From the NCBI RefSeq assembly GCF_004766315.1, contig NZ_PVSN01000069.1:1-52297 (forward strand): a DNA stretch of 52,297 nt, written 5' to 3'. This DNA is from Weissella confusa. Its GTDB lineage: Bacteria > Bacillota > Bacilli > Lactobacillales > Lactobacillaceae. The number at the start of each line of letters is the position of its first letter. Position 1 is the first letter of the stretch. The notes under the pieces are model-generated. The model did not search any database. It saw nothing but the letters and a program-made list of their open reading frames with translations, and had not been told where the DNA came from. Positions 1 to 52,297 of the stretch are shown here, one piece after another. Both the position numbers and the translations under genes were made by a program.

Positions 1-143
1 CCAACACAGCGGGCAATCTCACGAGAGATTGTCGAAGCACTTCTACCAATTTCTTTTGCAATGCTACGCATTGACAACCCTTCTCTGAGTAAAACTTCTA
101 TACGTCCGCGATCAAATGCGGTAAGCTGATGATAATGACTCAT
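1..143 (-). CDS. IS30-family transposase, N-terminal part
   Basis: Partial reading frame that starts with ATG at 143 and runs off the left edge after about 47 codons. The translation begins MSHYHQLTAFDRGRIEVLL and continues with a helix-turn-helix containing SMRSIAKEIGRSASTISREI, the typical N-terminal DNA-binding domain of IS30-family transposases, which bind the terminal inverted repeats of their element. The DDE catalytic domain would lie outside the window. The frame was read directly from the reverse complement. Family assignment is confident; the specific element is not identified. Confidence 0.85.
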   Translation of the reverse strand, partial: MSHYHQLTAFDRGRIEVLLREGLSMRSIAKEIGRSASTISREIARCV

Positions 144-250
144 AATGTTTCCTCGCGTTCTGTATGTTCTAGACAAACTACATTTTACGCTGGTTCATTA
201 TGAGTCAGTTTTTATTTAGCTTAGTGTTGCACTTGAATTGTAAATTCAAG
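1..250 (-). mobile_element. IS30-family insertion sequence, right part only
   Basis: The region holds the transposase start and about 100 bases upstream of it. It ends near the sequence 224-249, which contains a 7-bp inverted repeat TTGAATT/AATTCAA (233-239 and 243-249) preceded by TGTTGCACTTG. This resembles the terminal repeats of LAB IS30 elements, so the element boundary is placed at about 250. The exact end and the target duplication cannot be set without the other end. Confidence 0.6.
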
Positions 251-347
251 ACTCTAAAAATGCCATTGTCTCTCCTCCGGCTCTCTACGCTTTTTGTCAT
301 AATTATTGTAACTAAGTGTACCGCCGTATTTAAACGACGTCAAGAAA

Positions 348-390
348 AGTTTAATCAAATCGTCTTCGATTAAACTTTTTGTGTTATAGT
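348..390 (+). promoter_or_regulatory. tetR promoter with overlapping palindromic operator
   Basis: A perfect 9-bp inverted repeat AGTTTAATC/GATTAAACT (348-356 and 368-376, 11-bp spacer) covers the -35 position of an extended -10 promoter TGTTATAGT (382-390). The arrangement fits autorepression by the TetR-type protein encoded at 425. The repeat is followed by TTTTTG and could alternatively act as a weak terminator of leftover IS transcription. Operator function is inferred. Confidence 0.5.
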
Positions 391-424
391 AATTCTACAA
401 CAACTCACAGAAAGGTGGCCTATC

Positions 425-1072
425 ATGAATCGTGAAGAAAAAAAGGCGCTCACCAGGCGACAACTCATCGACGTCGCCACACGTCTATTCCAACAACACG
501 GTATCCATAACACTGATTTAAAAACAATTGCTGCCGAAGCCGGCGTGTCTGTGGTCACCTTTTACAAGTACTTCGACAGCAAAGAAACGTTGATTGGGAC
601 AATCGCTGCCGAACAACTAAATGCGTTGTTCGATCAGATTATGGCAATTACCCACCAAACTGATTTACGTTTCATTGAAAAAATCAAAGCCTTCGCCACG
701 CTGTCTCAACAAAAACAGCAAGAAATTGCAACGACGTTTGGGGATGAAATGATGCAACTGCTCGAGAAAGACGATTCAGCTGTCCGGGCAGTTGCTGAAT
801 CCCGTCGCGACGAATTTTTCGAAGCAATCATTGAGCAAGGTCGTGATGAAGGTTTCTTCAACACCAACGTTAGCACAACGGCCATTCGCGTGTACATTGA
901 TATGTTTGTGACTTACCCAAATGTTCAAGCCAGTTTGGCATCCGGCAGTGGCCTCACTCGCCGAGAATTAGACGCGCAGCTAGAAGAACTTTTCTTCTTT
1001 GGCTTGATGGGTTCAGTTGACGCTGCCCACCGCGACCAATTAAACGAAATCCGTAAACAACAAAAGGGATGA
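425..1072 (+). CDS. TetR/AcrR family transcriptional regulator
   Basis: This 215-residue protein has an N-terminal TetR helix-turn-helix (about residues 14-58) with the typical IAAEAGVSVVTFYKYFDSKE segment (about 35-54). The rest is an all-helical ligand-binding and dimerisation domain of usual family length. ATG at 425 is preceded by AAAGGTGG with good spacing. The gene is monocistronic: it lies between an IS end and a convergent HAD gene, and no transporter or enzyme is adjacent, so its target and inducer are unknown. A palindrome over its own promoter suggests autoregulation. The stop codon lies in the stem of the shared terminator at 1062-1093. Family is certain, function unknown. Confidence 0.9.
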   Translation: MNREEKKALTRRQLIDVATRLFQQHGIHNTDLKTIAAEAGVSVVTFYKYFDSKETLIGTIAAEQLNALFDQIMAITHQTDLRFIEKIKAFATLSQQKQQEIATTFGDEMMQLLEKDDSAVRAVAESRRDEFFEAIIEQGRDEGFFNTNVSTTAIRVYIDMFVTYPNVQASLASGSGLTRRELDAQLEELFFFGLMGSVDAAHRDQLNEIRKQQKG

Positions 1073-1093
1073 GCAACTGCTCATCCCTTTTTT
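1062..1093. terminator. Bidirectional intrinsic terminator, tetR / HAD gene
   Basis: Stem GGGATGAGC/GCTCATCCC with an AACT loop, flanked by AAAA on the left and TTTTTT on the right, so it can end transcripts on both strands. Both convergent genes have their stop codons inside the stem. Confidence 0.9.
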
Positions 1094-1890
1094 GCGATAG
1101 TTCGCAACACACCATCATGATTGTTGTCTGCAACTGCCACAGCATACTCATACTCAAATAGGCGCTTATCAGCGTTCGGCATAATCACCGGGTGACCAGC
1201 TAATGACAACATTTCTTGGTCATTCATGCCGTCACCAAAGGCCATTAATTCATTCGGTTCACCACCCAAATGTGCCAACATCCGTTCCAAACTCACCGCC
1301 TTATTGACGCCAGTTGCCATCACGTCCACGACCCCGTTACCAGGTGTCGTAGCGTGAACATCGATACCGCTCTGCTTAACTTGGTCAACAAACGTTTCAC
1401 TTTCAGCTAACGTCCAAAAGACCGTCACTTTAACAACTGGAACATCAACTTCGCGTAGTGACGTCACTTCACGTGGTCGGCCATATAATTCAGCCATCAT
1501 TGCCACAAATGCCGGTGGCAGTTGCCCATAGCCACGCACAACCAGCAGTTCATCCGGGCTAAAAATCATCACCCCACCATGTGGCTTACCTGGCATCAGA
1601 TCAATTTGGTCCTGCAAATCCGCTGGCTGTTCAGACGTCATCGTCAAGCGGTCTGATAACTGTTGATCAGCAGATAGCAACGTTGCACCGTTATCAGCCA
1701 CAATGTTGACCTTATCCAAGAAGCCACCGAACAACATCTGCACGTGGCGCAAATCACGACCACTGGCCACAATAAATTGACCACCCTGTGCCGCATAAAC
1801 GTTGATAACCTGCGCAAATAAATCACGATTGTACTGTTTTTTATCGTTTAAAAACGTCCCATCTAAGTCTGTCGCCACAAATTTTGCCAT
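1081..1890 (-). CDS. Cof-type HAD-IIB family phosphatase
   Basis: This 269-residue protein belongs to the Cof/YbiV-like haloacid dehalogenase phosphatases, soluble Mg-dependent hydrolases of sugar phosphates and related metabolites. Motif I DLDGT is at residues 8-12, with the catalytic aspartates D8 and D10. Motif II/III regions follow, and motif IV GDGMND is at 219-224. The ATG at 1890 is preceded by GAGGTGG. It lies 38 bases downstream of ogt on the same strand with no terminator between, so the two may be co-transcribed. A sister protein is encoded on the other side of ogt (2475-3278); both share the C-terminal MPNAD..LF and HDGVL segments. The natural substrate cannot be told from sequence. 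Confidence 0.88.
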   Translation of the reverse strand: MAKFVATDLDGTFLNDKKQYNRDLFAQVINVYAAQGGQFIVASGRDLRHVQMLFGGFLDKVNIVADNGATLLSADQQLSDRLTMTSEQPADLQDQIDLMPGKPHGGVMIFSPDELLVVRGYGQLPPAFVAMMAELYGRPREVTSLREVDVPVVKVTVFWTLAESETFVDQVKQSGIDVHATTPGNGVVDVMATGVNKAVSLERMLAHLGGEPNELMAFGDGMNDQEMLSLAGHPVIMPNADKRLFEYEYAVAVADNNHDGVLRTIAKKG

Positions 1891-1928
1891 TATGCCACCT
1901 CACTTCGTATTATCTAGCTTAATCCTAT

Positions 1929-2408
1929 TTATTGAAGATTACGTTCGAAATCTATCACCCTTTGTTTCCAATTCTGACCAGCTCGATACTGTCCTAGTGT
2001 CCCATCGCTTCGAACAACACGATGGCAGCCGACAAATACCAACAATGGATTTTTACCAACTGCTGATGTAACGGCACGTACGGCGTTTGGACGACCAATC
2101 CGATTCGCTAACGCCGCATACGTCAGCGTCTCACCAAAATTAGTCTCTGCTAAGGCGCTCCAAACTTCATGCTGTAACGCTGTTCCTCGCCCCTGCCAAT
2201 CAGGTGTGAAATCAACCACGCGACCAGCTAAATAATCAGCCACCACCGTCGCATAGCGTTGCTCCTCACTGGGTGCGATTTGCGTTTTACCAAACCTGGC
2301 CTGATAGTCAGCCACGGGATCACCGGCCAATGACACGAACGTCATCCCCGCCTCCAAATAAAAGATGGTCAACTGCCCATTCAAAAAGTCGTACGTTTCA
2401 TATTGCAT
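1929..2408 (-). CDS. ogt: Methylated-DNA-[protein]-cysteine S-methyltransferase
   Basis: This 159-residue protein repairs O6-methylguanine by transferring the methyl group to its own cysteine in a single-use reaction. The C-terminal DNA-binding and catalytic domain is clear: winged-helix segment EVWSALAETNFGETLTYAALA (from about 81), GRPNAVRAV with the arginine finger at R111, NP at 120-121 and the acceptor Cys128 in VGCHRVV. The usual motif is PCHRV; here the proline is glycine (G127). The rest of the active site, including His129 and the GTLGQYRAG loop, is kept, so activity is likely. The gene sits between two Cof-type HAD genes, and the terminator at 2429-2464 separates it from the upstream one. 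Confidence 0.88.
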   Translation of the reverse strand: MQYETYDFLNGQLTIFYLEAGMTFVSLAGDPVADYQARFGKTQIAPSEEQRYATVVADYLAGRVVDFTPDWQGRGTALQHEVWSALAETNFGETLTYAALANRIGRPNAVRAVTSAVGKNPLLVFVGCHRVVRSDGTLGQYRAGQNWKQRVIDFERNLQ

Positions 2409-2428
2409 ATCATTATCTCTTTCAAATG

Positions 2429-2464
2429 AAAAAAGCTACTCGCATTCTTGTTTACGAGTAGCTT
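2429..2464 (-). terminator. Intrinsic terminator after HAD gene 2475-3278
   Basis: On the minus strand the stem AAGCTACTCG/CGAGTAGCTT is followed by TTTTTTC. It lies about 10 bases after the stop codon at 2475. Confidence 0.85.
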
Positions 2465-2474
2465 ACCAAATTTC

Positions 2475-3278
2475 TTAGATAATTTCTTCCAACTTAGCCA
2501 ACACACCATCATGTTCGTTGTCCAAGTCAGCCATGCCGAATCCACGATTGAACAGACGCTCATCAGCATTTGGCATCACATAAACTTGCCCAGCCAATTC
2601 CATCATTTCCAAATCGTTCATGCCGTCGCCAAAGACAGTCAATTGCTTTGGTTCAAGCGCTAACTTGTTAATTAGCGCTGACAAACTTGTCGCCTTGTTC
2701 ACGCCTTCAGCCAAGATATCAACCGCCCCATAACCAGACGTCGTTGGGTGCAATGGCATCCCCGATGCATTAATACGGCGAATAGCTTCGTTTGAACTTG
2801 GCACATCAAAAATAGCTGTCACGCTAGCCAAAGGTTGTGGAATATCCGTTAAGTGATCAACCAAGTGAATCGTGCCATACACATGCGTCATGTAGTCTTG
2901 CAAGTCTGGTCGTAACTCACCATAACCAGATAAACGGTACATGCTATCTTCAGAGAAAGCGATAATACCATCTTTTGGTGAAACATCGGCCAAGATACTT
3001 TCTAGTTCAGCCAATGTAGATGAATCAAGCGTACGCAAGTCTGTTTCCGCAGTGCCACGAACATGCCATGCAGCACCGTTATTTGTTACCAAGTGGACGC
3101 GGTCAGCTAATGCGCCAAACTTGCTACGTACCCACTTAGCTTCGCGACCGGTTGCAATCGCAAACTGGTCACCTTTTTCGTCGAGTTGATCCAAAATCTT
3201 AGCAAATCGTTCTGCATCGAAGGTTTTATCCTCGTGCAAAAATGTTTGGTCCAAATCCGTTACAAACAAGCGTGTCAT
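2475..3278 (-). CDS. Cof-type HAD-IIB family phosphatase (second copy)
   Basis: This 267-residue protein is a paralogue of the protein at 1081-1890. Motif I is DLDQT (residues 8-12), so both aspartates are present but the usual glycine is glutamine. Motif IV GDGMND is at about 217-222. The open frame extends to 3377, but ATG 3278 is chosen because GGAGG stands 8 bases upstream and the protein then begins like its paralogue (MTRLFVTDLD). The longer version would reach into the tRNA terminator. Expected to be a soluble metabolite phosphatase; substrate unknown. Confidence 0.87.
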   Translation of the reverse strand: MTRLFVTDLDQTFLHEDKTFDAERFAKILDQLDEKGDQFAIATGREAKWVRSKFGALADRVHLVTNNGAAWHVRGTAETDLRTLDSSTLAELESILADVSPKDGIIAFSEDSMYRLSGYGELRPDLQDYMTHVYGTIHLVDHLTDIPQPLASVTAIFDVPSSNEAIRRINASGMPLHPTTSGYGAVDILAEGVNKATSLSALINKLALEPKQLTVFGDGMNDLEMMELAGQVYVMPNADERLFNRGFGMADLDNEHDGVLAKLEEII

Positions 3279-3354
3279 GATAACCGCCTCCACTTTCCTT
3301 ATGTCAGTAATAAGTGTATCAAATCGGTCGCCTTTGTAGATGTCTAAAAGGAAC

Positions 3355-3382
3355 AAAAAAGGCGATTGCTTTCGCAATCGCC
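3355..3382 (-). terminator. Intrinsic terminator of tRNA-Glu
   Basis: On the minus strand the stem GGCGATTGC/GCAATCGCC with a four-base loop is followed by TTTTTT. It starts 9 bases after the 3' end of the tRNA. Confidence 0.9.
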
Positions 3383-3391
3383 TTTCGCGTA

Positions 3392-3463
3392 TAGCCCATC
3401 AGGGAGTCGAACCCTGGATGCCGGTGTGAAAAACCGGAGTCTTAACCGCTTGACCAATGGGCC
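3392..3463 (-). tRNA. tRNA-Glu (anticodon TTC)
   Basis: The reverse complement folds as a cloverleaf. The acceptor stem is GGCCCAT/ATGGGCT with discriminator A. The D arm contains GGTCAAGCGGTTAAGA. The anticodon stem CCGGT/ACCGG encloses the loop TTTTCAC with anticodon TTC. The T arm is CAGGGTTCGACTCCCTG. The length is 72 bases and CCA is not encoded. It is transcribed alone from its own promoter at 3500-3528 and ends at a strong terminator. Confidence 0.95.
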
Positions 3464-3499
3464 ATGATGTTTTAACAACCTGTCTCAACAACAGAATTA

Positions 3500-3528
3500 A
3501 TATTACCAGAATAAATTGACCAATGCAA
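3500..3528 (-). promoter_or_regulatory. tRNA-Glu promoter
   Basis: On the minus strand -35 TTGCAT (3523-3528), a 17-bp spacer and -10 TAATAT (3500-3505) lie about 37 bases upstream of the tRNA. Confidence 0.6.
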
Positions 3529-3558
3529 CCCCTAATTTTAAAACTCGTAAACTTTCTT

Positions 3559-3586
3559 TTGCCTCCCTTCTGCCATACGGTATAAT
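3559..3586 (+). promoter_or_regulatory. Promoter of small membrane protein gene
   Basis: -35 TTGCCT (3559-3564), a 16-bp spacer and a consensus -10 TATAAT (3581-3586), 20 bases before ATG 3606. Confidence 0.65.
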
Positions 3587-3605
3587 ACGCTTAGAGGATA
3601 TTAAG

Positions 3606-3854
3606 ATGACGGACAAACAACTTGCCCACCCAAAGTGGTTGATCTTTTTCGAAACGTTAACAGCCATCGGGGTTATCGTAGCGTTGTTGCGTTTCTTCGC
3701 AGCAATTATCAACAGTATTTATCATCATTTTACTGGTCATACATTCGCATTCGTCGAGGCAGTTAGCCAAAACACATGGCAAAATTATTTGACCCTAGCG
3801 ATATTGATTATTGGTATTTTAGGTACCCGCTATTTAAAAACAAAGTTTAAGTAA
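3606..3854 (+). CDS. Small two-helix membrane protein, unknown function
   Basis: This 82-residue protein has two hydrophobic segments, about residues 12-38 (LIFFETLTAIGVIVALLRFF) and 60-76 (LTLAILIIGILGTRYL), so it should be an integral membrane protein with a short extracytoplasmic loop. The open frame extends 30 codons further upstream. ATG 3606 is preferred because GAGG stands 8 bases upstream and a TATAAT promoter ends at 3586, inside the longer frame. It is monocistronic and shares a terminator with proC. I do not recognise a family. Confidence 0.7.
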   Translation: MTDKQLAHPKWLIFFETLTAIGVIVALLRFFAAIINSIYHHFTGHTFAFVEAVSQNTWQNYLTLAILIIGILGTRYLKTKFK

Positions 3855-3884
3855 AAAGGACGACCAACATCGGTCGTCCTTTTG
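3854..3884. terminator. Bidirectional terminator between membrane gene and proC
   Basis: Stem GGACGACC/GGTCGTCC with loop AACATC, flanked by AAAAA and TTTT, between two convergent genes. Confidence 0.88.
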
Positions 3885-3890
3885 CTTTAG

Positions 3891-4682
3891 TTATTCGAAT
3901 TCAGCATTCTTCTTCATTGTGGCATTAATTGTATCAGCCACCAATTGATTAAGATGACCATCTTCCAGCACTTGCCAGCCAGCAGCCGTTGAACCACCCG
4001 GCGTCATGACTTCATGCGCCAACGTCATTGGATCCTTTTTGAACTCTTCCATGTGGCGAGCTGTCCCAATAACCGTTTGTTGTGCCAAACGTTCTGCTGT
4101 CTCTGGTTCAATACCAGCTTGCACACCAGCTTGAATCATCGCCTCAGCAAACGCTGCGACAAACGCTGGACCAGAACCAGCCAAGGCACTAACAGCCCCA
4201 AATTGTTCTTCAGGCAATTCATCTGTGCGACCAAAGTCCAAGAACAAAGCAGCAATAGCCCCCTTGACATCAGCATCCATCGTGTCATCAAACGCCAAAG
4301 CTGTATAACCATACTTAAGCGCAACATTCACATTTGGCAAAGTACGCGCAATTAAAACGTTTGGTCCCAACGCATCATGCAATTGTGCCAATGACACACC
4401 GCCAAGAACTGACGCCACAATAACACCCGGCTTCATCATTAACCCAAGTTGTAGTTCCTTAGCGACATCAGCCAATTGTGCAGGTGGCATCGCCAAAACA
4501 ACCATGTCAGACTCAGCCCAAACATCCAAAGCAGATTGCTTAGCCTCTAGCCCTAGTTCAGCCGCAACTTTTTCACCTGAATGTGGTGAAAAAAGCACTT
4601 GGCGAATTTCGGCGTTTCCTTGCCAGCCTTGCATCATCGCTTTAGCCATATTACCAGCACCGATAAATCCAATTGTTAACAT
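3891..4682 (-). CDS. proC: Pyrroline-5-carboxylate reductase
   Basis: This 263-residue cytosolic enzyme reduces 1-pyrroline-5-carboxylate to proline with NAD(P)H, the last step of proline synthesis. The N-terminal Rossmann motif GFIGAGNMAKAM is at about residues 5-16. The C-terminal dimerisation domain has the signature LAGSGPAFVAAFAEAM and MTPGGSTAAG. The length matches the family. The ATG at 4682 is preceded by GAGGTGTG. No other proline genes are adjacent; it appears to be a single-gene unit. Confidence 0.93.
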   Translation of the reverse strand: MLTIGFIGAGNMAKAMMQGWQGNAEIRQVLFSPHSGEKVAAELGLEAKQSALDVWAESDMVVLAMPPAQLADVAKELQLGLMMKPGVIVASVLGGVSLAQLHDALGPNVLIARTLPNVNVALKYGYTALAFDDTMDADVKGAIAALFLDFGRTDELPEEQFGAVSALAGSGPAFVAAFAEAMIQAGVQAGIEPETAERLAQQTVIGTARHMEEFKKDPMTLAHEVMTPGGSTAAGWQVLEDGHLNQLVADTINATMKKNAEFE

Positions 4683-4781
4683 CTCACACCTCGTTCATAT
4701 CGTTTGTAATGACCTAATCATATCATACCTAGATAATATAAGAAGCGACCCACCGTTTTGTTTTTGTTTGCCACGCAAAAT

Positions 4782-4808
4782 AAAAAGGCCTCGAACTAAT
4801 TCGAGACC
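4782..4808 (-). terminator. Terminator of the mreB-DUF2969-rodA unit
   Basis: On the minus strand the stem GGTCTCGAA/TTCGAGGCC is followed by TTTTTA, just after the rodA stop codon. Confidence 0.85.
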
Positions 4809-4816
4809 TTCGCTCA

Positions 4817-6013
4817 CTATGAGAACCCTTGACGTTCAGATAATGAGAATGCTTTATTGTGATAGCGCATCGACATAATCAAACCGATACCCAACATATT
4901 TCCGACCAAGGCAGAACCACCTTGCGAAATAAATGGCAACGGGATACCTGTCAATGGCACCAATCCGATATTCATACCAATATTTTCAAAAATGTGGAAC
5001 AACAACATCATTACCACACCAGATGCAATGTATGCATAGAATTGATTTGACGTATCATTAACAACTTGGAAGATTTGATAAATCAACAAGAAGTAAAGAA
5101 CCAGTAGCAAGACACTACCAACGAAACCGAAATTTTCACCAATAACTGAGAAAACCATGTCGGATTCACGAACCGGTACCGCAACGTGCGAAACGTTGAA
5201 ACCAGTTCCGGTAATACCACCGGATCCAATTGCCTTCATCGCTTGCCACAACTGGTAACCACTATTAGACGTATCCCCTGAAGGATTCATCCAAGCGTCC
5301 ACACGGGCAAATTGATAAGCTTCAAATCCAACCTTTTCCAGAATGTGGTGTCCCCATGTTTGGGTAACAAACAAAATGGTCGTTGTTCCCAAGACTGCAG
5401 CTGCACCAACAATTGGCCCTAAAATCGACCAACTCAAGCCAGAGACCAGCGTCATGCCAAAAACAATCGCCACGAACACCAAAGTTGTTCCAAAGTCGTG
5501 TTGTGCCAAAACAAGCACGACAATTGGCGCTGTCCAAGCAATAATCTTCAACAACAAGAACTTATCAGAATCCCAAGTGTGTTCTGGGTTTTCCAAATTG
5601 TGCTGTGAAATCACACGTGCCAACATAATAATGAATGCTGGCTTCATAACTTCGGAAGGTTGGAACGTCAGTGGTCCAATTGCAAACCATGACTTTCCAC
5701 CAGTGTTGGCGTAGTAAGCACGTGAGTAAAAGATCAAAACTGCAATCATCAAGAAGACACCCAAGCCAAAAATGTAAGGGGCCACTCGCCAAAGTTGTTC
5801 TGAATCAAATCTCATGATAACCATGACCGCAATAATACCAACGACATAGTAGGCACCTTGCATAATCACCATACGCCAAACATTAACACCGACAGTATCG
5901 TGTACTCCCGCAACATATAATGATGCTAAACCAATCAACGCAAGCATCATCACAACGAAGATGATTGACCAATCAATCACACCACCTTCGCTTGAGAAAA
6001 AGCGTTTGATCAT
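4817..6013 (-). CDS. rodA: RodA/FtsW-type SEDS peptidoglycan polymerase
   Basis: This 398-residue polytopic membrane protein of the SEDS family polymerises lipid II into glycan strands, working with a class B penicillin-binding protein in the elongation complex. About ten hydrophobic helices are visible. Family signatures include FQPSEVMKPAFIIMLA, the long loop with AWMNPSGDTSNSGYQ, and the C-terminal GIPLPFISQGGSALVGNM. It is the last gene of a unit with mreB and a DUF2969 gene, which points to RodA (elongation) rather than FtsW (division). It ends at the terminator 4782-4808. Confidence 0.92.
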   Translation of the reverse strand: MIKRFFSSEGGVIDWSIIFVVMMLALIGLASLYVAGVHDTVGVNVWRMVIMQGAYYVVGIIAVMVIMRFDSEQLWRVAPYIFGLGVFLMIAVLIFYSRAYYANTGGKSWFAIGPLTFQPSEVMKPAFIIMLARVISQHNLENPEHTWDSDKFLLLKIIAWTAPIVVLVLAQHDFGTTLVFVAIVFGMTLVSGLSWSILGPIVGAAAVLGTTTILFVTQTWGHHILEKVGFEAYQFARVDAWMNPSGDTSNSGYQLWQAMKAIGSGGITGTGFNVSHVAVPVRESDMVFSVIGENFGFVGSVLLLVLYFLLIYQIFQVVNDTSNQFYAYIASGVVMMLLFHIFENIGMNIGLVPLTGIPLPFISQGGSALVGNMLGIGLIMSMRYHNKAFSLSERQGFS

Positions 6014-6032
6014 GTTTTAACCTCTTTACTGA

Positions 6033-6242
6033 TTAGTGATGCAAGTTAAACTCTGCAATCAACAATTCCATCGCGTCATCAAATGACTTGGCCGTAACCG
6101 TACGATTGTCAGCAAAACGCACCGTCAAAGGTGACGTAGACTCATCAATCGTACCCAAACGAACCTTGTTTACCTTCACTTCTGAAAGGTTATCTCCCAA
6201 ATCATTAATTTCAACTGAAACAGGCTTATTATTACGTGACAT
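6033..6242 (-). CDS. DUF2969 family protein
   Basis: This 69-residue soluble protein has no transmembrane segment. It begins MSRNNKPVSVEINDLGDN and has an alternating beta pattern. Its size, sequence and position between mreB and rodA match the DUF2969 family of Lactobacillales. Its function is unknown; the constant neighbourhood suggests a role linked to the MreB-RodA elongation machinery. It lies 2 bases downstream of mreB and 19 bases upstream of rodA, so the three genes are almost surely co-transcribed. Confidence 0.85.
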   Translation of the reverse strand: MSRNNKPVSVEINDLGDNLSEVKVNKVRLGTIDESTSPLTVRFADNRTVTAKSFDDAMELLIAEFNLHH

Positions 6243-6244
6243 AA

Positions 6245-7234
6245 TTACTTTCCTTGTACTCCGTGCATGTGTTCTAGCAACTTACCAGCTCCAACGGCAA
6301 CATTGTCCAATGGGCTTTCTGAAATCATAACAGGTACACCAAGGTGTCCTGAAATCAACTTGTCCATTCCGCGTAGCAACGCACCACCACCGGTCAAAAC
6401 AACACCGCGATCGATAATGTCAGCTGCCAATTCTGGTTGGATCACTGACAAAACTTGGTGCGCTGCATTCACGATTTGGGCCAACGTGTCGTGCATTGCT
6501 GACTCGACTTCGTTAGCGTTCAACGTGATCGTGCGAGGCATTCCAGTGAAGTTATCACGTCCACGCACTTCCATCTCTTCTGGCTCTTCCAATGGCGTTG
6601 CTGTACCAATCTTAATCTTGATTTGTTCAGCTGTACGCTCACCAATTTGCAAACCATGCTCACGCTTAACGTAACCAGCAATGTCAGCGTTCATCTTATC
6701 ACCGGCAACACGGATTGATTCTGAAGCCACAATATCACCTAATGACAAAACGGCGATATCTGACGTTCCACCACCCATGTCGATAACCATTGAAGCGATT
6801 GGTGAGAAGATATCCAAACCGGCACCGATGGCTGCAACCTTTGGCTCGTACTCAAGGTACACCTTACCGCCACCAGACTTTTCAGCAGCACCAATAATGG
6901 CCTTACGCTCAATTTCCGTGATGTTTGTTGGTGCGCACACCATGATGTTTGGTCGTGACATCACACCCTTGGCATTCAACTTAGCCATGAAGTATGACAA
7001 CATTGCTTCCGTAATATCAAAGTCTGAGATAACCCCATCCTTCAAAGGACGAACGGCACGAATGTTACCAGGCGTGCGGCCAACCATTTGGTAGGCTTCG
7101 GTACCAACTGCCAAAACCTTATCCGTCTTGGTATCGATTGCAACGACTGATGGCTCGTTCAAGACTATACCTTTTCCTTCAACATAAATCAGAACGTTAG
7201 CCGTTCCCAAATCAATGCCGATTTCCTTGGCCAT
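6245..7234 (-). CDS. mreB: Rod shape-determining protein MreB
   Basis: This 329-residue bacterial actin homologue polymerises on the inner membrane and directs lateral wall synthesis. It begins MAKEIGIDLGTANVLIYVEG, with the phosphate-1 motif of the actin fold. Phosphate-2 VIDMGGGTSDIAVLSLG and adenosine motif GVVLTGGGALLRGMD are present. A GTG three codons further upstream is in frame, but ATG 7234 has AGAGGTG at proper spacing, so it is preferred. No mreC or mreD follows; the downstream genes are DUF2969 and rodA. The murF gene diverges from it. Confidence 0.95.
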   Translation of the reverse strand: MAKEIGIDLGTANVLIYVEGKGIVLNEPSVVAIDTKTDKVLAVGTEAYQMVGRTPGNIRAVRPLKDGVISDFDITEAMLSYFMAKLNAKGVMSRPNIMVCAPTNITEIERKAIIGAAEKSGGGKVYLEYEPKVAAIGAGLDIFSPIASMVIDMGGGTSDIAVLSLGDIVASESIRVAGDKMNADIAGYVKREHGLQIGERTAEQIKIKIGTATPLEEPEEMEVRGRDNFTGMPRTITLNANEVESAMHDTLAQIVNAAHQVLSVIQPELAADIIDRGVVLTGGGALLRGMDKLISGHLGVPVMISESPLDNVAVGAGKLLEHMHGVQGK

Positions 7235-7384
7235 GATTTTCACCTCTTAAATTTTTACCGAGCAAGCTCGTTTATATTCTTTTACGTATCTATAATAGTA
7301 TACAACAAAAACCGACGTCATTTGCCCTCAGTTTCTACATCAGGGTAAAATAGATAGAAAGACAATAAAAGGACGATATTCAAA

Positions 7385-8749
7385 ATGAAATTAACCCTTA
7401 AAGAAATGGTTACGGCCCTAAACGCCAGCGTTTCAAACGATGCTGATGTCACGGTAACAAGTACAACATTCGATTCTCGCAAAGCTACTGCAGGCAGCTT
7501 GTTCATCCCCTTGGTCGCTGAGAACGACGGCCACGATTATATCGCTAGCGCCATCGCAAACGGTGCAACCGCAACTCTGTGGCAAGCAGACCACGGTAAT
7601 GTGCCAACGGATATCCCCGCAATCATTGTGCCAGATACGTTGGACGCCTTCCAAAAGCTAGCCGCTTACTACCTAAAGAAGGTCGCCCCAAAGATTGTTG
7701 CCATTTCAGGTTCAAACGGAAAGACAACAACGAAAGACTTTATCGCTGCCATTGGTGCCAGCACGTTCAAGACTGTTAAGACACCAGCAAACTTCAACAA
7801 CGAAATCGGTGTACCAACAACCATCCTTTCAATGGCTGAGGATACTGAATTGTTAGTTGTCGAATTCGGTATGGATCGTCCTGGAGATTTGACGCTTCTA
7901 TCAGAATTGGTTAACCCAGACATCGCTGTTCTAACGATGATTGGCGAAGCCCACATCGAATTCTTCAAGACTCGTGACCGAATTGCAGATGGCAAAATGG
8001 AAATTATCAACGGTTTGAAGCCTAATGGGTTGTTTGTCTACAACGGTGACGAGCCATTACTTCGTGAACGCGCCACACAACACGAAAACCTCCAAACAGC
8101 CACATTCGGACTTGCACCTGAAAATGATTTGTTCGCTTCAACCATTGAAATGAACCCGGTCGAAGCAACTTTCCAAACGAATCAAACGGATGAAACCTTC
8201 CGCATTCCACTAACCGGTCGTTACAACGTTTCGAATGCGCTAGCTACCATTTCAGTTGGTCGCGCATTGGGAATTGCATATGGCAAAATCCGTGAGGCCT
8301 TGGCTAACGCACCAATCACTGAAAACCGTACCGAATGGTTAGATGGCCAATTTGGTGGCAAGATTTTGTCTGATGTCTACAACTCAAATCCAACCGCTGC
8401 TAAGGAAGTGTTGCACTTCTTCGCCGAGGCCCCAACCCAAGGTCGTCGTATTGCCGTACTTGGTGATATGTTGGAGCTTGGCGAAGCCGGCCCAGCTTTG
8501 CACGCTAGCCTAGCTGATAGCCTTGAACCATCAGCTATCCAACGCGTTTACCTAGTTGGAGATATCATGGCCAGTCTTGAAGAGGCACTGACTGTTAACT
8601 ACCCAGCAGGGGCTGTGGTTCGTTACGCTAAAGATAACTTGCCAACGCTGATTGATGATCTGAAGTCTGAATTAACTGCCGATGATATCATCATGCTTAA
8701 GGGTTCTCACGGTATTCACCTTGAGAACGTGGTAGCCGCTTTAATTTAA
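7385..8749 (+). CDS. murF: UDP-N-acetylmuramoyl-tripeptide-D-alanyl-D-alanine ligase
   Basis: This 454-residue cytosolic Mur ligase adds D-Ala-D-Ala to UDP-MurNAc-tripeptide using ATP, completing the peptidoglycan precursor stem. The N-terminal UDP-binding domain contains STTFDSRKATAGSLFIPL. The ATP-binding loop GSNGKTTT is at 109-116, followed by ETPANFNNE-like KTPANFNNEIGVP and the central MDRPGDL region. The C-terminal domain has YNSNPTAAKEVL and LKGSHGIHLE. AAAGGACG precedes ATG 7385. It is divergent from mreB and ends at a strong terminator. Confidence 0.94.
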   Translation: MKLTLKEMVTALNASVSNDADVTVTSTTFDSRKATAGSLFIPLVAENDGHDYIASAIANGATATLWQADHGNVPTDIPAIIVPDTLDAFQKLAAYYLKKVAPKIVAISGSNGKTTTKDFIAAIGASTFKTVKTPANFNNEIGVPTTILSMAEDTELLVVEFGMDRPGDLTLLSELVNPDIAVLTMIGEAHIEFFKTRDRIADGKMEIINGLKPNGLFVYNGDEPLLRERATQHENLQTATFGLAPENDLFASTIEMNPVEATFQTNQTDETFRIPLTGRYNVSNALATISVGRALGIAYGKIREALANAPITENRTEWLDGQFGGKILSDVYNSNPTAAKEVLHFFAEAPTQGRRIAVLGDMLELGEAGPALHASLADSLEPSAIQRVYLVGDIMASLEEALTVNYPAGAVVRYAKDNLPTLIDDLKSELTADDIIMLKGSHGIHLENVVAALI

Positions 8750-8766
8750 TATCGCTTGTCATATAC

Positions 8767-8803
8767 AAAAAGGACTATCGCACCAATCGCGATAGTCCTT
8801 TTC
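8767..8803. terminator. Bidirectional terminator between murF and YhgE-type gene
   Basis: Stem AGGACTATCGC/GCGATAGTCCT with loop ACCAATC, flanked by AAAA and TTTTCTTTTT, between convergent genes. Confidence 0.9.
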
Positions 8804-8818
8804 TTTTTAACCGAATAC

Positions 8819-11545
8819 TTACTCAACTTCAGGTTGTGGTTGCAACATCACTGGGAATGAGTGCTTCATCCCCCACAACGCAACTACACCACCGACAATT
8901 CCAAAAACAACCAATGCGATTGTCGCCGCCCACACACTCATATATGGTGTGTGATTAATTAAAGCGTCATAACCTTGAGCTGCATACGTCGTCGGAAGAA
9001 ACTTAGCAATCGTTGCTAATGTCGCATTCAAGAATTCGCTCGGTACAATCTGGCCTGACAAAACAATTTGCGCCATGGCCACAATAACTGAAATCAGCAA
9101 TCCAACTGTGCCAAACAAAACATCCAACAGTAGCGTTACGAGCATGAATGCCGTCGCAACGATGAACGTAAATAAGAATGTCGCGAACAAGTTAGCATCA
9201 ATCTTGAAGATCGCGATAACCCCCGTCATCAAGACAGCTTGCAATACCGGCAAAATAAACAACGTGCGCAAACTAGCAATCGCAGATACATCAGCAGTCA
9301 TACGACGACGGCGCTCATTCATCTGAATTAACAACGCACCAATAAACAATGCAAAGGCCGATAATGCTGGGCCGAAAACTGCCTTGTAATCGGCAACTGT
9401 TAATTGACGATCAACTTGCTTTGAAGCAACTGGGCTCACAAAGTGATTGATTGTCTTCTCACCAAGATGAATTGGTTGTAGCTGCTTCACACCAGCTTGC
9501 AACGCATCGTTCAACGTCTTAGTTCCTGTCGTAGCAGTCTTAACACCATCGTTCAGTTGGTCATCCCCGGTCGCTAATTGTTGGGCACCCGTCCCAGCTG
9601 TATTCAATGCATCGAGCAACGTTGGTACCTTGCCAGCCAATGTGTTCACACCATCTGACAGTTGCCCAGCACCGCCCGCTAATTGTTGGGCACCATTTGA
9701 AAGTGCCGGTGTATTAGCCCGCAATTGATTTAGGCCATCTGACAATTGTCCAACCCCACTAACAAGGATTGGCGTCTGATTAGCCAATTGTTGATTACCA
9801 GTCGCAATTTGACCGGCACCAGTAGCGAGTTGGGCAACCGCGGCATTGGCCTGTCCCAAGCCCGTATACAATGACGGCATCTTTGCGGCCAATTGTTGTT
9901 GTCCGCCAGATAAAGTAACCAACCCAGTTTGCACTTGTATCGCACCGGCTGACAATTGTTGGGCTGACGTTGCCAATCGATTAGCTCCCGCAACAGCCCC
10001 ATCAAGTTGCGTCGCAATTTGGTCTACTTGTGTTGAGAACTTATCAATTGCTTGCAATGCGCCAGATGTGGCCAATTGACCGTTTGTTTCCATTTGTTGC
10101 AACGCTGGCAATAGTGCTGCCAACTTTGGTAACAACGGCACTAATGGTGTTAGTGCATCCCCAATTTGTTGTGCTTGTGCCCCTGCATCCGTCACGGCGC
10201 CTACTTGTTGCAACGCTGTCATGTACTTGCCTTTGAACTTAGCATTATGGCTGTCATTCAAGAACGTTTGAAATTGTGGATCCGCCATCAACTCTTTGAA
10301 AGACTCTGCCCCAGCACCAACTGTGGTCAAATCCGTTTTCAGGTTAGCCATGTTCGTCGCGATGTCGTTCTTACCAGCATCACCAAGGCTAAGCCCTTTC
10401 GTCTCTTCCGCAATTTGGCCCAAGCCGCTGTTTAATTGGTTCAAACCGGCTGTCAACTTTTGCAAGTCAGCTGCATTCGTTGCTTGCCCTTGCTTGATGG
10501 CTGTCAAACCGGCTGAAAGTTGCGTTGATAGTTGCTGTGCACCAGCTGCTAGTTGTTGATTGCCTGATGCAACTTGTGTGGCCCCAGCGGTGAGACTTTT
10601 TGCACCATCTGCCAAGGCCACAACACCATCATTGGCCGCCTTAGCCCCGGCAACAAGTGCTGGTGTATTGGAAGCCAATTGATTCAACCCCATTGCAACT
10701 TGGTTTGAACCGCCTGCCAGTTGTTGCGTCGCTGTTGGCAAAGCACCAACGCCACTACGCAATTGGTTACCACCGTCATTCAACTGCGCAATACCAGCAG
10801 AAGCTTGGTTAATACCATTTGAGAGTGTCTCAGCTCCGGTCGCCAATTGATTTGACCCGTCTTGTAATTGTGCAACACCAGCCGGTAATGCGTTTGCACC
10901 AGTTTGGATTTCTCCCAAACCACTAGCTAGTGTGTGCAAATTACGATTAACTTCACCAGACCCGGAAGCCAGTTGGCCCATGCCATCATTCAATTGCTTT
11001 GTCCCAGCAGCCGCCTTGGCGGTACCGGCTGACAATTGCTTAATCGACCCTAGCAATTCTTTGTTGTAGGTCTTTTGGATTTCGGCAGTCACTTGTGACT
11101 TCAGCTGTCCCGTAACTGTATCGGCCAAAATACCACCAATGTAATTCGTGTGCTTTGACACTTCATACTTGATGTTGGACGTCTTCGGTTGCGCACTAAG
11201 CGCCGTTAACGTGTTGGCCGAAAAGTCCTTAGGTAGCGTCACCGTCATCAATGTATCACCGTCAGCTAGCGCACGCTTAGCTTGTTGGGCAGACATAAAT
11301 TCCCAAGCAACGCTATCATTATGGCGTAGCTTATCAACAACTTGTTGCCCAACCGCCGGCTTCGCACCATTATGCTTCACCGGTTGATCCGCATTAACAA
11401 CCGTCACTTTCAATGAAGACGGTCCACCGGCTTGCGTCGCATCCAACAGTTGGAACAAACCAAAAGCAACACCAACTGGCACAACGACTGCCAACCCAGC
11501 AATCGTCATGTAGCGTGTCTTGCTACTCATCTTATCGAATAACAT
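8819..11545 (-). CDS. YhgE/Pip family membrane protein with long coiled-coil repeats
   Basis: This 908-residue protein has one N-terminal membrane helix (about 15-38), a very long extracytoplasmic region and a C-terminal block of about five membrane helices (about 725-895). This is the layout of the YhgE/phage infection protein (Pip) family, whose C-terminus resembles ABC-2 permeases. The middle is built from many degenerate units such as QLADG..L..G and QLATGA, which predict long alternating helices. The open frame starts earlier, but ATG 11545 follows AGGAGGAG and is preferred. It is monocistronic. Its function in this organism is unknown; the relatives include phage receptors and proteins linked to export. 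Confidence 0.85.
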   Translation of the reverse strand: MLFDKMSSKTRYMTIAGLAVVVPVGVAFGLFQLLDATQAGGPSSLKVTVVNADQPVKHNGAKPAVGQQVVDKLRHNDSVAWEFMSAQQAKRALADGDTLMTVTLPKDFSANTLTALSAQPKTSNIKYEVSKHTNYIGGILADTVTGQLKSQVTAEIQKTYNKELLGSIKQLSAGTAKAAAGTKQLNDGMGQLASGSGEVNRNLHTLASGLGEIQTGANALPAGVAQLQDGSNQLATGAETLSNGINQASAGIAQLNDGGNQLRSGVGALPTATQQLAGGSNQVAMGLNQLASNTPALVAGAKAANDGVVALADGAKSLTAGATQVASGNQQLAAGAQQLSTQLSAGLTAIKQGQATNAADLQKLTAGLNQLNSGLGQIAEETKGLSLGDAGKNDIATNMANLKTDLTTVGAGAESFKELMADPQFQTFLNDSHNAKFKGKYMTALQQVGAVTDAGAQAQQIGDALTPLVPLLPKLAALLPALQQMETNGQLATSGALQAIDKFSTQVDQIATQLDGAVAGANRLATSAQQLSAGAIQVQTGLVTLSGGQQQLAAKMPSLYTGLGQANAAVAQLATGAGQIATGNQQLANQTPILVSGVGQLSDGLNQLRANTPALSNGAQQLAGGAGQLSDGVNTLAGKVPTLLDALNTAGTGAQQLATGDDQLNDGVKTATTGTKTLNDALQAGVKQLQPIHLGEKTINHFVSPVASKQVDRQLTVADYKAVFGPALSAFALFIGALLIQMNERRRRMTADVSAIASLRTLFILPVLQAVLMTGVIAIFKIDANLFATFLFTFIVATAFMLVTLLLDVLFGTVGLLISVIVAMAQIVLSGQIVPSEFLNATLATIAKFLPTTYAAQGYDALINHTPYMSVWAATIALVVFGIVGGVVALWGMKHSFPVMLQPQPEVE

Positions 11546-11605
11546 TACCGTTATTCTCCTCCTAAACTCGAAACACCCAATGGCCCTTATCATCGGGCAA
11601 AATTA

Positions 11606-11663
11606 GTTAACAGTAGTTAATAATTGCATAGTGTTAACAAATAAGTAAGGACGTTAACAAATG
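11606..11663. promoter_or_regulatory. GTTAAC repeats upstream of YhgE-type gene
   Basis: Three GTTAAC palindromes occur at 11606, 11633 and 11653; the last two extend to GTTAACAAAT and are exactly 20 bases apart. They lie 60-120 bases upstream of the start codon, where a regulator would bind. The same 11-mer GTTAACAAATG recurs upstream of the BMP gene at 15621-16697. Binding is inferred only. Confidence 0.35.
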
Positions 11664-11703
11664 AACACTATAGCATGCTTTGTTCAACTTGGGAATAGTA
11701 AGC

Positions 11704-11743
11704 AAAAAATAAGCGTCCGAACTTTACCGTTCGGACGCTTATT
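11704..11743 (-). terminator. Terminator of the nucleoside-type ABC operon
   Basis: A 15-bp stem AATAAGCGTCCGAAC/GTTCGGACGCTTATT with loop TTTACC is followed by TTTTTT on the minus strand, 17 bases after the stop codon. Confidence 0.9.
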
Positions 11744-11759
11744 GTCATTAACAATAATA

Positions 11760-12716
11760 TTAAACTGACTTGATGTAGTTCACACCATCAGCGGCTGGTG
11801 CCTTTGACTTAGCAAAGAACACAACCAAGATTAGCACCGTAAAGACGTAAGGTGCGACTTGTAGGTAAACTGATGGCACTTGGTTCAAAACTGGCAATTG
11901 TGCCCCAACGATGGCCATTGATTGTGAGAAACCAAAGAACAACGCTGCTGCCATGGCACCAACTGGATTCCAACGACCGAAGATCATTGCGGCCATTGAC
12001 ATGAATCCTTGTCCAACAATCGTTGATGCTGAGAAGTTACCGGCGATTGATTGTGCGAACAACGCACCACCAATTCCACCAAGCACACCAGAAATCAAAA
12101 CACCCGTGTAACGTAGGGCGTAAACATTCAATCCCAACGTATCAGCGGCTTGTGGGTTTTCACCAACAGAACGCAAACGCAATCCGAAGCGTGTCTTGAA
12201 CAAAACCCATGATGCAACAAAGGCGATAATGATTGCGACCCACGCCGTTGAAGACGTCTTCGTAAAGAAGATTGTTCCAATAACTGGAATCTTTGACAAC
12301 ACTGGTACGTTCCAGTAACCAAAGTTTTCAGCAATCATTGACGTTTGACCCTTACCGTACATCAACTTAATCAAGTAAACACCCAAAGCTGGCGCCATCA
12401 AGTTCATAACCGTACCTGACACAATGTGATCGGCACGCAACGTCACAGTCGCCACAGCGTGCAACAATGAGAAAATCAACCCAATGACCGCTCCGGCTAA
12501 CAAACCAAGCCATGGTGTAAAACCACCAAATTGACCAGCGAACGTCAAGTTAAAGACAACACCGGCGAAGGCTCCCATAATCATGGTTCCTTCCAATCCA
12601 ACGTTAACAACACCGGCACGTTCTGAGAACGTACCACCCAATGCAGTGAAAATCAAAGGCGCTGAGTAAACCAACGTACTTGAAATCACCAATTGCAAGA
12701 TCGTTTCCAAACTCAT
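11760..12716 (-). CDS. nupQ: ABC transporter permease, nucleoside type (NupQ-like)
   Basis: This 318-residue polytopic membrane protein has eight or more hydrophobic helices and belongs to the branched-chain-amino-acid/BmpC-like permease family (YufQ/NupQ of Bacillus, guanosine uptake). Typical segments are FSERAGVVNVGLEGTMIMGA and VGENPQAADTLGLNV in the ATPase-contact region. It is the last gene of a three-gene unit: its start lies 2 bases after the stop of the other permease and the strong terminator follows it. It forms the channel with the upstream permease and is driven by the ATPase at 13848. Substrate type is inferred from family and from the BMP binding protein upstream. Confidence 0.88.
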   Translation of the reverse strand: MSLETILQLVISSTLVYSAPLIFTALGGTFSERAGVVNVGLEGTMIMGAFAGVVFNLTFAGQFGGFTPWLGLLAGAVIGLIFSLLHAVATVTLRADHIVSGTVMNLMAPALGVYLIKLMYGKGQTSMIAENFGYWNVPVLSKIPVIGTIFFTKTSSTAWVAIIIAFVASWVLFKTRFGLRLRSVGENPQAADTLGLNVYALRYTGVLISGVLGGIGGALFAQSIAGNFSASTIVGQGFMSMAAMIFGRWNPVGAMAAALFFGFSQSMAIVGAQLPVLNQVPSVYLQVAPYVFTVLILVVFFAKSKAPAADGVNYIKSV

Positions 12717-12718
12717 GA

Positions 12719-13843
12719 TTACTCTGCCTCCTCTACTTTCTTCTCAGGTTCCTTAGGTCCCTTCATCTTCTTGGCTTTTTGCTTCGCATCGTCTTCGTCA
12801 ATCTTAACCAAGATCAAACGAATCAAGTAGTTAGCACCAATAAAGAAGATAATTGAAGCCGTTACAACAGAAACCAATTCAGTTGGCACACCTGAGGCCA
12901 AAGGCATTCCCAAACCACCAACTGACAAAATTGAGAACAACAAAGCGGCAAAGAAGATTCCAAGGAATGATCCTGATGCCAGCAAAGCAACGGCCATACC
13001 ATCGTAACCAACTTGTGGTGCAGCTGTTTGAGAGAAGATGTTTAGGTACGTTCCCAAACCTTCTGTTGCACCAGCCAAACCAGCCAACAAACCTGAAATC
13101 GTCATGGCCGTAACAGCCGTACGCTTTGCTGACATACCAGCATAACGGGCTGCGTCTGGGTTCAACCCAACCGCACGAATTTCAAAACCAAGCGTTGTGC
13201 GCTTCATGATAAACCAAACGGCTACCAACGCAACAACGGCGATGATAAATCCAATGTTCAAACGTGAACCACCTGTCAAGTTTGACAAGAAGTCCCAGCG
13301 CAATGAATCGCTGGCGTGCAACGTGTTCGTCATATCAGTTGTCGCCATCAACTTCTTTGGCAAGCCTTGCACAAAGGCATTTCCACCATACAAAGCGATG
13401 TAGTTCAACATGATTGTCGTGATAACTTCTGACGCACCGAATTGGGCACGCAACCAACCAGGCAAAGCACCCATCAACGCACCCGCAAGTGCTCCGATGA
13501 TAACAGCCAATGGAATTGACAACCATGGCGTCATTGATTGGTTAACCAAGACAAACCACGTTGACGCAATCCATCCAACCCAAACTTGACCAGCAAGTCC
13601 GATGTTGAAGAAGCCAGCTGATTGGGCAACCAAGAATCCAGCAGCCGTCAAAATCAACGGCGTCATTGAACGAAGAACTTCACCAATGTTCAATGATGAG
13701 CCCAATGCTGATTGCACCAAGCTAATGTAACCAGTAACAGGGTTAAATCCTGATACCAACATGATGATCGCACCGACCATCAATCCAAAGAAGACAGCCA
13801 AGCCTGCTACGAGACCTGTGCCGTATGAATTAATCTTATTCAC
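12719..13843 (-). CDS. nupP: ABC transporter permease, nucleoside type (NupP-like)
   Basis: This 374-residue membrane protein has about nine hydrophobic helices and a charged, lysine/glutamate-rich C-terminal tail (DEDDAKQKAKKMKGP and beyond) on the cytoplasmic side. The segment GFFNIGLAGQVWVGWIAS and the ATPase-contact loop AVGLNPDAARYAGMS match the YufP/NupP branch of this permease family. It lies between the ATPase gene (4 bases upstream) and the second permease (2 bases downstream), so translation is likely coupled. Together they should form an uptake system for nucleosides. Confidence 0.88.
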   Translation of the reverse strand: MNKINSYGTGLVAGLAVFFGLMVGAIIMLVSGFNPVTGYISLVQSALGSSLNIGEVLRSMTPLILTAAGFLVAQSAGFFNIGLAGQVWVGWIASTWFVLVNQSMTPWLSIPLAVIIGALAGALMGALPGWLRAQFGASEVITTIMLNYIALYGGNAFVQGLPKKLMATTDMTNTLHASDSLRWDFLSNLTGGSRLNIGFIIAVVALVAVWFIMKRTTLGFEIRAVGLNPDAARYAGMSAKRTAVTAMTISGLLAGLAGATEGLGTYLNIFSQTAAPQVGYDGMAVALLASGSFLGIFFAALLFSILSVGGLGMPLASGVPTELVSVVTASIIFFIGANYLIRLILVKIDEDDAKQKAKKMKGPKEPEKKVEEAE

Positions 13844-13847
13844 CAGT

Positions 13848-15398
13848 CTACTCCCCCGCTAATTGCGCACGCGCTTCTGCCAATGACATACCGGCCATCA
13901 ACAAACCAAGCTCGTTCTTTGACGTCTCGTTTGCATTAACGACACCAGTAATCTCACCGTGTGAGATAACGGCAATACGGTCAGCGACGTTCAAAATTTC
14001 ATCCAATTCGAAACTTACCAACATAACAGCCTTGCCTTCGTCACGTTGATTAATCAATTGTTGGTGAATGTATTCAATTGCACCAACGTCCAATCCACGC
14101 GTTGGTTGTGCGGCAATCACAAAGTCGGCATCTCGGTCCAACTCACGGGCAATAATCGCCTTTTGTTGGTTACCACCAGACAAAGCACTTGCCGGTACCA
14201 ATTCGTTAACTGTACGAACGTCGAACTTCTCAATCAATTCACGGGCATGTGAGTTAATTTGCTCGTAGTCCAATACGCCAGCCTTTGACATTGGGGCCTT
14301 GTAGTAAGTTTGCAAAGCAATATTCTCGGCCAACGTCATATCCAATTCCAAACCAAAGCGGTGACGGTCTTCAGGAATGTGACCAACACCTGATTCAGTA
14401 ATTTGACGTGGCTTCTTGTTCGTGATGTCCTTGCCCTTCAACGTGACCTTACCTGATGCAGTTGGCATCAAACCAGTCAATGCTGAGATGAATTCCGATT
14501 GACCATTACCGTCGATTCCGGCAATACCCACGACTTCACCAGCACGGAAATCAAGGCTCAAGTTCTTCACAACCTCAACACCGCGAGCGTCCTTAACCGT
14601 CAAATCCGACACAGACAAAACTGTGTCAGTTGGGTGAGCAGGCTCCTTTTCGGTAGAGAATAGTGAAACTGAACGACCAACCATGATGTCAGCCAATTCT
14701 TGTGATGACACACCCGCAACTGGGAATGAATCAATTGATTGTCCGCGACGGATAACCGTCACTTGATCAGCAACTGCCTTGATTTCGTCAAGCTTGTGCG
14801 TAATCAAGATGACTGACTTACCTTCTGCAGCCAAGCCCTTCAAAATCGTCATCAATTCGTCGATTTCTTGTGGCGTCAATACGGCCGTTGGCTCGTCGAA
14901 AATCAAGATGTCAGCACCACGGTACAACGTCTTCAAAATTTCTACACGTTGTTGCATACCAACTGAGATGTCTCCAGCCAATGCACTTGGATCAACATCC
15001 AAACCATATTGTTCTGACAACTTCTTGATATCAGCTGCTGCCGTCTTCGTATCCAACTTCACCCCATTAACAGGCTCTGAACCCAAGATGATGTTTTCTG
15101 TAACTGTAAATGCATCAATCAACATAAAGTGTTGGTGCACCATTCCGATACCCAACTCTGCAGCCTTTGATGGGCTATCAACAATTACCTTTTCACCGTT
15201 GATCAAGATATCTCCAGCTGTTGGTTGCAACAAGCCAGACAATTGATTCATCAACGTTGATTTTCCGGCACCGTTTTCTCCCAACAACGCGTGAATTTGC
15301 CCGCGCTTGACTTGCAAATTAATATGGTCGTTCGCACGGAACTCCCCAAATTGCTTCACAATGTCGCGCATTTCAAGCACAATTGGCTCTTCTGCCAT
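13848..15398 (-). CDS. nupO: ABC transporter ATP-binding protein with two ATPase domains (NupO-like)
   Basis: This 516-residue protein has two ABC domains. The first has Walker A GENGAGKST, signature ISVGMQQRVE and ILIFDEPTAVLTPQE. The second has the degenerate Walker A GIDGNGQSE and signature LSGGNQQKAI, normal for this sugar/nucleoside-type family (YufO/NupO). It energises the two permeases downstream. Two start codons are possible; the second ATG (15398) has GGGAG 8 bases upstream, the first only 2, so the shorter form is chosen. It is separated from the upstream BMP gene by a terminator, which may allow higher expression of the binding protein than of the membrane part. Confidence 0.9.
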   Translation of the reverse strand: MAEEPIVLEMRDIVKQFGEFRANDHINLQVKRGQIHALLGENGAGKSTLMNQLSGLLQPTAGDILINGEKVIVDSPSKAAELGIGMVHQHFMLIDAFTVTENIILGSEPVNGVKLDTKTAAADIKKLSEQYGLDVDPSALAGDISVGMQQRVEILKTLYRGADILIFDEPTAVLTPQEIDELMTILKGLAAEGKSVILITHKLDEIKAVADQVTVIRRGQSIDSFPVAGVSSQELADIMVGRSVSLFSTEKEPAHPTDTVLSVSDLTVKDARGVEVVKNLSLDFRAGEVVGIAGIDGNGQSEFISALTGLMPTASGKVTLKGKDITNKKPRQITESGVGHIPEDRHRFGLELDMTLAENIALQTYYKAPMSKAGVLDYEQINSHARELIEKFDVRTVNELVPASALSGGNQQKAIIARELDRDADFVIAAQPTRGLDVGAIEYIHQQLINQRDEGKAVMLVSFELDEILNVADRIAVISHGEITGVVNANETSKNELGLLMAGMSLAEARAQLAGE

Positions 15399-15426
15399 AG
15401 TCATTTCTCCCTAGAAGCTTTCTTCA

Positions 15427-15451
15427 TTCACAAAGGTTTCTTATTTGTGAA
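15427..15451. promoter_or_regulatory. Inverted repeat in the ABC operon leader
   Basis: A perfect 8-bp inverted repeat TTCACAAA/TTTGTGAA with a 9-bp spacer lies 29 bases upstream of the ATPase start codon. It could be an operator or an mRNA hairpin. No regulator can be assigned. Confidence 0.35.
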
Positions 15452-15563
15452 ACAATATGTTTATTTTACCTATTTTTTACTAAATTATCCACTATTTGAG
15501 AGGCTATTATTCGTCTATTAACATGCCTGTAATACTATTTCGAGATAAGTTAATGGTTGTAAA

Positions 15564-15601
15564 AAGAAAAACAGGAACTTTCTTTCGAAAGTTCCTGTTT
15601 T
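15564..15601 (-). terminator. Terminator between BMP gene and ABC operon
   Basis: Stem AAAACAGGAACTTT/AAAGTTCCTGTTTT with a 6-base loop, followed by TTTTTCTTTTT on the minus strand, 20 bases after the BMP stop codon. Confidence 0.85.
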
Positions 15602-15620
15602 AGTTCGTTTTTTAAAAGTT

Positions 15621-16697
15621 TTACTTCATTGTGCTTGGTACAGTAACTTCGCCTGACTTGATAGCTTCTTCAGCCTTCTCGACAGCTGCCTTTTCTTCGG
15701 CATCCAAGTTCTTCTTAGTGATAGCAACACCACCATCCTTCAAACCGTAAACCACCGTCTTACCACCAGGGAATTCACCCTTCATTGATTGGTTAGCAAC
15801 CTTAACGATTGAGCTAGCGATTTCCTTGATAGCTGACGTCAACGTGAAGTTGTCTGACTTGCCATCCTTAGTCTTGTAGTTACCTTGGTCGTTTTGGTCC
15901 ATGTCAACACCGATAACCCAAGCCTTATCCTTTGATCCAAAGTCTAGGTCCGTGTTGATGTCCTTAGCAGCCGTGAACACAGCGTTTCCGGCAGGTCCAG
16001 CAGCTTGGAAGATAACGTGTGCACCTGACGTGTAGATAGCGCTGGCAATCGTCTTAGCCTTTGCCGTATCCGTAAATGACTCAACGAATTGTGCATCAAC
16101 CGTCATGTTAGGATCAACTGACTTAACACCCGCAATGTATCCAGCTTCAAATGATTGGATAACAACTGAGTTCATACCACCGATGAAACCAACCTTTGAG
16201 TCACCCAACTCCTTAGCCTTCGTTGCTGCGGCAACACCAGCCAAGTATGATGCTTCTTGTTGCTTGTAAGTCAATGACGCAACGTTCTTGTATTGCTTCT
16301 TAGCAACATCATCAATCAAAACGTAGTCCGTCTTTGGGTTTTGCTTAGCTGATGCAACCAACGCGTCGTTTGTTGCGTAACCAACACCGATCAACATGTT
16401 GTATCCAGCTGATACACCTTGTTGGAAGTTCGTTGCGAAGTCAGCGTTAGTCTTTGAAGCAAAGTAGTCGTAACCGTTCTTACCCTTTTGAAGGTTGTGT
16501 GACTTACCCCACTCGCTAACACCGTTCCAAGCAGACTCGTTAAATGACTTATCGTCAACACCACCAACGTCAGTCACCATTGCGACTGAAAAGTTCTTCT
16601 TTGAATCTGAATTGTTATTGTTCATTGCTGCGATACCAACACCGGCTGCAACGACAACCACAACACCACCGATAATCAAGTTACGACGTGAAACCAT
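15621..16697 (-). CDS. BMP-family nucleoside-binding protein 1, membrane-anchored
   Basis: This 358-residue protein belongs to the BMP/Med family of substrate-binding proteins (PnrA/NupN-like, nucleoside binding). The conserved core starts VAMVTDVGGVDDKSFNESAW (about residue 38) and includes FEAGYIAGV, FQAAGPAGNAVF and VIGVDMDQ. The N-terminus MVSRRNLIIGGVVVVVAAG is a hydrophobic anchor, but there is no lipobox cysteine and no cysteine at all in the protein. GGAGG precedes ATG 16697. It lies directly upstream of the nucO-P-Q type ABC genes, from which it is separated by a terminator, and is probably their main binding protein. Confidence 0.9.
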   Translation of the reverse strand: MVSRRNLIIGGVVVVVAAGVGIAAMNNNNSDSKKNFSVAMVTDVGGVDDKSFNESAWNGVSEWGKSHNLQKGKNGYDYFASKTNADFATNFQQGVSAGYNMLIGVGYATNDALVASAKQNPKTDYVLIDDVAKKQYKNVASLTYKQQEASYLAGVAAATKAKELGDSKVGFIGGMNSVVIQSFEAGYIAGVKSVDPNMTVDAQFVESFTDTAKAKTIASAIYTSGAHVIFQAAGPAGNAVFTAAKDINTDLDFGSKDKAWVIGVDMDQNDQGNYKTKDGKSDNFTLTSAIKEIASSIVKVANQSMKGEFPGGKTVVYGLKDGGVAITKKNLDAEEKAAVEKAEEAIKSGEVTVPSTMK

Positions 16698-16739
16698 GTC
16701 TCATTTCCTCCAAAAGTACGATTTGTACTGTTCCTAGTA

Positions 16740-16921
16740 ATTCCTATGTCTAGTTAACAAATGTTTTTCTTGTTAACCTGACTTGCCTTGACTAGTATAT
16801 AAGGTTCGCTTAATAAAAACAATGAAGAAAGTGTGAATTTCGTTCGTTTAACCTGTTTTTTGTTAAACGTTTAACCAATTTCACGGCGCTTTATACGCCG
16901 AAACACGAACGAAAACAACAA
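16740..16921 (-). promoter_or_regulatory. BMP1 promoter region with PurR-like boxes
   Basis: The minus strand carries -35 TTGTTT (16816-16821), a 16-bp spacer and -10 TATACT (16794-16799). Upstream, the 10-mer ACGAACGAAA occurs twice in opposite orientation (16837-16846 on minus and 16905-16914 on plus), similar to the core CGAAC of the PurR box. Downstream, in the leader, two GTTAAC palindromes stand 19 bases apart (16753 and 16772). The rest of the 367-base gap up to 17064 holds AT-rich sequence and the terminator of the next gene. Regulation by PurR is inferred. Confidence 0.5.
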
Positions 16922-17021
16922 ATTTATTCACATTGTTTTTGGTGAAAACGTTTTACTTGGTTTTGATAACTTGGTTAAACTCCCTATTTTCGTCACGCTT
17001 TTTTCTTTACAAAATAGTTAC

Positions 17022-17053
17022 AAAATAAAAGGACCGAGTTAACTCGGTCCTTT
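17022..17053 (-). terminator. Terminator of BMP gene 2
   Basis: Stem AAAGGACCGAGTT/AACTCGGTCCTTT with almost no loop, followed by TATTTTG on the minus strand, 12 bases after the stop codon. Confidence 0.8.
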
Positions 17054-17064
17054 CGTCTTTAATA

Positions 17065-18168
17065 TTAGAAGTTTTGATCAAACTCAGATCCTTCAGGGTG
17101 GTTAGGCACCTTGATATCACCAGCGATAATGGCCTTCTTTGCCTTCGCAACAGCAGCCTTTTCATCAGCTGACATGTACTTAGTAGGCGCTGCAACGCCA
17201 CCTTCCTTCAAGCCATATGCAACAACCGTCCCACCTGGGAAGTTACCCTTCATGGCCTTGTTAGCAACCAGCTCAAGTCCACGACCAACGCCGGTAATTG
17301 ATGACGTTAACGTGAAGTTAGACTTTTTACCGTCCTTGTCCTTATATGCACCCATGTCTGATTGGTCCATATCAACACCGATGACCCAAACCTTATCCTT
17401 TGAATCAGCCGTCAACGTTTGGTTGTTGTCCTTTGCAGCAGTAAAGACACCGTTACCAACAGTACCAGCCGCTTGAAAAATCACCTTCTCGCCCTTAGCC
17501 ATCATCGCCTTGGCGATTGTCTGACCCTTAGCGGCGTCCGTAAATGAATCCGCATATTGCACATCAACGTTCATATTTGGATCAACTGACTTCACACCAG
17601 CTGTATAACCAGCTTCAAAGGCGTCAATAATGTTACCGTGCATTCCACCAATGAACCCAACAGATGAACCACCAAGATCCTTCGTCTTCGTTGCGGCGGC
17701 AACACCAGCCAAATATGATGATTGCTCTGAACGGAACATCAATGAGACAACATTCTTCGTCTTCTTCGTATCAACATCGTCAACCAACACGAATTCCGTC
17801 TTCGGATTCTTCTTAGCTGCGTTAATTGTTGCATCATGCAATGCGTAACCAATACCAGCTACCAAATTATACTTACCATTAATCGCTTGTTGGAAGTTCG
17901 GCGCAAAGTCAGCTTGCGTATCTGATTGGAAATAGTTGTAGCCATTTTGACCCTTCTCAAGATCGTGTGACTTCCCCCACTTTTGAACACCTTCCCAGGC
18001 AGATTGGTTAAATGACTTGTCATCGACACCACCAACGTCAGTAACCATTGCTACCGTAAAGTTCTTCTTTGCATCATCACTCTTGTTACCAATAACAAAA
18101 AAAGCTGCAATTCCAGCAACTGCGACAATGGCGATACCACCCGCAATCTTCAATCGACGTGAGACCAT
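17065..18168 (-). CDS. BMP-family nucleoside-binding protein 2, membrane-anchored
   Basis: This 367-residue BMP-family binding protein has the core segments MVTDVGGVDDKSFNQSAWEGV, GGMHGNIIDAFEAGYTAGV and WVIGVDMDQSDMGAYKDKDG. The N-terminus MVSRRLKIAGGIAIVAVAG forms a hydrophobic anchor without a lipobox; the protein has no cysteine. It is closely similar to the protein at 18478-19581 over the whole length, so the two are a tandem duplication. The ATG at 18168 follows GAGGGG; the in-frame TTG six codons upstream is less likely. It has its own promoter and terminator. It probably supplies the ABC core encoded at 11760-15398. Confidence 0.9.
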   Translation of the reverse strand: MVSRRLKIAGGIAIVAVAGIAAFFVIGNKSDDAKKNFTVAMVTDVGGVDDKSFNQSAWEGVQKWGKSHDLEKGQNGYNYFQSDTQADFAPNFQQAINGKYNLVAGIGYALHDATINAAKKNPKTEFVLVDDVDTKKTKNVVSLMFRSEQSSYLAGVAAATKTKDLGGSSVGFIGGMHGNIIDAFEAGYTAGVKSVDPNMNVDVQYADSFTDAAKGQTIAKAMMAKGEKVIFQAAGTVGNGVFTAAKDNNQTLTADSKDKVWVIGVDMDQSDMGAYKDKDGKKSNFTLTSSITGVGRGLELVANKAMKGNFPGGTVVAYGLKEGGVAAPTKYMSADEKAAVAKAKKAIIAGDIKVPNHPEGSEFDQNF

Positions 18169-18234
18169 GTTTATATTACCCCTCAAATTTAAATCATCTG
18201 TTTTACGACCAACCGTCGTAAAAACACTTGATAC

Positions 18235-18368
18235 ATAATACGAACTTTAACTAGATAAATCAACCTATATTTTTCGTGTTTAGCTCGATATTCGCCATCG
18301 ACTTACGTATTATAAATTAAAAAACAGGTTATTTACGAACATAAATCCGAATTTTAACTCGAACGTCA
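18235..18368 (-). promoter_or_regulatory. BMP2 promoter region with PurR-like boxes
   Basis: On the minus strand -35 TTGATT (18258-18263), a 17-bp spacer and -10 TATTAT (18235-18240). The spacer holds an ACGAAC core (18240-18245). Further upstream are ATTTACGAACATA (18331-18343), AATCCGAATTTT (around 18345-18355) and TCGAACGT (18360-18367), all similar to the PurR box AWWWCCGAACWWT. Of the remaining gap to 18477, only the terminator of BMP3 is recognisable. Confidence 0.5.
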
Positions 18369-18428
18369 GCAAAAAGCCCGTTTTATTCAATTGATTAGGT
18401 TGTCCCCTCGCAAAATGGCGAACATAAT

Positions 18429-18464
18429 AAATGGCCAAGCTTTTTCAAAAAAACTCGGCCATTT
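18429..18464 (-). terminator. Probable terminator of BMP gene 3
   Basis: Stem AAATGGCC/GGCCATTT with a large loop and weak AT-rich tail on the minus strand, 14 bases after the stop codon. The U-run is poor, so it may be only partly efficient. Confidence 0.5.
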
Positions 18465-18477
18465 CACTCACCATTAT

Positions 18478-19581
18478 TTAAAATTGTTGATTAAATTTTG
18501 ATCCCGCTGGGTGGTTAGGCACTTTGATTTTACCTGAAACGATATCATCCTTAGCCTTTTCAACCGCTGCCTTTTCATCGCTAGTCATGTTCTTAGTTGG
18601 CGTTGCAACACCGCCTTCCTTCAAACCATAAGCAACTGTCTTACCACCAGGGAAATCACCCTGGATCGCCTTATTAGCAACCAATTCAAGTCCACGTCCA
18701 ACACCCGTGATTGAAGAAGTTAACGTGAAGTTAGACTTTTTACCATCCTTTGATGTGTAAGCACCCATATCTGATTGATCCATGTCGACACCGATCACCC
18801 AGACCTTATCCTTTGAATCAGCAACTAGTTGTTGATTGGTATCCTTGGCTGATGTGAAGACACCGTTACCAACGGCACCGGCTGCTTGGAAAATCACCTT
18901 CTCGCCCTTAGCAATCATAGCATTCGTGATTGTCTGCCCCTTAGATGCATCAGTAAATGAGTCAGCGTATTGCACATCAACCTTAATGTTCTTATCTACC
19001 GATTGCACACCGGCAACATATCCAGCTTCAAAAGCGTCGACAATATTACCGTGCATACCACCAACGAAACCAACTGTATCTGAACCCAAATTCTTAGCCT
19101 TTGTCGCAGCAGCAACTCCTGCCAAATATGATGATTGTTCTGAACGGAACATCACTGATGCCACATTCTTCGTCTTCTTCGTGTCAATATCATCCACCAA
19201 CACAAAGTCCGTCTTCGGATTCTTCTTCGCCGCATTAACGGTAGCCTCGTGAAGTGAGTAGCCAATACCAGCTACCATACTGTACTTAGCCGTCACAGCT
19301 TGTTGGAAGTTCGTTGCATAATCGGCTTGCGTCTTTGATTGGAAGTAATTATAGCCATTCACACCCTTAGTTAACTTGTGTGACTTCCCCCACTTTTCAA
19401 GACCTTCCCAAGCTGATTGGTTGAATGACTTATCATCAACACCACCAACGTCAGTCACGATTGCGACCGTGTAATTCTTCTTTGCGTGACCAGCATCATT
19501 TCCTGACATGGCATATGCAGCGCCCCCAACGACCGCAACTGCCACAACACCACCAACTAACAACAATCGACGTGATACCAT
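18478..19581 (-). CDS. BMP-family nucleoside-binding protein 3, membrane-anchored
   Basis: This 367-residue BMP-family protein is the tandem sister of BMP2, with which it shares VTDVGGVDDKSFNQSAWEGL, GGMHGNIVDAFEAGYVAGV, VIGVDMDQSDMGAYTSKDG and the C-terminal KVPNHPAGSKFNQQF type ending. The N-terminus MVSRRLLLVGGVVAVAVVG is a hydrophobic anchor with no lipobox; no cysteine is present. GGGAGG 8 bases upstream fixes ATG 19581, although the frame is open for eight more codons. It is probably an alternative binding subunit for the nucleoside-type ABC transporter. Confidence 0.9.
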   Translation of the reverse strand: MVSRRLLLVGGVVAVAVVGGAAYAMSGNDAGHAKKNYTVAIVTDVGGVDDKSFNQSAWEGLEKWGKSHKLTKGVNGYNYFQSKTQADYATNFQQAVTAKYSMVAGIGYSLHEATVNAAKKNPKTDFVLVDDIDTKKTKNVASVMFRSEQSSYLAGVAAATKAKNLGSDTVGFVGGMHGNIVDAFEAGYVAGVQSVDKNIKVDVQYADSFTDASKGQTITNAMIAKGEKVIFQAAGAVGNGVFTSAKDTNQQLVADSKDKVWVIGVDMDQSDMGAYTSKDGKKSNFTLTSSITGVGRGLELVANKAIQGDFPGGKTVAYGLKEGGVATPTKNMTSDEKAAVEKAKDDIVSGKIKVPNHPAGSKFNQQF

Positions 19582-19666
19582 TTCAACGTCCTCCCAAAAT
19601 AACATTCTGTTGTATATATCTCTAAAAACGTAACAAATCGTTACGTTCCCCGTATTTACTCAGACT

Positions 19667-19786
19667 ATATTACGCACTTCGCTAACAAAAATCAAGTGCA
19701 CACATCAGGGTAAATTCGTAATAAAGAACGTTAACTCATCAGAAAAACTTGTCATTGCTGAATTCGTTTAATAATTACGAACTTTA
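19667..19786 (-). promoter_or_regulatory. BMP3 promoter region with PurR-like box
   Basis: On the minus strand -35 TTGATT (19690-19695), a 17-bp spacer and -10 TAATAT (19667-19672). Upstream, AATTACGAACTTTA (19773-19786) matches the boxes seen before the other BMP genes, and ATTCGTAAT (19714-19722) is a partial inverted copy. The rest of the 306-base gap shows only AT-rich sequence and the next terminator. Confidence 0.5.
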
Positions 19787-19848
19787 TTATTATTTTCGCT
19801 TTTAATAATACGCAACATTTTCAAACTAACGTTACGTTATGAAAGTAC

Positions 19849-19882
19849 AAAAAAGACAGCATCCGAAGATGCTGTCTTTTTT
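19849..19882 (-). terminator. Terminator of NADH-oxidase-like gene
   Basis: Stem AAAAGACAGCATC/GATGCTGTCTTTT with a CGAA loop, followed by TTGTAC on the minus strand, 6 bases after the stop codon. Confidence 0.88.
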
Positions 19883-19887
19883 ACTTA

Positions 19888-21294
19888 TTATTGAAAGCCG
19901 TTAAGTTCGTCATCCCCGTCAGTAACCTTCTTAGTTACTTCTTGGCCGTGATGACGTTGGTACTCCGCGATAATACCCATTTCACCCAAACGGTTAGCAA
20001 CTGAGTATGGCAAATTAATCTCAGACTCAAAGTACGTGTCCAAGAATGCCAATTGATCAACCGTCAATCCTGATGAAACGGCGTGTGAAAGCGTCGTAAT
20101 AACTTCAGCGGCTGCCGGTGCATTCGTTGCAATTTGGGCACCGTAAACAATACCCGTTTCGTAATCATAAATAAGGGATGCCAAAATATCTGACTTCTCA
20201 CCCAAAGCATGAATCGTTGCTGGCGTGTGGATGTCCAAACGTTCGATTGTATCGCCGACACGTTCCTTAGCAGCTGTCACTGTTAAACCTGTCTTATAGA
20301 AGAAACGATCAAACACTGAGAATCCGATTGTACGCAAGATTGGTTGAATTTCTACCTTCACACCAGCTAGTGCGTAACCTGCAACACGTCCCATCTTAAG
20401 CGCCGCTGACATCAATGGGAAGTATTGGTCAAACTTGCCATCAACAACTGCTGAATCACCAACCGCATAAATGTCTGGGTTTGATGATTGCATTTGACTA
20501 TTAACCACGATGGCACCATTATCACGCATATCAACTTGGCCAGCCAACAACATTGTGTTTGGTTGCAAACCAGATGCGATAGACATAAAGTCAAAGACTT
20601 CTGAAGTGCCGTTATTGAAGTTAACTTCAATCTTCTTACCTTGGTTTTCAACTGAAACAACTTCTTGGTGCTTGCGCAAAACCACCTTGTTGTCAGTCAA
20701 TGTCTTTTCAAGATCTTCTTGCACAGTTTGGTCAAAGTAACGTGTCATCAAACGCTCTGAACGCGTCACAAACGTCACGTGAACACCAGCGTGAACCAAC
20801 GCAGCGGCCAATTCAGTTGAAACTGGTCCACCACCGTAAACCAAAGCGCGCTTACGGAAGCCCTTGGCGAACTTGTTGATATCTTGCGCGTCTTGTTCGT
20901 CCTTAACAAACACAATACGATCCAAATCAGCCCCGACGAATGAAGGCACACGAGCTGATGAACCCAATGCGTATACCAACTTATCGAAGCTTTCTTCGAT
21001 CATTGAGCCGTCTTCGATACGACGTGCGTAGACACGCTTCTTTGTCGCATCAATACGCTCAACCAAAACACCGGCACGGTATGTCGTATTTGGTTGACCC
21101 TCGAAGTGCTCGAAGTTAACTTGTTCAGCGCTACTTACCTTACCATTCAATGCTAGCTTAATACCAGCTGAAATAAATGGACGGTCGCGTAAGTTCTTTT
21201 CTAGAATGACGATTTCATCATCTTTATTAACATGGCGGAATGCATTCACTGCAGACAATCCTGCGTGTGCACCACCGATAACCACAATCTTCAT
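19888..21294 (-). CDS. NADH oxidase/peroxidase-like flavoprotein lacking redox cysteine
   Basis: This 468-residue protein belongs to the FAD- and NADH-dependent Nox/Npx/CoA-disulfide reductase family. The FAD-binding motif VIGGAHAG is at about residues 5-12. The NAD-binding region is VYGGGPVSTELA, where the last glycine of GxGxxG is serine. The second FAD motif is DIYAVGDSAVV. In the family the redox-active cysteine lies in SCG; here the segment is PFISAGIKLALNG, so residue 43 is alanine. In known enzymes loss of this cysteine shifts the product from water to hydrogen peroxide or removes peroxidase activity, so the activity here is uncertain. It is monocistronic with a strong terminator. Confidence 0.87.
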   Translation of the reverse strand: MKIVVIGGAHAGLSAVNAFRHVNKDDEIVILEKNLRDRPFISAGIKLALNGKVSSAEQVNFEHFEGQPNTTYRAGVLVERIDATKKRVYARRIEDGSMIEESFDKLVYALGSSARVPSFVGADLDRIVFVKDEQDAQDINKFAKGFRKRALVYGGGPVSTELAAALVHAGVHVTFVTRSERLMTRYFDQTVQEDLEKTLTDNKVVLRKHQEVVSVENQGKKIEVNFNNGTSEVFDFMSIASGLQPNTMLLAGQVDMRDNGAIVVNSQMQSSNPDIYAVGDSAVVDGKFDQYFPLMSAALKMGRVAGYALAGVKVEIQPILRTIGFSVFDRFFYKTGLTVTAAKERVGDTIERLDIHTPATIHALGEKSDILASLIYDYETGIVYGAQIATNAPAAAEVITTLSHAVSSGLTVDQLAFLDTYFESEINLPYSVANRLGEMGIIAEYQRHHGQEVTKKVTDGDDELNGFQ

Positions 21295-21341
21295 ATTAAC
21301 TACCCTATTAGTATCTATTTTTTAAACCACAATTAACGCGT

Positions 21342-21959
21342 TTAGGCACGTAGTTTTTCAGGGAAAGATGCCCCAAAAACACGGTACCATTCAGATGCAA
21401 ACAATGATTGGCAACGAGTGCGCTTCAACATCATTTCTGTATTCAAACGTCGTTCAATCTCAACCCATGTAATTTCTGGTTCAGTCATCACCATTTCACG
21501 GGCATCCGCCAACAAGTTCTTATCAACAAACTTTGCATCCAAAGCAACCTCATCCAAAAATGGTGCGGATAGCAATGATCTGATTTCCATATCCATACGC
21601 TTGATTTGTGTATCCATCGGTTGCAAGCGCTTCTGCACCCACTTATGCTTCGAGAACAAATCACGATTCAAAACTGAATAATAAATCAATAAGTACAAAG
21701 TTATAAAAAAGGCCAATGCCGTAGCACCAACATAAATGATAATCTTATCAATCGGCAAGATTGGTAATCCAAAGAATGCAAGAACTGCTGCTAGTGCAGT
21801 TAGTACAAACGAGAGGATAAACGTCATCGTATTTTTGAGCTGTCCTAATCGGACACCTCGCTCAGCACGAAGTCGACGTCGACGGGATGATAAACGGGTT
21901 AACGTGTCGTTTAATTGTCGCAAATGTTCCAATAAAACGAGCTTGTCGTCCTTATCCAT
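21342..21959 (-). CDS. Membrane protein with two helices, unknown function
   Basis: This 205-residue protein has an N-terminal basic, helical segment (LSSRRRRLRAERGV, about 23-36), two hydrophobic helices at about 44-67 and 73-92, and a C-terminal soluble domain rich in charged residues. The ATG at 21959 is chosen over the in-frame TTG at 21968 because AGGA stands at acceptable distance only from the former. It is downstream of no obvious partner. I do not recognise the family. Confidence 0.7.
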   Translation of the reverse strand: MDKDDKLVLLEHLRQLNDTLTRLSSRRRRLRAERGVRLGQLKNTMTFILSFVLTALAAVLAFFGLPILPIDKIIIYVGATALAFFITLYLLIYYSVLNRDLFSKHKWVQKRLQPMDTQIKRMDMEIRSLLSAPFLDEVALDAKFVDKNLLADAREMVMTEPEITWVEIERRLNTEMMLKRTRCQSLFASEWYRVFGASFPEKLRA

Positions 21960-22072
21960 ATGACTCAATATCCTGTTCTCTAAAAAATTAACCTTACGGG
22001 GACTAGTATATCCCGATTAAAATTAAAAAACCACGAAAAAGCCCGCTTTCTCTTACAAAAAATACGCTTCAC

Positions 22073-22078
22073 TATAAT
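22073..22078 (+). promoter_or_regulatory. -10 box of arsR promoter, short leader
   Basis: A consensus TATAAT lies 26 bases before ATG 22105. No Shine-Dalgarno sequence is visible between them, so the arsR mRNA is expected to have a very short leader and may be translated by a weak or leaderless mechanism. Confidence 0.45.
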
Positions 22079-22104
22079 ACGACAAAGTACGCTAAAATAA
22101 TAGT

Positions 22105-22434
22105 ATGGAATTATCAGAAGAAATCCTTGTCCAAGAACAAGAAGCATTAAAGATTGCCAAGCTTCTAGCAAACGACCTACGTTTGCAGATTCTTTGCCTG
22201 CTACAAGAGAATGGTGCAGCTACCGTCACAGAGATTATGAACGCGTTGCATGCAGAACAATCTCGCGTTTCTCACCAACTGTCTGAGTTACGTGAATACC
22301 AGATGATTTCTGCCACGCGCTCAGGTCGCCAAATTGCATACGCCCTTACCGATCCGCACATGATGGAATTGCTTAATGATTTGCTAGAGCACGCAAACCA
22401 CGTCCGATTACATCGTGAGCACGGTGGCATCTAA
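22105..22434 (+). CDS. ArsR/SmtB family regulator with zinc-type alpha5 site
   Basis: This 109-residue winged-helix repressor belongs to the ArsR/SmtB family. The recognition part is VTEIMNALHAEQSRVSHQLS (about 41-60). The last helix carries D83-x-H85 and H96-x2-H99, the exact spacing of the alpha5 Zn/Co sensor site of CzrA-type proteins (D-x-H-x10-H-x2-H), followed by HREH. The usual alpha3 CVC box is absent. These residues predict a zinc-sensing repressor. No metal exporter lies next to it; the following gene encodes an AI-2E-type permease. No ribosome binding site is visible. Confidence 0.88.
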   Translation: MELSEEILVQEQEALKIAKLLANDLRLQILCLLQENGAATVTEIMNALHAEQSRVSHQLSELREYQMISATRSGRQIAYALTDPHMMELLNDLLEHANHVRLHREHGGI

Positions 22435-22464
22435 AAAAACGTGACGAATTCGTTACGTTTTTTT
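22433..22464. terminator. Terminator of arsR gene
   Basis: An almost perfect palindrome with ACGAATTCGT at its centre is flanked by seven A and seven T, so it can act on both strands. It starts at the arsR stop codon. Confidence 0.75.
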
Positions 22465-22510
22465 AGTTTATTTGCGTATAATAAAGTCAATATACTTCTA
22501 AGGAGTTCTC

Positions 22511-23563
22511 ATGAAAGAATTTAAAAGCTTTATTCTCCGTGAAGACGTGCAAAAGTTCATTGCTCTTGGCGTCATTGTTCTAATCATCGCCTTGCTACAT
22601 GACCTAATTAGCGTTTTGCTGCTAACGGCCATCCTTGGTTTCTTAGCCGTTAAATCCGCTAATCGTGTATCACGTTGGACGAAAATTCCTTACGGCTTTT
22701 CCGTCCTAATCGTCTACTTGTTAGCGATTTTCGTCTTTGTGTTTGCCATGATTTACATCGTGCCAACGCTAATTAACCAATTCGCGGTTATTCCAGACGA
22801 AATAATGAAGCTCATCAAGAAGTATCCTGTTATTAAGGAATACTTCGATGATACGTATAAGAAGCTCAACCTACTTAGTGAAATTACTGATAACTGGAAG
22901 TCACTGTTGGCTAGTGGTATCAATACGATTTCAACGGTTGGTACCGTCTTGTCCCGCATTGTTTTGTCAATCTTCATGAGTTTCGTACTCGCGATTACTT
23001 GGCAACGCCTTCGTATTTTCGGTACGCAATTCTTGCACTCTGACTATCCTAAGTTCTTCAAGCGTGTATACGACCTTGGCCGCACATTCATCTTGATTTT
23101 AGGTAGTGTCATTGAAGTGCAATTGTTGATCGCCTTTATCAATACGATTTTGATGATGATTGGTTTGAGCATTCTGGGTGTACCAAGTGTGATGGTCATG
23201 GGACTGATGATTTTCATCCTTGGTTTGATTCCGATTGCTGGTGTCATCATTTCATTGCTACCATTGAGTGTGATGTCATTCGCCGCCCTCGGTTGGGTTG
23301 GTATAGTTGAAGTTTGGATTATGATTGCCTTGATTCACATGTTCGAGTCATACTTCCTCCACCCACGTTTGACGGCCAGCCGCACTGAGATACCGGTCTT
23401 CCTCACGTTTGCAACGATTATCCTGATGGAACACTTGCTCGGCGCATGGGGCTTGATTATCGGTGTGCCAATTGTGGCCTTCATCCTCGCTATTCTAGGC
23501 GTACAAGATGCAAGTATCAGCAAGCACGTCAAAGATGATGTAGTCGTCGCCGAAAAAGATTAA
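22511..23563 (+). CDS. AI-2E family transporter / permease
   Basis: This 350-residue polytopic membrane protein belongs to the AI-2E transporter superfamily (YtvI/PerM-like). Hydrophobic pairs occur at about 12-45, 60-88, 150-170 and a C-terminal bundle at 205-335. The typical LGLIPIAGVIISLLPLSV segment precedes a region with SYFLHPRLTASRTEIP, a conserved family motif. AAGGAG stands 5 bases before ATG 22511, and TATAAT is at 22477. Substrates of this family differ widely (autoinducer, cations); none can be assigned here. It converges with a YitT gene at a shared terminator. Confidence 0.85.
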   Translation: MKEFKSFILREDVQKFIALGVIVLIIALLHDLISVLLLTAILGFLAVKSANRVSRWTKIPYGFSVLIVYLLAIFVFVFAMIYIVPTLINQFAVIPDEIMKLIKKYPVIKEYFDDTYKKLNLLSEITDNWKSLLASGINTISTVGTVLSRIVLSIFMSFVLAITWQRLRIFGTQFLHSDYPKFFKRVYDLGRTFILILGSVIEVQLLIAFINTILMMIGLSILGVPSVMVMGLMIFILGLIPIAGVIISLLPLSVMSFAALGWVGIVEVWIMIALIHMFESYFLHPRLTASRTEIPVFLTFATIILMEHLLGAWGLIIGVPIVAFILAILGVQDASISKHVKDDVVVAEKD

Positions 23564-23570
23564 GTAACGC

Positions 23571-23609
23571 AAAAAAAGCTAGTGAACTGATTTGTTCACT
23601 AGCTTTTTT
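23571..23609. terminator. Bidirectional terminator AI-2E gene / yitT
   Basis: Stem AAAAAAGCTAGTGAAC/GTTCACTAGCTTTTTT with loop TGATTT between convergent genes. Confidence 0.9.
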
Positions 23610-23618
23610 CTATATGCA

Positions 23619-24458
23619 TTAAATTCCGAATGTGCCACCATGAACTTCAGTAACGTTCGTCGTGACAATAAAGGCATCCTGATCGATGTCGTGAATCAGA
23701 CGTAACATATGTCCATAATTGGCGTTGTCGACCATGACCAACAACATTTCCTTGTTATTGTCAGTGAAGCCACCTCTCACATCAAAGACGGTTAGGCTAT
23801 GATCTTCGTTAAGCAACATCTCTTGGATGTCGGCCAACTTATCATTACTCATAATCGTGACTTGATGCTTCAAATCCAGTCCAGTTTCAATGTAGCGCAT
23901 CACCATTGATGTAATCACCAATGAGAAGGCAGCTAAGAAGAAAGCGTTCGTACCGGAAACAAATAGGTTAAACACTGTCACCACCATATCGATGGCCAAC
24001 AAAGAAATGGCCGTATTAATTTTAAAATACTTTTTCAAAATCATCGGTGGTACAGTCGTCCCACCACTTGATGCTTCAAAGCGATATAAAATGGCAATTC
24101 CTGAAGCGAACACTGCGCCACCGATAATCACGGCAAGGACGGCATCCTCAACGACTTTATGACTTGGTGTAATGTACATTAATACCGGTAACAAAAAACT
24201 ACCGAATGCAATATTTCGAACCGTCGAACGATCCAAAAATATAGCTGCCAATATAATCATGGCGATATTAATAATCAACACCGTCAAAGCACGGTTAATG
24301 CCAAACGCTGCATCCAGCAAAATGGCCACACCGGTTGCGCCACCAGCGGCGACGTTAATTGGTGCGTAGAAAAAGTTAATCGAAAGCGCGATAATTTCCA
24401 ACGCTACTACAAGAGATAGCGCTCGAAACCAGCCCTGTTGACTCAATCGTTTGTTCAT
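23619..24458 (-). CDS. YitT family membrane protein (DUF161/DUF2179)
   Basis: This 279-residue protein has five to six hydrophobic helices in the first 190 residues (YitT membrane domain, including the APINVAAGGATGVAILLDAAFG region) and a C-terminal cytosolic DUF2179 domain ending VTEVHGGTFGI, a typical ending of the family. AAGGAG precedes the ATG at 24458. Function is not established in this family. It is monocistronic. Confidence 0.88.
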   Translation of the reverse strand: MNKRLSQQGWFRALSLVVALEIIALSINFFYAPINVAAGGATGVAILLDAAFGINRALTVLIINIAMIILAAIFLDRSTVRNIAFGSFLLPVLMYITPSHKVVEDAVLAVIIGGAVFASGIAILYRFEASSGGTTVPPMILKKYFKINTAISLLAIDMVVTVFNLFVSGTNAFFLAAFSLVITSMVMRYIETGLDLKHQVTIMSNDKLADIQEMLLNEDHSLTVFDVRGGFTDNNKEMLLVMVDNANYGHMLRLIHDIDQDAFIVTTNVTEVHGGTFGI

Positions 24459-24546
24459 AATGGGTCTCCTTATGGGTTGGAAAGGTATTTAAGTTATATA
24501 ACTAGCATAACATTTTCATGCAATCGATGTGTGTCCTTTTTTAAAA

Positions 24547-25407
24547 CTAATTCGTTTCGGCAAACCATTCGTCAATTAAACGCTCACGCAACGGGATAAA
24601 CAGTTCGCCAGCTTTTTGCCCAACAGTCTGTCCATCAATTGAAACAACGCGACCAGCGAATAACAACGAACTCGTTATGAACACCTCATCCGCAGTCAAA
24701 AGTTCTTCCTTGGTAAACGCACGTTCTTCAACCAGCATCCCCAAATCCCGGGCCGCTTGGAGCAAGTGAACACGGGCAATTCCCGGCAAAATCAACTTAT
24801 CAGTCGGCGCTGTTACCAACTTTCCGTCTTTAATCATATGCACATTGGTATGTGAGCCCTCGGTAACACGCGTTGAACCATCGGCGCAAATGCGATAATA
24901 GACCGTTTCATCTAACCCCTTTTCAGCCGCCCGTTGTGCCGAAAGGACATTCGGTAATAAGTTCAATGTCTTCACGTGAGCCATATAAGAACGAATATCC
25001 TCTTCAGTTTGAATACGGAAGTCGCGAGTTTGTGCCTCGCGCGTCACAGTCATCGGCGTAATTGTCACGAATAAATTAGGCTTCGCATCCTTTGAAAATG
25101 AATGGTGACGTTCCCCACTACCACGAGTCACTTGCCAGTAAACCATGTAGGTCTCATCGGAAACCTTGCTAGATAAACGATTGAGCAAAGTCGCCAATTC
25201 ATCTTTGGTGAAATCTGGCGTAATCATGACCGCTTCCATGCTACGCCAAAAACGATCCAGATGTTCATCTAGCGCAAACAACTTATGATGGCGCACAACC
25301 GTCGCGTCATACACCCCATCCCCAAAGTAATAACCGCGGTCCGTTGCTGGAATCATCATATCTTCCAGTAGCGACTCCTTGCCGTTGTAATAGGCAATAT
25401 TATTCAT
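24547..25407 (-). CDS. dat: D-amino-acid aminotransferase (fold-type IV PLP enzyme)
   Basis: This 286-residue cytosolic enzyme transfers amino groups between D-amino acids and 2-oxoacids, for example D-Ala and 2-oxoglutarate to D-Glu for peptidoglycan. The PLP lysine is K146 in HVKTLNLLPNVLS. The substrate-carboxylate binding R100 and H102 are in GSGERHHSF. The VTEGSHTNV segment supplies the cofactor-binding glutamate, and LPGIAR the phosphate site. These fit D-amino-acid transaminase better than branched-chain aminotransferase or ADC lyase. ATG 25407 is preferred over an upstream in-frame GTG because GGGGG is properly spaced. Confidence 0.88.
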   Translation of the reverse strand: MNNIAYYNGKESLLEDMMIPATDRGYYFGDGVYDATVVRHHKLFALDEHLDRFWRSMEAVMITPDFTKDELATLLNRLSSKVSDETYMVYWQVTRGSGERHHSFSKDAKPNLFVTITPMTVTREAQTRDFRIQTEEDIRSYMAHVKTLNLLPNVLSAQRAAEKGLDETVYYRICADGSTRVTEGSHTNVHMIKDGKLVTAPTDKLILPGIARVHLLQAARDLGMLVEERAFTKEELLTADEVFITSSLLFAGRVVSIDGQTVGQKAGELFIPLRERLIDEWFAETN

Positions 25408-25465
25408 TTTCAACACCCCCGCAATACTTTCTAATCATTTACTCATAATAGCACTATTTTAAGGC

Positions 25466-25500
25466 AAAAAAACACCCGAACTGAAAAAGTTTCGGGTGTT
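25466..25500 (-). terminator. Terminator of YbjQ-type gene
   Basis: Stem AACACCCGAA/TTCGGGTGTT followed by TTTTTG on the minus strand, just after the stop codon. Confidence 0.85.
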
Positions 25501-25511
25501 AATTCGTTTCG

Positions 25512-25850
25512 TTATTTCTTTTGTAACTTAACGGCCGTCCCGTACGCCGCGACCATATTCATGTCAGCGCCCATTGAGCCGGAATCAAAGCGCATCATCA
25601 CGACCGCATCGGCGCCCATCTTAGCTGCATTTTCACGCAAACGATCTAAAGAAGAATTTCGCGTTTCCTCTAGCAACGATGTATAGGCCTTGATTTCGCC
25701 ACCAACAATCGTCTTCAAACCAGCCCCAATATCAGCCACGACATTCTTTGATCGCGTCGTTAGTCCGAACACTTCACCTAGTGTTTCCACTACCTCATAG
25801 CCCGCAACGTTTTCTGTCGTTGCAACAATTACATCTTTTGCATTTGCCAT
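25512..25850 (-). CDS. YbjQ/UPF0145 family protein
   Basis: This 112-residue protein matches the YbjQ/UPF0145 (heavy-metal-binding domain) family. Evidence is the start [20 protein letters not shown], the middle [20 protein letters not shown] and the C-terminal [20 protein letters not shown], which together describe the small pentameric alpha/beta fold. The open frame is longer, but ATG 25850 has GGGGG 7 bases upstream. Function unknown. It is monocistronic. Confidence 0.87.
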
Positions 25851-25906
25851 TAGATATCCCCCTGACATACTTACCTTCAATATACTCGGAACCATTCCAA
25901 ATGCAA

Positions 25907-25945
25907 ATAAAAGACACTATCAACATCACTGTCGATAGTGTCTTT
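25907..25945 (-). terminator. Terminator of gpmA
   Basis: Stem AGACACTATC/GATAGTGTCT with internal loop, followed by TTTATTT on the minus strand. Confidence 0.75.
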
Positions 25946-25956
25946 CAAACGGTTGA

Positions 25957-26676
25957 TTAGTCTTCTGACTTCAAAACCTTCTTTGATACAACTGACAAGT
26001 CATCTGCCAAGTCGTATACCAAAGGCTCACCGTTAGCAATCTCAACACCCAAGATGTCATCATCTGAGATGTTTTCGATGTGCTTAACCAATGCGCGCAA
26101 TGAGTTACCGTGGGCTGCAATAACAACGTTCTTACCAGCCTTCAAGTCTTGTGAAATGTTAGACTCCCAGAATGGCAATACGCGTTCCAACGTAACCTTC
26201 AAGTTTTCACCGAATGGCAACTCACCTTCAGGAACATCAGCGTAACGACGGTCAAAGGCTGGGTAAGTCTTACCCAAAACTTCAACAGTCTCTTCTTGCG
26301 TCTCTAGCAATGGAGGCAAAACGTCGTATGAACGACGCCATTGCAAAACTTGGTCTGCTCCCCACTTTTCAGCGGCGTCAGCCTTGTTCAAACCTTGCAA
26401 AGCACCGTAGTGACGCTCGTTCAAGCGCCATGACTTCATTTCAGGAATCCACAATTGACCAGCTTCTTCCAAAGCGTAGTGCAACGTCGTGATCGCACGC
26501 GTCAAAACTGACGTGTAAGCTTGGTCGAATTGGATGCCTTCCTTGGCCAACAACTCACCTGCAGTACGAGCTTGGGCAATACCCTTGTCGCTCAACTTCG
26601 TGTCTACCCAACCATTGAACAAGTTCAATGCGTTCCATTCACTTTGACCGTGACGGATCAAAACCAACTTTGCCAT
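25957..26676 (-). CDS. gpmA: 2,3-bisphosphoglycerate-dependent phosphoglycerate mutase
   Basis: This 239-residue glycolytic enzyme converts 3-phosphoglycerate to 2-phosphoglycerate. The catalytic phosphohistidine H9 is in [10 protein letters not shown] (6-15). The [13 protein letters not shown] segment and the second histidine in [14 protein letters not shown] complete the active site of the histidine phosphatase superfamily. The full length marks the true dPGM subfamily rather than a small phosphatase. It has its own terminator and is monocistronic. Confidence 0.95.
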
Positions 26677-26763
26677 TGGTGATACCTCTTTTGTATTAGA
26701 ATATTTCGTTACTATTGTAACAAAATTTCAGAACAAATAGTAGTGATTAATTGTTTCCCACCA

Positions 26764-27045
26764 TCACTTCGCTAAAATTTGATACATCATGAACAGCATT
26801 GGCACAGCATATACGGCAGCTATCCACATCACAACCTTATTTGACTTTTCTAGGTTTCGCTCCAAATTATCCATGCGAACATTTAGCACTTTGATGTCTC
26901 CCCGCATTTCAGCGCGGAACTCCGCCATTTCTTGACGAAAAGCGCCGAATGTAACACGCAGTTCTCGCACCTCTTCCCGTAATGGCTTGAATTCTTCATC
27001 CTGGAACTTTTCAAATTCCGCCTTCGTCACATACTTCTCATCCAT
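26764..27045 (-). CDS. Small coiled-coil protein with C-terminal membrane helix
   Basis: This 93-residue protein starts MDEKYVTKAEFEKFQDEE and is strongly charged and helical up to about residue 70, with heptad-like spacing (LREEVRELRVTF, RMDNLERNLEKS), predicting a coiled coil. Residues about 72-91 (VVMWIAAVYAVPMLFMMYQI) form a membrane helix. So it is likely a tail-anchored protein with a cytosolic coiled coil. GGAGG 8 bases upstream fixes ATG 27045. The family is not recognised; small phage-type membrane proteins look similar, but no phage genes are near. Confidence 0.7.
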   Translation of the reverse strand: MDEKYVTKAEFEKFQDEEFKPLREEVRELRVTFGAFRQEMAEFRAEMRGDIKVLNVRMDNLERNLEKSNKVVMWIAAVYAVPMLFMMYQILAK

Positions 27046-27099
27046 TAACAATTCCTCCGTTTGATAGTTAACATCGGTAACATTTCGCCTAAGACGACA

Positions 27100-27133
27100 A
27101 CAGAGGTACCGCAATGAAATGCGATACCTCTGT
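27100..27133 (-). terminator. Hairpin after ferredoxin-NADP reductase gene
   Basis: A 14-bp stem ACAGAGGTACCGCA/TGCGATACCTCTGT with one mismatch and a 6-base loop. On the minus strand it is followed by TGTCGTC rather than a clear U-run, so termination is uncertain. Confidence 0.45.
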
Positions 27134-27192
27134 CAAAATGCGTTATTTAAGTTAAATACAGTATATCGGAACGACTAACTGATTACAAGCAA

Positions 27193-28206
27193 TTATCGCT
27201 TGATTTCACCATTCTCGATAACCAAACCAGATGAGTGAACTGGTCCTTGGCGATCTGGGTAGATGCGCTTGATGATACTGTTAACAGCCGTTGGCACTTC
27301 ACCAAAACCAGTAGCAATCAATTCGGCCTTACCTGGGTATTCAGCCACGTCACCAACCGCGAAGACACCGGGAACAGTCGTCTCCATCTCTTGGCTAACC
27401 GTGAACTTCTGACGCTCAACAGCTGATTGAATCGTCCAACCGACAACAATCTTATTTTCTGACGTGAAGCCGTAGTTAACCATCAAATCATCGACGTTCA
27501 ACACCTTCTTCTCATCTTCACGAACCTTAGCCAAAGTCACGTTCAATGAACCATCCTCAGCTTTTTCAACAGACTCAATGTTGTAAGGGGTCTCGATTTG
27601 AACGGCTGACTTTTGCAATTCTGAAACAGCGTGTTCCATGGCACGGAACTTGTCACGACGGTGCGTCAAGTGCACTTCTGCTGCAACCGTGTCCAACAAC
27701 GTTGACATATCAACAGCTGAGTCACCACCCCCAGCAACCAACACACGGTGGCCACGGAAGTCTTCAACGTCGTTCAAGAAGTAGTGAATACCTTGACCTT
27801 CAAGACCATTTTCAACATCTTCTGGCAAACGACGTGGCTCGAAAGCCCCCTTACCCGTTGCCACGATAACTGACTTTGAGTGGAATGAACCCTTATCAGT
27901 CGTGATGTCAAATTCAGTGCCATTTGGGACAACATCAATAACTGTCGTATCAAGATACAAATCTTGTTGGAATTGACGCATTTGATCATCAAGTTCCTTC
28001 ACAATCTTGGCTCCCGTTGTGTTCACGTAACCAGCAATATCCAAAATCGTCTTTTGTGGGTAAAGGTTGGCAACTTGACCCCCAACACTTTCCAAGCTTT
28101 CGATAATCGTTACGTCTAGTTCACGCAACCCTGCGTAGAAGGCGGCGAACATACCAACTGGTCCAGCACCAATAATTGTTAAATCTGTATCCTTAAATTC
28201 AGTCAT
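27193..28206 (-). CDS. Ferredoxin/flavodoxin-NADP reductase, TrxR-like
   Basis: This 337-residue FAD enzyme has the TrxR fold: FAD motif IIGAGPVGMFAAFYAG (about 11-26), ESVGGQVANLYPQK, NADP motif VAGGGDSAVD, and VFAVGDVAEYPGK near the end. There is no CxxC pair in the NADP domain, which separates it from thioredoxin reductase and matches the YumC-type ferredoxin-NADP reductases of Firmicutes. It should shuttle electrons between NADPH and ferredoxin or flavodoxin. It is a single-gene unit. Confidence 0.9.
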   Translation of the reverse strand: MTEFKDTDLTIIGAGPVGMFAAFYAGLRELDVTIIESLESVGGQVANLYPQKTILDIAGYVNTTGAKIVKELDDQMRQFQQDLYLDTTVIDVVPNGTEFDITTDKGSFHSKSVIVATGKGAFEPRRLPEDVENGLEGQGIHYFLNDVEDFRGHRVLVAGGGDSAVDMSTLLDTVAAEVHLTHRRDKFRAMEHAVSELQKSAVQIETPYNIESVEKAEDGSLNVTLAKVREDEKKVLNVDDLMVNYGFTSENKIVVGWTIQSAVERQKFTVSQEMETTVPGVFAVGDVAEYPGKAELIATGFGEVPTAVNSIIKRIYPDRQGPVHSSGLVIENGEIKR

Positions 28207-28272
28207 GATTGTTTACTTCCCGTTTCTATCGGATTTATTTTTCTTTTATTTACTTTTTGTATTATACGCTAC

Positions 28273-28314
28273 AAAAAAATCCGCTGCATAGGATAAAGGA
28301 CTATACAGCGGATT
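28273..28314 (-). terminator. Terminator of first SseB-family gene
   Basis: Stem AATCCGCTG/CAGCGGATT plus an inner ATAG/CTAT, followed by TTTTT on the minus strand, 5 bases after the stop codon. Confidence 0.85.
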
Positions 28315-28318
28315 ATTC

Positions 28319-29110
28319 TTACAAGTTACGGTCGTACAACGTTGCGAATTCTGACAAATCAACCCCGAAGTCGCTTGCTGAAACAATATCAACTGCGTTT
28401 CCTTCTTCGCCAGCCTTTTCTTCAAAAATCTTTGCGATATCAGCGTACAAAGCTTGGTAAGCTTCCTTGTCAGGTCCATCAACAACCAACAAGTAGTTTT
28501 CAGTACCCGTGGCTTCGTTCGTCAACCACAACAAGTGCATACGCTCAATCTTACCCATAGCATCATCAGCCAAGCCAATCAAATCGTAACGCAATGGCGT
28601 TGGGATGACATCTTCAGCAGAAGAAATTTGCATCTCACCTTCACCTTCACCTTGTTGCGCTGCCAACAAGCCAGCGATGTAGGCCAAGTTTTCACGTGAA
28701 ATTGGCATACCGTTCGTGAATGGGTTCAATGCCAAGCCCTCAAGGTTTTCAGAATCTTCACCTTGCAAAACTGGCAAGTAGTCAGTCAACGCCATGGCCC
28801 ATGGGTGAACAGGCTCTTCTGAGTCAATTGGTTGGGCATTGAAGGCATCCAAATCTGTAAAGATTGGGAATACTGAGTGGCCGTTTTCCATCTCGAACGT
28901 CAACAAACGCATTTCTGCGCCTTCAGGAATTTCAACATCCCCATTTTCCTTAATGATTGGTGGCTCACTAAAGTTTACTGGTGCAATAAAGACCGCTTCA
29001 ATCAACGCTTGAATAAACGCTTGCTCCGTTGTGCCGTTTTGATCTTCACGAAATGCTGCCAACGCATCTAGCAATGCGTCGTTACGCAAAACATCTTCTT
29101 GGTTATCCAT
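28319..29110 (-). CDS. SseB family protein, copy 1
   Basis: This 263-residue acidic soluble protein has the layout of the SseB family: an N-terminal domain (with IEAVFIAPV, MRLLTFEMENGHSVFPIFTD) and a C-terminal SseB_C domain (MHLLWLTNEATGTENYLLVV). It shares the same order of segments with the protein at 29201-29962 (FI..L..A..APV, FP.FT, an aliphatic-rich middle with N-P/NAYG, then the C-terminal domain), so they are paralogues. Family members are named after serine-sensitivity effects in E. coli, but the role here is unknown. It has its own terminator. Confidence 0.75.
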   Translation of the reverse strand: MDNQEDVLRNDALLDALAAFREDQNGTTEQAFIQALIEAVFIAPVNFSEPPIIKENGDVEIPEGAEMRLLTFEMENGHSVFPIFTDLDAFNAQPIDSEEPVHPWAMALTDYLPVLQGEDSENLEGLALNPFTNGMPISRENLAYIAGLLAAQQGEGEGEMQISSAEDVIPTPLRYDLIGLADDAMGKIERMHLLWLTNEATGTENYLLVVDGPDKEAYQALYADIAKIFEEKAGEEGNAVDIVSASDFGVDLSEFATLYDRNL

Positions 29111-29155
29111 TATAATTCCCCATTCTTAAATCCTTGTGTTTTATCTAGTATAACG

Positions 29156-29190
29156 AAAAAAAGAGCACCTGCCCAGATGACAGATGCTCT
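29156..29190 (-). terminator. Terminator of second SseB-family gene
   Basis: Stem AGAGCA.CTG/CAG.TGCTCT followed by TTTTTT on the minus strand, 11 bases after the stop codon. Confidence 0.8.
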
Positions 29191-29200
29191 AATTGTTGGA

Positions 29201-29962
29201 TTACTTTGTGTAGATTGGTGCGAATGCAGCTGCACGTGGGTAACCAATTTCTTGAACACCCAATACGTTCGTGAATGCTGGGGCACCGGCCATTTGAGCA
29301 AAGGCAAAGAATTGTGCCTTTGCTTCTTCAAGTTCACCATCCGTGTGGATAACGTAAATCAATGCGCGCTCTGGTGCACGAACCAAGTCGATGGCCCAAA
29401 CAGTTTGCAAGTCAGGCAAAACTTCACCCATACCCTCAGCCAACTTAGCTGCGAATTCCGTTTGATCATCAACAGGATCTTCCAAAGTGATAGGGTCTTG
29501 CTCACGCATTTGCGTCAACGTTGCCATCACGTAGTTCATGTTGTCTTGGTTCATGACAACGTTTTGACCGTAGGCATTGATAACCAAACCAGTATCAGAG
29601 TTAGCTGACATCAAAGCGGCATAAGTTTCCAATGAAACAGTCAAGGCAACAACACCTTCAGCTTCAGTTGACCACTTGTTGTATTCTTCTGTGCTCGTGA
29701 AAGCTGGGAAGAATACTTCACCCTTTGAGTTTTGGATGACTTGGTAGTTCAATTGTGCGGTAACTTCTGAGTCAATTACGAAAGTACCATCACCATTGTC
29801 AGTCAATTCAGCATCAACTTGTACTGGTGCTAGCAATGATGCGGCACCCAACATTGCGATGAAATCATGCTCAGTTTCAGGGTTAACATCTTTCTCGTAA
29901 GCATCTAGCGTTGCTTCAAGATCTTCATTTTCTAGTGGACGGTTGAAAATCACATCTGCCAT
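29201..29962 (-). CDS. SseB family protein, copy 2
   Basis: This 253-residue acidic protein starts MADVIFNRPLENEDLEATL and has the N-terminal SseB pattern (FIAMLGAASLLAPVQV, GEVFFPAFTSTEEYNKW, DTGLVINAYGQNVVM) and a C-terminal SseB_C-like part (VWAIDLVRAPERALIYVIHTD). It is a diverged tandem paralogue of the protein at 28319-29110. ATG 29962 is preferred because GAGGA lies 9 bases upstream. Soluble and cytoplasmic by composition. Function unknown. Confidence 0.75.
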   Translation of the reverse strand: MADVIFNRPLENEDLEATLDAYEKDVNPETEHDFIAMLGAASLLAPVQVDAELTDNGDGTFVIDSEVTAQLNYQVIQNSKGEVFFPAFTSTEEYNKWSTEAEGVVALTVSLETYAALMSANSDTGLVINAYGQNVVMNQDNMNYVMATLTQMREQDPITLEDPVDDQTEFAAKLAEGMGEVLPDLQTVWAIDLVRAPERALIYVIHTDGELEEAKAQFFAFAQMAGAPAFTNVLGVQEIGYPRAAAFAPIYTK

Positions 29963-30048
29963 GGTCAAATTCCTCATTCGTTTATTTTTTGTTAGTATAC
30001 CCCAACTAAAACGAATAGTGTTGTAAAAAGGTTCTAAGGAATATCAGC

Positions 30049-31122
30049 CTAATCTAACGTTTCTGGTACAACAACTTTCTTGTCCAAAATGTTTTGCTTG
30101 GCGTCTTGCACTGCCATCCAGGCTTCAGTACTCATGCGTCCGCGCGTTACTGAGACACCATCATTATCAAGCCCATATACCAAGTGCTCACCACCAGGGA
30201 ATTGGTCCTTCATCGCCATATTAGCAATGTCATAGACCACTTGATCCATTCGCTTTAACGCAGACGTCAAAGTGAAATTTGATGAGGCGTCTAACGCTTG
30301 ATAACGACCGCTTTGTGATTGATTTGAATCGACACCAATTACCCAAACCTTAGCTGCACTTCGACGCTTTTCATTAATTGCGCGTGCAGCATCAAATACA
30401 CCTTGACCAGCGCCACCCGCCGTTTGGTAAACGACGTCAGCACCCGCTTGATACATATTATTTGCCAACGTTTTGGCAGTCGCATCATTTTTAAAATTAC
30501 CAACATAATCATGCAAAATCTGAATTGTTGGATTAATTGATTTTGCGCCAGCGATATAGCCAGCTTCAAACGCTTCCATAACCACTGACTTTTCACCACT
30601 AACAAGTCCAATGGTGTTTGTTTTGGTCGTCTTAGCCGCCGCTACACCCGCCAAGTATGATGATTGATTAGCTTGAAACGTCACCGAGACAACGTTTGGT
30701 CGCGTCTGAGCAACATCACCAACCATGACAAAATCTCGGTCAGGATACTTCTGCACCGCTTCATCCACGGCGTTTATCTTGCGATAACCTACCGCAAAAA
30801 TTGTCTTAAATCCATCGTTAACCGCATCGGTAATTGCTTGTCGCGATTCTGTCGCCGTTACCGCATGAAAGGACTGATAACCATCAATTCCTTCAGCCAG
30901 ACCTGTTTCCAAAGCATATCTTTTAATGCCACGCCAAGCAATTTCTTGGTACGATTGATCATCAACACCAGCACCATCTGTAATCATGGCGACTGTCGCT
31001 TGAATCGGTTCTGTTTGTGCCTCAGTCGGGCGACTCGTTATCATCATCCCCGCAACCGCGGCAATCAGCGCTGTTGCCGCAACACCAATAATCACACTTT
31101 TTTCATCTCTTTCCCTCAACAT
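30049..31122 (-). CDS. BMP-family binding protein 5, diverged
   Basis: About 357 residues, the most diverged of the five BMP paralogues, closest to BMP4: MITDGAGVDDQSYQEIAWRG, SSYLAGVAAAKTTKTN, FEAGYIAGAKSINP, VWVIGVDSNQSQSG. The N-terminus has a hydrophobic anchor (VIIGVAATALIAAVAG) without a lipobox; no cysteine occurs. The start is uncertain. ATG 31122 has no ribosome binding site; a better one (GAGGGAAAGAG) precedes another ATG at about 31106, but that frame stops after four codons because a run of six A is one base short of bringing it into the BMP frame. It is the second gene after BMP4, with an attenuating hairpin between. Confidence 0.8.
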   Translation of the reverse strand: MLRERDEKSVIIGVAATALIAAVAGMMITSRPTEAQTEPIQATVAMITDGAGVDDQSYQEIAWRGIKRYALETGLAEGIDGYQSFHAVTATESRQAITDAVNDGFKTIFAVGYRKINAVDEAVQKYPDRDFVMVGDVAQTRPNVVSVTFQANQSSYLAGVAAAKTTKTNTIGLVSGEKSVVMEAFEAGYIAGAKSINPTIQILHDYVGNFKNDATAKTLANNMYQAGADVVYQTAGGAGQGVFDAARAINEKRRSAAKVWVIGVDSNQSQSGRYQALDASSNFTLTSALKRMDQVVYDIANMAMKDQFPGGEHLVYGLDNDGVSVTRGRMSTEAWMAVQDAKQNILDKKVVVPETLD

Positions 31123-31133
31123 GAAATCAAATT

Positions 31134-31166
31134 AAAAGACGTTATGCGTCTAAACGCACAACGTCT
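31134..31166 (-). terminator. Weak terminator/attenuator between BMP4 and BMP5
   Basis: An imperfect 12-bp stem GACGTTGTGCGT/ACGCATAACGTC followed by TTTTAATTTGATTT on the minus strand, 13 bases after the BMP4 stop codon. Likely to lower but not block BMP5 transcription. Confidence 0.65.
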
Positions 31167-31178
31167 CATTAAACCAAA

Positions 31179-32234
31179 TTACTTTGAAGGAACTGTGATT
31201 TCCTTATCAACAATCTTCTTTTGGGCTGCTTGAACAGCTTGCCAAGCTTCGTCAGACATGTTTCCGCGTGTTACAGCAACACCCTTGTCGTCCAAGCCGT
31301 AAACCAATTGCTTACCACCAGGGAACTTGTCCTTAGCTGCCATTTCAGTCACGTCAACAACGGCCTTACCAACCTTCTTAACTGATGACGTCAACGTGAA
31401 GTTTGACTTACCATCCTTCGCCGTGTAAGCACCATCATCGTTTTGGTCACGGTCAACACCGATTACCCAAACCTTGTCAGCAGCGTTCTTTTCGCTGTTC
31501 AAGTCCTTAGCTTCAGTGAAGACACCAGCACCGGCACCACCGGCGGCTGAGAAGATCACATCAGTACCGTTTTGGTACATTGAAGCCGCAATCGTCTTAC
31601 CCTTACCAGCATCAGTAAAGCTACCAACGTATTGTACATCAACTTGAATGTCAGGGTTAACTGACTTTGCACCGGCAACGAAACCAGCTTCGAATGTCTT
31701 CACAACTGCTGATTCCATACCACCAACGAAGCCAAGCTTGTTCGTCTTAGTCGTCTTAGCGGCAGCAACACCAGCCAAGTATGATGATTGTTCTGACTTA
31801 AACGTTACTGAGACTACGTCATCACGCTTCTTTGCGATGTCATCGACAATCATAAAGTTCGTGTCTGGGTGCTTCTTAGCTTCTTCGTTAACCGTTGAAG
31901 TCAATTGGAACCCAATACCATAAATGTTCTTGAAACCGGCTGACACAGCTTGATCATAATTTGTCTTAAAATCAGCGTGTGACTTTGATTGATAGTAAGT
32001 GTAACCATTCTTACCTTGCTTAACGCCGTTTTCCTTACCCCACTTCTCCAAGCCTTCCCAGGCAGATTGTTGGAATGACTTATCGTCAACTCCACCACCG
32101 TCAGTCACCAATGCGACTGATGTCTTACCTGCTTCACCTGAAGCTGACTTGTTTCCAGATAGTGCGGCGTATGCGCCACCAGCGATTACTACTACAGCAG
32201 CACCAGCAATCCACATCTTTACGTTTGAAGCCAT
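31179..32234 (-). CDS. BMP-family nucleoside-binding protein 4, membrane-anchored
   Basis: This 351-residue BMP-family protein has the core SVALVTDGGGVDDKSFQQSA, SSYLAGVAAAKTTKTNKLGF, FEAGFVAGAKSVNPDIQVDV and VWVIGVDRDQNDDGAY. The N-terminal part KMWIAGAAVVVIAGGAYAAL is a hydrophobic anchor; there is no lipobox and no cysteine in the protein. It has its own promoter with three PurR-like boxes and is followed by BMP5. No ABC permease or ATPase is near, so it presumably works with the transporter encoded at 11760-15398 or another elsewhere. Confidence 0.9.
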   Translation of the reverse strand: MASNVKMWIAGAAVVVIAGGAYAALSGNKSASGEAGKTSVALVTDGGGVDDKSFQQSAWEGLEKWGKENGVKQGKNGYTYYQSKSHADFKTNYDQAVSAGFKNIYGIGFQLTSTVNEEAKKHPDTNFMIVDDIAKKRDDVVSVTFKSEQSSYLAGVAAAKTTKTNKLGFVGGMESAVVKTFEAGFVAGAKSVNPDIQVDVQYVGSFTDAGKGKTIAASMYQNGTDVIFSAAGGAGAGVFTEAKDLNSEKNAADKVWVIGVDRDQNDDGAYTAKDGKSNFTLTSSVKKVGKAVVDVTEMAAKDKFPGGKQLVYGLDDKGVAVTRGNMSDEAWQAVQAAQKKIVDKEITVPSK

Positions 32235-32299
32235 GTTGTTTTTTCCCCTTTATGAAAAACCCATTTATTTTTTTCGATGACCAATTCATCTATGCCATA

Positions 32300-32419
32300 A
32301 ATATAACGAACAAATTCACAGAAGTAAACGATTATTTTCGCTTATTCACAGTTTATTCACATTTAATCGTTTTAAATCGTTCGGAATATGTGGGTAAAAC
32401 GTTTATAATACGAACATTG
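32300..32419 (-). promoter_or_regulatory. BMP4 promoter region with PurR-like boxes
   Basis: On the minus strand -35 TTTACT (32323-32328), a 17-bp spacer and -10 TATATT (32300-32305). ACGAAC lies in the spacer (32306-32311). Further upstream are GTTCGG (32379-32384, reading TTCCGAACGAT on the minus strand) and AATACGAACATTG (32407-32419). These three boxes resemble the PurR consensus core CCGAAC/ACGAAC. Confidence 0.55.
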
Positions 32420-32434
32420 CTTGTTTTGATGCAC

Positions 32435-32459
32435 AAAAAAAGCGACGATTTCCGTCGCT
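32435..32459 (-). terminator. Terminator of ispE
   Basis: Stem AGCGACG/CGTCGCT with a 5-base loop, followed by TTTTTTG on the minus strand, 13 bases after the stop codon. Confidence 0.85.
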
Positions 32460-32472
32460 CAATCAGTTTCTA

Positions 32473-33330
32473 TTAATTTACCAGTCGAACCATGTACGTT
32501 TCTGGCACAAAACCACGGACAGCATTGTACAAACGCTTTGCTCGTGATGCCTTATCAGTAATTGCAAAGACCGTTGGACCCGTACCAGACATCTGAACCG
32601 CATCCGCCCCAAACTTGCGCATCTTCTCTTTCAGCTTCACAATTTCTGGATACTTTGACGCTGTAACTGGTTCAAGAACATTAAACATCCCCTTGAACGC
32701 AGCATCAAAATCGCCACGCTCAACGGCGTCCATCAACGCTGACATGTCCCCGTGTTCCAAGTTGTCATAATCAATCATCTTCAGAATTTTAGGCGTCGAC
32801 ACACTAATTGCTGGCTTCGACACGACCAACCATAGCGGTGGAAACTTTTGTGAGAGTGGCGCCACGATTTCACCGCGTCCCGTTACCCGTGCTGGTCGTG
32901 AATACACACAGAACGGCACATCAGCATCAATCTTCAACCCAATTTCAGCCAGTTGCGCTTCCGTTAAGGTCATATGCCAGATTTTATTTAAACCGCGCAA
33001 TACAGCCGCCGCGTCTGATGAACCACCGCCAAGTCCAGCTGCCACTGGAATATGCTTGTCGATATGAATTTCCACCCCTTCAGATACACCCGCCCGTTCG
33101 CGCATCAATTCAGCCGCTTGATAGGCTAAATTTTTTTCATTCAATGGCAACAAGCCACTTGTCGATTCAACGATAATCTCTTGATGATCTGTCGTTGTTC
33201 GAATTGTGACTGTGTCAGCCAAATCAATCGCAACCATCAACATGTCCCATTCTTGTTCGCCATCAGCATGCGTAAATGGGGTATCAAGACTAATATTAAG
33301 CTTCGCATATGCGCGTTCTAAAATTTCCAT
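32473..33330 (-). CDS. ispE: 4-diphosphocytidyl-2-C-methyl-D-erythritol kinase
   Basis: This 285-residue GHMP kinase begins MEILERAYAKLNISLDT and has the GHMP ATP loop VAAGLGGGSSDAAAVLRGLN at about 93-112. Full length and the C-terminal MSGTGPTVFAI match IspE, which phosphorylates CDP-methylerythritol in the MEP pathway. Many lactic acid bacteria use mevalonate for isoprenoids yet keep a lone ispE, so the actual substrate is open. ATG 33330 is preferred over an upstream ATG because the protein then starts as in relatives and AAAGG lies at usable distance only from it. Confidence 0.85.
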   Translation of the reverse strand: MEILERAYAKLNISLDTPFTHADGEQEWDMLMVAIDLADTVTIRTTTDHQEIIVESTSGLLPLNEKNLAYQAAELMRERAGVSEGVEIHIDKHIPVAAGLGGGSSDAAAVLRGLNKIWHMTLTEAQLAEIGLKIDADVPFCVYSRPARVTGRGEIVAPLSQKFPPLWLVVSKPAISVSTPKILKMIDYDNLEHGDMSALMDAVERGDFDAAFKGMFNVLEPVTASKYPEIVKLKEKMRKFGADAVQMSGTGPTVFAITDKASRAKRLYNAVRGFVPETYMVRLVN

Positions 33331-33473
33331 GTTAACGGTCATCCTTTCGCAGAGTTTCTTTCATTATAGCAATTTGCAACCGTTTACGAAACAATCGACC
33401 TTGCTTGAAAAAAGCCCCATTTATCGGACATCTCCTGTATACTTAAAGAACTATACAATGAAAGGTTGCTCAT

Positions 33474-33869
33474 ATGCGCTATCTCTACATTTTGCTCGGG
33501 TTGATCACGTTCGGTATTGGAACCGTAACGATTTGGGTGCCCGGCATTCCAACGACGCCCTTTTACTTGCTAACTGCATTTTTCTGGGGTCGTTCCTCAG
33601 AGCGACTTCACGCCTGGTTAACCCAAAATAAACACTATCAAAAATATGTGCATGAAGGCATCTACCACCGTGGTTTGGCCCAACGTGCGCGCATTGTCAT
33701 CTATCTCGTAACCGCAGCTATGATGAGTATCCCGTTCTTTACTTCTGGCAAGACATGGCTCCAATTCACGTTAATTGGTGCATCGCTTAGCCAAATTATC
33801 TCAATGGAAGGCTTCTACCGTGGCTGGTGGATGAACAACTGGTTCCTACCAGACGATGATGCTGAATAA
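33474..33869 (+). CDS. DUF454 (YbaN-like) membrane protein
   Basis: This 131-residue protein starts MRYLYILLGLITFGIGTVTIWVPGIPTTPFYLLTAFFWGRSSERLHAWL, the recognisable DUF454/YbaN pattern: a first helix, the conserved VPGIPTTPF turn, then a short second helix and FWGRSSERLHAWL. Two further hydrophobic segments follow. AAAGG precedes ATG 33474. Function is unknown for this family; it is an inner-membrane protein. It is convergent with the small gene at 33913, with a terminator between. Confidence 0.87.
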   Translation: MRYLYILLGLITFGIGTVTIWVPGIPTTPFYLLTAFFWGRSSERLHAWLTQNKHYQKYVHEGIYHRGLAQRARIVIYLVTAAMMSIPFFTSGKTWLQFTLIGASLSQIISMEGFYRGWWMNNWFLPDDDAE

Positions 33870-33871
33870 TT

Positions 33872-33911
33872 AAAAATCTCGACCGCACAAACATGCAGTC
33901 GAGATTTTTTT
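33872..33911. terminator. Bidirectional terminator DUF454 gene / MoxR-VWA operon
   Basis: Stem AAAAATCTCGAC/GTCGAGATTTTT with inner GCA/TGC pairs, flanked by A and T runs. It ends both the DUF454 gene and the four-gene minus-strand operon. Confidence 0.85.
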
Positions 33912-33912
33912 G

Positions 33913-34218
33913 TTACATATCAAAGCGACCCTTAAGTGACGCAATCACATCCGGCGTCAATCGAACGCTATTCGCTTGAATGAATTGTTGCACATCAGCC
34001 AACGTCTCAAACTTTTGCTTAACTGGTTGTACCAAGTTCGCTTGCAACAACGCCTCAGCAAATTGGACGTCTGCCATATTAATCGTTGTCATCCCCCAGG
34101 GTTGTGACAACAACAACTCTTCCCAAGTCCCCTTAATAAGGGCCTCGGCACGCTCATAACGACGATCCTTATTAATAAATGATCGCAAATCAATTGGGTT
34201 CAAATCATTCTCTGCCAT
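33913..34218 (-). CDS. Small sister protein B of MoxR-VWA operon, unknown family
   Basis: This 101-residue soluble protein is the last gene of the operon. It shares a pattern with the protein encoded at 34205-34495: YERAEALI/YERAVALL, a tryptophan, S-P, TTI, D-x-QFA-x-AL, A-x-LV, then QFI..N and a C-terminal L-D helix. They are therefore diverged tandem duplicates. The start overlaps the end of the previous gene by 14 bases, which indicates translational coupling. No known domain is recognised. The second of two adjacent ATGs (34218) has the better spaced GAGGAG. Confidence 0.75.
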   Translation of the reverse strand: MAENDLNPIDLRSFINKDRRYERAEALIKGTWEELLLSQPWGMTTINMADVQFAEALLQANLVQPVKQKFETLADVQQFIQANSVRLTPDVIASLKGRFDM

Positions 34219-34495
34219 CATGCCACTCCTCTAACCAACTGGCGGCATCATCGCCTAACCATTGTTGGTTTGTTTCAATAAATTGTTCAAAGTCATCTGC
34301 GACATCAGCTTGTTCAACTAAGTCCGCTTCGTATAGTGCAATCGCAAATTGCGCATCGGTTGCTGCAATCGTCGTCGGTGAAATCGGATGACTCACCACA
34401 AAGCGATTCCACTCATTCCACAACAAAGCAACTGCGCGTTCGTATTTTGGTGCCCGCAAAATCACGGCACGTAACATCAATGGATCAAGCGCCAT
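34205..34495 (-). CDS. Small sister protein A of MoxR-VWA operon, unknown family
   Basis: This 96-residue acidic soluble protein starts MALDPLMLRAVILRAPKYERA. ATG 34495 overlaps the stop codon of the VWA gene by one base (TAATG) and is preceded by GGGAGG, so the longer open frame is not used. It is homologous to the following small protein (YERA..L, TTI..D.QFA.AL..A.LV). It has no signal peptide and no membrane helix. The coupling to the ATPase and VWA genes suggests a partner or substrate of that complex; function is unknown. Confidence 0.75.
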   Translation of the reverse strand: MALDPLMLRAVILRAPKYERAVALLWNEWNRFVVSHPISPTTIAATDAQFAIALYEADLVEQADVADDFEQFIETNQQWLGDDAASWLEEWHDGRE

Positions 34496-35691
34496 TAATT
34501 GTCCTCCCATTTTGTTAATGTCACAACTTGGCCAACCGGTTGCGCAACTGAAAGTGTCGCGTCGGTTGGCAACACCCACACTAATCGACGATAACGATTA
34601 GCTGGCAATTCTTGTTCACCGTCACCATCGGTAAAGATAACCACGACGGTACTCTGCGGTTGGTATCGCTCTGACTGCAACGATTCAAAAATCGTTGTAA
34701 AGCGCGTGCCACCACCAGCGCGACGGCGACCATCCGCAATCCAATTCTTATCAATTGCATGTACTTCCGTGTCGAAGGCAAAGAAATCAACTGCCGCTGC
34801 AAGTTGTTTTTGCATCTGGGCTACTTCAGCCATAAAACGACTCGCCGTATCATCTGAAATGGACGCTGAATTATCGATAAAGACCGCAATCTTGGTCTGT
34901 GTCGCGTCCGCTTGCCCCGGCAATTCCATGCGATATGGTTGGCAACGATTGAAACGGGCACGACTATCTTGCTTGCCTGCTGGCACGTTGCTCATCGCCT
35001 TACGCAACAAGCATCGCCAGTTACGTCGTGGCGCCAATAGTTGTTCAATCTGGCGTTCAACTTCGCCCGCCATATTACCGCGACCTGCAACTAGCGCATC
35101 GTGGTTCGCATCGGCAACCACATTTTGCAAAGCAGCTTCTGCTTCTTCGCCAGCCTCAGCACCTGTCGACCAACCTTTGTGATCGTCACCAGGCAACTGT
35201 GAACTTGCCCCTTCGTTATCAATCGTATCCATCAATGGATGCAATAAATTGTAATAGGTACTTGAATCGGCATACGTTGGCAAATCCAATTCAATCATTT
35301 CTTCTACTTCAGCCAATGTGTGGGCACCCGGAAAGCCACCACGAATATATTGATTAACCGATAAGTCAGTTGCCAAACCAACCATCTTGGCCTCAGCTGC
35401 ATCCTCAGTAATTTTATCTGCATAACGAATTGGGTGTTCCCACACCATGTGTAGCACTTGGTGGGTCAGCGCACCTTTAACATCCGCAACCGAGTGATAA
35501 ACTTCTTCGAATAAAATCGGATTAATCCGCAACTCCCAAAATGGCGCTTGCCAAGAAAGTCCCATCGTACCGCCAACCGTGTCATCATACACACGATTTA
35601 ATCGTAAGACGACTTCACCATAAAACTGGCTTTCGTCCAACAATTTCATCGTGGCTTTTTGAACGAGTTCATCAATCTTCTGATAGGTCAT
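34495..35691 (-). CDS. VWA/DUF2201-like protein with degenerate metallopeptidase motif
   Basis: This 398-residue protein has an N-terminal DUF2201-type metallopeptidase-like domain (about 1-160) and a C-terminal von Willebrand A-like domain (about 265-398). The MIDAS residues are visible: DNSAS (273-277), a threonine in GGGTRF (about 327-331) and TDGDG (354-358). The zinc motif expected as HExxH reads H77-Q-V-L-H81, so the catalytic glutamate is replaced by glutamine. The start at 35691 overlaps the end of the MoxR-type gene by 20 bases and has AAGGTGG upstream. MoxR ATPases and VWA proteins work in pairs in assembly or activation of other proteins, so these two likely form one complex. Confidence 0.85.
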   Translation of the reverse strand: MTYQKIDELVQKATMKLLDESQFYGEVVLRLNRVYDDTVGGTMGLSWQAPFWELRINPILFEEVYHSVADVKGALTHQVLHMVWEHPIRYADKITEDAAEAKMVGLATDLSVNQYIRGGFPGAHTLAEVEEMIELDLPTYADSSTYYNLLHPLMDTIDNEGASSQLPGDDHKGWSTGAEAGEEAEAALQNVVADANHDALVAGRGNMAGEVERQIEQLLAPRRNWRCLLRKAMSNVPAGKQDSRARFNRCQPYRMELPGQADATQTKIAVFIDNSASISDDTASRFMAEVAQMQKQLAAAVDFFAFDTEVHAIDKNWIADGRRRAGGGTRFTTIFESLQSERYQPQSTVVVIFTDGDGEQELPANRYRRLVWVLPTDATLSVAQPVGQVVTLTKWEDN

Positions 35692-36847
35692 AGGCGGCCA
35701 CCTTCGTGATGACATCGTAAAGTTGCTTTGCGTGCTCACCAGTTGAGCTGTAAAGTTGCTCCAACAAGTTACCCGCTGCCAATTGCTTAACGACTGCGTA
35801 TTGGCCGTCCTTGGCCGTTGCTGTCAAAATTTGCGTAAAGCGACCGGCGTTATCATCTTGGGCAATATCAACTGCGGCTAACGTTGACTTCAACAAGGCC
35901 AACTTTTGCACTTCAGGCAAGCCAACGAACTTCGTCATCACTTGTTCTGGCACTTCTGGTCCCCATGGTTGGCTTACAAAGATATCCATTGGCGTCAACG
36001 TCTCTTGATTCGTTTGCATAAATTGCACGAAACGTTGCGCAGCAGCTTCACCCAGGTCGCCAGCCACAATGTCAAAAATCAACGCTTGCTGAGTCGCTTC
36101 TGGCAAGGTCAATAATTCATATAAATTATCTGACACACGTTGCCAAGCACGTGGCGTAGGATTCAAATCATCCCCACGTTCAGCTGGGTAAAGTTGTGTC
36201 GCATCCTCTTGTAGATAACGTTGAATCATCTCATGGATGTTTGGGCGTTGCTTCGTCTTATCTTCAGTCGCTGCCCAGGCCAGCCAGTCGGCAACATCAA
36301 CCTTCATCACTAAGCGAACCGTACGATCCTTAATGGCCGCATCTCCAGCCACAACCCCGTAATCAGCATTTTCAAATCCAGCCATCGTTTCATCAGGATT
36401 TTCAGCAATCACCAGTTTCACTTCGGCCGGCAAAATCAATGAATTAATTTGGCGTTGCAAGACCAAATTCATCAACTCACTTTGGACCGCTTGTGAGCCA
36501 CGATTAAACTCGTCCAAGAACCAAATGATTGGCTTGCCTGGATGTGCTTGCGCAGTTTCGATAATCTCAATCAACGTGTGCGTGTAACCGTACTTCACAT
36601 CAGCCAATGAACCATACTGCTCGGTTTCAACATAAGCATCGCTGGTCAAAGGTGGCACCGGAATCGCCAAGTCACCCTTTTCTGACAAAGAAACAACCGT
36701 CGTAAAGAGTGTTGCGCCCATTTGGCGGGCAATTTCAGCGACCAATGCTGACTTACCAATACCAGCTTCACCGACAATATTAGGCACATTACCACCTTGC
36801 AACACGAGTGGAACTGCCGTTACTAATTCCTGAAATGAAAGCGCCAT
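35672..36847 (-). CDS. MoxR-type AAA+ ATPase
   Basis: This 391-residue cytosolic ATPase has Walker A GEAGIGKS (26-33), Walker B IIWFLDEFNRG (DE at 112-113) and the sensor region with ENPDETM of MoxR-type AAA+ proteins. MoxR ATPases act with VWA-domain proteins as chaperones that insert cofactors, remodel or activate partner complexes. TGAGGAG precedes ATG 36847. It is the first gene of the overlapping operon MoxR - VWA/DUF2201 - small A - small B. The client cannot be deduced from the neighbours. Confidence 0.9.
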   Translation of the reverse strand: MALSFQELVTAVPLVLQGGNVPNIVGEAGIGKSALVAEIARQMGATLFTTVVSLSEKGDLAIPVPPLTSDAYVETEQYGSLADVKYGYTHTLIEIIETAQAHPGKPIIWFLDEFNRGSQAVQSELMNLVLQRQINSLILPAEVKLVIAENPDETMAGFENADYGVVAGDAAIKDRTVRLVMKVDVADWLAWAATEDKTKQRPNIHEMIQRYLQEDATQLYPAERGDDLNPTPRAWQRVSDNLYELLTLPEATQQALIFDIVAGDLGEAAAQRFVQFMQTNQETLTPMDIFVSQPWGPEVPEQVMTKFVGLPEVQKLALLKSTLAAVDIAQDDNAGRFTQILTATAKDGQYAVVKQLAAGNLLEQLYSSTGEHAKQLYDVITKVAAYDLSED

Positions 36848-36943
36848 GTCGTTCTCCTCAATCTACTGTTAATTACTTATAGTTTACGCTGTTTCAAACC
36901 CTTTTTGGCTTTAAAAGTTAGTTGGTTGTCTGTGTCCGCCACC

Positions 36944-36985
36944 AAAAAAGAAAAGCCACCAGATGCTTTAAGTTCATCCGGTGGC
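36944..36985 (-). terminator. Terminator of the intergenic transcript
   Basis: Stem GCCACC.GATG/CATC.GGTGGC with one mismatch, followed by TTTTCTTTTTT on the minus strand. It could end the candidate small RNA or the M20 peptidase mRNA. Confidence 0.8.
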
Positions 36986-37193
36986 TACCATGGTGTTTCA
37001 GTTGTCTTTCTGTACGCGACAATCGCTTGGTAAAGTATCATGATATGAGTTAACAGGTTCGTCCATCTGTACACTTCGTTTTCCAAGGGAAGGTCTCATG
37101 TCGTTGATTCAATACCAGGTTAAGACTAGCTCATTGGTTGCGCGTTTGATATGAGCGTCATCGTGACGATTGGCAATCGAAGCATCAATTCAT
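36944..37193 (-). ncRNA. Candidate structured small RNA, about 250 nt, class unknown
   Basis: This is the main content of the 395-base gap between the MoxR gene and the M20 peptidase gene. On the minus strand a -10 TATAAT (37200-37205) stands over a 7-bp inverted repeat AATTCAT/ATGAATT (37187-37202) near the expected start. About 250 bases later a strong terminator follows. Local hairpins are visible (CGATT/AATCG, CGTCA/TGACG, GCTCAT/ATGAGC, TTGTC/GACAA). Short reading frames exist on both strands but none has a convincing start and length. I could not match it to 6S, tmRNA, RNase P or SRP RNA. Confidence 0.4.
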
Positions 37194-37199
37194 TTATGA

Positions 37200-37228
37200 A
37201 TTATACGGAACACTTTGATATTCGCCTA
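37200..37228 (-). promoter_or_regulatory. Promoter of candidate small RNA
   Basis: On the minus strand a consensus -10 TATAAT (37200-37205) lies 17 bp from a poor -35 TAGGCG (37223-37228). It is placed just behind the stop codon of the M20 gene. Confidence 0.4.
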
Positions 37229-37242
37229 ATAAAAAGGGAACT

Positions 37243-38502
37243 TTAATTTAAATAGTCCGTCGCAACGTCTTTGAACAACTCAATCATCTTGAAGTAAGCC
37301 GCTTCTTCAACGTACTCATCCGCCTTGTGGGCCGTTGCGTTACCTGGTCCGATGACTGCCAATTGCATGTTTGGGTTGGCCTTGATAAATTGTGAGGCAT
37401 CCGTTCCCAATGATACTACAATCGCAGGTGCAGCCATTGGTTCATCCAAATACTTTGGAATTGTTTGCTGAATAAGCTGAATCAATTCACTGTCCTTTGG
37501 CGCAACAACCGCACCATCGTACGCCTTCACGTTCAAACGTAAATCCATTTGTGGATCCGTTGCCATCACATCCGCCATCAACTTTTTCAAACGGCCAATC
37601 AACTCCTCCGGTGGCAACTCCGGAATGATACGCGTTAGCACTGTCAATGTTGCTGAGTCAGGAACTGAGTTTTGTTGCTGGCCACCCTGAATCACGTCAG
37701 GGCCATATAGCGTACGGTCCAATACTGGACTAACTTCTGGCAGTTCCTCATAGAATTGCTTCTCAGCTAGATAGTAGGTAATCAAATGGTCAATCGCGTT
37801 GATGCCCAACTTTGGCATTGAGCTGTGCGCCGCCTTCCCCTTTGCCGTCACTTCATAAGCCAAAAAGCCCTTGTGCGCGTGGAAGATAAAGTGTTGTTCA
37901 GGCGCCTTGCTACCACGCTTCTTTTCATTCAACTCAGCCAAAGCTTCCGGATCGATGGCGGTCCCACCGCTGTGGAAATAATCATCAATGTCGTCCAACG
38001 CCACGCCAGTTGGTTCGGCAATTACCATTGCTTCAACATCATCCAAGTAACCTCGCTCAGTTAGTAGTTTTGCCCCAGCTTCCGTCTTTTCTTCATCAAC
38101 CGTGGCGATAAAGCGCACCGTTCCATGCAATGGCGCACCAGATTCTTGCAATTCAGTCATTGCAATCAAGAATTCAGCGATACCGCCCTTCATATCCGTC
38201 GTGCCACGGCCATACAAGCGACCGTCCTTTGCAACCACTTCAAACGGATCTGTTGTCCAGGTATCTAAATCACCTTCATGAACCGTATCAATGTGGCCAG
38301 CAAACGCTAGCACTGGTCCTTCACCATCCCCAATTTCCGCCACAATATTTGCACGTTGTGAATCATCAGCCACTAACTGACTTTCGATGCCATGGCGCTT
38401 AAAGACGTCCTGCAAATAAACCGCTACTGATGTTTCATTGGCCGCTACCGTGTTAATGGCAACCAAGTCTTTTAGTATTGTTAATTTTTCTTGTTCCCGC
38501 AT
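37243..38502 (-). CDS. M20 family metallopeptidase (ArgE/DapE type)
   Basis: This 419-residue cytosolic zinc hydrolase has the M20 motifs: FAGHIDTVHEGD (first metal ligand His), GRGTTDMKGGIAE (bridging Asp) and ATVDEEKTEAG (catalytic Glu pair), plus an inserted dimerisation domain with FHAHKGFLAYEVTAKGKAAHSSMP. It probably removes acyl or succinyl groups from amino acids or cleaves dipeptides. The choice between ArgE, DapE and other members is not possible from sequence alone. ATG 38502 is preferred over an in-frame GTG four codons upstream because GGTGGGG lies 6 bases before it. Confidence 0.87.
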   Translation of the reverse strand: MREQEKLTILKDLVAINTVAANETSVAVYLQDVFKRHGIESQLVADDSQRANIVAEIGDGEGPVLAFAGHIDTVHEGDLDTWTTDPFEVVAKDGRLYGRGTTDMKGGIAEFLIAMTELQESGAPLHGTVRFIATVDEEKTEAGAKLLTERGYLDDVEAMVIAEPTGVALDDIDDYFHSGGTAIDPEALAELNEKKRGSKAPEQHFIFHAHKGFLAYEVTAKGKAAHSSMPKLGINAIDHLITYYLAEKQFYEELPEVSPVLDRTLYGPDVIQGGQQQNSVPDSATLTVLTRIIPELPPEELIGRLKKLMADVMATDPQMDLRLNVKAYDGAVVAPKDSELIQLIQQTIPKYLDEPMAAPAIVVSLGTDASQFIKANPNMQLAVIGPGNATAHKADEYVEEAAYFKMIELFKDVATDYLN

Positions 38503-38560
38503 AGTTTTCCCCACCTTTAATACTTCTCATGTAATTTTAATCTATGTGGCCCAAATACGC

Positions 38561-38601
38561 AAAACAGCGATTAAGTATCATAAGAGATACTTAATCGCTG
38601 T
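38561..38601 (-). terminator. Terminator of FUSC-type gene
   Basis: A 16-bp stem ACAGCGATTAAGTATC/GATACTTAATCGCTGT with a 6-base loop, followed by TTTGCG on the minus strand. Confidence 0.8.
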
Positions 38602-38609
38602 GAACATTT

Positions 38610-39131
38610 TTAACGTTGTTGTCGTGCCTCAATCTCAGCAACGACTTCTTCTGGCTTCTTTGGATGCACGCCAATATTCATCAAGATGGCGACTACCGTT
38701 CCGATGAACGTATCAAACACACGTTCCACGGCATACATATATGTCGCATCTGCTGGAATCGTCAACGCAATCATCATCAAAGCCGCCGTCGATCCGATAA
38801 TCCCTTTATTGTTACCAATGCCGTCATTGATTGAAATCAACAACATTAAGAAAGTTGGTAACACCAGAATTTGGACCAAACTAGCTTCATTGAAGTATTC
38901 GTAAATCAAAAAGTACGCAATTGCAAAGCCACCACCCAAAGTATTGGCTAACACACGCGACTTACCAAACTCAACCGTCGTCTCAAAATCTTGTCTGAGC
39001 GAAAACACAGCTGAAAGTGCTGCAATCATAGGATTACCACGATCAATGAGGACGAAAATTGCCACAATAATCATGACAGCTAACCCCGTTTTAAACGTGC
39101 GCATCCCCAATCGAAATGATCCTAATTTCAT
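38610..39131 (-). CDS. FUSC/aromatic acid exporter family membrane protein
   Basis: This 173-residue protein has about five hydrophobic helices and the N-terminal pattern of aromatic-acid-exporter (ArAE/FUSC) family members: GMRTFKTGLAVMIIVAIFV, DRGNPMIAALSAVFSLRQDFETTVEFGKSRVLANTLGG. It is a short version that lacks the cytosolic C-terminal domain. It ends with a charged tail. It lies 18 bases downstream of the MFS gene, so the two are likely in one transcript. Confidence 0.8.
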   Translation of the reverse strand: MKLGSFRLGMRTFKTGLAVMIIVAIFVLIDRGNPMIAALSAVFSLRQDFETTVEFGKSRVLANTLGGGFAIAYFLIYEYFNEASLVQILVLPTFLMLLISINDGIGNNKGIIGSTAALMMIALTIPADATYMYAVERVFDTFIGTVVAILMNIGVHPKKPEEVVAEIEARQQR

Positions 39132-39149
39132 ACAGTTGCTTCTCCGTTG

Positions 39150-40340
39150 TTATTCGTATTGTGTTGCATGACGATAACCAATAAAGATCATCGTTGCAAC
39201 GCCGACAAAGGCAATAAAGACCACACCTGCTCCGCCATAGAACAATGAACCATAACCGCTCTGTTCAATCACGGCACCACCTAACAAAGGCCCAATGGCA
39301 CGACCGACAGACGGCGCCGCCGCTGTCAGTCCTTGGTAACGTCCCTTCAACTCCATTGGTGTTAGCTCATTGACCAACGCCGGAATCATTGGGAAGGCCG
39401 TCGCTTCACCAATTGTTGTGACAACCATCGCCAATGCAAACCCGGTAAACGTCTTGGCGAATGGCAAAATCAAGAATGCCAATCCAAACATCAACAAGCC
39501 GGCAAAAATCTGAATAAACATTGATTTGCGATTAGCTGATAAGTTCAAAGCGTTCATGCCAAGTTGAATAACAGCAATCAAAATACCGTTAATCGTCCAT
39601 AACATTGAATACTGCCATAATGGCAACTCCAACACACTCGACATGTAGACCGACAAATTACCAAGCCATTGTGAATATGAAATCCACAAGACCATTAAAC
39701 CAATGACACCGGTATAAACCAAGCGCCAATTCCATTTTGGTAATTTGAAACTCGACTTCGTTGTCTTTTGTTCTGTACGTTCCACTTTAATTTTGAAATG
39801 TGAACGCACAATGAACAAAAGGACAATATACATAATCAAAGCCAGGATAAACAACCACGTAATCCCATACGTATAAATAGGTCCGACGGCAGCCGTTGCA
39901 AACACCATACCAAAGTTTCCCATAAAGTACAGCATGTTAAAGACAAATCGACCGTCGTGGCTACGGACATAGGTACCATATGAATTAATCGCAGCTGTGT
40001 TCCAACCACCGAAGAAACCAACTACGGCCAGAATAACCGCATACGTTGGCCACCCGTGGAAGAGAATGAACAACACCTGCAACACAATCATGGCCACTGT
40101 TCCAAATTGAATCAGCTTATGCGGTGAGAAGCGATCAAATAATTGACCACTGACCAGTGATCCAACTGCCTGACCTACGGCATTGGACATCATGACCCAA
40201 CCAATAATGACTAGCGTTTGATAAAGTTCATCGTGCAAATACACTGACGTCAACGGCCAAATAAAGCCAAAGGCAACACTGTTAATGAAACTAGCCGTCA
40301 ACAACCAGCGAATTGACATGCCTTGTTCGTTTGTTTGCAT
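39150..40340 (-). CDS. MFS transporter, probable efflux permease
   Basis: This 396-residue protein has about twelve hydrophobic helices and MFS signatures such as GQLFDRFSPHKL between helices 2 and 3. The segment FPMIPALVNELTPMELKGRYQGL in the second half fits drug/metabolite exporters of the YttB/MdtG-like group. GGAGGTAAGGG precedes ATG 40340. It is preceded by a 190-base leader with a terminator hairpin immediately before the ribosome binding site, so expression is probably controlled by attenuation. Substrate unknown. Confidence 0.87.
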   Translation of the reverse strand: MQTNEQGMSIRWLLTASFINSVAFGFIWPLTSVYLHDELYQTLVIIGWVMMSNAVGQAVGSLVSGQLFDRFSPHKLIQFGTVAMIVLQVLFILFHGWPTYAVILAVVGFFGGWNTAAINSYGTYVRSHDGRFVFNMLYFMGNFGMVFATAAVGPIYTYGITWLFILALIMYIVLLFIVRSHFKIKVERTEQKTTKSSFKLPKWNWRLVYTGVIGLMVLWISYSQWLGNLSVYMSSVLELPLWQYSMLWTINGILIAVIQLGMNALNLSANRKSMFIQIFAGLLMFGLAFLILPFAKTFTGFALAMVVTTIGEATAFPMIPALVNELTPMELKGRYQGLTAAAPSVGRAIGPLLGGAVIEQSGYGSLFYGGAGVVFIAFVGVATMIFIGYRHATQYE

Positions 40341-40359
40341 CCCTTACCTCCATTATTTG

Positions 40360-40397
40360 AAAAAAGAGAACGAGGCTACCAAATTGGTACCCCCGTT
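40360..40397 (-). terminator. Terminator hairpin directly upstream of MFS gene
   Basis: A 14-bp stem AACGGGGGTACCAA/TTGGTAGCCTCGTT with one mismatch, followed by CTCTTTTTT on the minus strand, 20 bases before the start codon. Placed inside the leader, it would stop readthrough unless an antiterminator forms. Confidence 0.8.
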
Positions 40398-40446
40398 AAT
40401 GACTGTTGTTATTACCACAGCAGCTGTTGGTCTAAAACACCTGACT

Positions 40447-40521
40447 TCAGTCAGGCGTAATACCAAAGACGCACCTGATAAGGGCGACTTGGTCACGTCG
40501 GAGGTCAAAAACCTCCGACAT
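40447..40521 (-). CDS. Possible 24-residue leader peptide of MFS gene
   Basis: An ATG at 40521, inside the first hairpin of the MFS leader, opens a frame of 24 codons that begins MSEVFDLRRDQVALIR and ends with TGA in the loop of the second hairpin. Its position is what a ribosome-sensing attenuator would need, but the ribosome binding site is poor (GAG close to the ATG). Kept as low-confidence. Confidence 0.25.
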   Translation of the reverse strand: MSEVFDLRRDQVALIRCVFGITPD

Positions 40522-40533
40522 TCTCAGTCTGCT

Positions 40534-41949
40534 TTACCCGAATCCACCTGGTTCTTCAGCGTGGAATTCAATGTTTGAGAATTTGTTGTATGACTTAACA
40601 AATAGCAAACGGGCGGTTCCACGAGCACCAGAACGGTTCTTTTCCAAGATGACTTCGATTTCTCCGACATCTTGTTGTTCTTCATCACGCGGATCATTTG
40701 GATTGTCTGAATCATCGTTAGCTTTCTCGTAATAATCATCACGGTACAAGAAAGCAACGATGTCGGCGTCCTGCTCGATTGATCCAGATTCACGAATATC
40801 TGACAACATCGGACGCTTGTCTTGACGTTGTTCAACACTACGAGAAAGCTGAGAAAGCGCAATAATTGGCACATCCATTTCCATGGCCATCATCTTGATG
40901 GCACGAGAAATAGCTGAGACTTCTTGCTGACGTCCTTCACTTCCAGTTCCTTCAATCAGCTGCAAGTAATCGATAATAACCAAGCCAATTTGGCCTTCAC
41001 GCTTGTATAGACGACGCAACTTCGAACGAATTTCCGTCACCTTGATACCAGCCGTATCATCGATATAAATCTTGGTATTTGCCAATGAACCCATGGCCAC
41101 AGCCAAAGCATTCCATTCTTCAGAATCCAATTGACCAGTACGCATGTGCTGTGAGTTGATGTTTCCTTCAGCCGCCAACATACGGTTAACCAATGACGTG
41201 TCCGGCATTTCCAGTGAGAAAATAACGACTGGCAAGTTCGGGTCAGCCACGGCAACCTTTTGGGCAATATTCAAAACGAACGCCGTCTTACCAACGGCCG
41301 GGCGCGCGGCTACGATGATCATTTCGCCACCGTGGAACCCAGTCGTCAAATTATCCAAAGCTGGGTAACCTGAGGCGAGTCCCGTAACCGTCTCAGTTGT
41401 TCGAGAGTTTTGCTCAATTTGCTCAAATGACTTCTCAACCACGTCCGCGATATTCTTAAAGTCAGCGCTCTTCTCGCCACCATTAATCATATCCAGCTTC
41501 GTTGACAATTCAGCCACGGCATCGTCAACCGAATCCGCACCTTCATACGTTTGCGTCAAACTGTTTTGCAACGTATCAATCATGTTGCGACGAATCGACT
41601 TTTCACGCACGATGCGCGCATAGTAAAGCGCATTGCCGGCAACCGGCACCGTTGATGCCAGTTCAGCCAGGTAGGCCATGCCACCCACGTTTTCGACTTG
41701 ATTATCCTTATTCAGTTCATCGGTAATCGTCAAAATATCGATGGCACGTTGCGTTTCATCAAGCTTCAAAATTGCCGCATAGATTAAACGGTGTGCCGTT
41801 CGATAAAAGTCAGATGGTTCCAAGATTGTCATCAAGTCCGCAATCAAATCCTGCGGGTCAGTCGACAACAAAATAGATCCCAAAACGGCTTGTTCAGCGG
41901 TCACATCTTGTGGCACGCTAAGCGCAGTCGTTTCTGTTTCATCTGCCAT
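40534..41949 (-). CDS. dnaB: Replicative DNA helicase DnaB
   Basis: This 471-residue hexameric helicase opens the replication fork. The N-terminal domain (AEQAVLGSILLS) binds primase. The RecA-like domain has Walker A ARPAVGKTAFVLN and the IIDYLQLIEG and LSQLSRSVEQR motifs, and the C-terminal QDADIVAFLYRDDYY region. AAGGAGGT precedes ATG 41949; an upstream in-frame ATG would cover this site and is rejected. It follows rplI, from which it is separated by a terminator, in the usual gdpP-rplI-dnaB order. Confidence 0.95.
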   Translation of the reverse strand: MADETETTALSVPQDVTAEQAVLGSILLSTDPQDLIADLMTILEPSDFYRTAHRLIYAAILKLDETQRAIDILTITDELNKDNQVENVGGMAYLAELASTVPVAGNALYYARIVREKSIRRNMIDTLQNSLTQTYEGADSVDDAVAELSTKLDMINGGEKSADFKNIADVVEKSFEQIEQNSRTTETVTGLASGYPALDNLTTGFHGGEMIIVAARPAVGKTAFVLNIAQKVAVADPNLPVVIFSLEMPDTSLVNRMLAAEGNINSQHMRTGQLDSEEWNALAVAMGSLANTKIYIDDTAGIKVTEIRSKLRRLYKREGQIGLVIIDYLQLIEGTGSEGRQQEVSAISRAIKMMAMEMDVPIIALSQLSRSVEQRQDKRPMLSDIRESGSIEQDADIVAFLYRDDYYEKANDDSDNPNDPRDEEQQDVGEIEVILEKNRSGARGTARLLFVKSYNKFSNIEFHAEEPGGFG

Positions 41950-41995
41950 GGGGGGCACCTCCTTCATCTTCTTATTCATAAAATCTATTGTAACA

Positions 41996-42022
41996 GAAAA
42001 AGCCAGTGAAATATCACTGGCT
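41996..42022 (-). terminator. Terminator between rplI and dnaB
   Basis: Stem AGCCAGTGA/TCACTGGCT followed by TTTTTC on the minus strand, 27 bases after the rplI stop codon. Confidence 0.85.
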
Positions 42023-42048
42023 CGTCACTTTATTTATCTACCGATTTT

Positions 42049-42501
42049 TTATTGCTCATCCGTGTGGATACGAATCTTTGCCTCAACATCGTGGTGCAAC
42101 TTAACCGTTACGGTACGGTAGCCCAAGGCACGGATTGGCTCCTTCATATCCATCTTGCGCTTATCAATCTTCAAGCCGAATTGCTTCTCCAAAGCTTCAA
42201 CAACTTGCTTTGATGAGATGGCACCGAACAAACGACCATCAGTTCCAGCCTTTGCCTTCAACTCAACAACCGTCTTGTCGTCTTCCAACTTTGCCTTCAA
42301 AGCCTCAGCTTCAGCCTTTTCTTCAGCGGCCTCACGATCGGCTGCCTTCTTTTGACCACGCAATGCAGAAACATTTGCGTTAGTTGCGGGCTCAGCCTTC
42401 TTGTTCTTAATCAAGAAGTTGTTAGCGTAGCCATCAGGAACTTCCTTAACTTCGCCCTTCTTACCGCGCCCCTTAACATCTTCCAAGAAAATAACCTTCA
42501 T
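42049..42501 (-). CDS. rplI: 50S ribosomal protein L9
   Basis: This 150-residue ribosomal protein starts [21 protein letters not shown], the conserved 23S-binding N-domain with GYANNFLI (about 28-35), followed by a long helix ([19 protein letters not shown]) and the C-terminal domain with [14 protein letters not shown]. The frame is open upstream, but ATG 42501 with GAGGT 8 bases before it and the family start is correct. It is coupled to gdpP upstream, as in other Firmicutes. Confidence 0.95.
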
Positions 42502-42519
42502 GATTATCGACCTCACTTA

Positions 42520-44550
42520 TTAATCTTCATTATCACCATCATCGTTTGTTCCCGTAAGAACAGACAACAATTGTTCATAGACGGCAGTGGTCGTCGTATC
42601 TGAGACCTGCGTTGCCGCATTACTCAAATGACCGCCTCCGCCCATCGCTTCCATTACTAATTGTACATTAAATGACCCAGTTGAGCGCGCCGAAACGGCA
42701 ACTGTATTATCATCGCGTCGTGAAATAACAAACGACGCTTCAATCCCAATCATTTGCAACAACGCATCTGCAGCCTGCGCGGCCACAACCGAATCATATT
42801 GCACATCATCTTCACCGATAACAATTGCTGCATTATCATGAATTTGCGCACGCTCAATCAAGTGTGCACGCTCACGGTATGAATCAACCGTTTCCTTCAT
42901 GAAGTCCTGTAGCATCTTACCATCAGCGCCAACTGAACGCAGGTAACTAGCCGCATCGAACGTTCGCGTACCAGAACGCAACGTGAATGACTTGGTATCA
43001 ACTTGGATACCAGCCAGCATCGCAGTCGCCTCAATACGAGACAACCCCTTCGTCCGACGTGGTTGATACTCAAACAATTCCGTGACCAACTCAGATGTTG
43101 ATGAGGCATATGACTCAATGTAAACCAATTGCGGTTCATCTGGGAATTCTTCGCCACGGCGGTGGTGATCGATAATCACAACCCGCTCAGATAGTTGTTG
43201 ATAGACTTCAGGTGATTCTGAAATCGATGGCTTTGAATGATCCACCATGACCAACAAGCTTCGTTCAGTCGCTTCTGACAATACTTGTGAAGGCACCATC
43301 ATTGCAGATTGATCTGACGGATCAGCCTTAAGTTCTTGCAACAACAACTTAATATCTGAGTGCTCATGCCCGCTCTCTTCGTAGACAACCCATGACGGCT
43401 TACCCAACATTTGAGCCAAACGGCGAACACCCAGCGCGGCACCAAACGAATCCATATCAGAACGTTTGTGTCCCATAATGAAAATTTGGTCCGCTTGCGT
43501 CATCAAATCAGCCAACGCTTGTGAGATGACACGTGCACGCACACGGGTACGCTTGGCCATTGGGTTTGTGTTTCCACCGTAGAAACGAGCATCCCCAGTC
43601 GGTGACTTCACAACAACTTGGTCACCACCACGACCCAACGCCAAGTCCAAGTTAGCTTGGGCGTTCTGCGCCAAAACATCAATCGCTGTTTCCTTATAGG
43701 CAATACCAATACTCAACGTGATTGGTGTGTTCTGCATTGAAGTTGCCTCACGAACCGCGGTCAACACATTAAACTTATCAGCCTCGGCACGACGCAACCC
43801 ATCACGATAACCAATCAACATATAACGATCGACAGCCAAACGACGCACATAAATCTTGTGCTCAGCCATCCAGTCTGACAACGTCTTCGTCACGAAAGTA
43901 CGCAATGCAGAAGCATCTGAGTCGTTCATACCTTCAGACACTTCGTCATAGTTATCCAATGAAACAATTCCAATGAACAACTTGTGCGCTTCGTAGTCAC
44001 TCATAACTTGCGCTGAGTCAGTGGCATCCAACAGATATGCAGCGCGGAGTTCCGGCTGCACTTGCACATTAAACACGCGATCCAACCAGTGCAATTGCGT
44101 AACACGCTTATCTTCATCCGGCCATCGCTTAATCAAGTCAGCCAATTGCACAGAAGCTTCCTGCAATGGTCGACCAACGATAACGCGTTCCCCAAGGAAA
44201 CTTTGTAGATAAGGGTTCACCCAATTAACTTCGTTCTGCTCATTGAACAAAACGACCCCCAAAGGCATCTGAATAATCGCTTCTTGTTCACCACGATTAA
44301 CGCGGTATGAAAGATTCTCAATATAGTGTGTGGTGTCTTCGCCAATAATCTGCAAGGTCTTGAATATGACCATCAAAGCAATCACAACCAAGGCCAGCCA
44401 GACAATTCCGGCAACCCAATTCACCATAAAGGCTAGAATCGCGCCGATAATTGCCATCACCGAGACGAGCACTGCCATCCAAGCGAGGCGCCGATTTTGG
44501 AAAAACGCCGGTAAAGCATCCAAATTTTTCACGCGTATCACCCAACCCAT
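42520..44550 (-). CDS. gdpP: Cyclic-di-AMP phosphodiesterase GdpP
   Basis: This 676-residue membrane protein degrades c-di-AMP to pApA and so controls osmotic and wall balance. Two N-terminal membrane helices (about 20-62) are followed by a PAS-like domain, a degenerate GGDEF domain (about 180-310) and the catalytic DHH/DHHA1 domains: GHKRSDMDSFGAALG, VIIDHHRRGEEFPD and GGGGHLSNAATQ. The start is ATG 44550, next to AAGGA; a GTG at 44538 has better spacing from that AAGGA and is an alternative. It is followed after 18 bases by rplI. Confidence 0.93.
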   Translation of the reverse strand: MGWVIRVKNLDALPAFFQNRRLAWMAVLVSVMAIIGAILAFMVNWVAGIVWLALVVIALMVIFKTLQIIGEDTTHYIENLSYRVNRGEQEAIIQMPLGVVLFNEQNEVNWVNPYLQSFLGERVIVGRPLQEASVQLADLIKRWPDEDKRVTQLHWLDRVFNVQVQPELRAAYLLDATDSAQVMSDYEAHKLFIGIVSLDNYDEVSEGMNDSDASALRTFVTKTLSDWMAEHKIYVRRLAVDRYMLIGYRDGLRRAEADKFNVLTAVREATSMQNTPITLSIGIAYKETAIDVLAQNAQANLDLALGRGGDQVVVKSPTGDARFYGGNTNPMAKRTRVRARVISQALADLMTQADQIFIMGHKRSDMDSFGAALGVRRLAQMLGKPSWVVYEESGHEHSDIKLLLQELKADPSDQSAMMVPSQVLSEATERSLLVMVDHSKPSISESPEVYQQLSERVVIIDHHRRGEEFPDEPQLVYIESYASSTSELVTELFEYQPRRTKGLSRIEATAMLAGIQVDTKSFTLRSGTRTFDAASYLRSVGADGKMLQDFMKETVDSYRERAHLIERAQIHDNAAIVIGEDDVQYDSVVAAQAADALLQMIGIEASFVISRRDDNTVAVSARSTGSFNVQLVMEAMGGGGHLSNAATQVSDTTTTAVYEQLLSVLTGTNDDGDNED

Positions 44551-44574
44551 TCCTTAATAGTTTCTTTATAAAGT

Positions 44575-44580
44575 AGTATA
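44575..44580 (-). promoter_or_regulatory. -10 box of gdpP-rplI-dnaB unit
   Basis: A -10 TATACT on the minus strand lies 25 bases before the gdpP start. A -35 is weak (TTCAAG at 18 bp). Confidence 0.4.
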
Positions 44581-44682
44581 CCATGATTACCAAATAGACT
44601 TGAACTGATAAATAATGGCTTTTTTATGTAAAAACATTTGGTTGTGGTGCACCTCGATGAAACGCGTCGACTTTGACCACCA

Positions 44683-44718
44683 AACAAAAACGAACCTAAC
44701 GTAATGTCAGGTGCGTTT
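44683..44718 (-). terminator. Terminator of opp operon
   Basis: Stem AAACG.ACCT/AGGT.CGTTT followed by TTGTTTG on the minus strand, 5 bases after the oppF stop codon. Confidence 0.75.
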
Positions 44719-44722
44719 CTTG

Positions 44723-45676
44723 TTAATCGATCAATCCAGCTTCGCGGGCGCGTTGCTTGTACATCTCGATTTCGTCTTCTGCAGCCCAAACGAAGTGTTC
44801 AGGTGCAATTTCAACCATTTCACGGTCACGTCCGTCCATTTCGTCAGTTGGATCGTAAACGATTGGCTCACGGGCCGTCTCAACTGATGGATCTGGAACT
44901 GGAATGGCACTCAACAATGAGCGCGTGTAATCGTGCAAAGGCTTGTTGTAAACTTCGTCGGCTGGTCCGATTTCAACCATCTTACCCCAGTGCATAACAC
45001 CGATACGGTCAGAAATGTACTTAACCATCGACAAGTCGTGGGCAATGAACAAGTAAGTCAATCCCTTGTCCTTTTGCAATTGCTTCATCAAGTTAACAAC
45101 TTGCGCTTGGATTGAAACGTCCAAGGCAGAGATTGGTTCGTCGGCGATGATGAACTTTGGTTGCACAGCCAACGCACGGGCGATACCGATACGTTGACGT
45201 TGTCCACCAGAGAACTCGTGTGGGTAACGGTTTGAGTGATCACGGTTCAAACCAACCGTCTCCAACAAATCTTCCACGCGCTTTGAACGATCTTCATCGT
45301 TCGCAGCCAAGTGGTTAACGTCGATTCCTTCAGCAACGATGTCCTTAACCTTCATACGCAAGTTCAATGACGCTTGTGGGTCTTGGAAAATCATTTGTAC
45401 CGCTTGACGGAAGTCTGACAATTCGCCGCGCTTCTTCAACTTAGCAATGTCCTTACCATCAAACAAAACTTCCCCTGCTGATGGTTCGTACAACTTCATA
45501 ATCGTACGACCGATTGTCGTCTTACCTGAACCTGACTCACCAACAAGACCAAACGTCTCACCTTCGTAAATGTCGAAAGTTGCGTTTTGAACAGCCTTCG
45601 TTTCGTTGCTACGGCCCTTGTTAAACGTGATATCAAGTCCCTTGATTTCAACTAACTTCTTCTTTTCTTCAGCCAT
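44723..45676 (-). CDS. oppF: Oligopeptide ABC transporter ATPase OppF
   Basis: This 317-residue ATPase has Walker [14 protein letters not shown] (about 40-52), signature [15 protein letters not shown] and Walker [13 protein letters not shown], with the C-terminal peptide-importer extension. It pairs with OppD to drive peptide import. Its start codon overlaps the oppD stop by one base (TAATG). It is the last gene of oppB-C-D-F and is followed by a terminator. Confidence 0.93.
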
Positions 45677-46779
45677 TAGTTGTTAACCTCCGTTCCAAGA
45701 ACTGCCGTTGCGTCGACGGCGACTGCCTTCTTACGGTCAGCTTCTGGGTGCTCAGCTTGGTAGCGAGCCCAACGCTTTTGTACTTCCAATGGTGGCTCAA
45801 CTTCTGGCGCACGCTCATCCAACAACCACGTTGACGCAAAGTGCGTCTCTGATAGCTTGAAGAAAGGTGGCTTTTGCTTTTCGTCGATTGCCAAAGCGTA
45901 CTTGTTACGTGCCGCAAATGGATCACCTACTGGTGGCTCCAACAAATCAGGCGGCGTACCTGGGATAGCTTCCAACTCGCCACGCGCCGTTTCCGTCGTT
46001 GGCATTGAGTTCAACAAGCCCCAAGTGTATGGGTGTTGTGGGAAGTTAAATACTTCATCAACAGTTCCAATTTCAATAATTTGTCCGGCGTACATAACCG
46101 CCACACGATCAGCCATACCCGCCACAACACCAAGGTCGTGGGTGATAAAGATGATTGATGAATCAATTTCCTTTTGAATCTTCTTCATCAAGTCCAAGAT
46201 TTGGGCTTGAATCGTCACGTCCAAGGCGGTCGTTGGTTCGTCGGCAATTAGGATTTCAGGGTTGTTGATCATCGCAATCGCAATAACGATACGTTGACGC
46301 ATACCACCTGAAAATTGGTGTGGATAGTCGTTGATGTGGTTTTCTGAATTTGGAATACCAACCAACTTCATCATTTCCAATGCCTTTGCCCAGGCATCCT
46401 TCTTGCTCATCTTCTTGTGCTTAATCAAAGGTTCGGCAATTTGTTGACCAATCTTCATCGTTGGATCCAAAGAAGTCATTGGGTCTTGGAAAATCATGGC
46501 AATTTCTGAACCACGCAAGTGCTGCATGTCTTCTTCTGACTTACCAATGATTTCATCGCCCTTGAACTTGATTGAACCGTGTTCAACTTCAGCATTCTTT
46601 GCCAACAAGCCCATCAATGAGCGTGTCGTAACAGACTTACCTGAACCAGACTCACCCACGATAGCAAGCGTCTCACCCTTGTACAAATCAAATGAAATGT
46701 CGCGGATGGCTTGTACCTTACCGTTGTAAGTTTGGAAATTAATTTTAAGGTCCTTAACCTCAAGAATCTTTTCTGCCAT
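45676..46779 (-). CDS. oppD: Oligopeptide ABC transporter ATPase OppD
   Basis: This 367-residue ATPase has Walker A GESGSGKSVTTRS, signature FSGGMRQRIVIAIAM and Walker B ILIADEPTTALD, followed by the OppD/DppD C-terminal oligopeptide domain with GTPPDLLEPPVGDPFAARN. That domain normally has cysteines for an iron-sulfur-like site; here none is seen. It lies between oppC and oppF, 17 bases after oppC. Confidence 0.93.
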   Translation of the reverse strand: MAEKILEVKDLKINFQTYNGKVQAIRDISFDLYKGETLAIVGESGSGKSVTTRSLMGLLAKNAEVEHGSIKFKGDEIIGKSEEDMQHLRGSEIAMIFQDPMTSLDPTMKIGQQIAEPLIKHKKMSKKDAWAKALEMMKLVGIPNSENHINDYPHQFSGGMRQRIVIAIAMINNPEILIADEPTTALDVTIQAQILDLMKKIQKEIDSSIIFITHDLGVVAGMADRVAVMYAGQIIEIGTVDEVFNFPQHPYTWGLLNSMPTTETARGELEAIPGTPPDLLEPPVGDPFAARNKYALAIDEKQKPPFFKLSETHFASTWLLDERAPEVEPPLEVQKRWARYQAEHPEADRKKAVAVDATAVLGTEVNN

Positions 46780-46796
46780 GTCTTAACTCTCTTCCA

Positions 46797-47828
46797 TTAA
46801 TCCTTCGTACGAGGGTCAAAGGCGTCACGCAAACCATCTCCAAGCAAGTTAAAGGCAATCATGATGACAGCCAAGATAAGTGCTGGAATTACCAATTGGT
46901 ATGGATAGAATTGCAAAGCCTTTTGTCCATCATTCAACAACGTACCCAATGAGGCCATTGGCACTGGAATTCCCAATCCAATAAATGACAACAATGCTTC
47001 GAAGAAGATTGCTGATGGGATTGTGAACATCAATTGCACAATGATTGTTGAACTCAAGTTTGGCACCAAGTGGCGGAAACCAATGCGCCATGCTGATGAT
47101 CCCAATGTACGAGCGGCCAAGATGTAATCTTGTTCCTTAATCGTCAATACCTGTGCACGTATCAAACGCGCCATTGACGTCCATGATGTCATTGCGATAC
47201 CCAATGCGATTGACAACATACCGGGCTTCAAAATCAAAATCAACAAAACGAAAACAACCAAGTTAGGAATTGATGAAATAACTTCGATGATACGTTGCAT
47301 CACAATGTCGGTCTTACCACCACGCCAGCCGGAAACAATTCCGTATGTGACACCAAAGACCAAGTCCATGGCAGCAGCAATCAACGCAACTTGCAATGAG
47401 ATGCGCGTTCCGTAAAGGACACGCTTGAAGATGTCACGACCAAATTGGTCAGTTCCAAACCAGAAGTTCTTCTTCTTTGAAACGCCAGCTGAGTCGTATG
47501 AATCAATCTTGACACCATCCAACTTTGCATGACCAGTGAACCCTGGAATATCTCCCAAGACACCTGGCAAGCGCGGTGGCAAGTTTTGCAACGTCACATC
47601 TTGGTGTGACGTTGACTTTGAGTTGGCAATTGGGGCAGATCCAAACGCTGCCACAAAAATGAATACTAAAATCCACAATGAGATGAAGGCTCCCTTGTTC
47701 TTCTTCAAACGACGCCAAGCATCCTTAGCGAAGCTCAATGAAGGCTTCATAATCTTTTCGTTATCGACATGACGATCCGCTGGAAGCAGCTTAAAGTCAT
47801 CTGCCGTCAAATTTACTTGTTCGGCCAT
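46797..47828 (-). CDS. oppC: Oligopeptide ABC transporter permease OppC
   Basis: This 343-residue permease has a cytosolic N-terminus, a first helix (about 48-67), a large external loop with the FWFGTDQFGRDIFKR signature and five more helices. The EAA-type contact loop ILAARTLGSSAWRIGFRHLVPNL is clear. It forms the channel with OppB, which ends 10 bases upstream of it. The length is usual for Firmicutes OppC. Confidence 0.92.
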   Translation of the reverse strand: MAEQVNLTADDFKLLPADRHVDNEKIMKPSLSFAKDAWRRLKKNKGAFISLWILVFIFVAAFGSAPIANSKSTSHQDVTLQNLPPRLPGVLGDIPGFTGHAKLDGVKIDSYDSAGVSKKKNFWFGTDQFGRDIFKRVLYGTRISLQVALIAAAMDLVFGVTYGIVSGWRGGKTDIVMQRIIEVISSIPNLVVFVLLILILKPGMLSIALGIAMTSWTSMARLIRAQVLTIKEQDYILAARTLGSSAWRIGFRHLVPNLSSTIIVQLMFTIPSAIFFEALLSFIGLGIPVPMASLGTLLNDGQKALQFYPYQLVIPALILAVIMIAFNLLGDGLRDAFDPRTKD

Positions 47829-47838
47829 GTGCTACTCC

Positions 47839-48759
47839 TTATTTTGCCAAACGGATACGTGGGTCAATGACACCGTACAAGATATCCGTAATCAACAACA
47901 CAACCATCAACATCATGGCGTAGACAATCGTCGTTCCCATGATGATTTGGTAGTCATTCGTCAAAATTGATGAAACGAATTGGCTACCGATTCCAGGAAT
48001 TGAGAAGATTGACTCAACAACGATTGACCCAGTCATCAAGTTAACCGCCATTGGTCCAATCAACGTTACCAACGGAATCAATGAGTTACGCATTGCGTGC
48101 TTCCAAATCACTTCACGCTTTGACAAACCCTTGGCACGTGCCAATTCGATGTAGTCAGAACCCAACACATCCACCATTTCGGTACGGATGAAACGAGCTG
48201 ACGTTGCCAAAGGTGCCATTCCCAACGCGATTGTTGGCAAGATAGTAGAAGAGAAGCCCTTCCAACCAGCGATTGGCAACCAGTCCAACTTCAAACCAAC
48301 CCAGTATTGCAACAAAGCCGCAAACACGAATGATGGGATTGAAATTCCCAAAACGGCAATGATTGACAAGATTGTATCCGTCTTTGTGTTACGATGAACG
48401 GCTGCTGCTGAACCAAGTCCGATACCGGCGATTACACCGAAGATCAAAGCTTGAATTCCCAATTGTGCTGAAGGTCCCATACGTTGTGCAATCAACGTTG
48501 AAACTTCTTGGTTAGCAAATTGGAATGACACACCGAAGTCGAAATGCAAGGCATCCCACAAATAAGTGACGTATTGAATGAAAATTGGCTTATCCAAGCC
48601 GTACTGTGCTTCAATCATCTTTTGTTGTGCCTCAGACAAACGCTCAGCATTCGCAAGCGGTGAACCAGGCATCAGCTTCATCAAGAAAAATGTCGCTGAG
48701 ATAATCAGCACCAGCGTCAAAATAATGATTGCTAGTCGCTTAAGTAAATATTTGATCAT
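47839..48759 (-). CDS. oppB: Oligopeptide ABC transporter permease OppB
   Basis: This 306-residue permease has six hydrophobic helices, the N-terminal RLAIIILTLVLIISATFFLMKLMPGSP pattern and the EAA loop IELARAKGLSKREVIWKHAMRNSLIPLVT. It is the first gene of the oppB-C-D-F unit. The oppA-like gene lies 355 bases upstream behind its own terminator, and a TATAAT at 48896-48901 on the minus strand gives the permease genes their own promoter. Confidence 0.92.
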   Translation of the reverse strand: MIKYLLKRLAIIILTLVLIISATFFLMKLMPGSPLANAERLSEAQQKMIEAQYGLDKPIFIQYVTYLWDALHFDFGVSFQFANQEVSTLIAQRMGPSAQLGIQALIFGVIAGIGLGSAAAVHRNTKTDTILSIIAVLGISIPSFVFAALLQYWVGLKLDWLPIAGWKGFSSTILPTIALGMAPLATSARFIRTEMVDVLGSDYIELARAKGLSKREVIWKHAMRNSLIPLVTLIGPMAVNLMTGSIVVESIFSIPGIGSQFVSSILTNDYQIIMGTTIVYAMMLMVVLLITDILYGVIDPRIRLAK

Positions 48760-49114
48760 AGCGATGACCTTCCCCTATTATTCCTGCTATTCATATTATG
48801 AAAGACGTGCTTACGTTTAATTAAAAACAAAGTTGATATCTCTCACATATCCATAGTTTTTATTAGTATTTTCTAATCTTACCAGACAAGTCCCGATTAT
48901 AAAAGGGTTTGTCAGGTAATATCACATGAGAATCAAAATTTCTTAACACTTACGAATTTGTTAGCGTTTACATAGATTTTGATATGTTTGTCCAGATTCT
49001 GGGACTACATAACGCTCGCCCTATATGTAAAACACGCATCTATCCATAGTAGATAGATGCGTGTTGTCTATTCAAACTTAACAAACAAGTGTCGTTTTGA
49101 TCCTGCAATCAAAA
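48760..49114 (-). promoter_or_regulatory. Gap between oppA and oppB: terminator and oppB promoter
   Basis: The 355-base gap holds the oppA terminator at 49029-49065 and a consensus -10 TATAAT on the minus strand (48896-48901) with a weak -35 (TGATAT) 17 bp upstream. The 130-base leader before oppB shows no other recognised site. Confidence 0.5.
49029..49065 (-). terminator. Terminator of oppA
   Basis: Stem AACACGCATCTATC/GATAGATGCGTGTT with a 7-base loop, followed by TTAC on the minus strand, about 50 bases after the oppA stop codon. Confidence 0.8.
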
Positions 49115-50723
49115 TTACTTCTTGTATGCCCACTTCCAGTCGTAAGGTGCACCAGCAGGGTTCATAACAACACCCTTAACTGACGTACGGAACAACGTAG
49201 CGTATGAACGGTAGTACAAAGGTGCCACACCGACTTCCTTGTCGATGATTTGCTCTGCTTGCATGTAGTCGTCGTTAACGTCAGTCGTCTTAGCAGCTTG
49301 CATCAACTCGTTGTATTGGGCGTTATCCCATGAACCATTGTTGAATGATGAATCCTTCGTGTACAAGTCCAAGAATGTTGATGGATCACCGTAGTCGGCT
49401 CCCCATGCAGTGATAACCAAGTCGAACTTCTTGTCTTGTGACAAGGCCAAACGTTGCTTAAATGGCACCGTCTTGATGTCGATCTTCAAACCGTCCAACT
49501 TTTCCATTTGTGATTGCAAGAATTGTGCAGTACGCTTTGCACCGTCAGTGTCGTCCGTTACCATTTGCAACGTCAACTTCTTAACACCGGCTTCCTTCAT
49601 ACCTTCCTTGAACAACTTCTTAGCCTTAGTCTTGTCGTATGCAATTGCACCCTTTACTTCGGCTGACTTAGCAAAGTCCTTGTTCGTGTTAGGATCAACA
49701 GCCAACTTAGTTGAAGTAAACGTCGTTGCTGGCGTTGCAGTTCCCGTCAAAATCTTGTCTGACAAAGTCTTACGGTCAATTGAGTATGAGATGGCTTGAC
49801 GAATCTTTTGGTTAGCCAATGCCTTAACCTTCTTTTGGTTAAACTCCATGTAGAACGTTGAAGCTTGTGGGATAACCTTGTAAGCCTTGTTCTTCTTTGA
49901 AGCCTTAACTTGGTCAGGTGACAAGTTAGTGAAGTCAACCTTACCTGACTTGTACAAGTTGTAACCCGTGTTTTGGTCCTTGATCGTTTGAACAACAACC
50001 TTAGGCGTCTTAACTACCTTTGCATCGTAGTAGTTCTTGTTCTTTACCAATGAGTACTTGTTGTTTGAACCAGTCCAGCCCTTCAAGATGTATGGACCTG
50101 ATGACAACGTGTACTTAGCAGTAGTTCCGTACTTCTTACCAACCTTTTCCACAAACTTTTGGTTTTGTGGGTAGAATGGTGCCATCGTCAATACTGACTC
50201 AAGTTGTGGCATTGGCTTTTCCAATTGCACTTCCAAAGTCGTGTCATCAACTGCAGTTACACCCAATGATGACAAATCAGTGTTTTCACCTGATTGGATC
50301 AGCGTCAGCGTTCTTGATACCTGAGAACAAGTAAGCATATTGTGATGCCGTCTTAGGATCGTTCGTACGTTGCCATCCGTAAACAAAGTCGTGCGCCGTC
50401 AAAGCGTCACCGTTTGACCACTTCAAACCTGAACGCAACTTGAACGTCAATGACAAGCCATCTTCTGACTTCTCAACTGACTCAGCCAAAGCCAAAGCTG
50501 GCTTTCCTGACTTGTCGTTACGGTACAAACCATCACCAATGGCTTGCAACGCATCAAAATCAACAGCAGCAGTAGACTTTGAAGGGTCCATCGTTCCCAA
50601 ATCAGCACCTTCAGTCCAGTTGATCGTCTTGTACTTAGCAGCATCTGCCGTCAAAGGTGCAACCGTTGATCCCAAAATCAAGGCCGTTGACAACAATGCT
50701 GACGTCTTCAACAATTTGTTCAT
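49115..50723 (-). pseudogene. oppA: Oligopeptide-binding protein OppA, split by a frameshift
   Basis: Two overlapping minus-strand frames together make one OppA of about 535 residues. The N-terminal part (50286-50723) has a type I signal peptide MNKLLKTSALLSTALILG...TADA and LGTMDPSKS, and runs to LFSGIKNADAD before stopping. The rest (49115 to about 50300, other frame) resumes at IQSGENTDLSSLGVTAVDD and continues with normal OppA segments to the end. Joining needs a shift of one base near 50290-50310, for example removal of one C of the CC at 50297-50298. Neither half has a lipobox cysteine. GGGGAG precedes ATG 50723. It could be a real mutation or a sequence error. Confidence 0.85.
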
Positions 50724-50911
50724 AAAATAACTCCCCATATCCAGAAAATGTAAATAACGTTTTTCAATATGCATGTATCATATCCTGGACGAAAATGAGA
50801 AGCAATGCCATTTTTTAATACAAACTGTGAATTATGTTTGAATTTCAGGCAATAAAACGTTTAAACCCCGCGTTATATCAACGTTTTTAAAAATGAGAAT
50901 ATTACTCATTT

Positions 50912-51508
50912 TCATGGCGTTTTCACATCCTTTATGAGATTTATTACGTCTTTACATCTCAATTCACGTAATCTCGCACGTAATTGACGCACCTGTTTAT
51001 CAGTCGGTAACCCTCGCCATTCAAACAGGTTTTCTCGTGCAACATCCTGTCGATTCGTGCTTGAGATGACAATGTCGACATCAGAATCATGCTGCACCGT
51101 TACGTCTACATTAAATTCCGGCATCCCCAAAATCATATTACTGATCATTTGTTGTGTACCCGGCAAACCAGGTAAATCTAGTTCCACCCTAACTTTGGGA
51201 TAAAGTCGCTCTTTTTGGCACACCGAACAAATCACCATCAATAATGTCGTATACAATGCATTGTTAATCGTTTGCACGTCCATCGCGATGGACGTTCCAA
51301 ATTTGGCGATAATTCTCCCAACAATAACATCAATGTCTGGAAAACGTTCCGCAATGGTCGCTTTCCCGTATTCGCTGGATTCAACGCCATACTTAACTGA
51401 CAGCTGGATTAATTTAGGTTCTAAATAGCTACCCAGCCGAACGTTCTGTAGCTGAGAGAATTTGATATCACCTAACATTTGCACTTCATCAAGGACCATT
51501 TCTATCAA
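50912..51508 (-). pseudogene. Truncated Mga/AtxA-like regulator, C-terminal part
   Basis: About 198 residues (from TTG 51508 or ATG 51499) resemble the C-terminal part of Mga-family regulators: a helical PRD-like part followed by an EIIB-like domain with VDIVISSTNRQDVARENLFEWRGLPTDKQVRQL. The N-terminal HTH domains are missing. The frame stays open upstream only to 51595, where a stop codon and then the IS1380-type element begin. A usual Mga-like protein has about 490 residues, so this is likely a remnant cut by IS insertion. It has no convincing start or promoter. Confidence 0.5.
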
Positions 51509-51613
51509 CCTGTTTTGTTGTTGAATCAGGTCATCCGTTAAACATAAACATTCTTCGGTGTTTGAAAAAATGCCAAGCGCATATAGAAACCCGGATTATT
51601 CATCAAGACAAAC

Positions 51614-51681
51614 AAAAAACCGCTGAAACAGCAAGTTAATACCGTTTCAGCGGGTTTTGCGCTTTCACCCGTTGGGTGAAA
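51614..51681. terminator. Two hairpins at the left end of the IS1380-type element
   Basis: Stem CCGCTGAAAC/GTTTCAGCGG (51620-51629 and 51644-51653), flanked by A6 and GTTTT, acts as a terminator in both directions. A second hairpin TTTCACCC/GGGTGAAA follows (51663-51681). They would shield the transposase gene from outside transcription. Confidence 0.65.
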
Positions 51682-51758
51682 ACCATAGGAGCTCTTTTTT
51701 ATGATATTTTGTTAGTGGAAAACAAACCAAATACTCAAAAATTGGAGCCTCTAAAATT

Positions 51759-52297
51759 ATGACTCAAAAAGTAGTACCTAGCAACCATTTAGTTGCAGTT
51801 TCAGACAATGGGGCACCAATTACCTCGGATGGTGGCAACGTGCTGCTTAGTATTTTTCTGAATTCGCCTGTAATTTCCAGGCTCTTTAATAACGTTGAAT
51901 TCAACGATAATCGCAAAAATCCACGCTATGCTAAGGTAGAATTGTTATTGCAAATGCTCATTCAAGTTATCGAAGGTTATCGCAACGACGACGTTGCAGA
52001 TTACTTGACCCAAGATATCGAACATCGACTTGTTTATGCGCAAAACATGGCATCTCAACCAACTATTTCCAGATTTCTATCACATCTCACGAACGAAGAC
52101 ATTGATGAGCTACAAGAATTAAATCGTCGTATTGTCTCTTTAATTGATGAAAGATCAGCCAATACTGAACTGGTGCTAGATTTGGATTCAACCTACTTTG
52201 AGACCTTTGGTCATCAAGAAAAAATTGGTTTTAATTATCACTACTTGAACGTCGGTTACCATCCGCTTATCATGACCGATGCTTTAACTGGAACCGT
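51759..52297 (+). CDS. IS1380-family transposase, N-terminal part
   Basis: Open frame of 179 codons from ATG 51759 to the right edge without a stop. The protein begins MTQKVVPSNHLVAVSDNGAP and includes GYRNDDVADYLTQDIEHRLV, SQPTISRFLSHL and the first catalytic aspartate region LVLDLDSTYFETFGHQEK, followed by GFNYHYLNVGYHPLIMTDAL. These match the DDE group 1 transposase of the IS1380 family. GGAG lies 11 bases before the start. The C-terminal catalytic residues are outside the window. Confidence 0.85.
   Translation, partial: MTQKVVPSNHLVAVSDNGAPITSDGGNVLLSIFLNSPVISRLFNNVEFNDNRKNPRYAKVELLLQMLIQVIEGYRNDDVADYLTQDIEHRLVYAQNMASQPTISRFLSHLTNEDIDELQELNRRIVSLIDERSANTELVLDLDSTYFETFGHQEKIGFNYHYLNVGYHPLIMTDALTGT

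Follow-up and report, generated by a model that had tools for sequence, protein, structure and literature searches.

Four overlapping minus-strand genes of Weissella confusa encode an AAA+ ATPase, a VWA protein and two small proteins, and the locus raises the question of what kind of machine these proteins may form and what the small ones would contribute to it. We analyzed it within a window of 52,297 nucleotides (contig NZ_PVSN01000069.1). The genes are, from 5' to 3' on the minus strand, a MoxR-clade (dynein-related, AAA_5) AAA+ ATPase (35672..36847, 391 aa), a DUF2201_N plus VWA-like protein, hereafter VWA (34495..35691, ATG at 35691, 398 aa), S1 (34205..34495, 96 aa) and S2 (33913..34218, ATG at 34218, 101 aa). 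As the initial annotation had noted, they overlap by 20 bases (35672-35691), 1 base (34495) and 14 bases (34205-34218), the last overlap growing to 17 bases with the alternative S2 start ATG at 34221. Shine-Dalgarno-like stretches were seen by eye ahead of every start, and we infer from the overlaps that the four genes would be co-translated. Since their dN/dS values against W. confusa DSM 20196 (L002) and W. cibaria (L003) are 0.018-0.114, all four ORFs are real genes under purifying selection. S2 is followed by an intrinsic-terminator-like hairpin with a T run (33866..33912, minus strand; fold of -24.2 kcal/mol, z of -8.66 against 200 shuffles) that is absent from the list of a simple terminator scan. 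A simple scan for sigma-70-like promoters gave none in 33700-37400, where shuffles average 5.7. The hairpin also overlaps the 3' end of a convergent DUF454 gene.

The small proteins had been described as two unfamiliar proteins; they do lack a known family, but they are not separate. S1 and S2 are tandem paralogues of one family, S (37% identity, BLASTP E 5e-17), with S1 the diverged copy (S profile E 1.7e-25) and S2 the conserved one (E 1.7e-31), and the idea of two independent partners was rejected on this BLASTP match. Neither protein matched Pfam, NCBIfam, PADLOC or PHROGs; at E 0.1 no Pfam family hit more than three of the 45 S sequences, and these hits were weak and scattered. The S tree places S1 and S2 of the W. 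confusa/cibaria group together (support 69); S1 alone forms a group with support 100, and S2 alone gives no split. Double copies were seen in this group only. The core therefore consists of three genes, S having been duplicated in one Weissella group, where two versions of the machine may assemble. In the S alignment A1 (45 of 50 distinct sequences, leaving out five near-identical members and the scrambled L004), only A24 and W32 are invariant in all 45 rows, hence S has no invariant Cys or His; D50 is present in 42. The predicted S2 model (pLDDT 70.8) is all-helical with six helices, D50 opening the fourth, and fold searches with it returned noise-level matches only.

Altogether, the unit to consider is a cassette of three genes, namely MoxR-clade AAA+ ATPase, VWA-DUF2201 and S. 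The three genes occur together in 46 of 151 Lactobacillaceae genomes and none of them in the other 105 (presence lists compared by eye), with five genera contributing five positive genomes each. The only S found without ATPase and VWA is a chance-level fragment in G134 (E 0.0067), so that linkage of the small proteins to the pair was complete across the genomes searched, and the refuting condition set by the initial annotation, small proteins occurring mostly apart from the pair, fails. All 45/45 loci outside the window, from 14 other genera, show the order MoxR-VWA-S (43 loci from the pairwise search, L049 and L062 from the profile). This constant order, together with the occurrence of the cassette in at least five unrelated genomic places, points to a self-contained unit. 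Alignments A3 and A4 leave out near-duplicates as well as L004 and L046 (VWA split into two ORFs), and the latter two are also left out of the cassette tree. Outside Lactobacillaceae, neither the order-wide set of 246 genomes nor the phylum-wide set of 249 gave a convincing S, and none was matched near the related pairs of G176 and 13 other Bacilli/Bacillota loci, some of them on short contigs. The cassette is thus all-or-none in one third of the sampled Lactobacillaceae and adds S, a family absent from the libraries searched.

The ATPase matches PF07728 (AAA_5) with 24.8 bits (cut-off 22), as do 40 of 42 family rows at E 0.001, and PHROG 1297 over residues 3-302 of 391 (E 1.1e-39). Its motifs GxAGxGK, WFLDEFNRG, NPD and TPR are invariant in 42/42 rows. 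These presumably include Walker A, Walker B and the sensor-1 Asn; with the family match they place the protein in the MoxR/dynein clade. AAA_3, which we take to be the Pfam model of MoxR proper, gave no match at E up to 1 for the window ATPase and none at 0.001 in the 42 rows. Within the cassette, conservation is highest in the ATPase, at a mean column identity of 56%, compared with 40% in S and 36% in VWA. At E 0.01, its profile matched only four Midasin constructs among PDB sequences (E 1.8e-4); the match is restricted to profile positions 8-70, with no single stretch passing the limit alone, and reflects the dynein-related AAA clade.

VWA belongs to the DUF2201 VWA-like family, matching PF09967 well above the cut-off (E 6.8e-17, 62.2 bits against 26.4; 42/42 rows at E 0.001), the N-terminal domain PF13203 (E 1.6e-9, 38.2 bits against 23.2) and PHROG 1314 over residues 4-393 of 398 (E 1.9e-49). 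D273, S275, S277, T329 and D355, which we take to be the MIDAS residues, are invariant in 42/42 rows. The peptidase site of the family is decayed in Lactobacillaceae: HExxH reads HQVLH in the window, with Gln for the peptidase Glu, which is kept in 15 of 42 rows and missing in 27, while the three His of the site persist in 40/42, 42/42 and 41/42 rows. HExxH is kept in 9/9 viral relatives and, among bacterial relatives from beyond Lactobacillales, in 10 of 13; G176, another Lactobacillales genome, has QMCYH. The proposal that VWA is a metallopeptidase under control of the ATPase, which follows the names given by Pfam ("putative metallopeptidase") and in phage AR9 ("zincin-like protease"), draws on the intact motif of these relatives. 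Given the loss of Glu from most Lactobacillaceae rows, W. confusa included, and from G176, we regard it as extremely improbable.

The ATPase and VWA are homologous over most of their length to the phage N4 pair gp24-gp25 (PHROG 1297/1314). In trees of 13 chosen Lactobacillaceae loci and the fetched relatives, the Lactobacillaceae pair and G176 group with the pair of AR9, PBS1 and BpSp (VWA 96, MoxR 100), and no closer cellular relative of the AR9/PBS1 pair was found here. AR9 g028-g029 and PBS1 gp213-gp214, from Bacillus jumbo phages, resemble the cassette in being adjacent and in having the same order and domains (annotated in AR9/PBS1/BpSp as AAA ATPase and "zincin-like protease fused to vWA"; profile E 1e-51 to 4e-53 for MoxR, 8e-71 to 1e-72 for VWA). 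They differ in being phage genes with HExxH intact, in the annotated early promoter ahead of AR9 g028, and in the next genes, which are unlike S. N4-like phages (Schitoviridae) carry a homologous gp24 (AAA) and gp25 (vWFA) of about 22-26% identity to the cassette but have one gene between the two in 3/3 loci in which both could be recognised (LIT1, VEc25, Zuri), and no S was seen there. The N4 pair appears among core genes as "unknown" and "vWFA domain" (Table 3 of PMC4193335, seen in part), such N4-like genes are called of unknown function in an excerpt of PMC2784036, and a Delftia phage with AAA and vWFA/DUF2201_N genes figures in one of PMC5735904. Four phage loci gave no S match; beside the phage and G176 pairs the best E was 0.056 (15-sequence set), and S2 against phage records reached E 0.1 (Caulobacter phages), taken as chance. 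VWA occurred in 1 of 72,556 plasmid records, and scans of viral contigs returned one VWA relative and no MoxR relative. The suggestion of an undescribed system holds for S, which matches no family, but not for motor and handle, which form a pair of a type already known and have phage relatives. Were a client identified in lactobacilli, the function of N4 genes 24/25 and of the AR9/PBS1 pair would become testable as well.

MoxR-VWA motors are widespread, and many are without a known client. We know of no S-like third subunit in NorQ-NorD, CbbQ-CbbO, RavA-ViaA or Midasin. By analogy with these systems, the cassette is rather probably an ATP-driven protein-remodelling machine of three subunit kinds, with S most likely an adaptor or co-chaperone. 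All four share a motor and a VWA handle with MIDAS, as far as the partial sources go, and have known clients, unlike the cassette, whose VWA is far closer to DUF2201 (62.2 bits) than to the CoxE-like VWA model (26.2 bits, just below the cut-off of 26.4). The ATPase would form a hexameric ring, as suggested by homology to NorQ/NorD and Midasin; VWA would dock on it and be twisted by ATP hydrolysis, its MIDAS metal gripping an acidic residue of a partner. A VWA finger inside the AAA+ pore and MIDAS binding to acidic residues are described, and proposed to be general for such pairs, in excerpts of PMC13036017 and PMC9976466. The finger is not visible here because the VWA model (pLDDT 39.9) was unusable and was not used; the candidate pore-entering part is a conserved Arg-rich segment, RFNRRQPxRMxLPG, that immediately precedes the first strand of the VWA domain. 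S would be an obligate third subunit joining the handle to the client, and D50 of S2 might serve as ligand of the MIDAS site. Lying where the fourth helix starts, however, D50 may simply cap that helix, and it is absent in 3/45 S members. Related pairs outside Lactobacillaceae apparently work without S, which counts against the adaptor reading.

Alternatively, S could itself be the client, remodelled or activated by the pair and then working elsewhere in the cell. MoxR-VWA operons often include the client (cox, nor and cbb operons), which we counted in favour of this reading, and S is the only other gene constantly with the pair in Lactobacillaceae loci. The nor operon, for instance, holds the client of its pair (PMC9976466, in excerpt). 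A two-gene motor nevertheless seems costly for a helical protein of about 95 aa with no invariant Cys or His, and the tandem duplication fits an adaptor equally well; we consider a client role for S unlikely. The well-studied pairs insert cofactors or act on enzymes that carry them (excerpts of PMC13036017 and PMC10585395), and the cassette might likewise insert a metal or Fe-S cofactor into an enzyme, in the manner of NorQD or RavA-ViaA. However, neither the genome of the window nor the cassette-bearing G015, G024 and G053 gave a match to SufBD (PF01458), which makes Fe-S clients unlikely, and SufBD occurs in 114 of 151 genomes, far above the 46 with the cassette. The SUF link was set aside on this distribution; other metals could still serve, and cofactor insertion as a whole appears very unlikely. 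A module for defence or counter-defence that descends from phages would fit the grouping with AR9/PBS1/BpSp (96, 100), which gives no direction of transfer in a wider family mixing phages and bacteria. It would also fit the ternary MoxR-vWA systems with proposed conflict roles (VMAP, iSTAND, FtsH, beta-propeller), which likewise combine the pair with a linked third component (PMC7159879, in excerpt). In contrast to these, S is about 95 aa without a family and no effector domain was seen, the cassette is conserved and its hosts are unicellular. None of the four window proteins matched a PADLOC 2.0.0 family at E up to 1, conservation is highest in the ATPase, 17/45 loci sit within the S16 operon and not in variable islands, and five genera have five positives each; a defence role is very improbable.

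These S16-operon loci suggest another reading, in which the cassette would serve the maturation of ribosomes or SRP, as a bacterial equivalent of Midasin whose targets are encoded in that operon. In 17/45 loci from six genera, what we take to be the S16 protein gene and a KhpA-RimM-TrmD-L19 block follow 87-134 bases past S, and in 12 of the 17 an SRP54-family gene, which we regard as Ffh, sits immediately upstream (Pfam matched SRP54 in a single cluster member, which is the FtsY-like gene of L064). The 17 loci form two groups rather than one in the cassette tree (supports 92 and 91), so the site may be old, and Midasin is the only PDB match of the MoxR profile at E 0.01. Backbone support is low, however (53-63), that match is partial and a signal of the dynein-related clade, 105 of 151 relatives live without the cassette, and 28/45 loci lie elsewhere, so the linkage is not required. 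A maturation factor of this kind seems quite unlikely. Its bolder form, a free-standing Midasin counterpart remodelling ribosome or SRP with a phage-type motor and handle, a lineage-specific adaptor S and an ancestral peptidase turned non-catalytic grip, is highly improbable.

Returning to the remodelling machine with S as adaptor, a conserved flanking client was rejected, since no outside family neighbours the cassette in more than 6 of 15 genera. F10 (142-171 aa), a fourth gene that overlaps S in 10/10 loci of four genera, was matched in 12 of 151 genomes, namely these ten and two weak cases (E 1.6e-4 and 4.8e-4) in cassette-free genomes; it was not found in the genome of the window. It has no Pfam family, its NCBIfam matches are weak and far below cut-off, and a heme-monooxygenase-like nature, which we had considered, gained no support from these searches. 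Titles and abstract openings yielded no paper on the cassette or on a Lactobacillaceae MoxR-VWA pair; a DUF2201 protein of Lactobacillus pentosus LPQ1 is listed in a proteomics table with a value of 0.045 (PMC9740157, in part). Finally, VWA position 250 is Cys in the window allele and Arg in the other 41 rows, so the machine of this strain may be altered.

Four overlapping minus-strand ORFs were confirmed at positions 36847-33913 of the window, as the initial annotation had described. They encode, in order, a MoxR-clade AAA+ ATPase (391 aa), a VWA protein with DUF2201_N and DUF2201/VWA domains (398 aa) and two small proteins, S1 (96 aa) and S2 (101 aa), with successive overlaps of 20, 1 and 14 bases. 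S2, the last of the four genes, is followed by a strong hairpin, and pairwise dN/dS values against the loci of W. confusa DSM 20196 and W. cibaria range from 0.018 to 0.114. The host is a Weissella that is W. confusa or close to it: a search with S2 returned four matching loci, from W. confusa and W. cibaria, and G155 is assigned to the same species. The further claim that these genes form an undescribed system is partly upheld: the ATPase and VWA protein are a motor pair of an already known kind, and what is new is the lineage-specific third subunit joined to it, the small-protein family S that covers S1 and S2. No description of this cassette was found in the open-access literature searched.

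In a sample of 151 Lactobacillaceae genomes drawn from a larger group, the VWA protein and the ATPase were each found in 46, on identical genome lists, and S was found in 47. The 47th S match, in genome G134, is partial (E 0.0067). Since the lists coincide and this match is partial, all three genes are present in 46 genomes and none in 105 at the limits used. The positive genomes represent 15 of 40 genera; within Weissella, the VWA protein occurs in 7 of 28 genomes. The MoxR-VWA-S order is preserved in all 45 loci that represent the remaining 45 positive genomes, which belong to 14 genera. At one of these loci (L046, genome G007), the VWA gene is divided between two ORFs at 5986-7160, through either a genuine break or a fault in the assembly. 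M20 peptidase and DUF454 matches flank the cassette in the window; of the 20 Weissella IspE loci that lack the cassette, two have only about 50 bases between these matches. Beyond Lactobacillaceae, no convincing S was found: the search of 246 order-wide genomes gave only three matches outside the family (E 0.006-0.01), with an internal stop, and among 249 genomes of the phylum the only match was in the window's own genome.

On sequence grounds S1 and S2 are one family, with 37% identity over 95 aligned columns (E 5e-17). The S structure is predicted to be helical (model pLDDT 70.8); in the S alignment W32 and A24 are invariant (45/45), and D50 is found in 42 of 45 rows. Two S matches occurred in the window's genome only among the 151 genomes; in all, the S1-S2 pair was observed in five genomes (the window's, G152, G154, G155 and G158). 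A sixth, G156, has a scrambled assembly and stands outside this count. Because the S1 and S2 proteins of W. confusa and W. cibaria group together in the S tree (support 69) and a more distant Weissella (G166) carries a single S at the corresponding position before IspE, the most likely origin of the pair is a duplication of S in the confusa/cibaria lineage, after which S1 diverged. The S1 sequences are set apart as a long-branched subgroup (support 100); S2 has no split of its own. Two other tandem paralogous gene pairs lie 3' of IspE at 30049-32234 and 28319-29977; the former presumably resembles basic-membrane-type lipoproteins.

The genomic sites of the cassette vary. In 17 of 45 loci from six genera, genes taken from their sequences to be S16, KhpA, RimM, TrmD and L19 follow S after 87-134 bases in the same direction. 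Immediately 5' in these loci is an SRP54-family gene (12 loci), presumably Ffh, a cation ATPase (four) or another gene (one); among the neighbours, a family search supplied only two names, the cation ATPase and, for a single member of its cluster, SRP54. These loci form two groups in the cassette tree (supports 92 and 91), not one, with low backbone support (53-63). In 10 of the 45 loci (L037-L046, four genera) S overlaps by 4-11 bases with a fourth gene of 142-171 aa, which has no Pfam match and was not found in the genome of the window. The remaining genera have different neighbours, and no fixed outside partner gene was found across the 45 loci. The cassette is therefore self-contained.

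Both members of the motor pair have phage relatives. The ATPase is matched by PHROG 1297 (E 1.1e-39, residues 3-302) and the VWA protein by PHROG 1314 (E 1.9e-49, residues 4-393). A tblastn search of 50,697 phage records found relatives of the VWA protein in 106 and of the ATPase in 181; among the matches listed (40 of each) are N4-like phages and the PBS1/AR9 jumbo phages. In thinly sampled trees (36 VWA and 35 MoxR sequences), the Lactobacillaceae proteins unite with those of G176, a Lactobacillales genome outside the family (support 78 for VWA, 100 for MoxR), and both cluster with AR9/PBS1/BpSp (96 and 100). Excerpts of PMC4193335 and PMC2784036 list N4 gp24 and gp25 as core genes of unknown function, and one of PMC9525291 terms them rIIA/rIIB-like; against this label, rIIA is annotated as a separate gene in an N4 relative. 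No resemblance to S was found among the neighbouring phage genes tested or in the 149-aa gene following the G176 pair. Many PHROG 1314 phage records among the matches listed (e.g., NC_031039.1, NC_043027.1) are labelled 'HNH endonuclease', although VWA and metallopeptidase domains are noted in the AR9 GenBank record; the label seems to be a misannotation that has spread.

The HExxH motif of DUF2201_N is intact in 9/9 viral relatives and 10/13 bacterial relatives outside Lactobacillales; its glutamate is left in 15 of 42 Lactobacillaceae rows. The three histidines of the site are found in 40, 42 and 41 of these rows, and the proline following the last in all 42. The fold or metal site seems to have been kept and the peptidase chemistry mostly lost in Lactobacillaceae. 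The MIDAS residues and ATPase motifs are invariant, which indicates that the function of motor and handle (the VWA protein) is the part under selection. At VWA residue 250 (gene at 34495-35691), in a conserved stretch preceding the VWA domain, the window has Cys and the other 41 of 42 rows, including W. confusa DSM 20196, have Arg.

In NorQD, according to excerpts of PMC13036017 and PMC9976466, a VWA finger sits inside the pore of an AAA+ ring and the VWA protein is twisted; MIDAS or a linker is suggested to grip acidic residues of the client, and the authors presume the finger-in-pore mode to be common to all AAA+/VWA pairs. According to PMC8837202, Midasin extracts assembly factors from pre-ribosomes by means of its MIDAS domain. 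By analogy, the cassette is most likely a remodelling machine with S as its dedicated third subunit, and D50 of S is proposed as a possible MIDAS ligand. The window's genome and three further genomes with the cassette gave no SufBD match, which makes a client that depends on SUF unlikely.

The public assembly of W. confusa FS54 (JACSZT010000003.1) is scrambled. Across a compared stretch of 12.4 kb, consecutive blocks of about 198 bases match the DSM 20196 locus in the right sense and in reversed order, as if each line had been reverse-complemented separately. The same pattern was observed in G156, which is listed as 66% complete.
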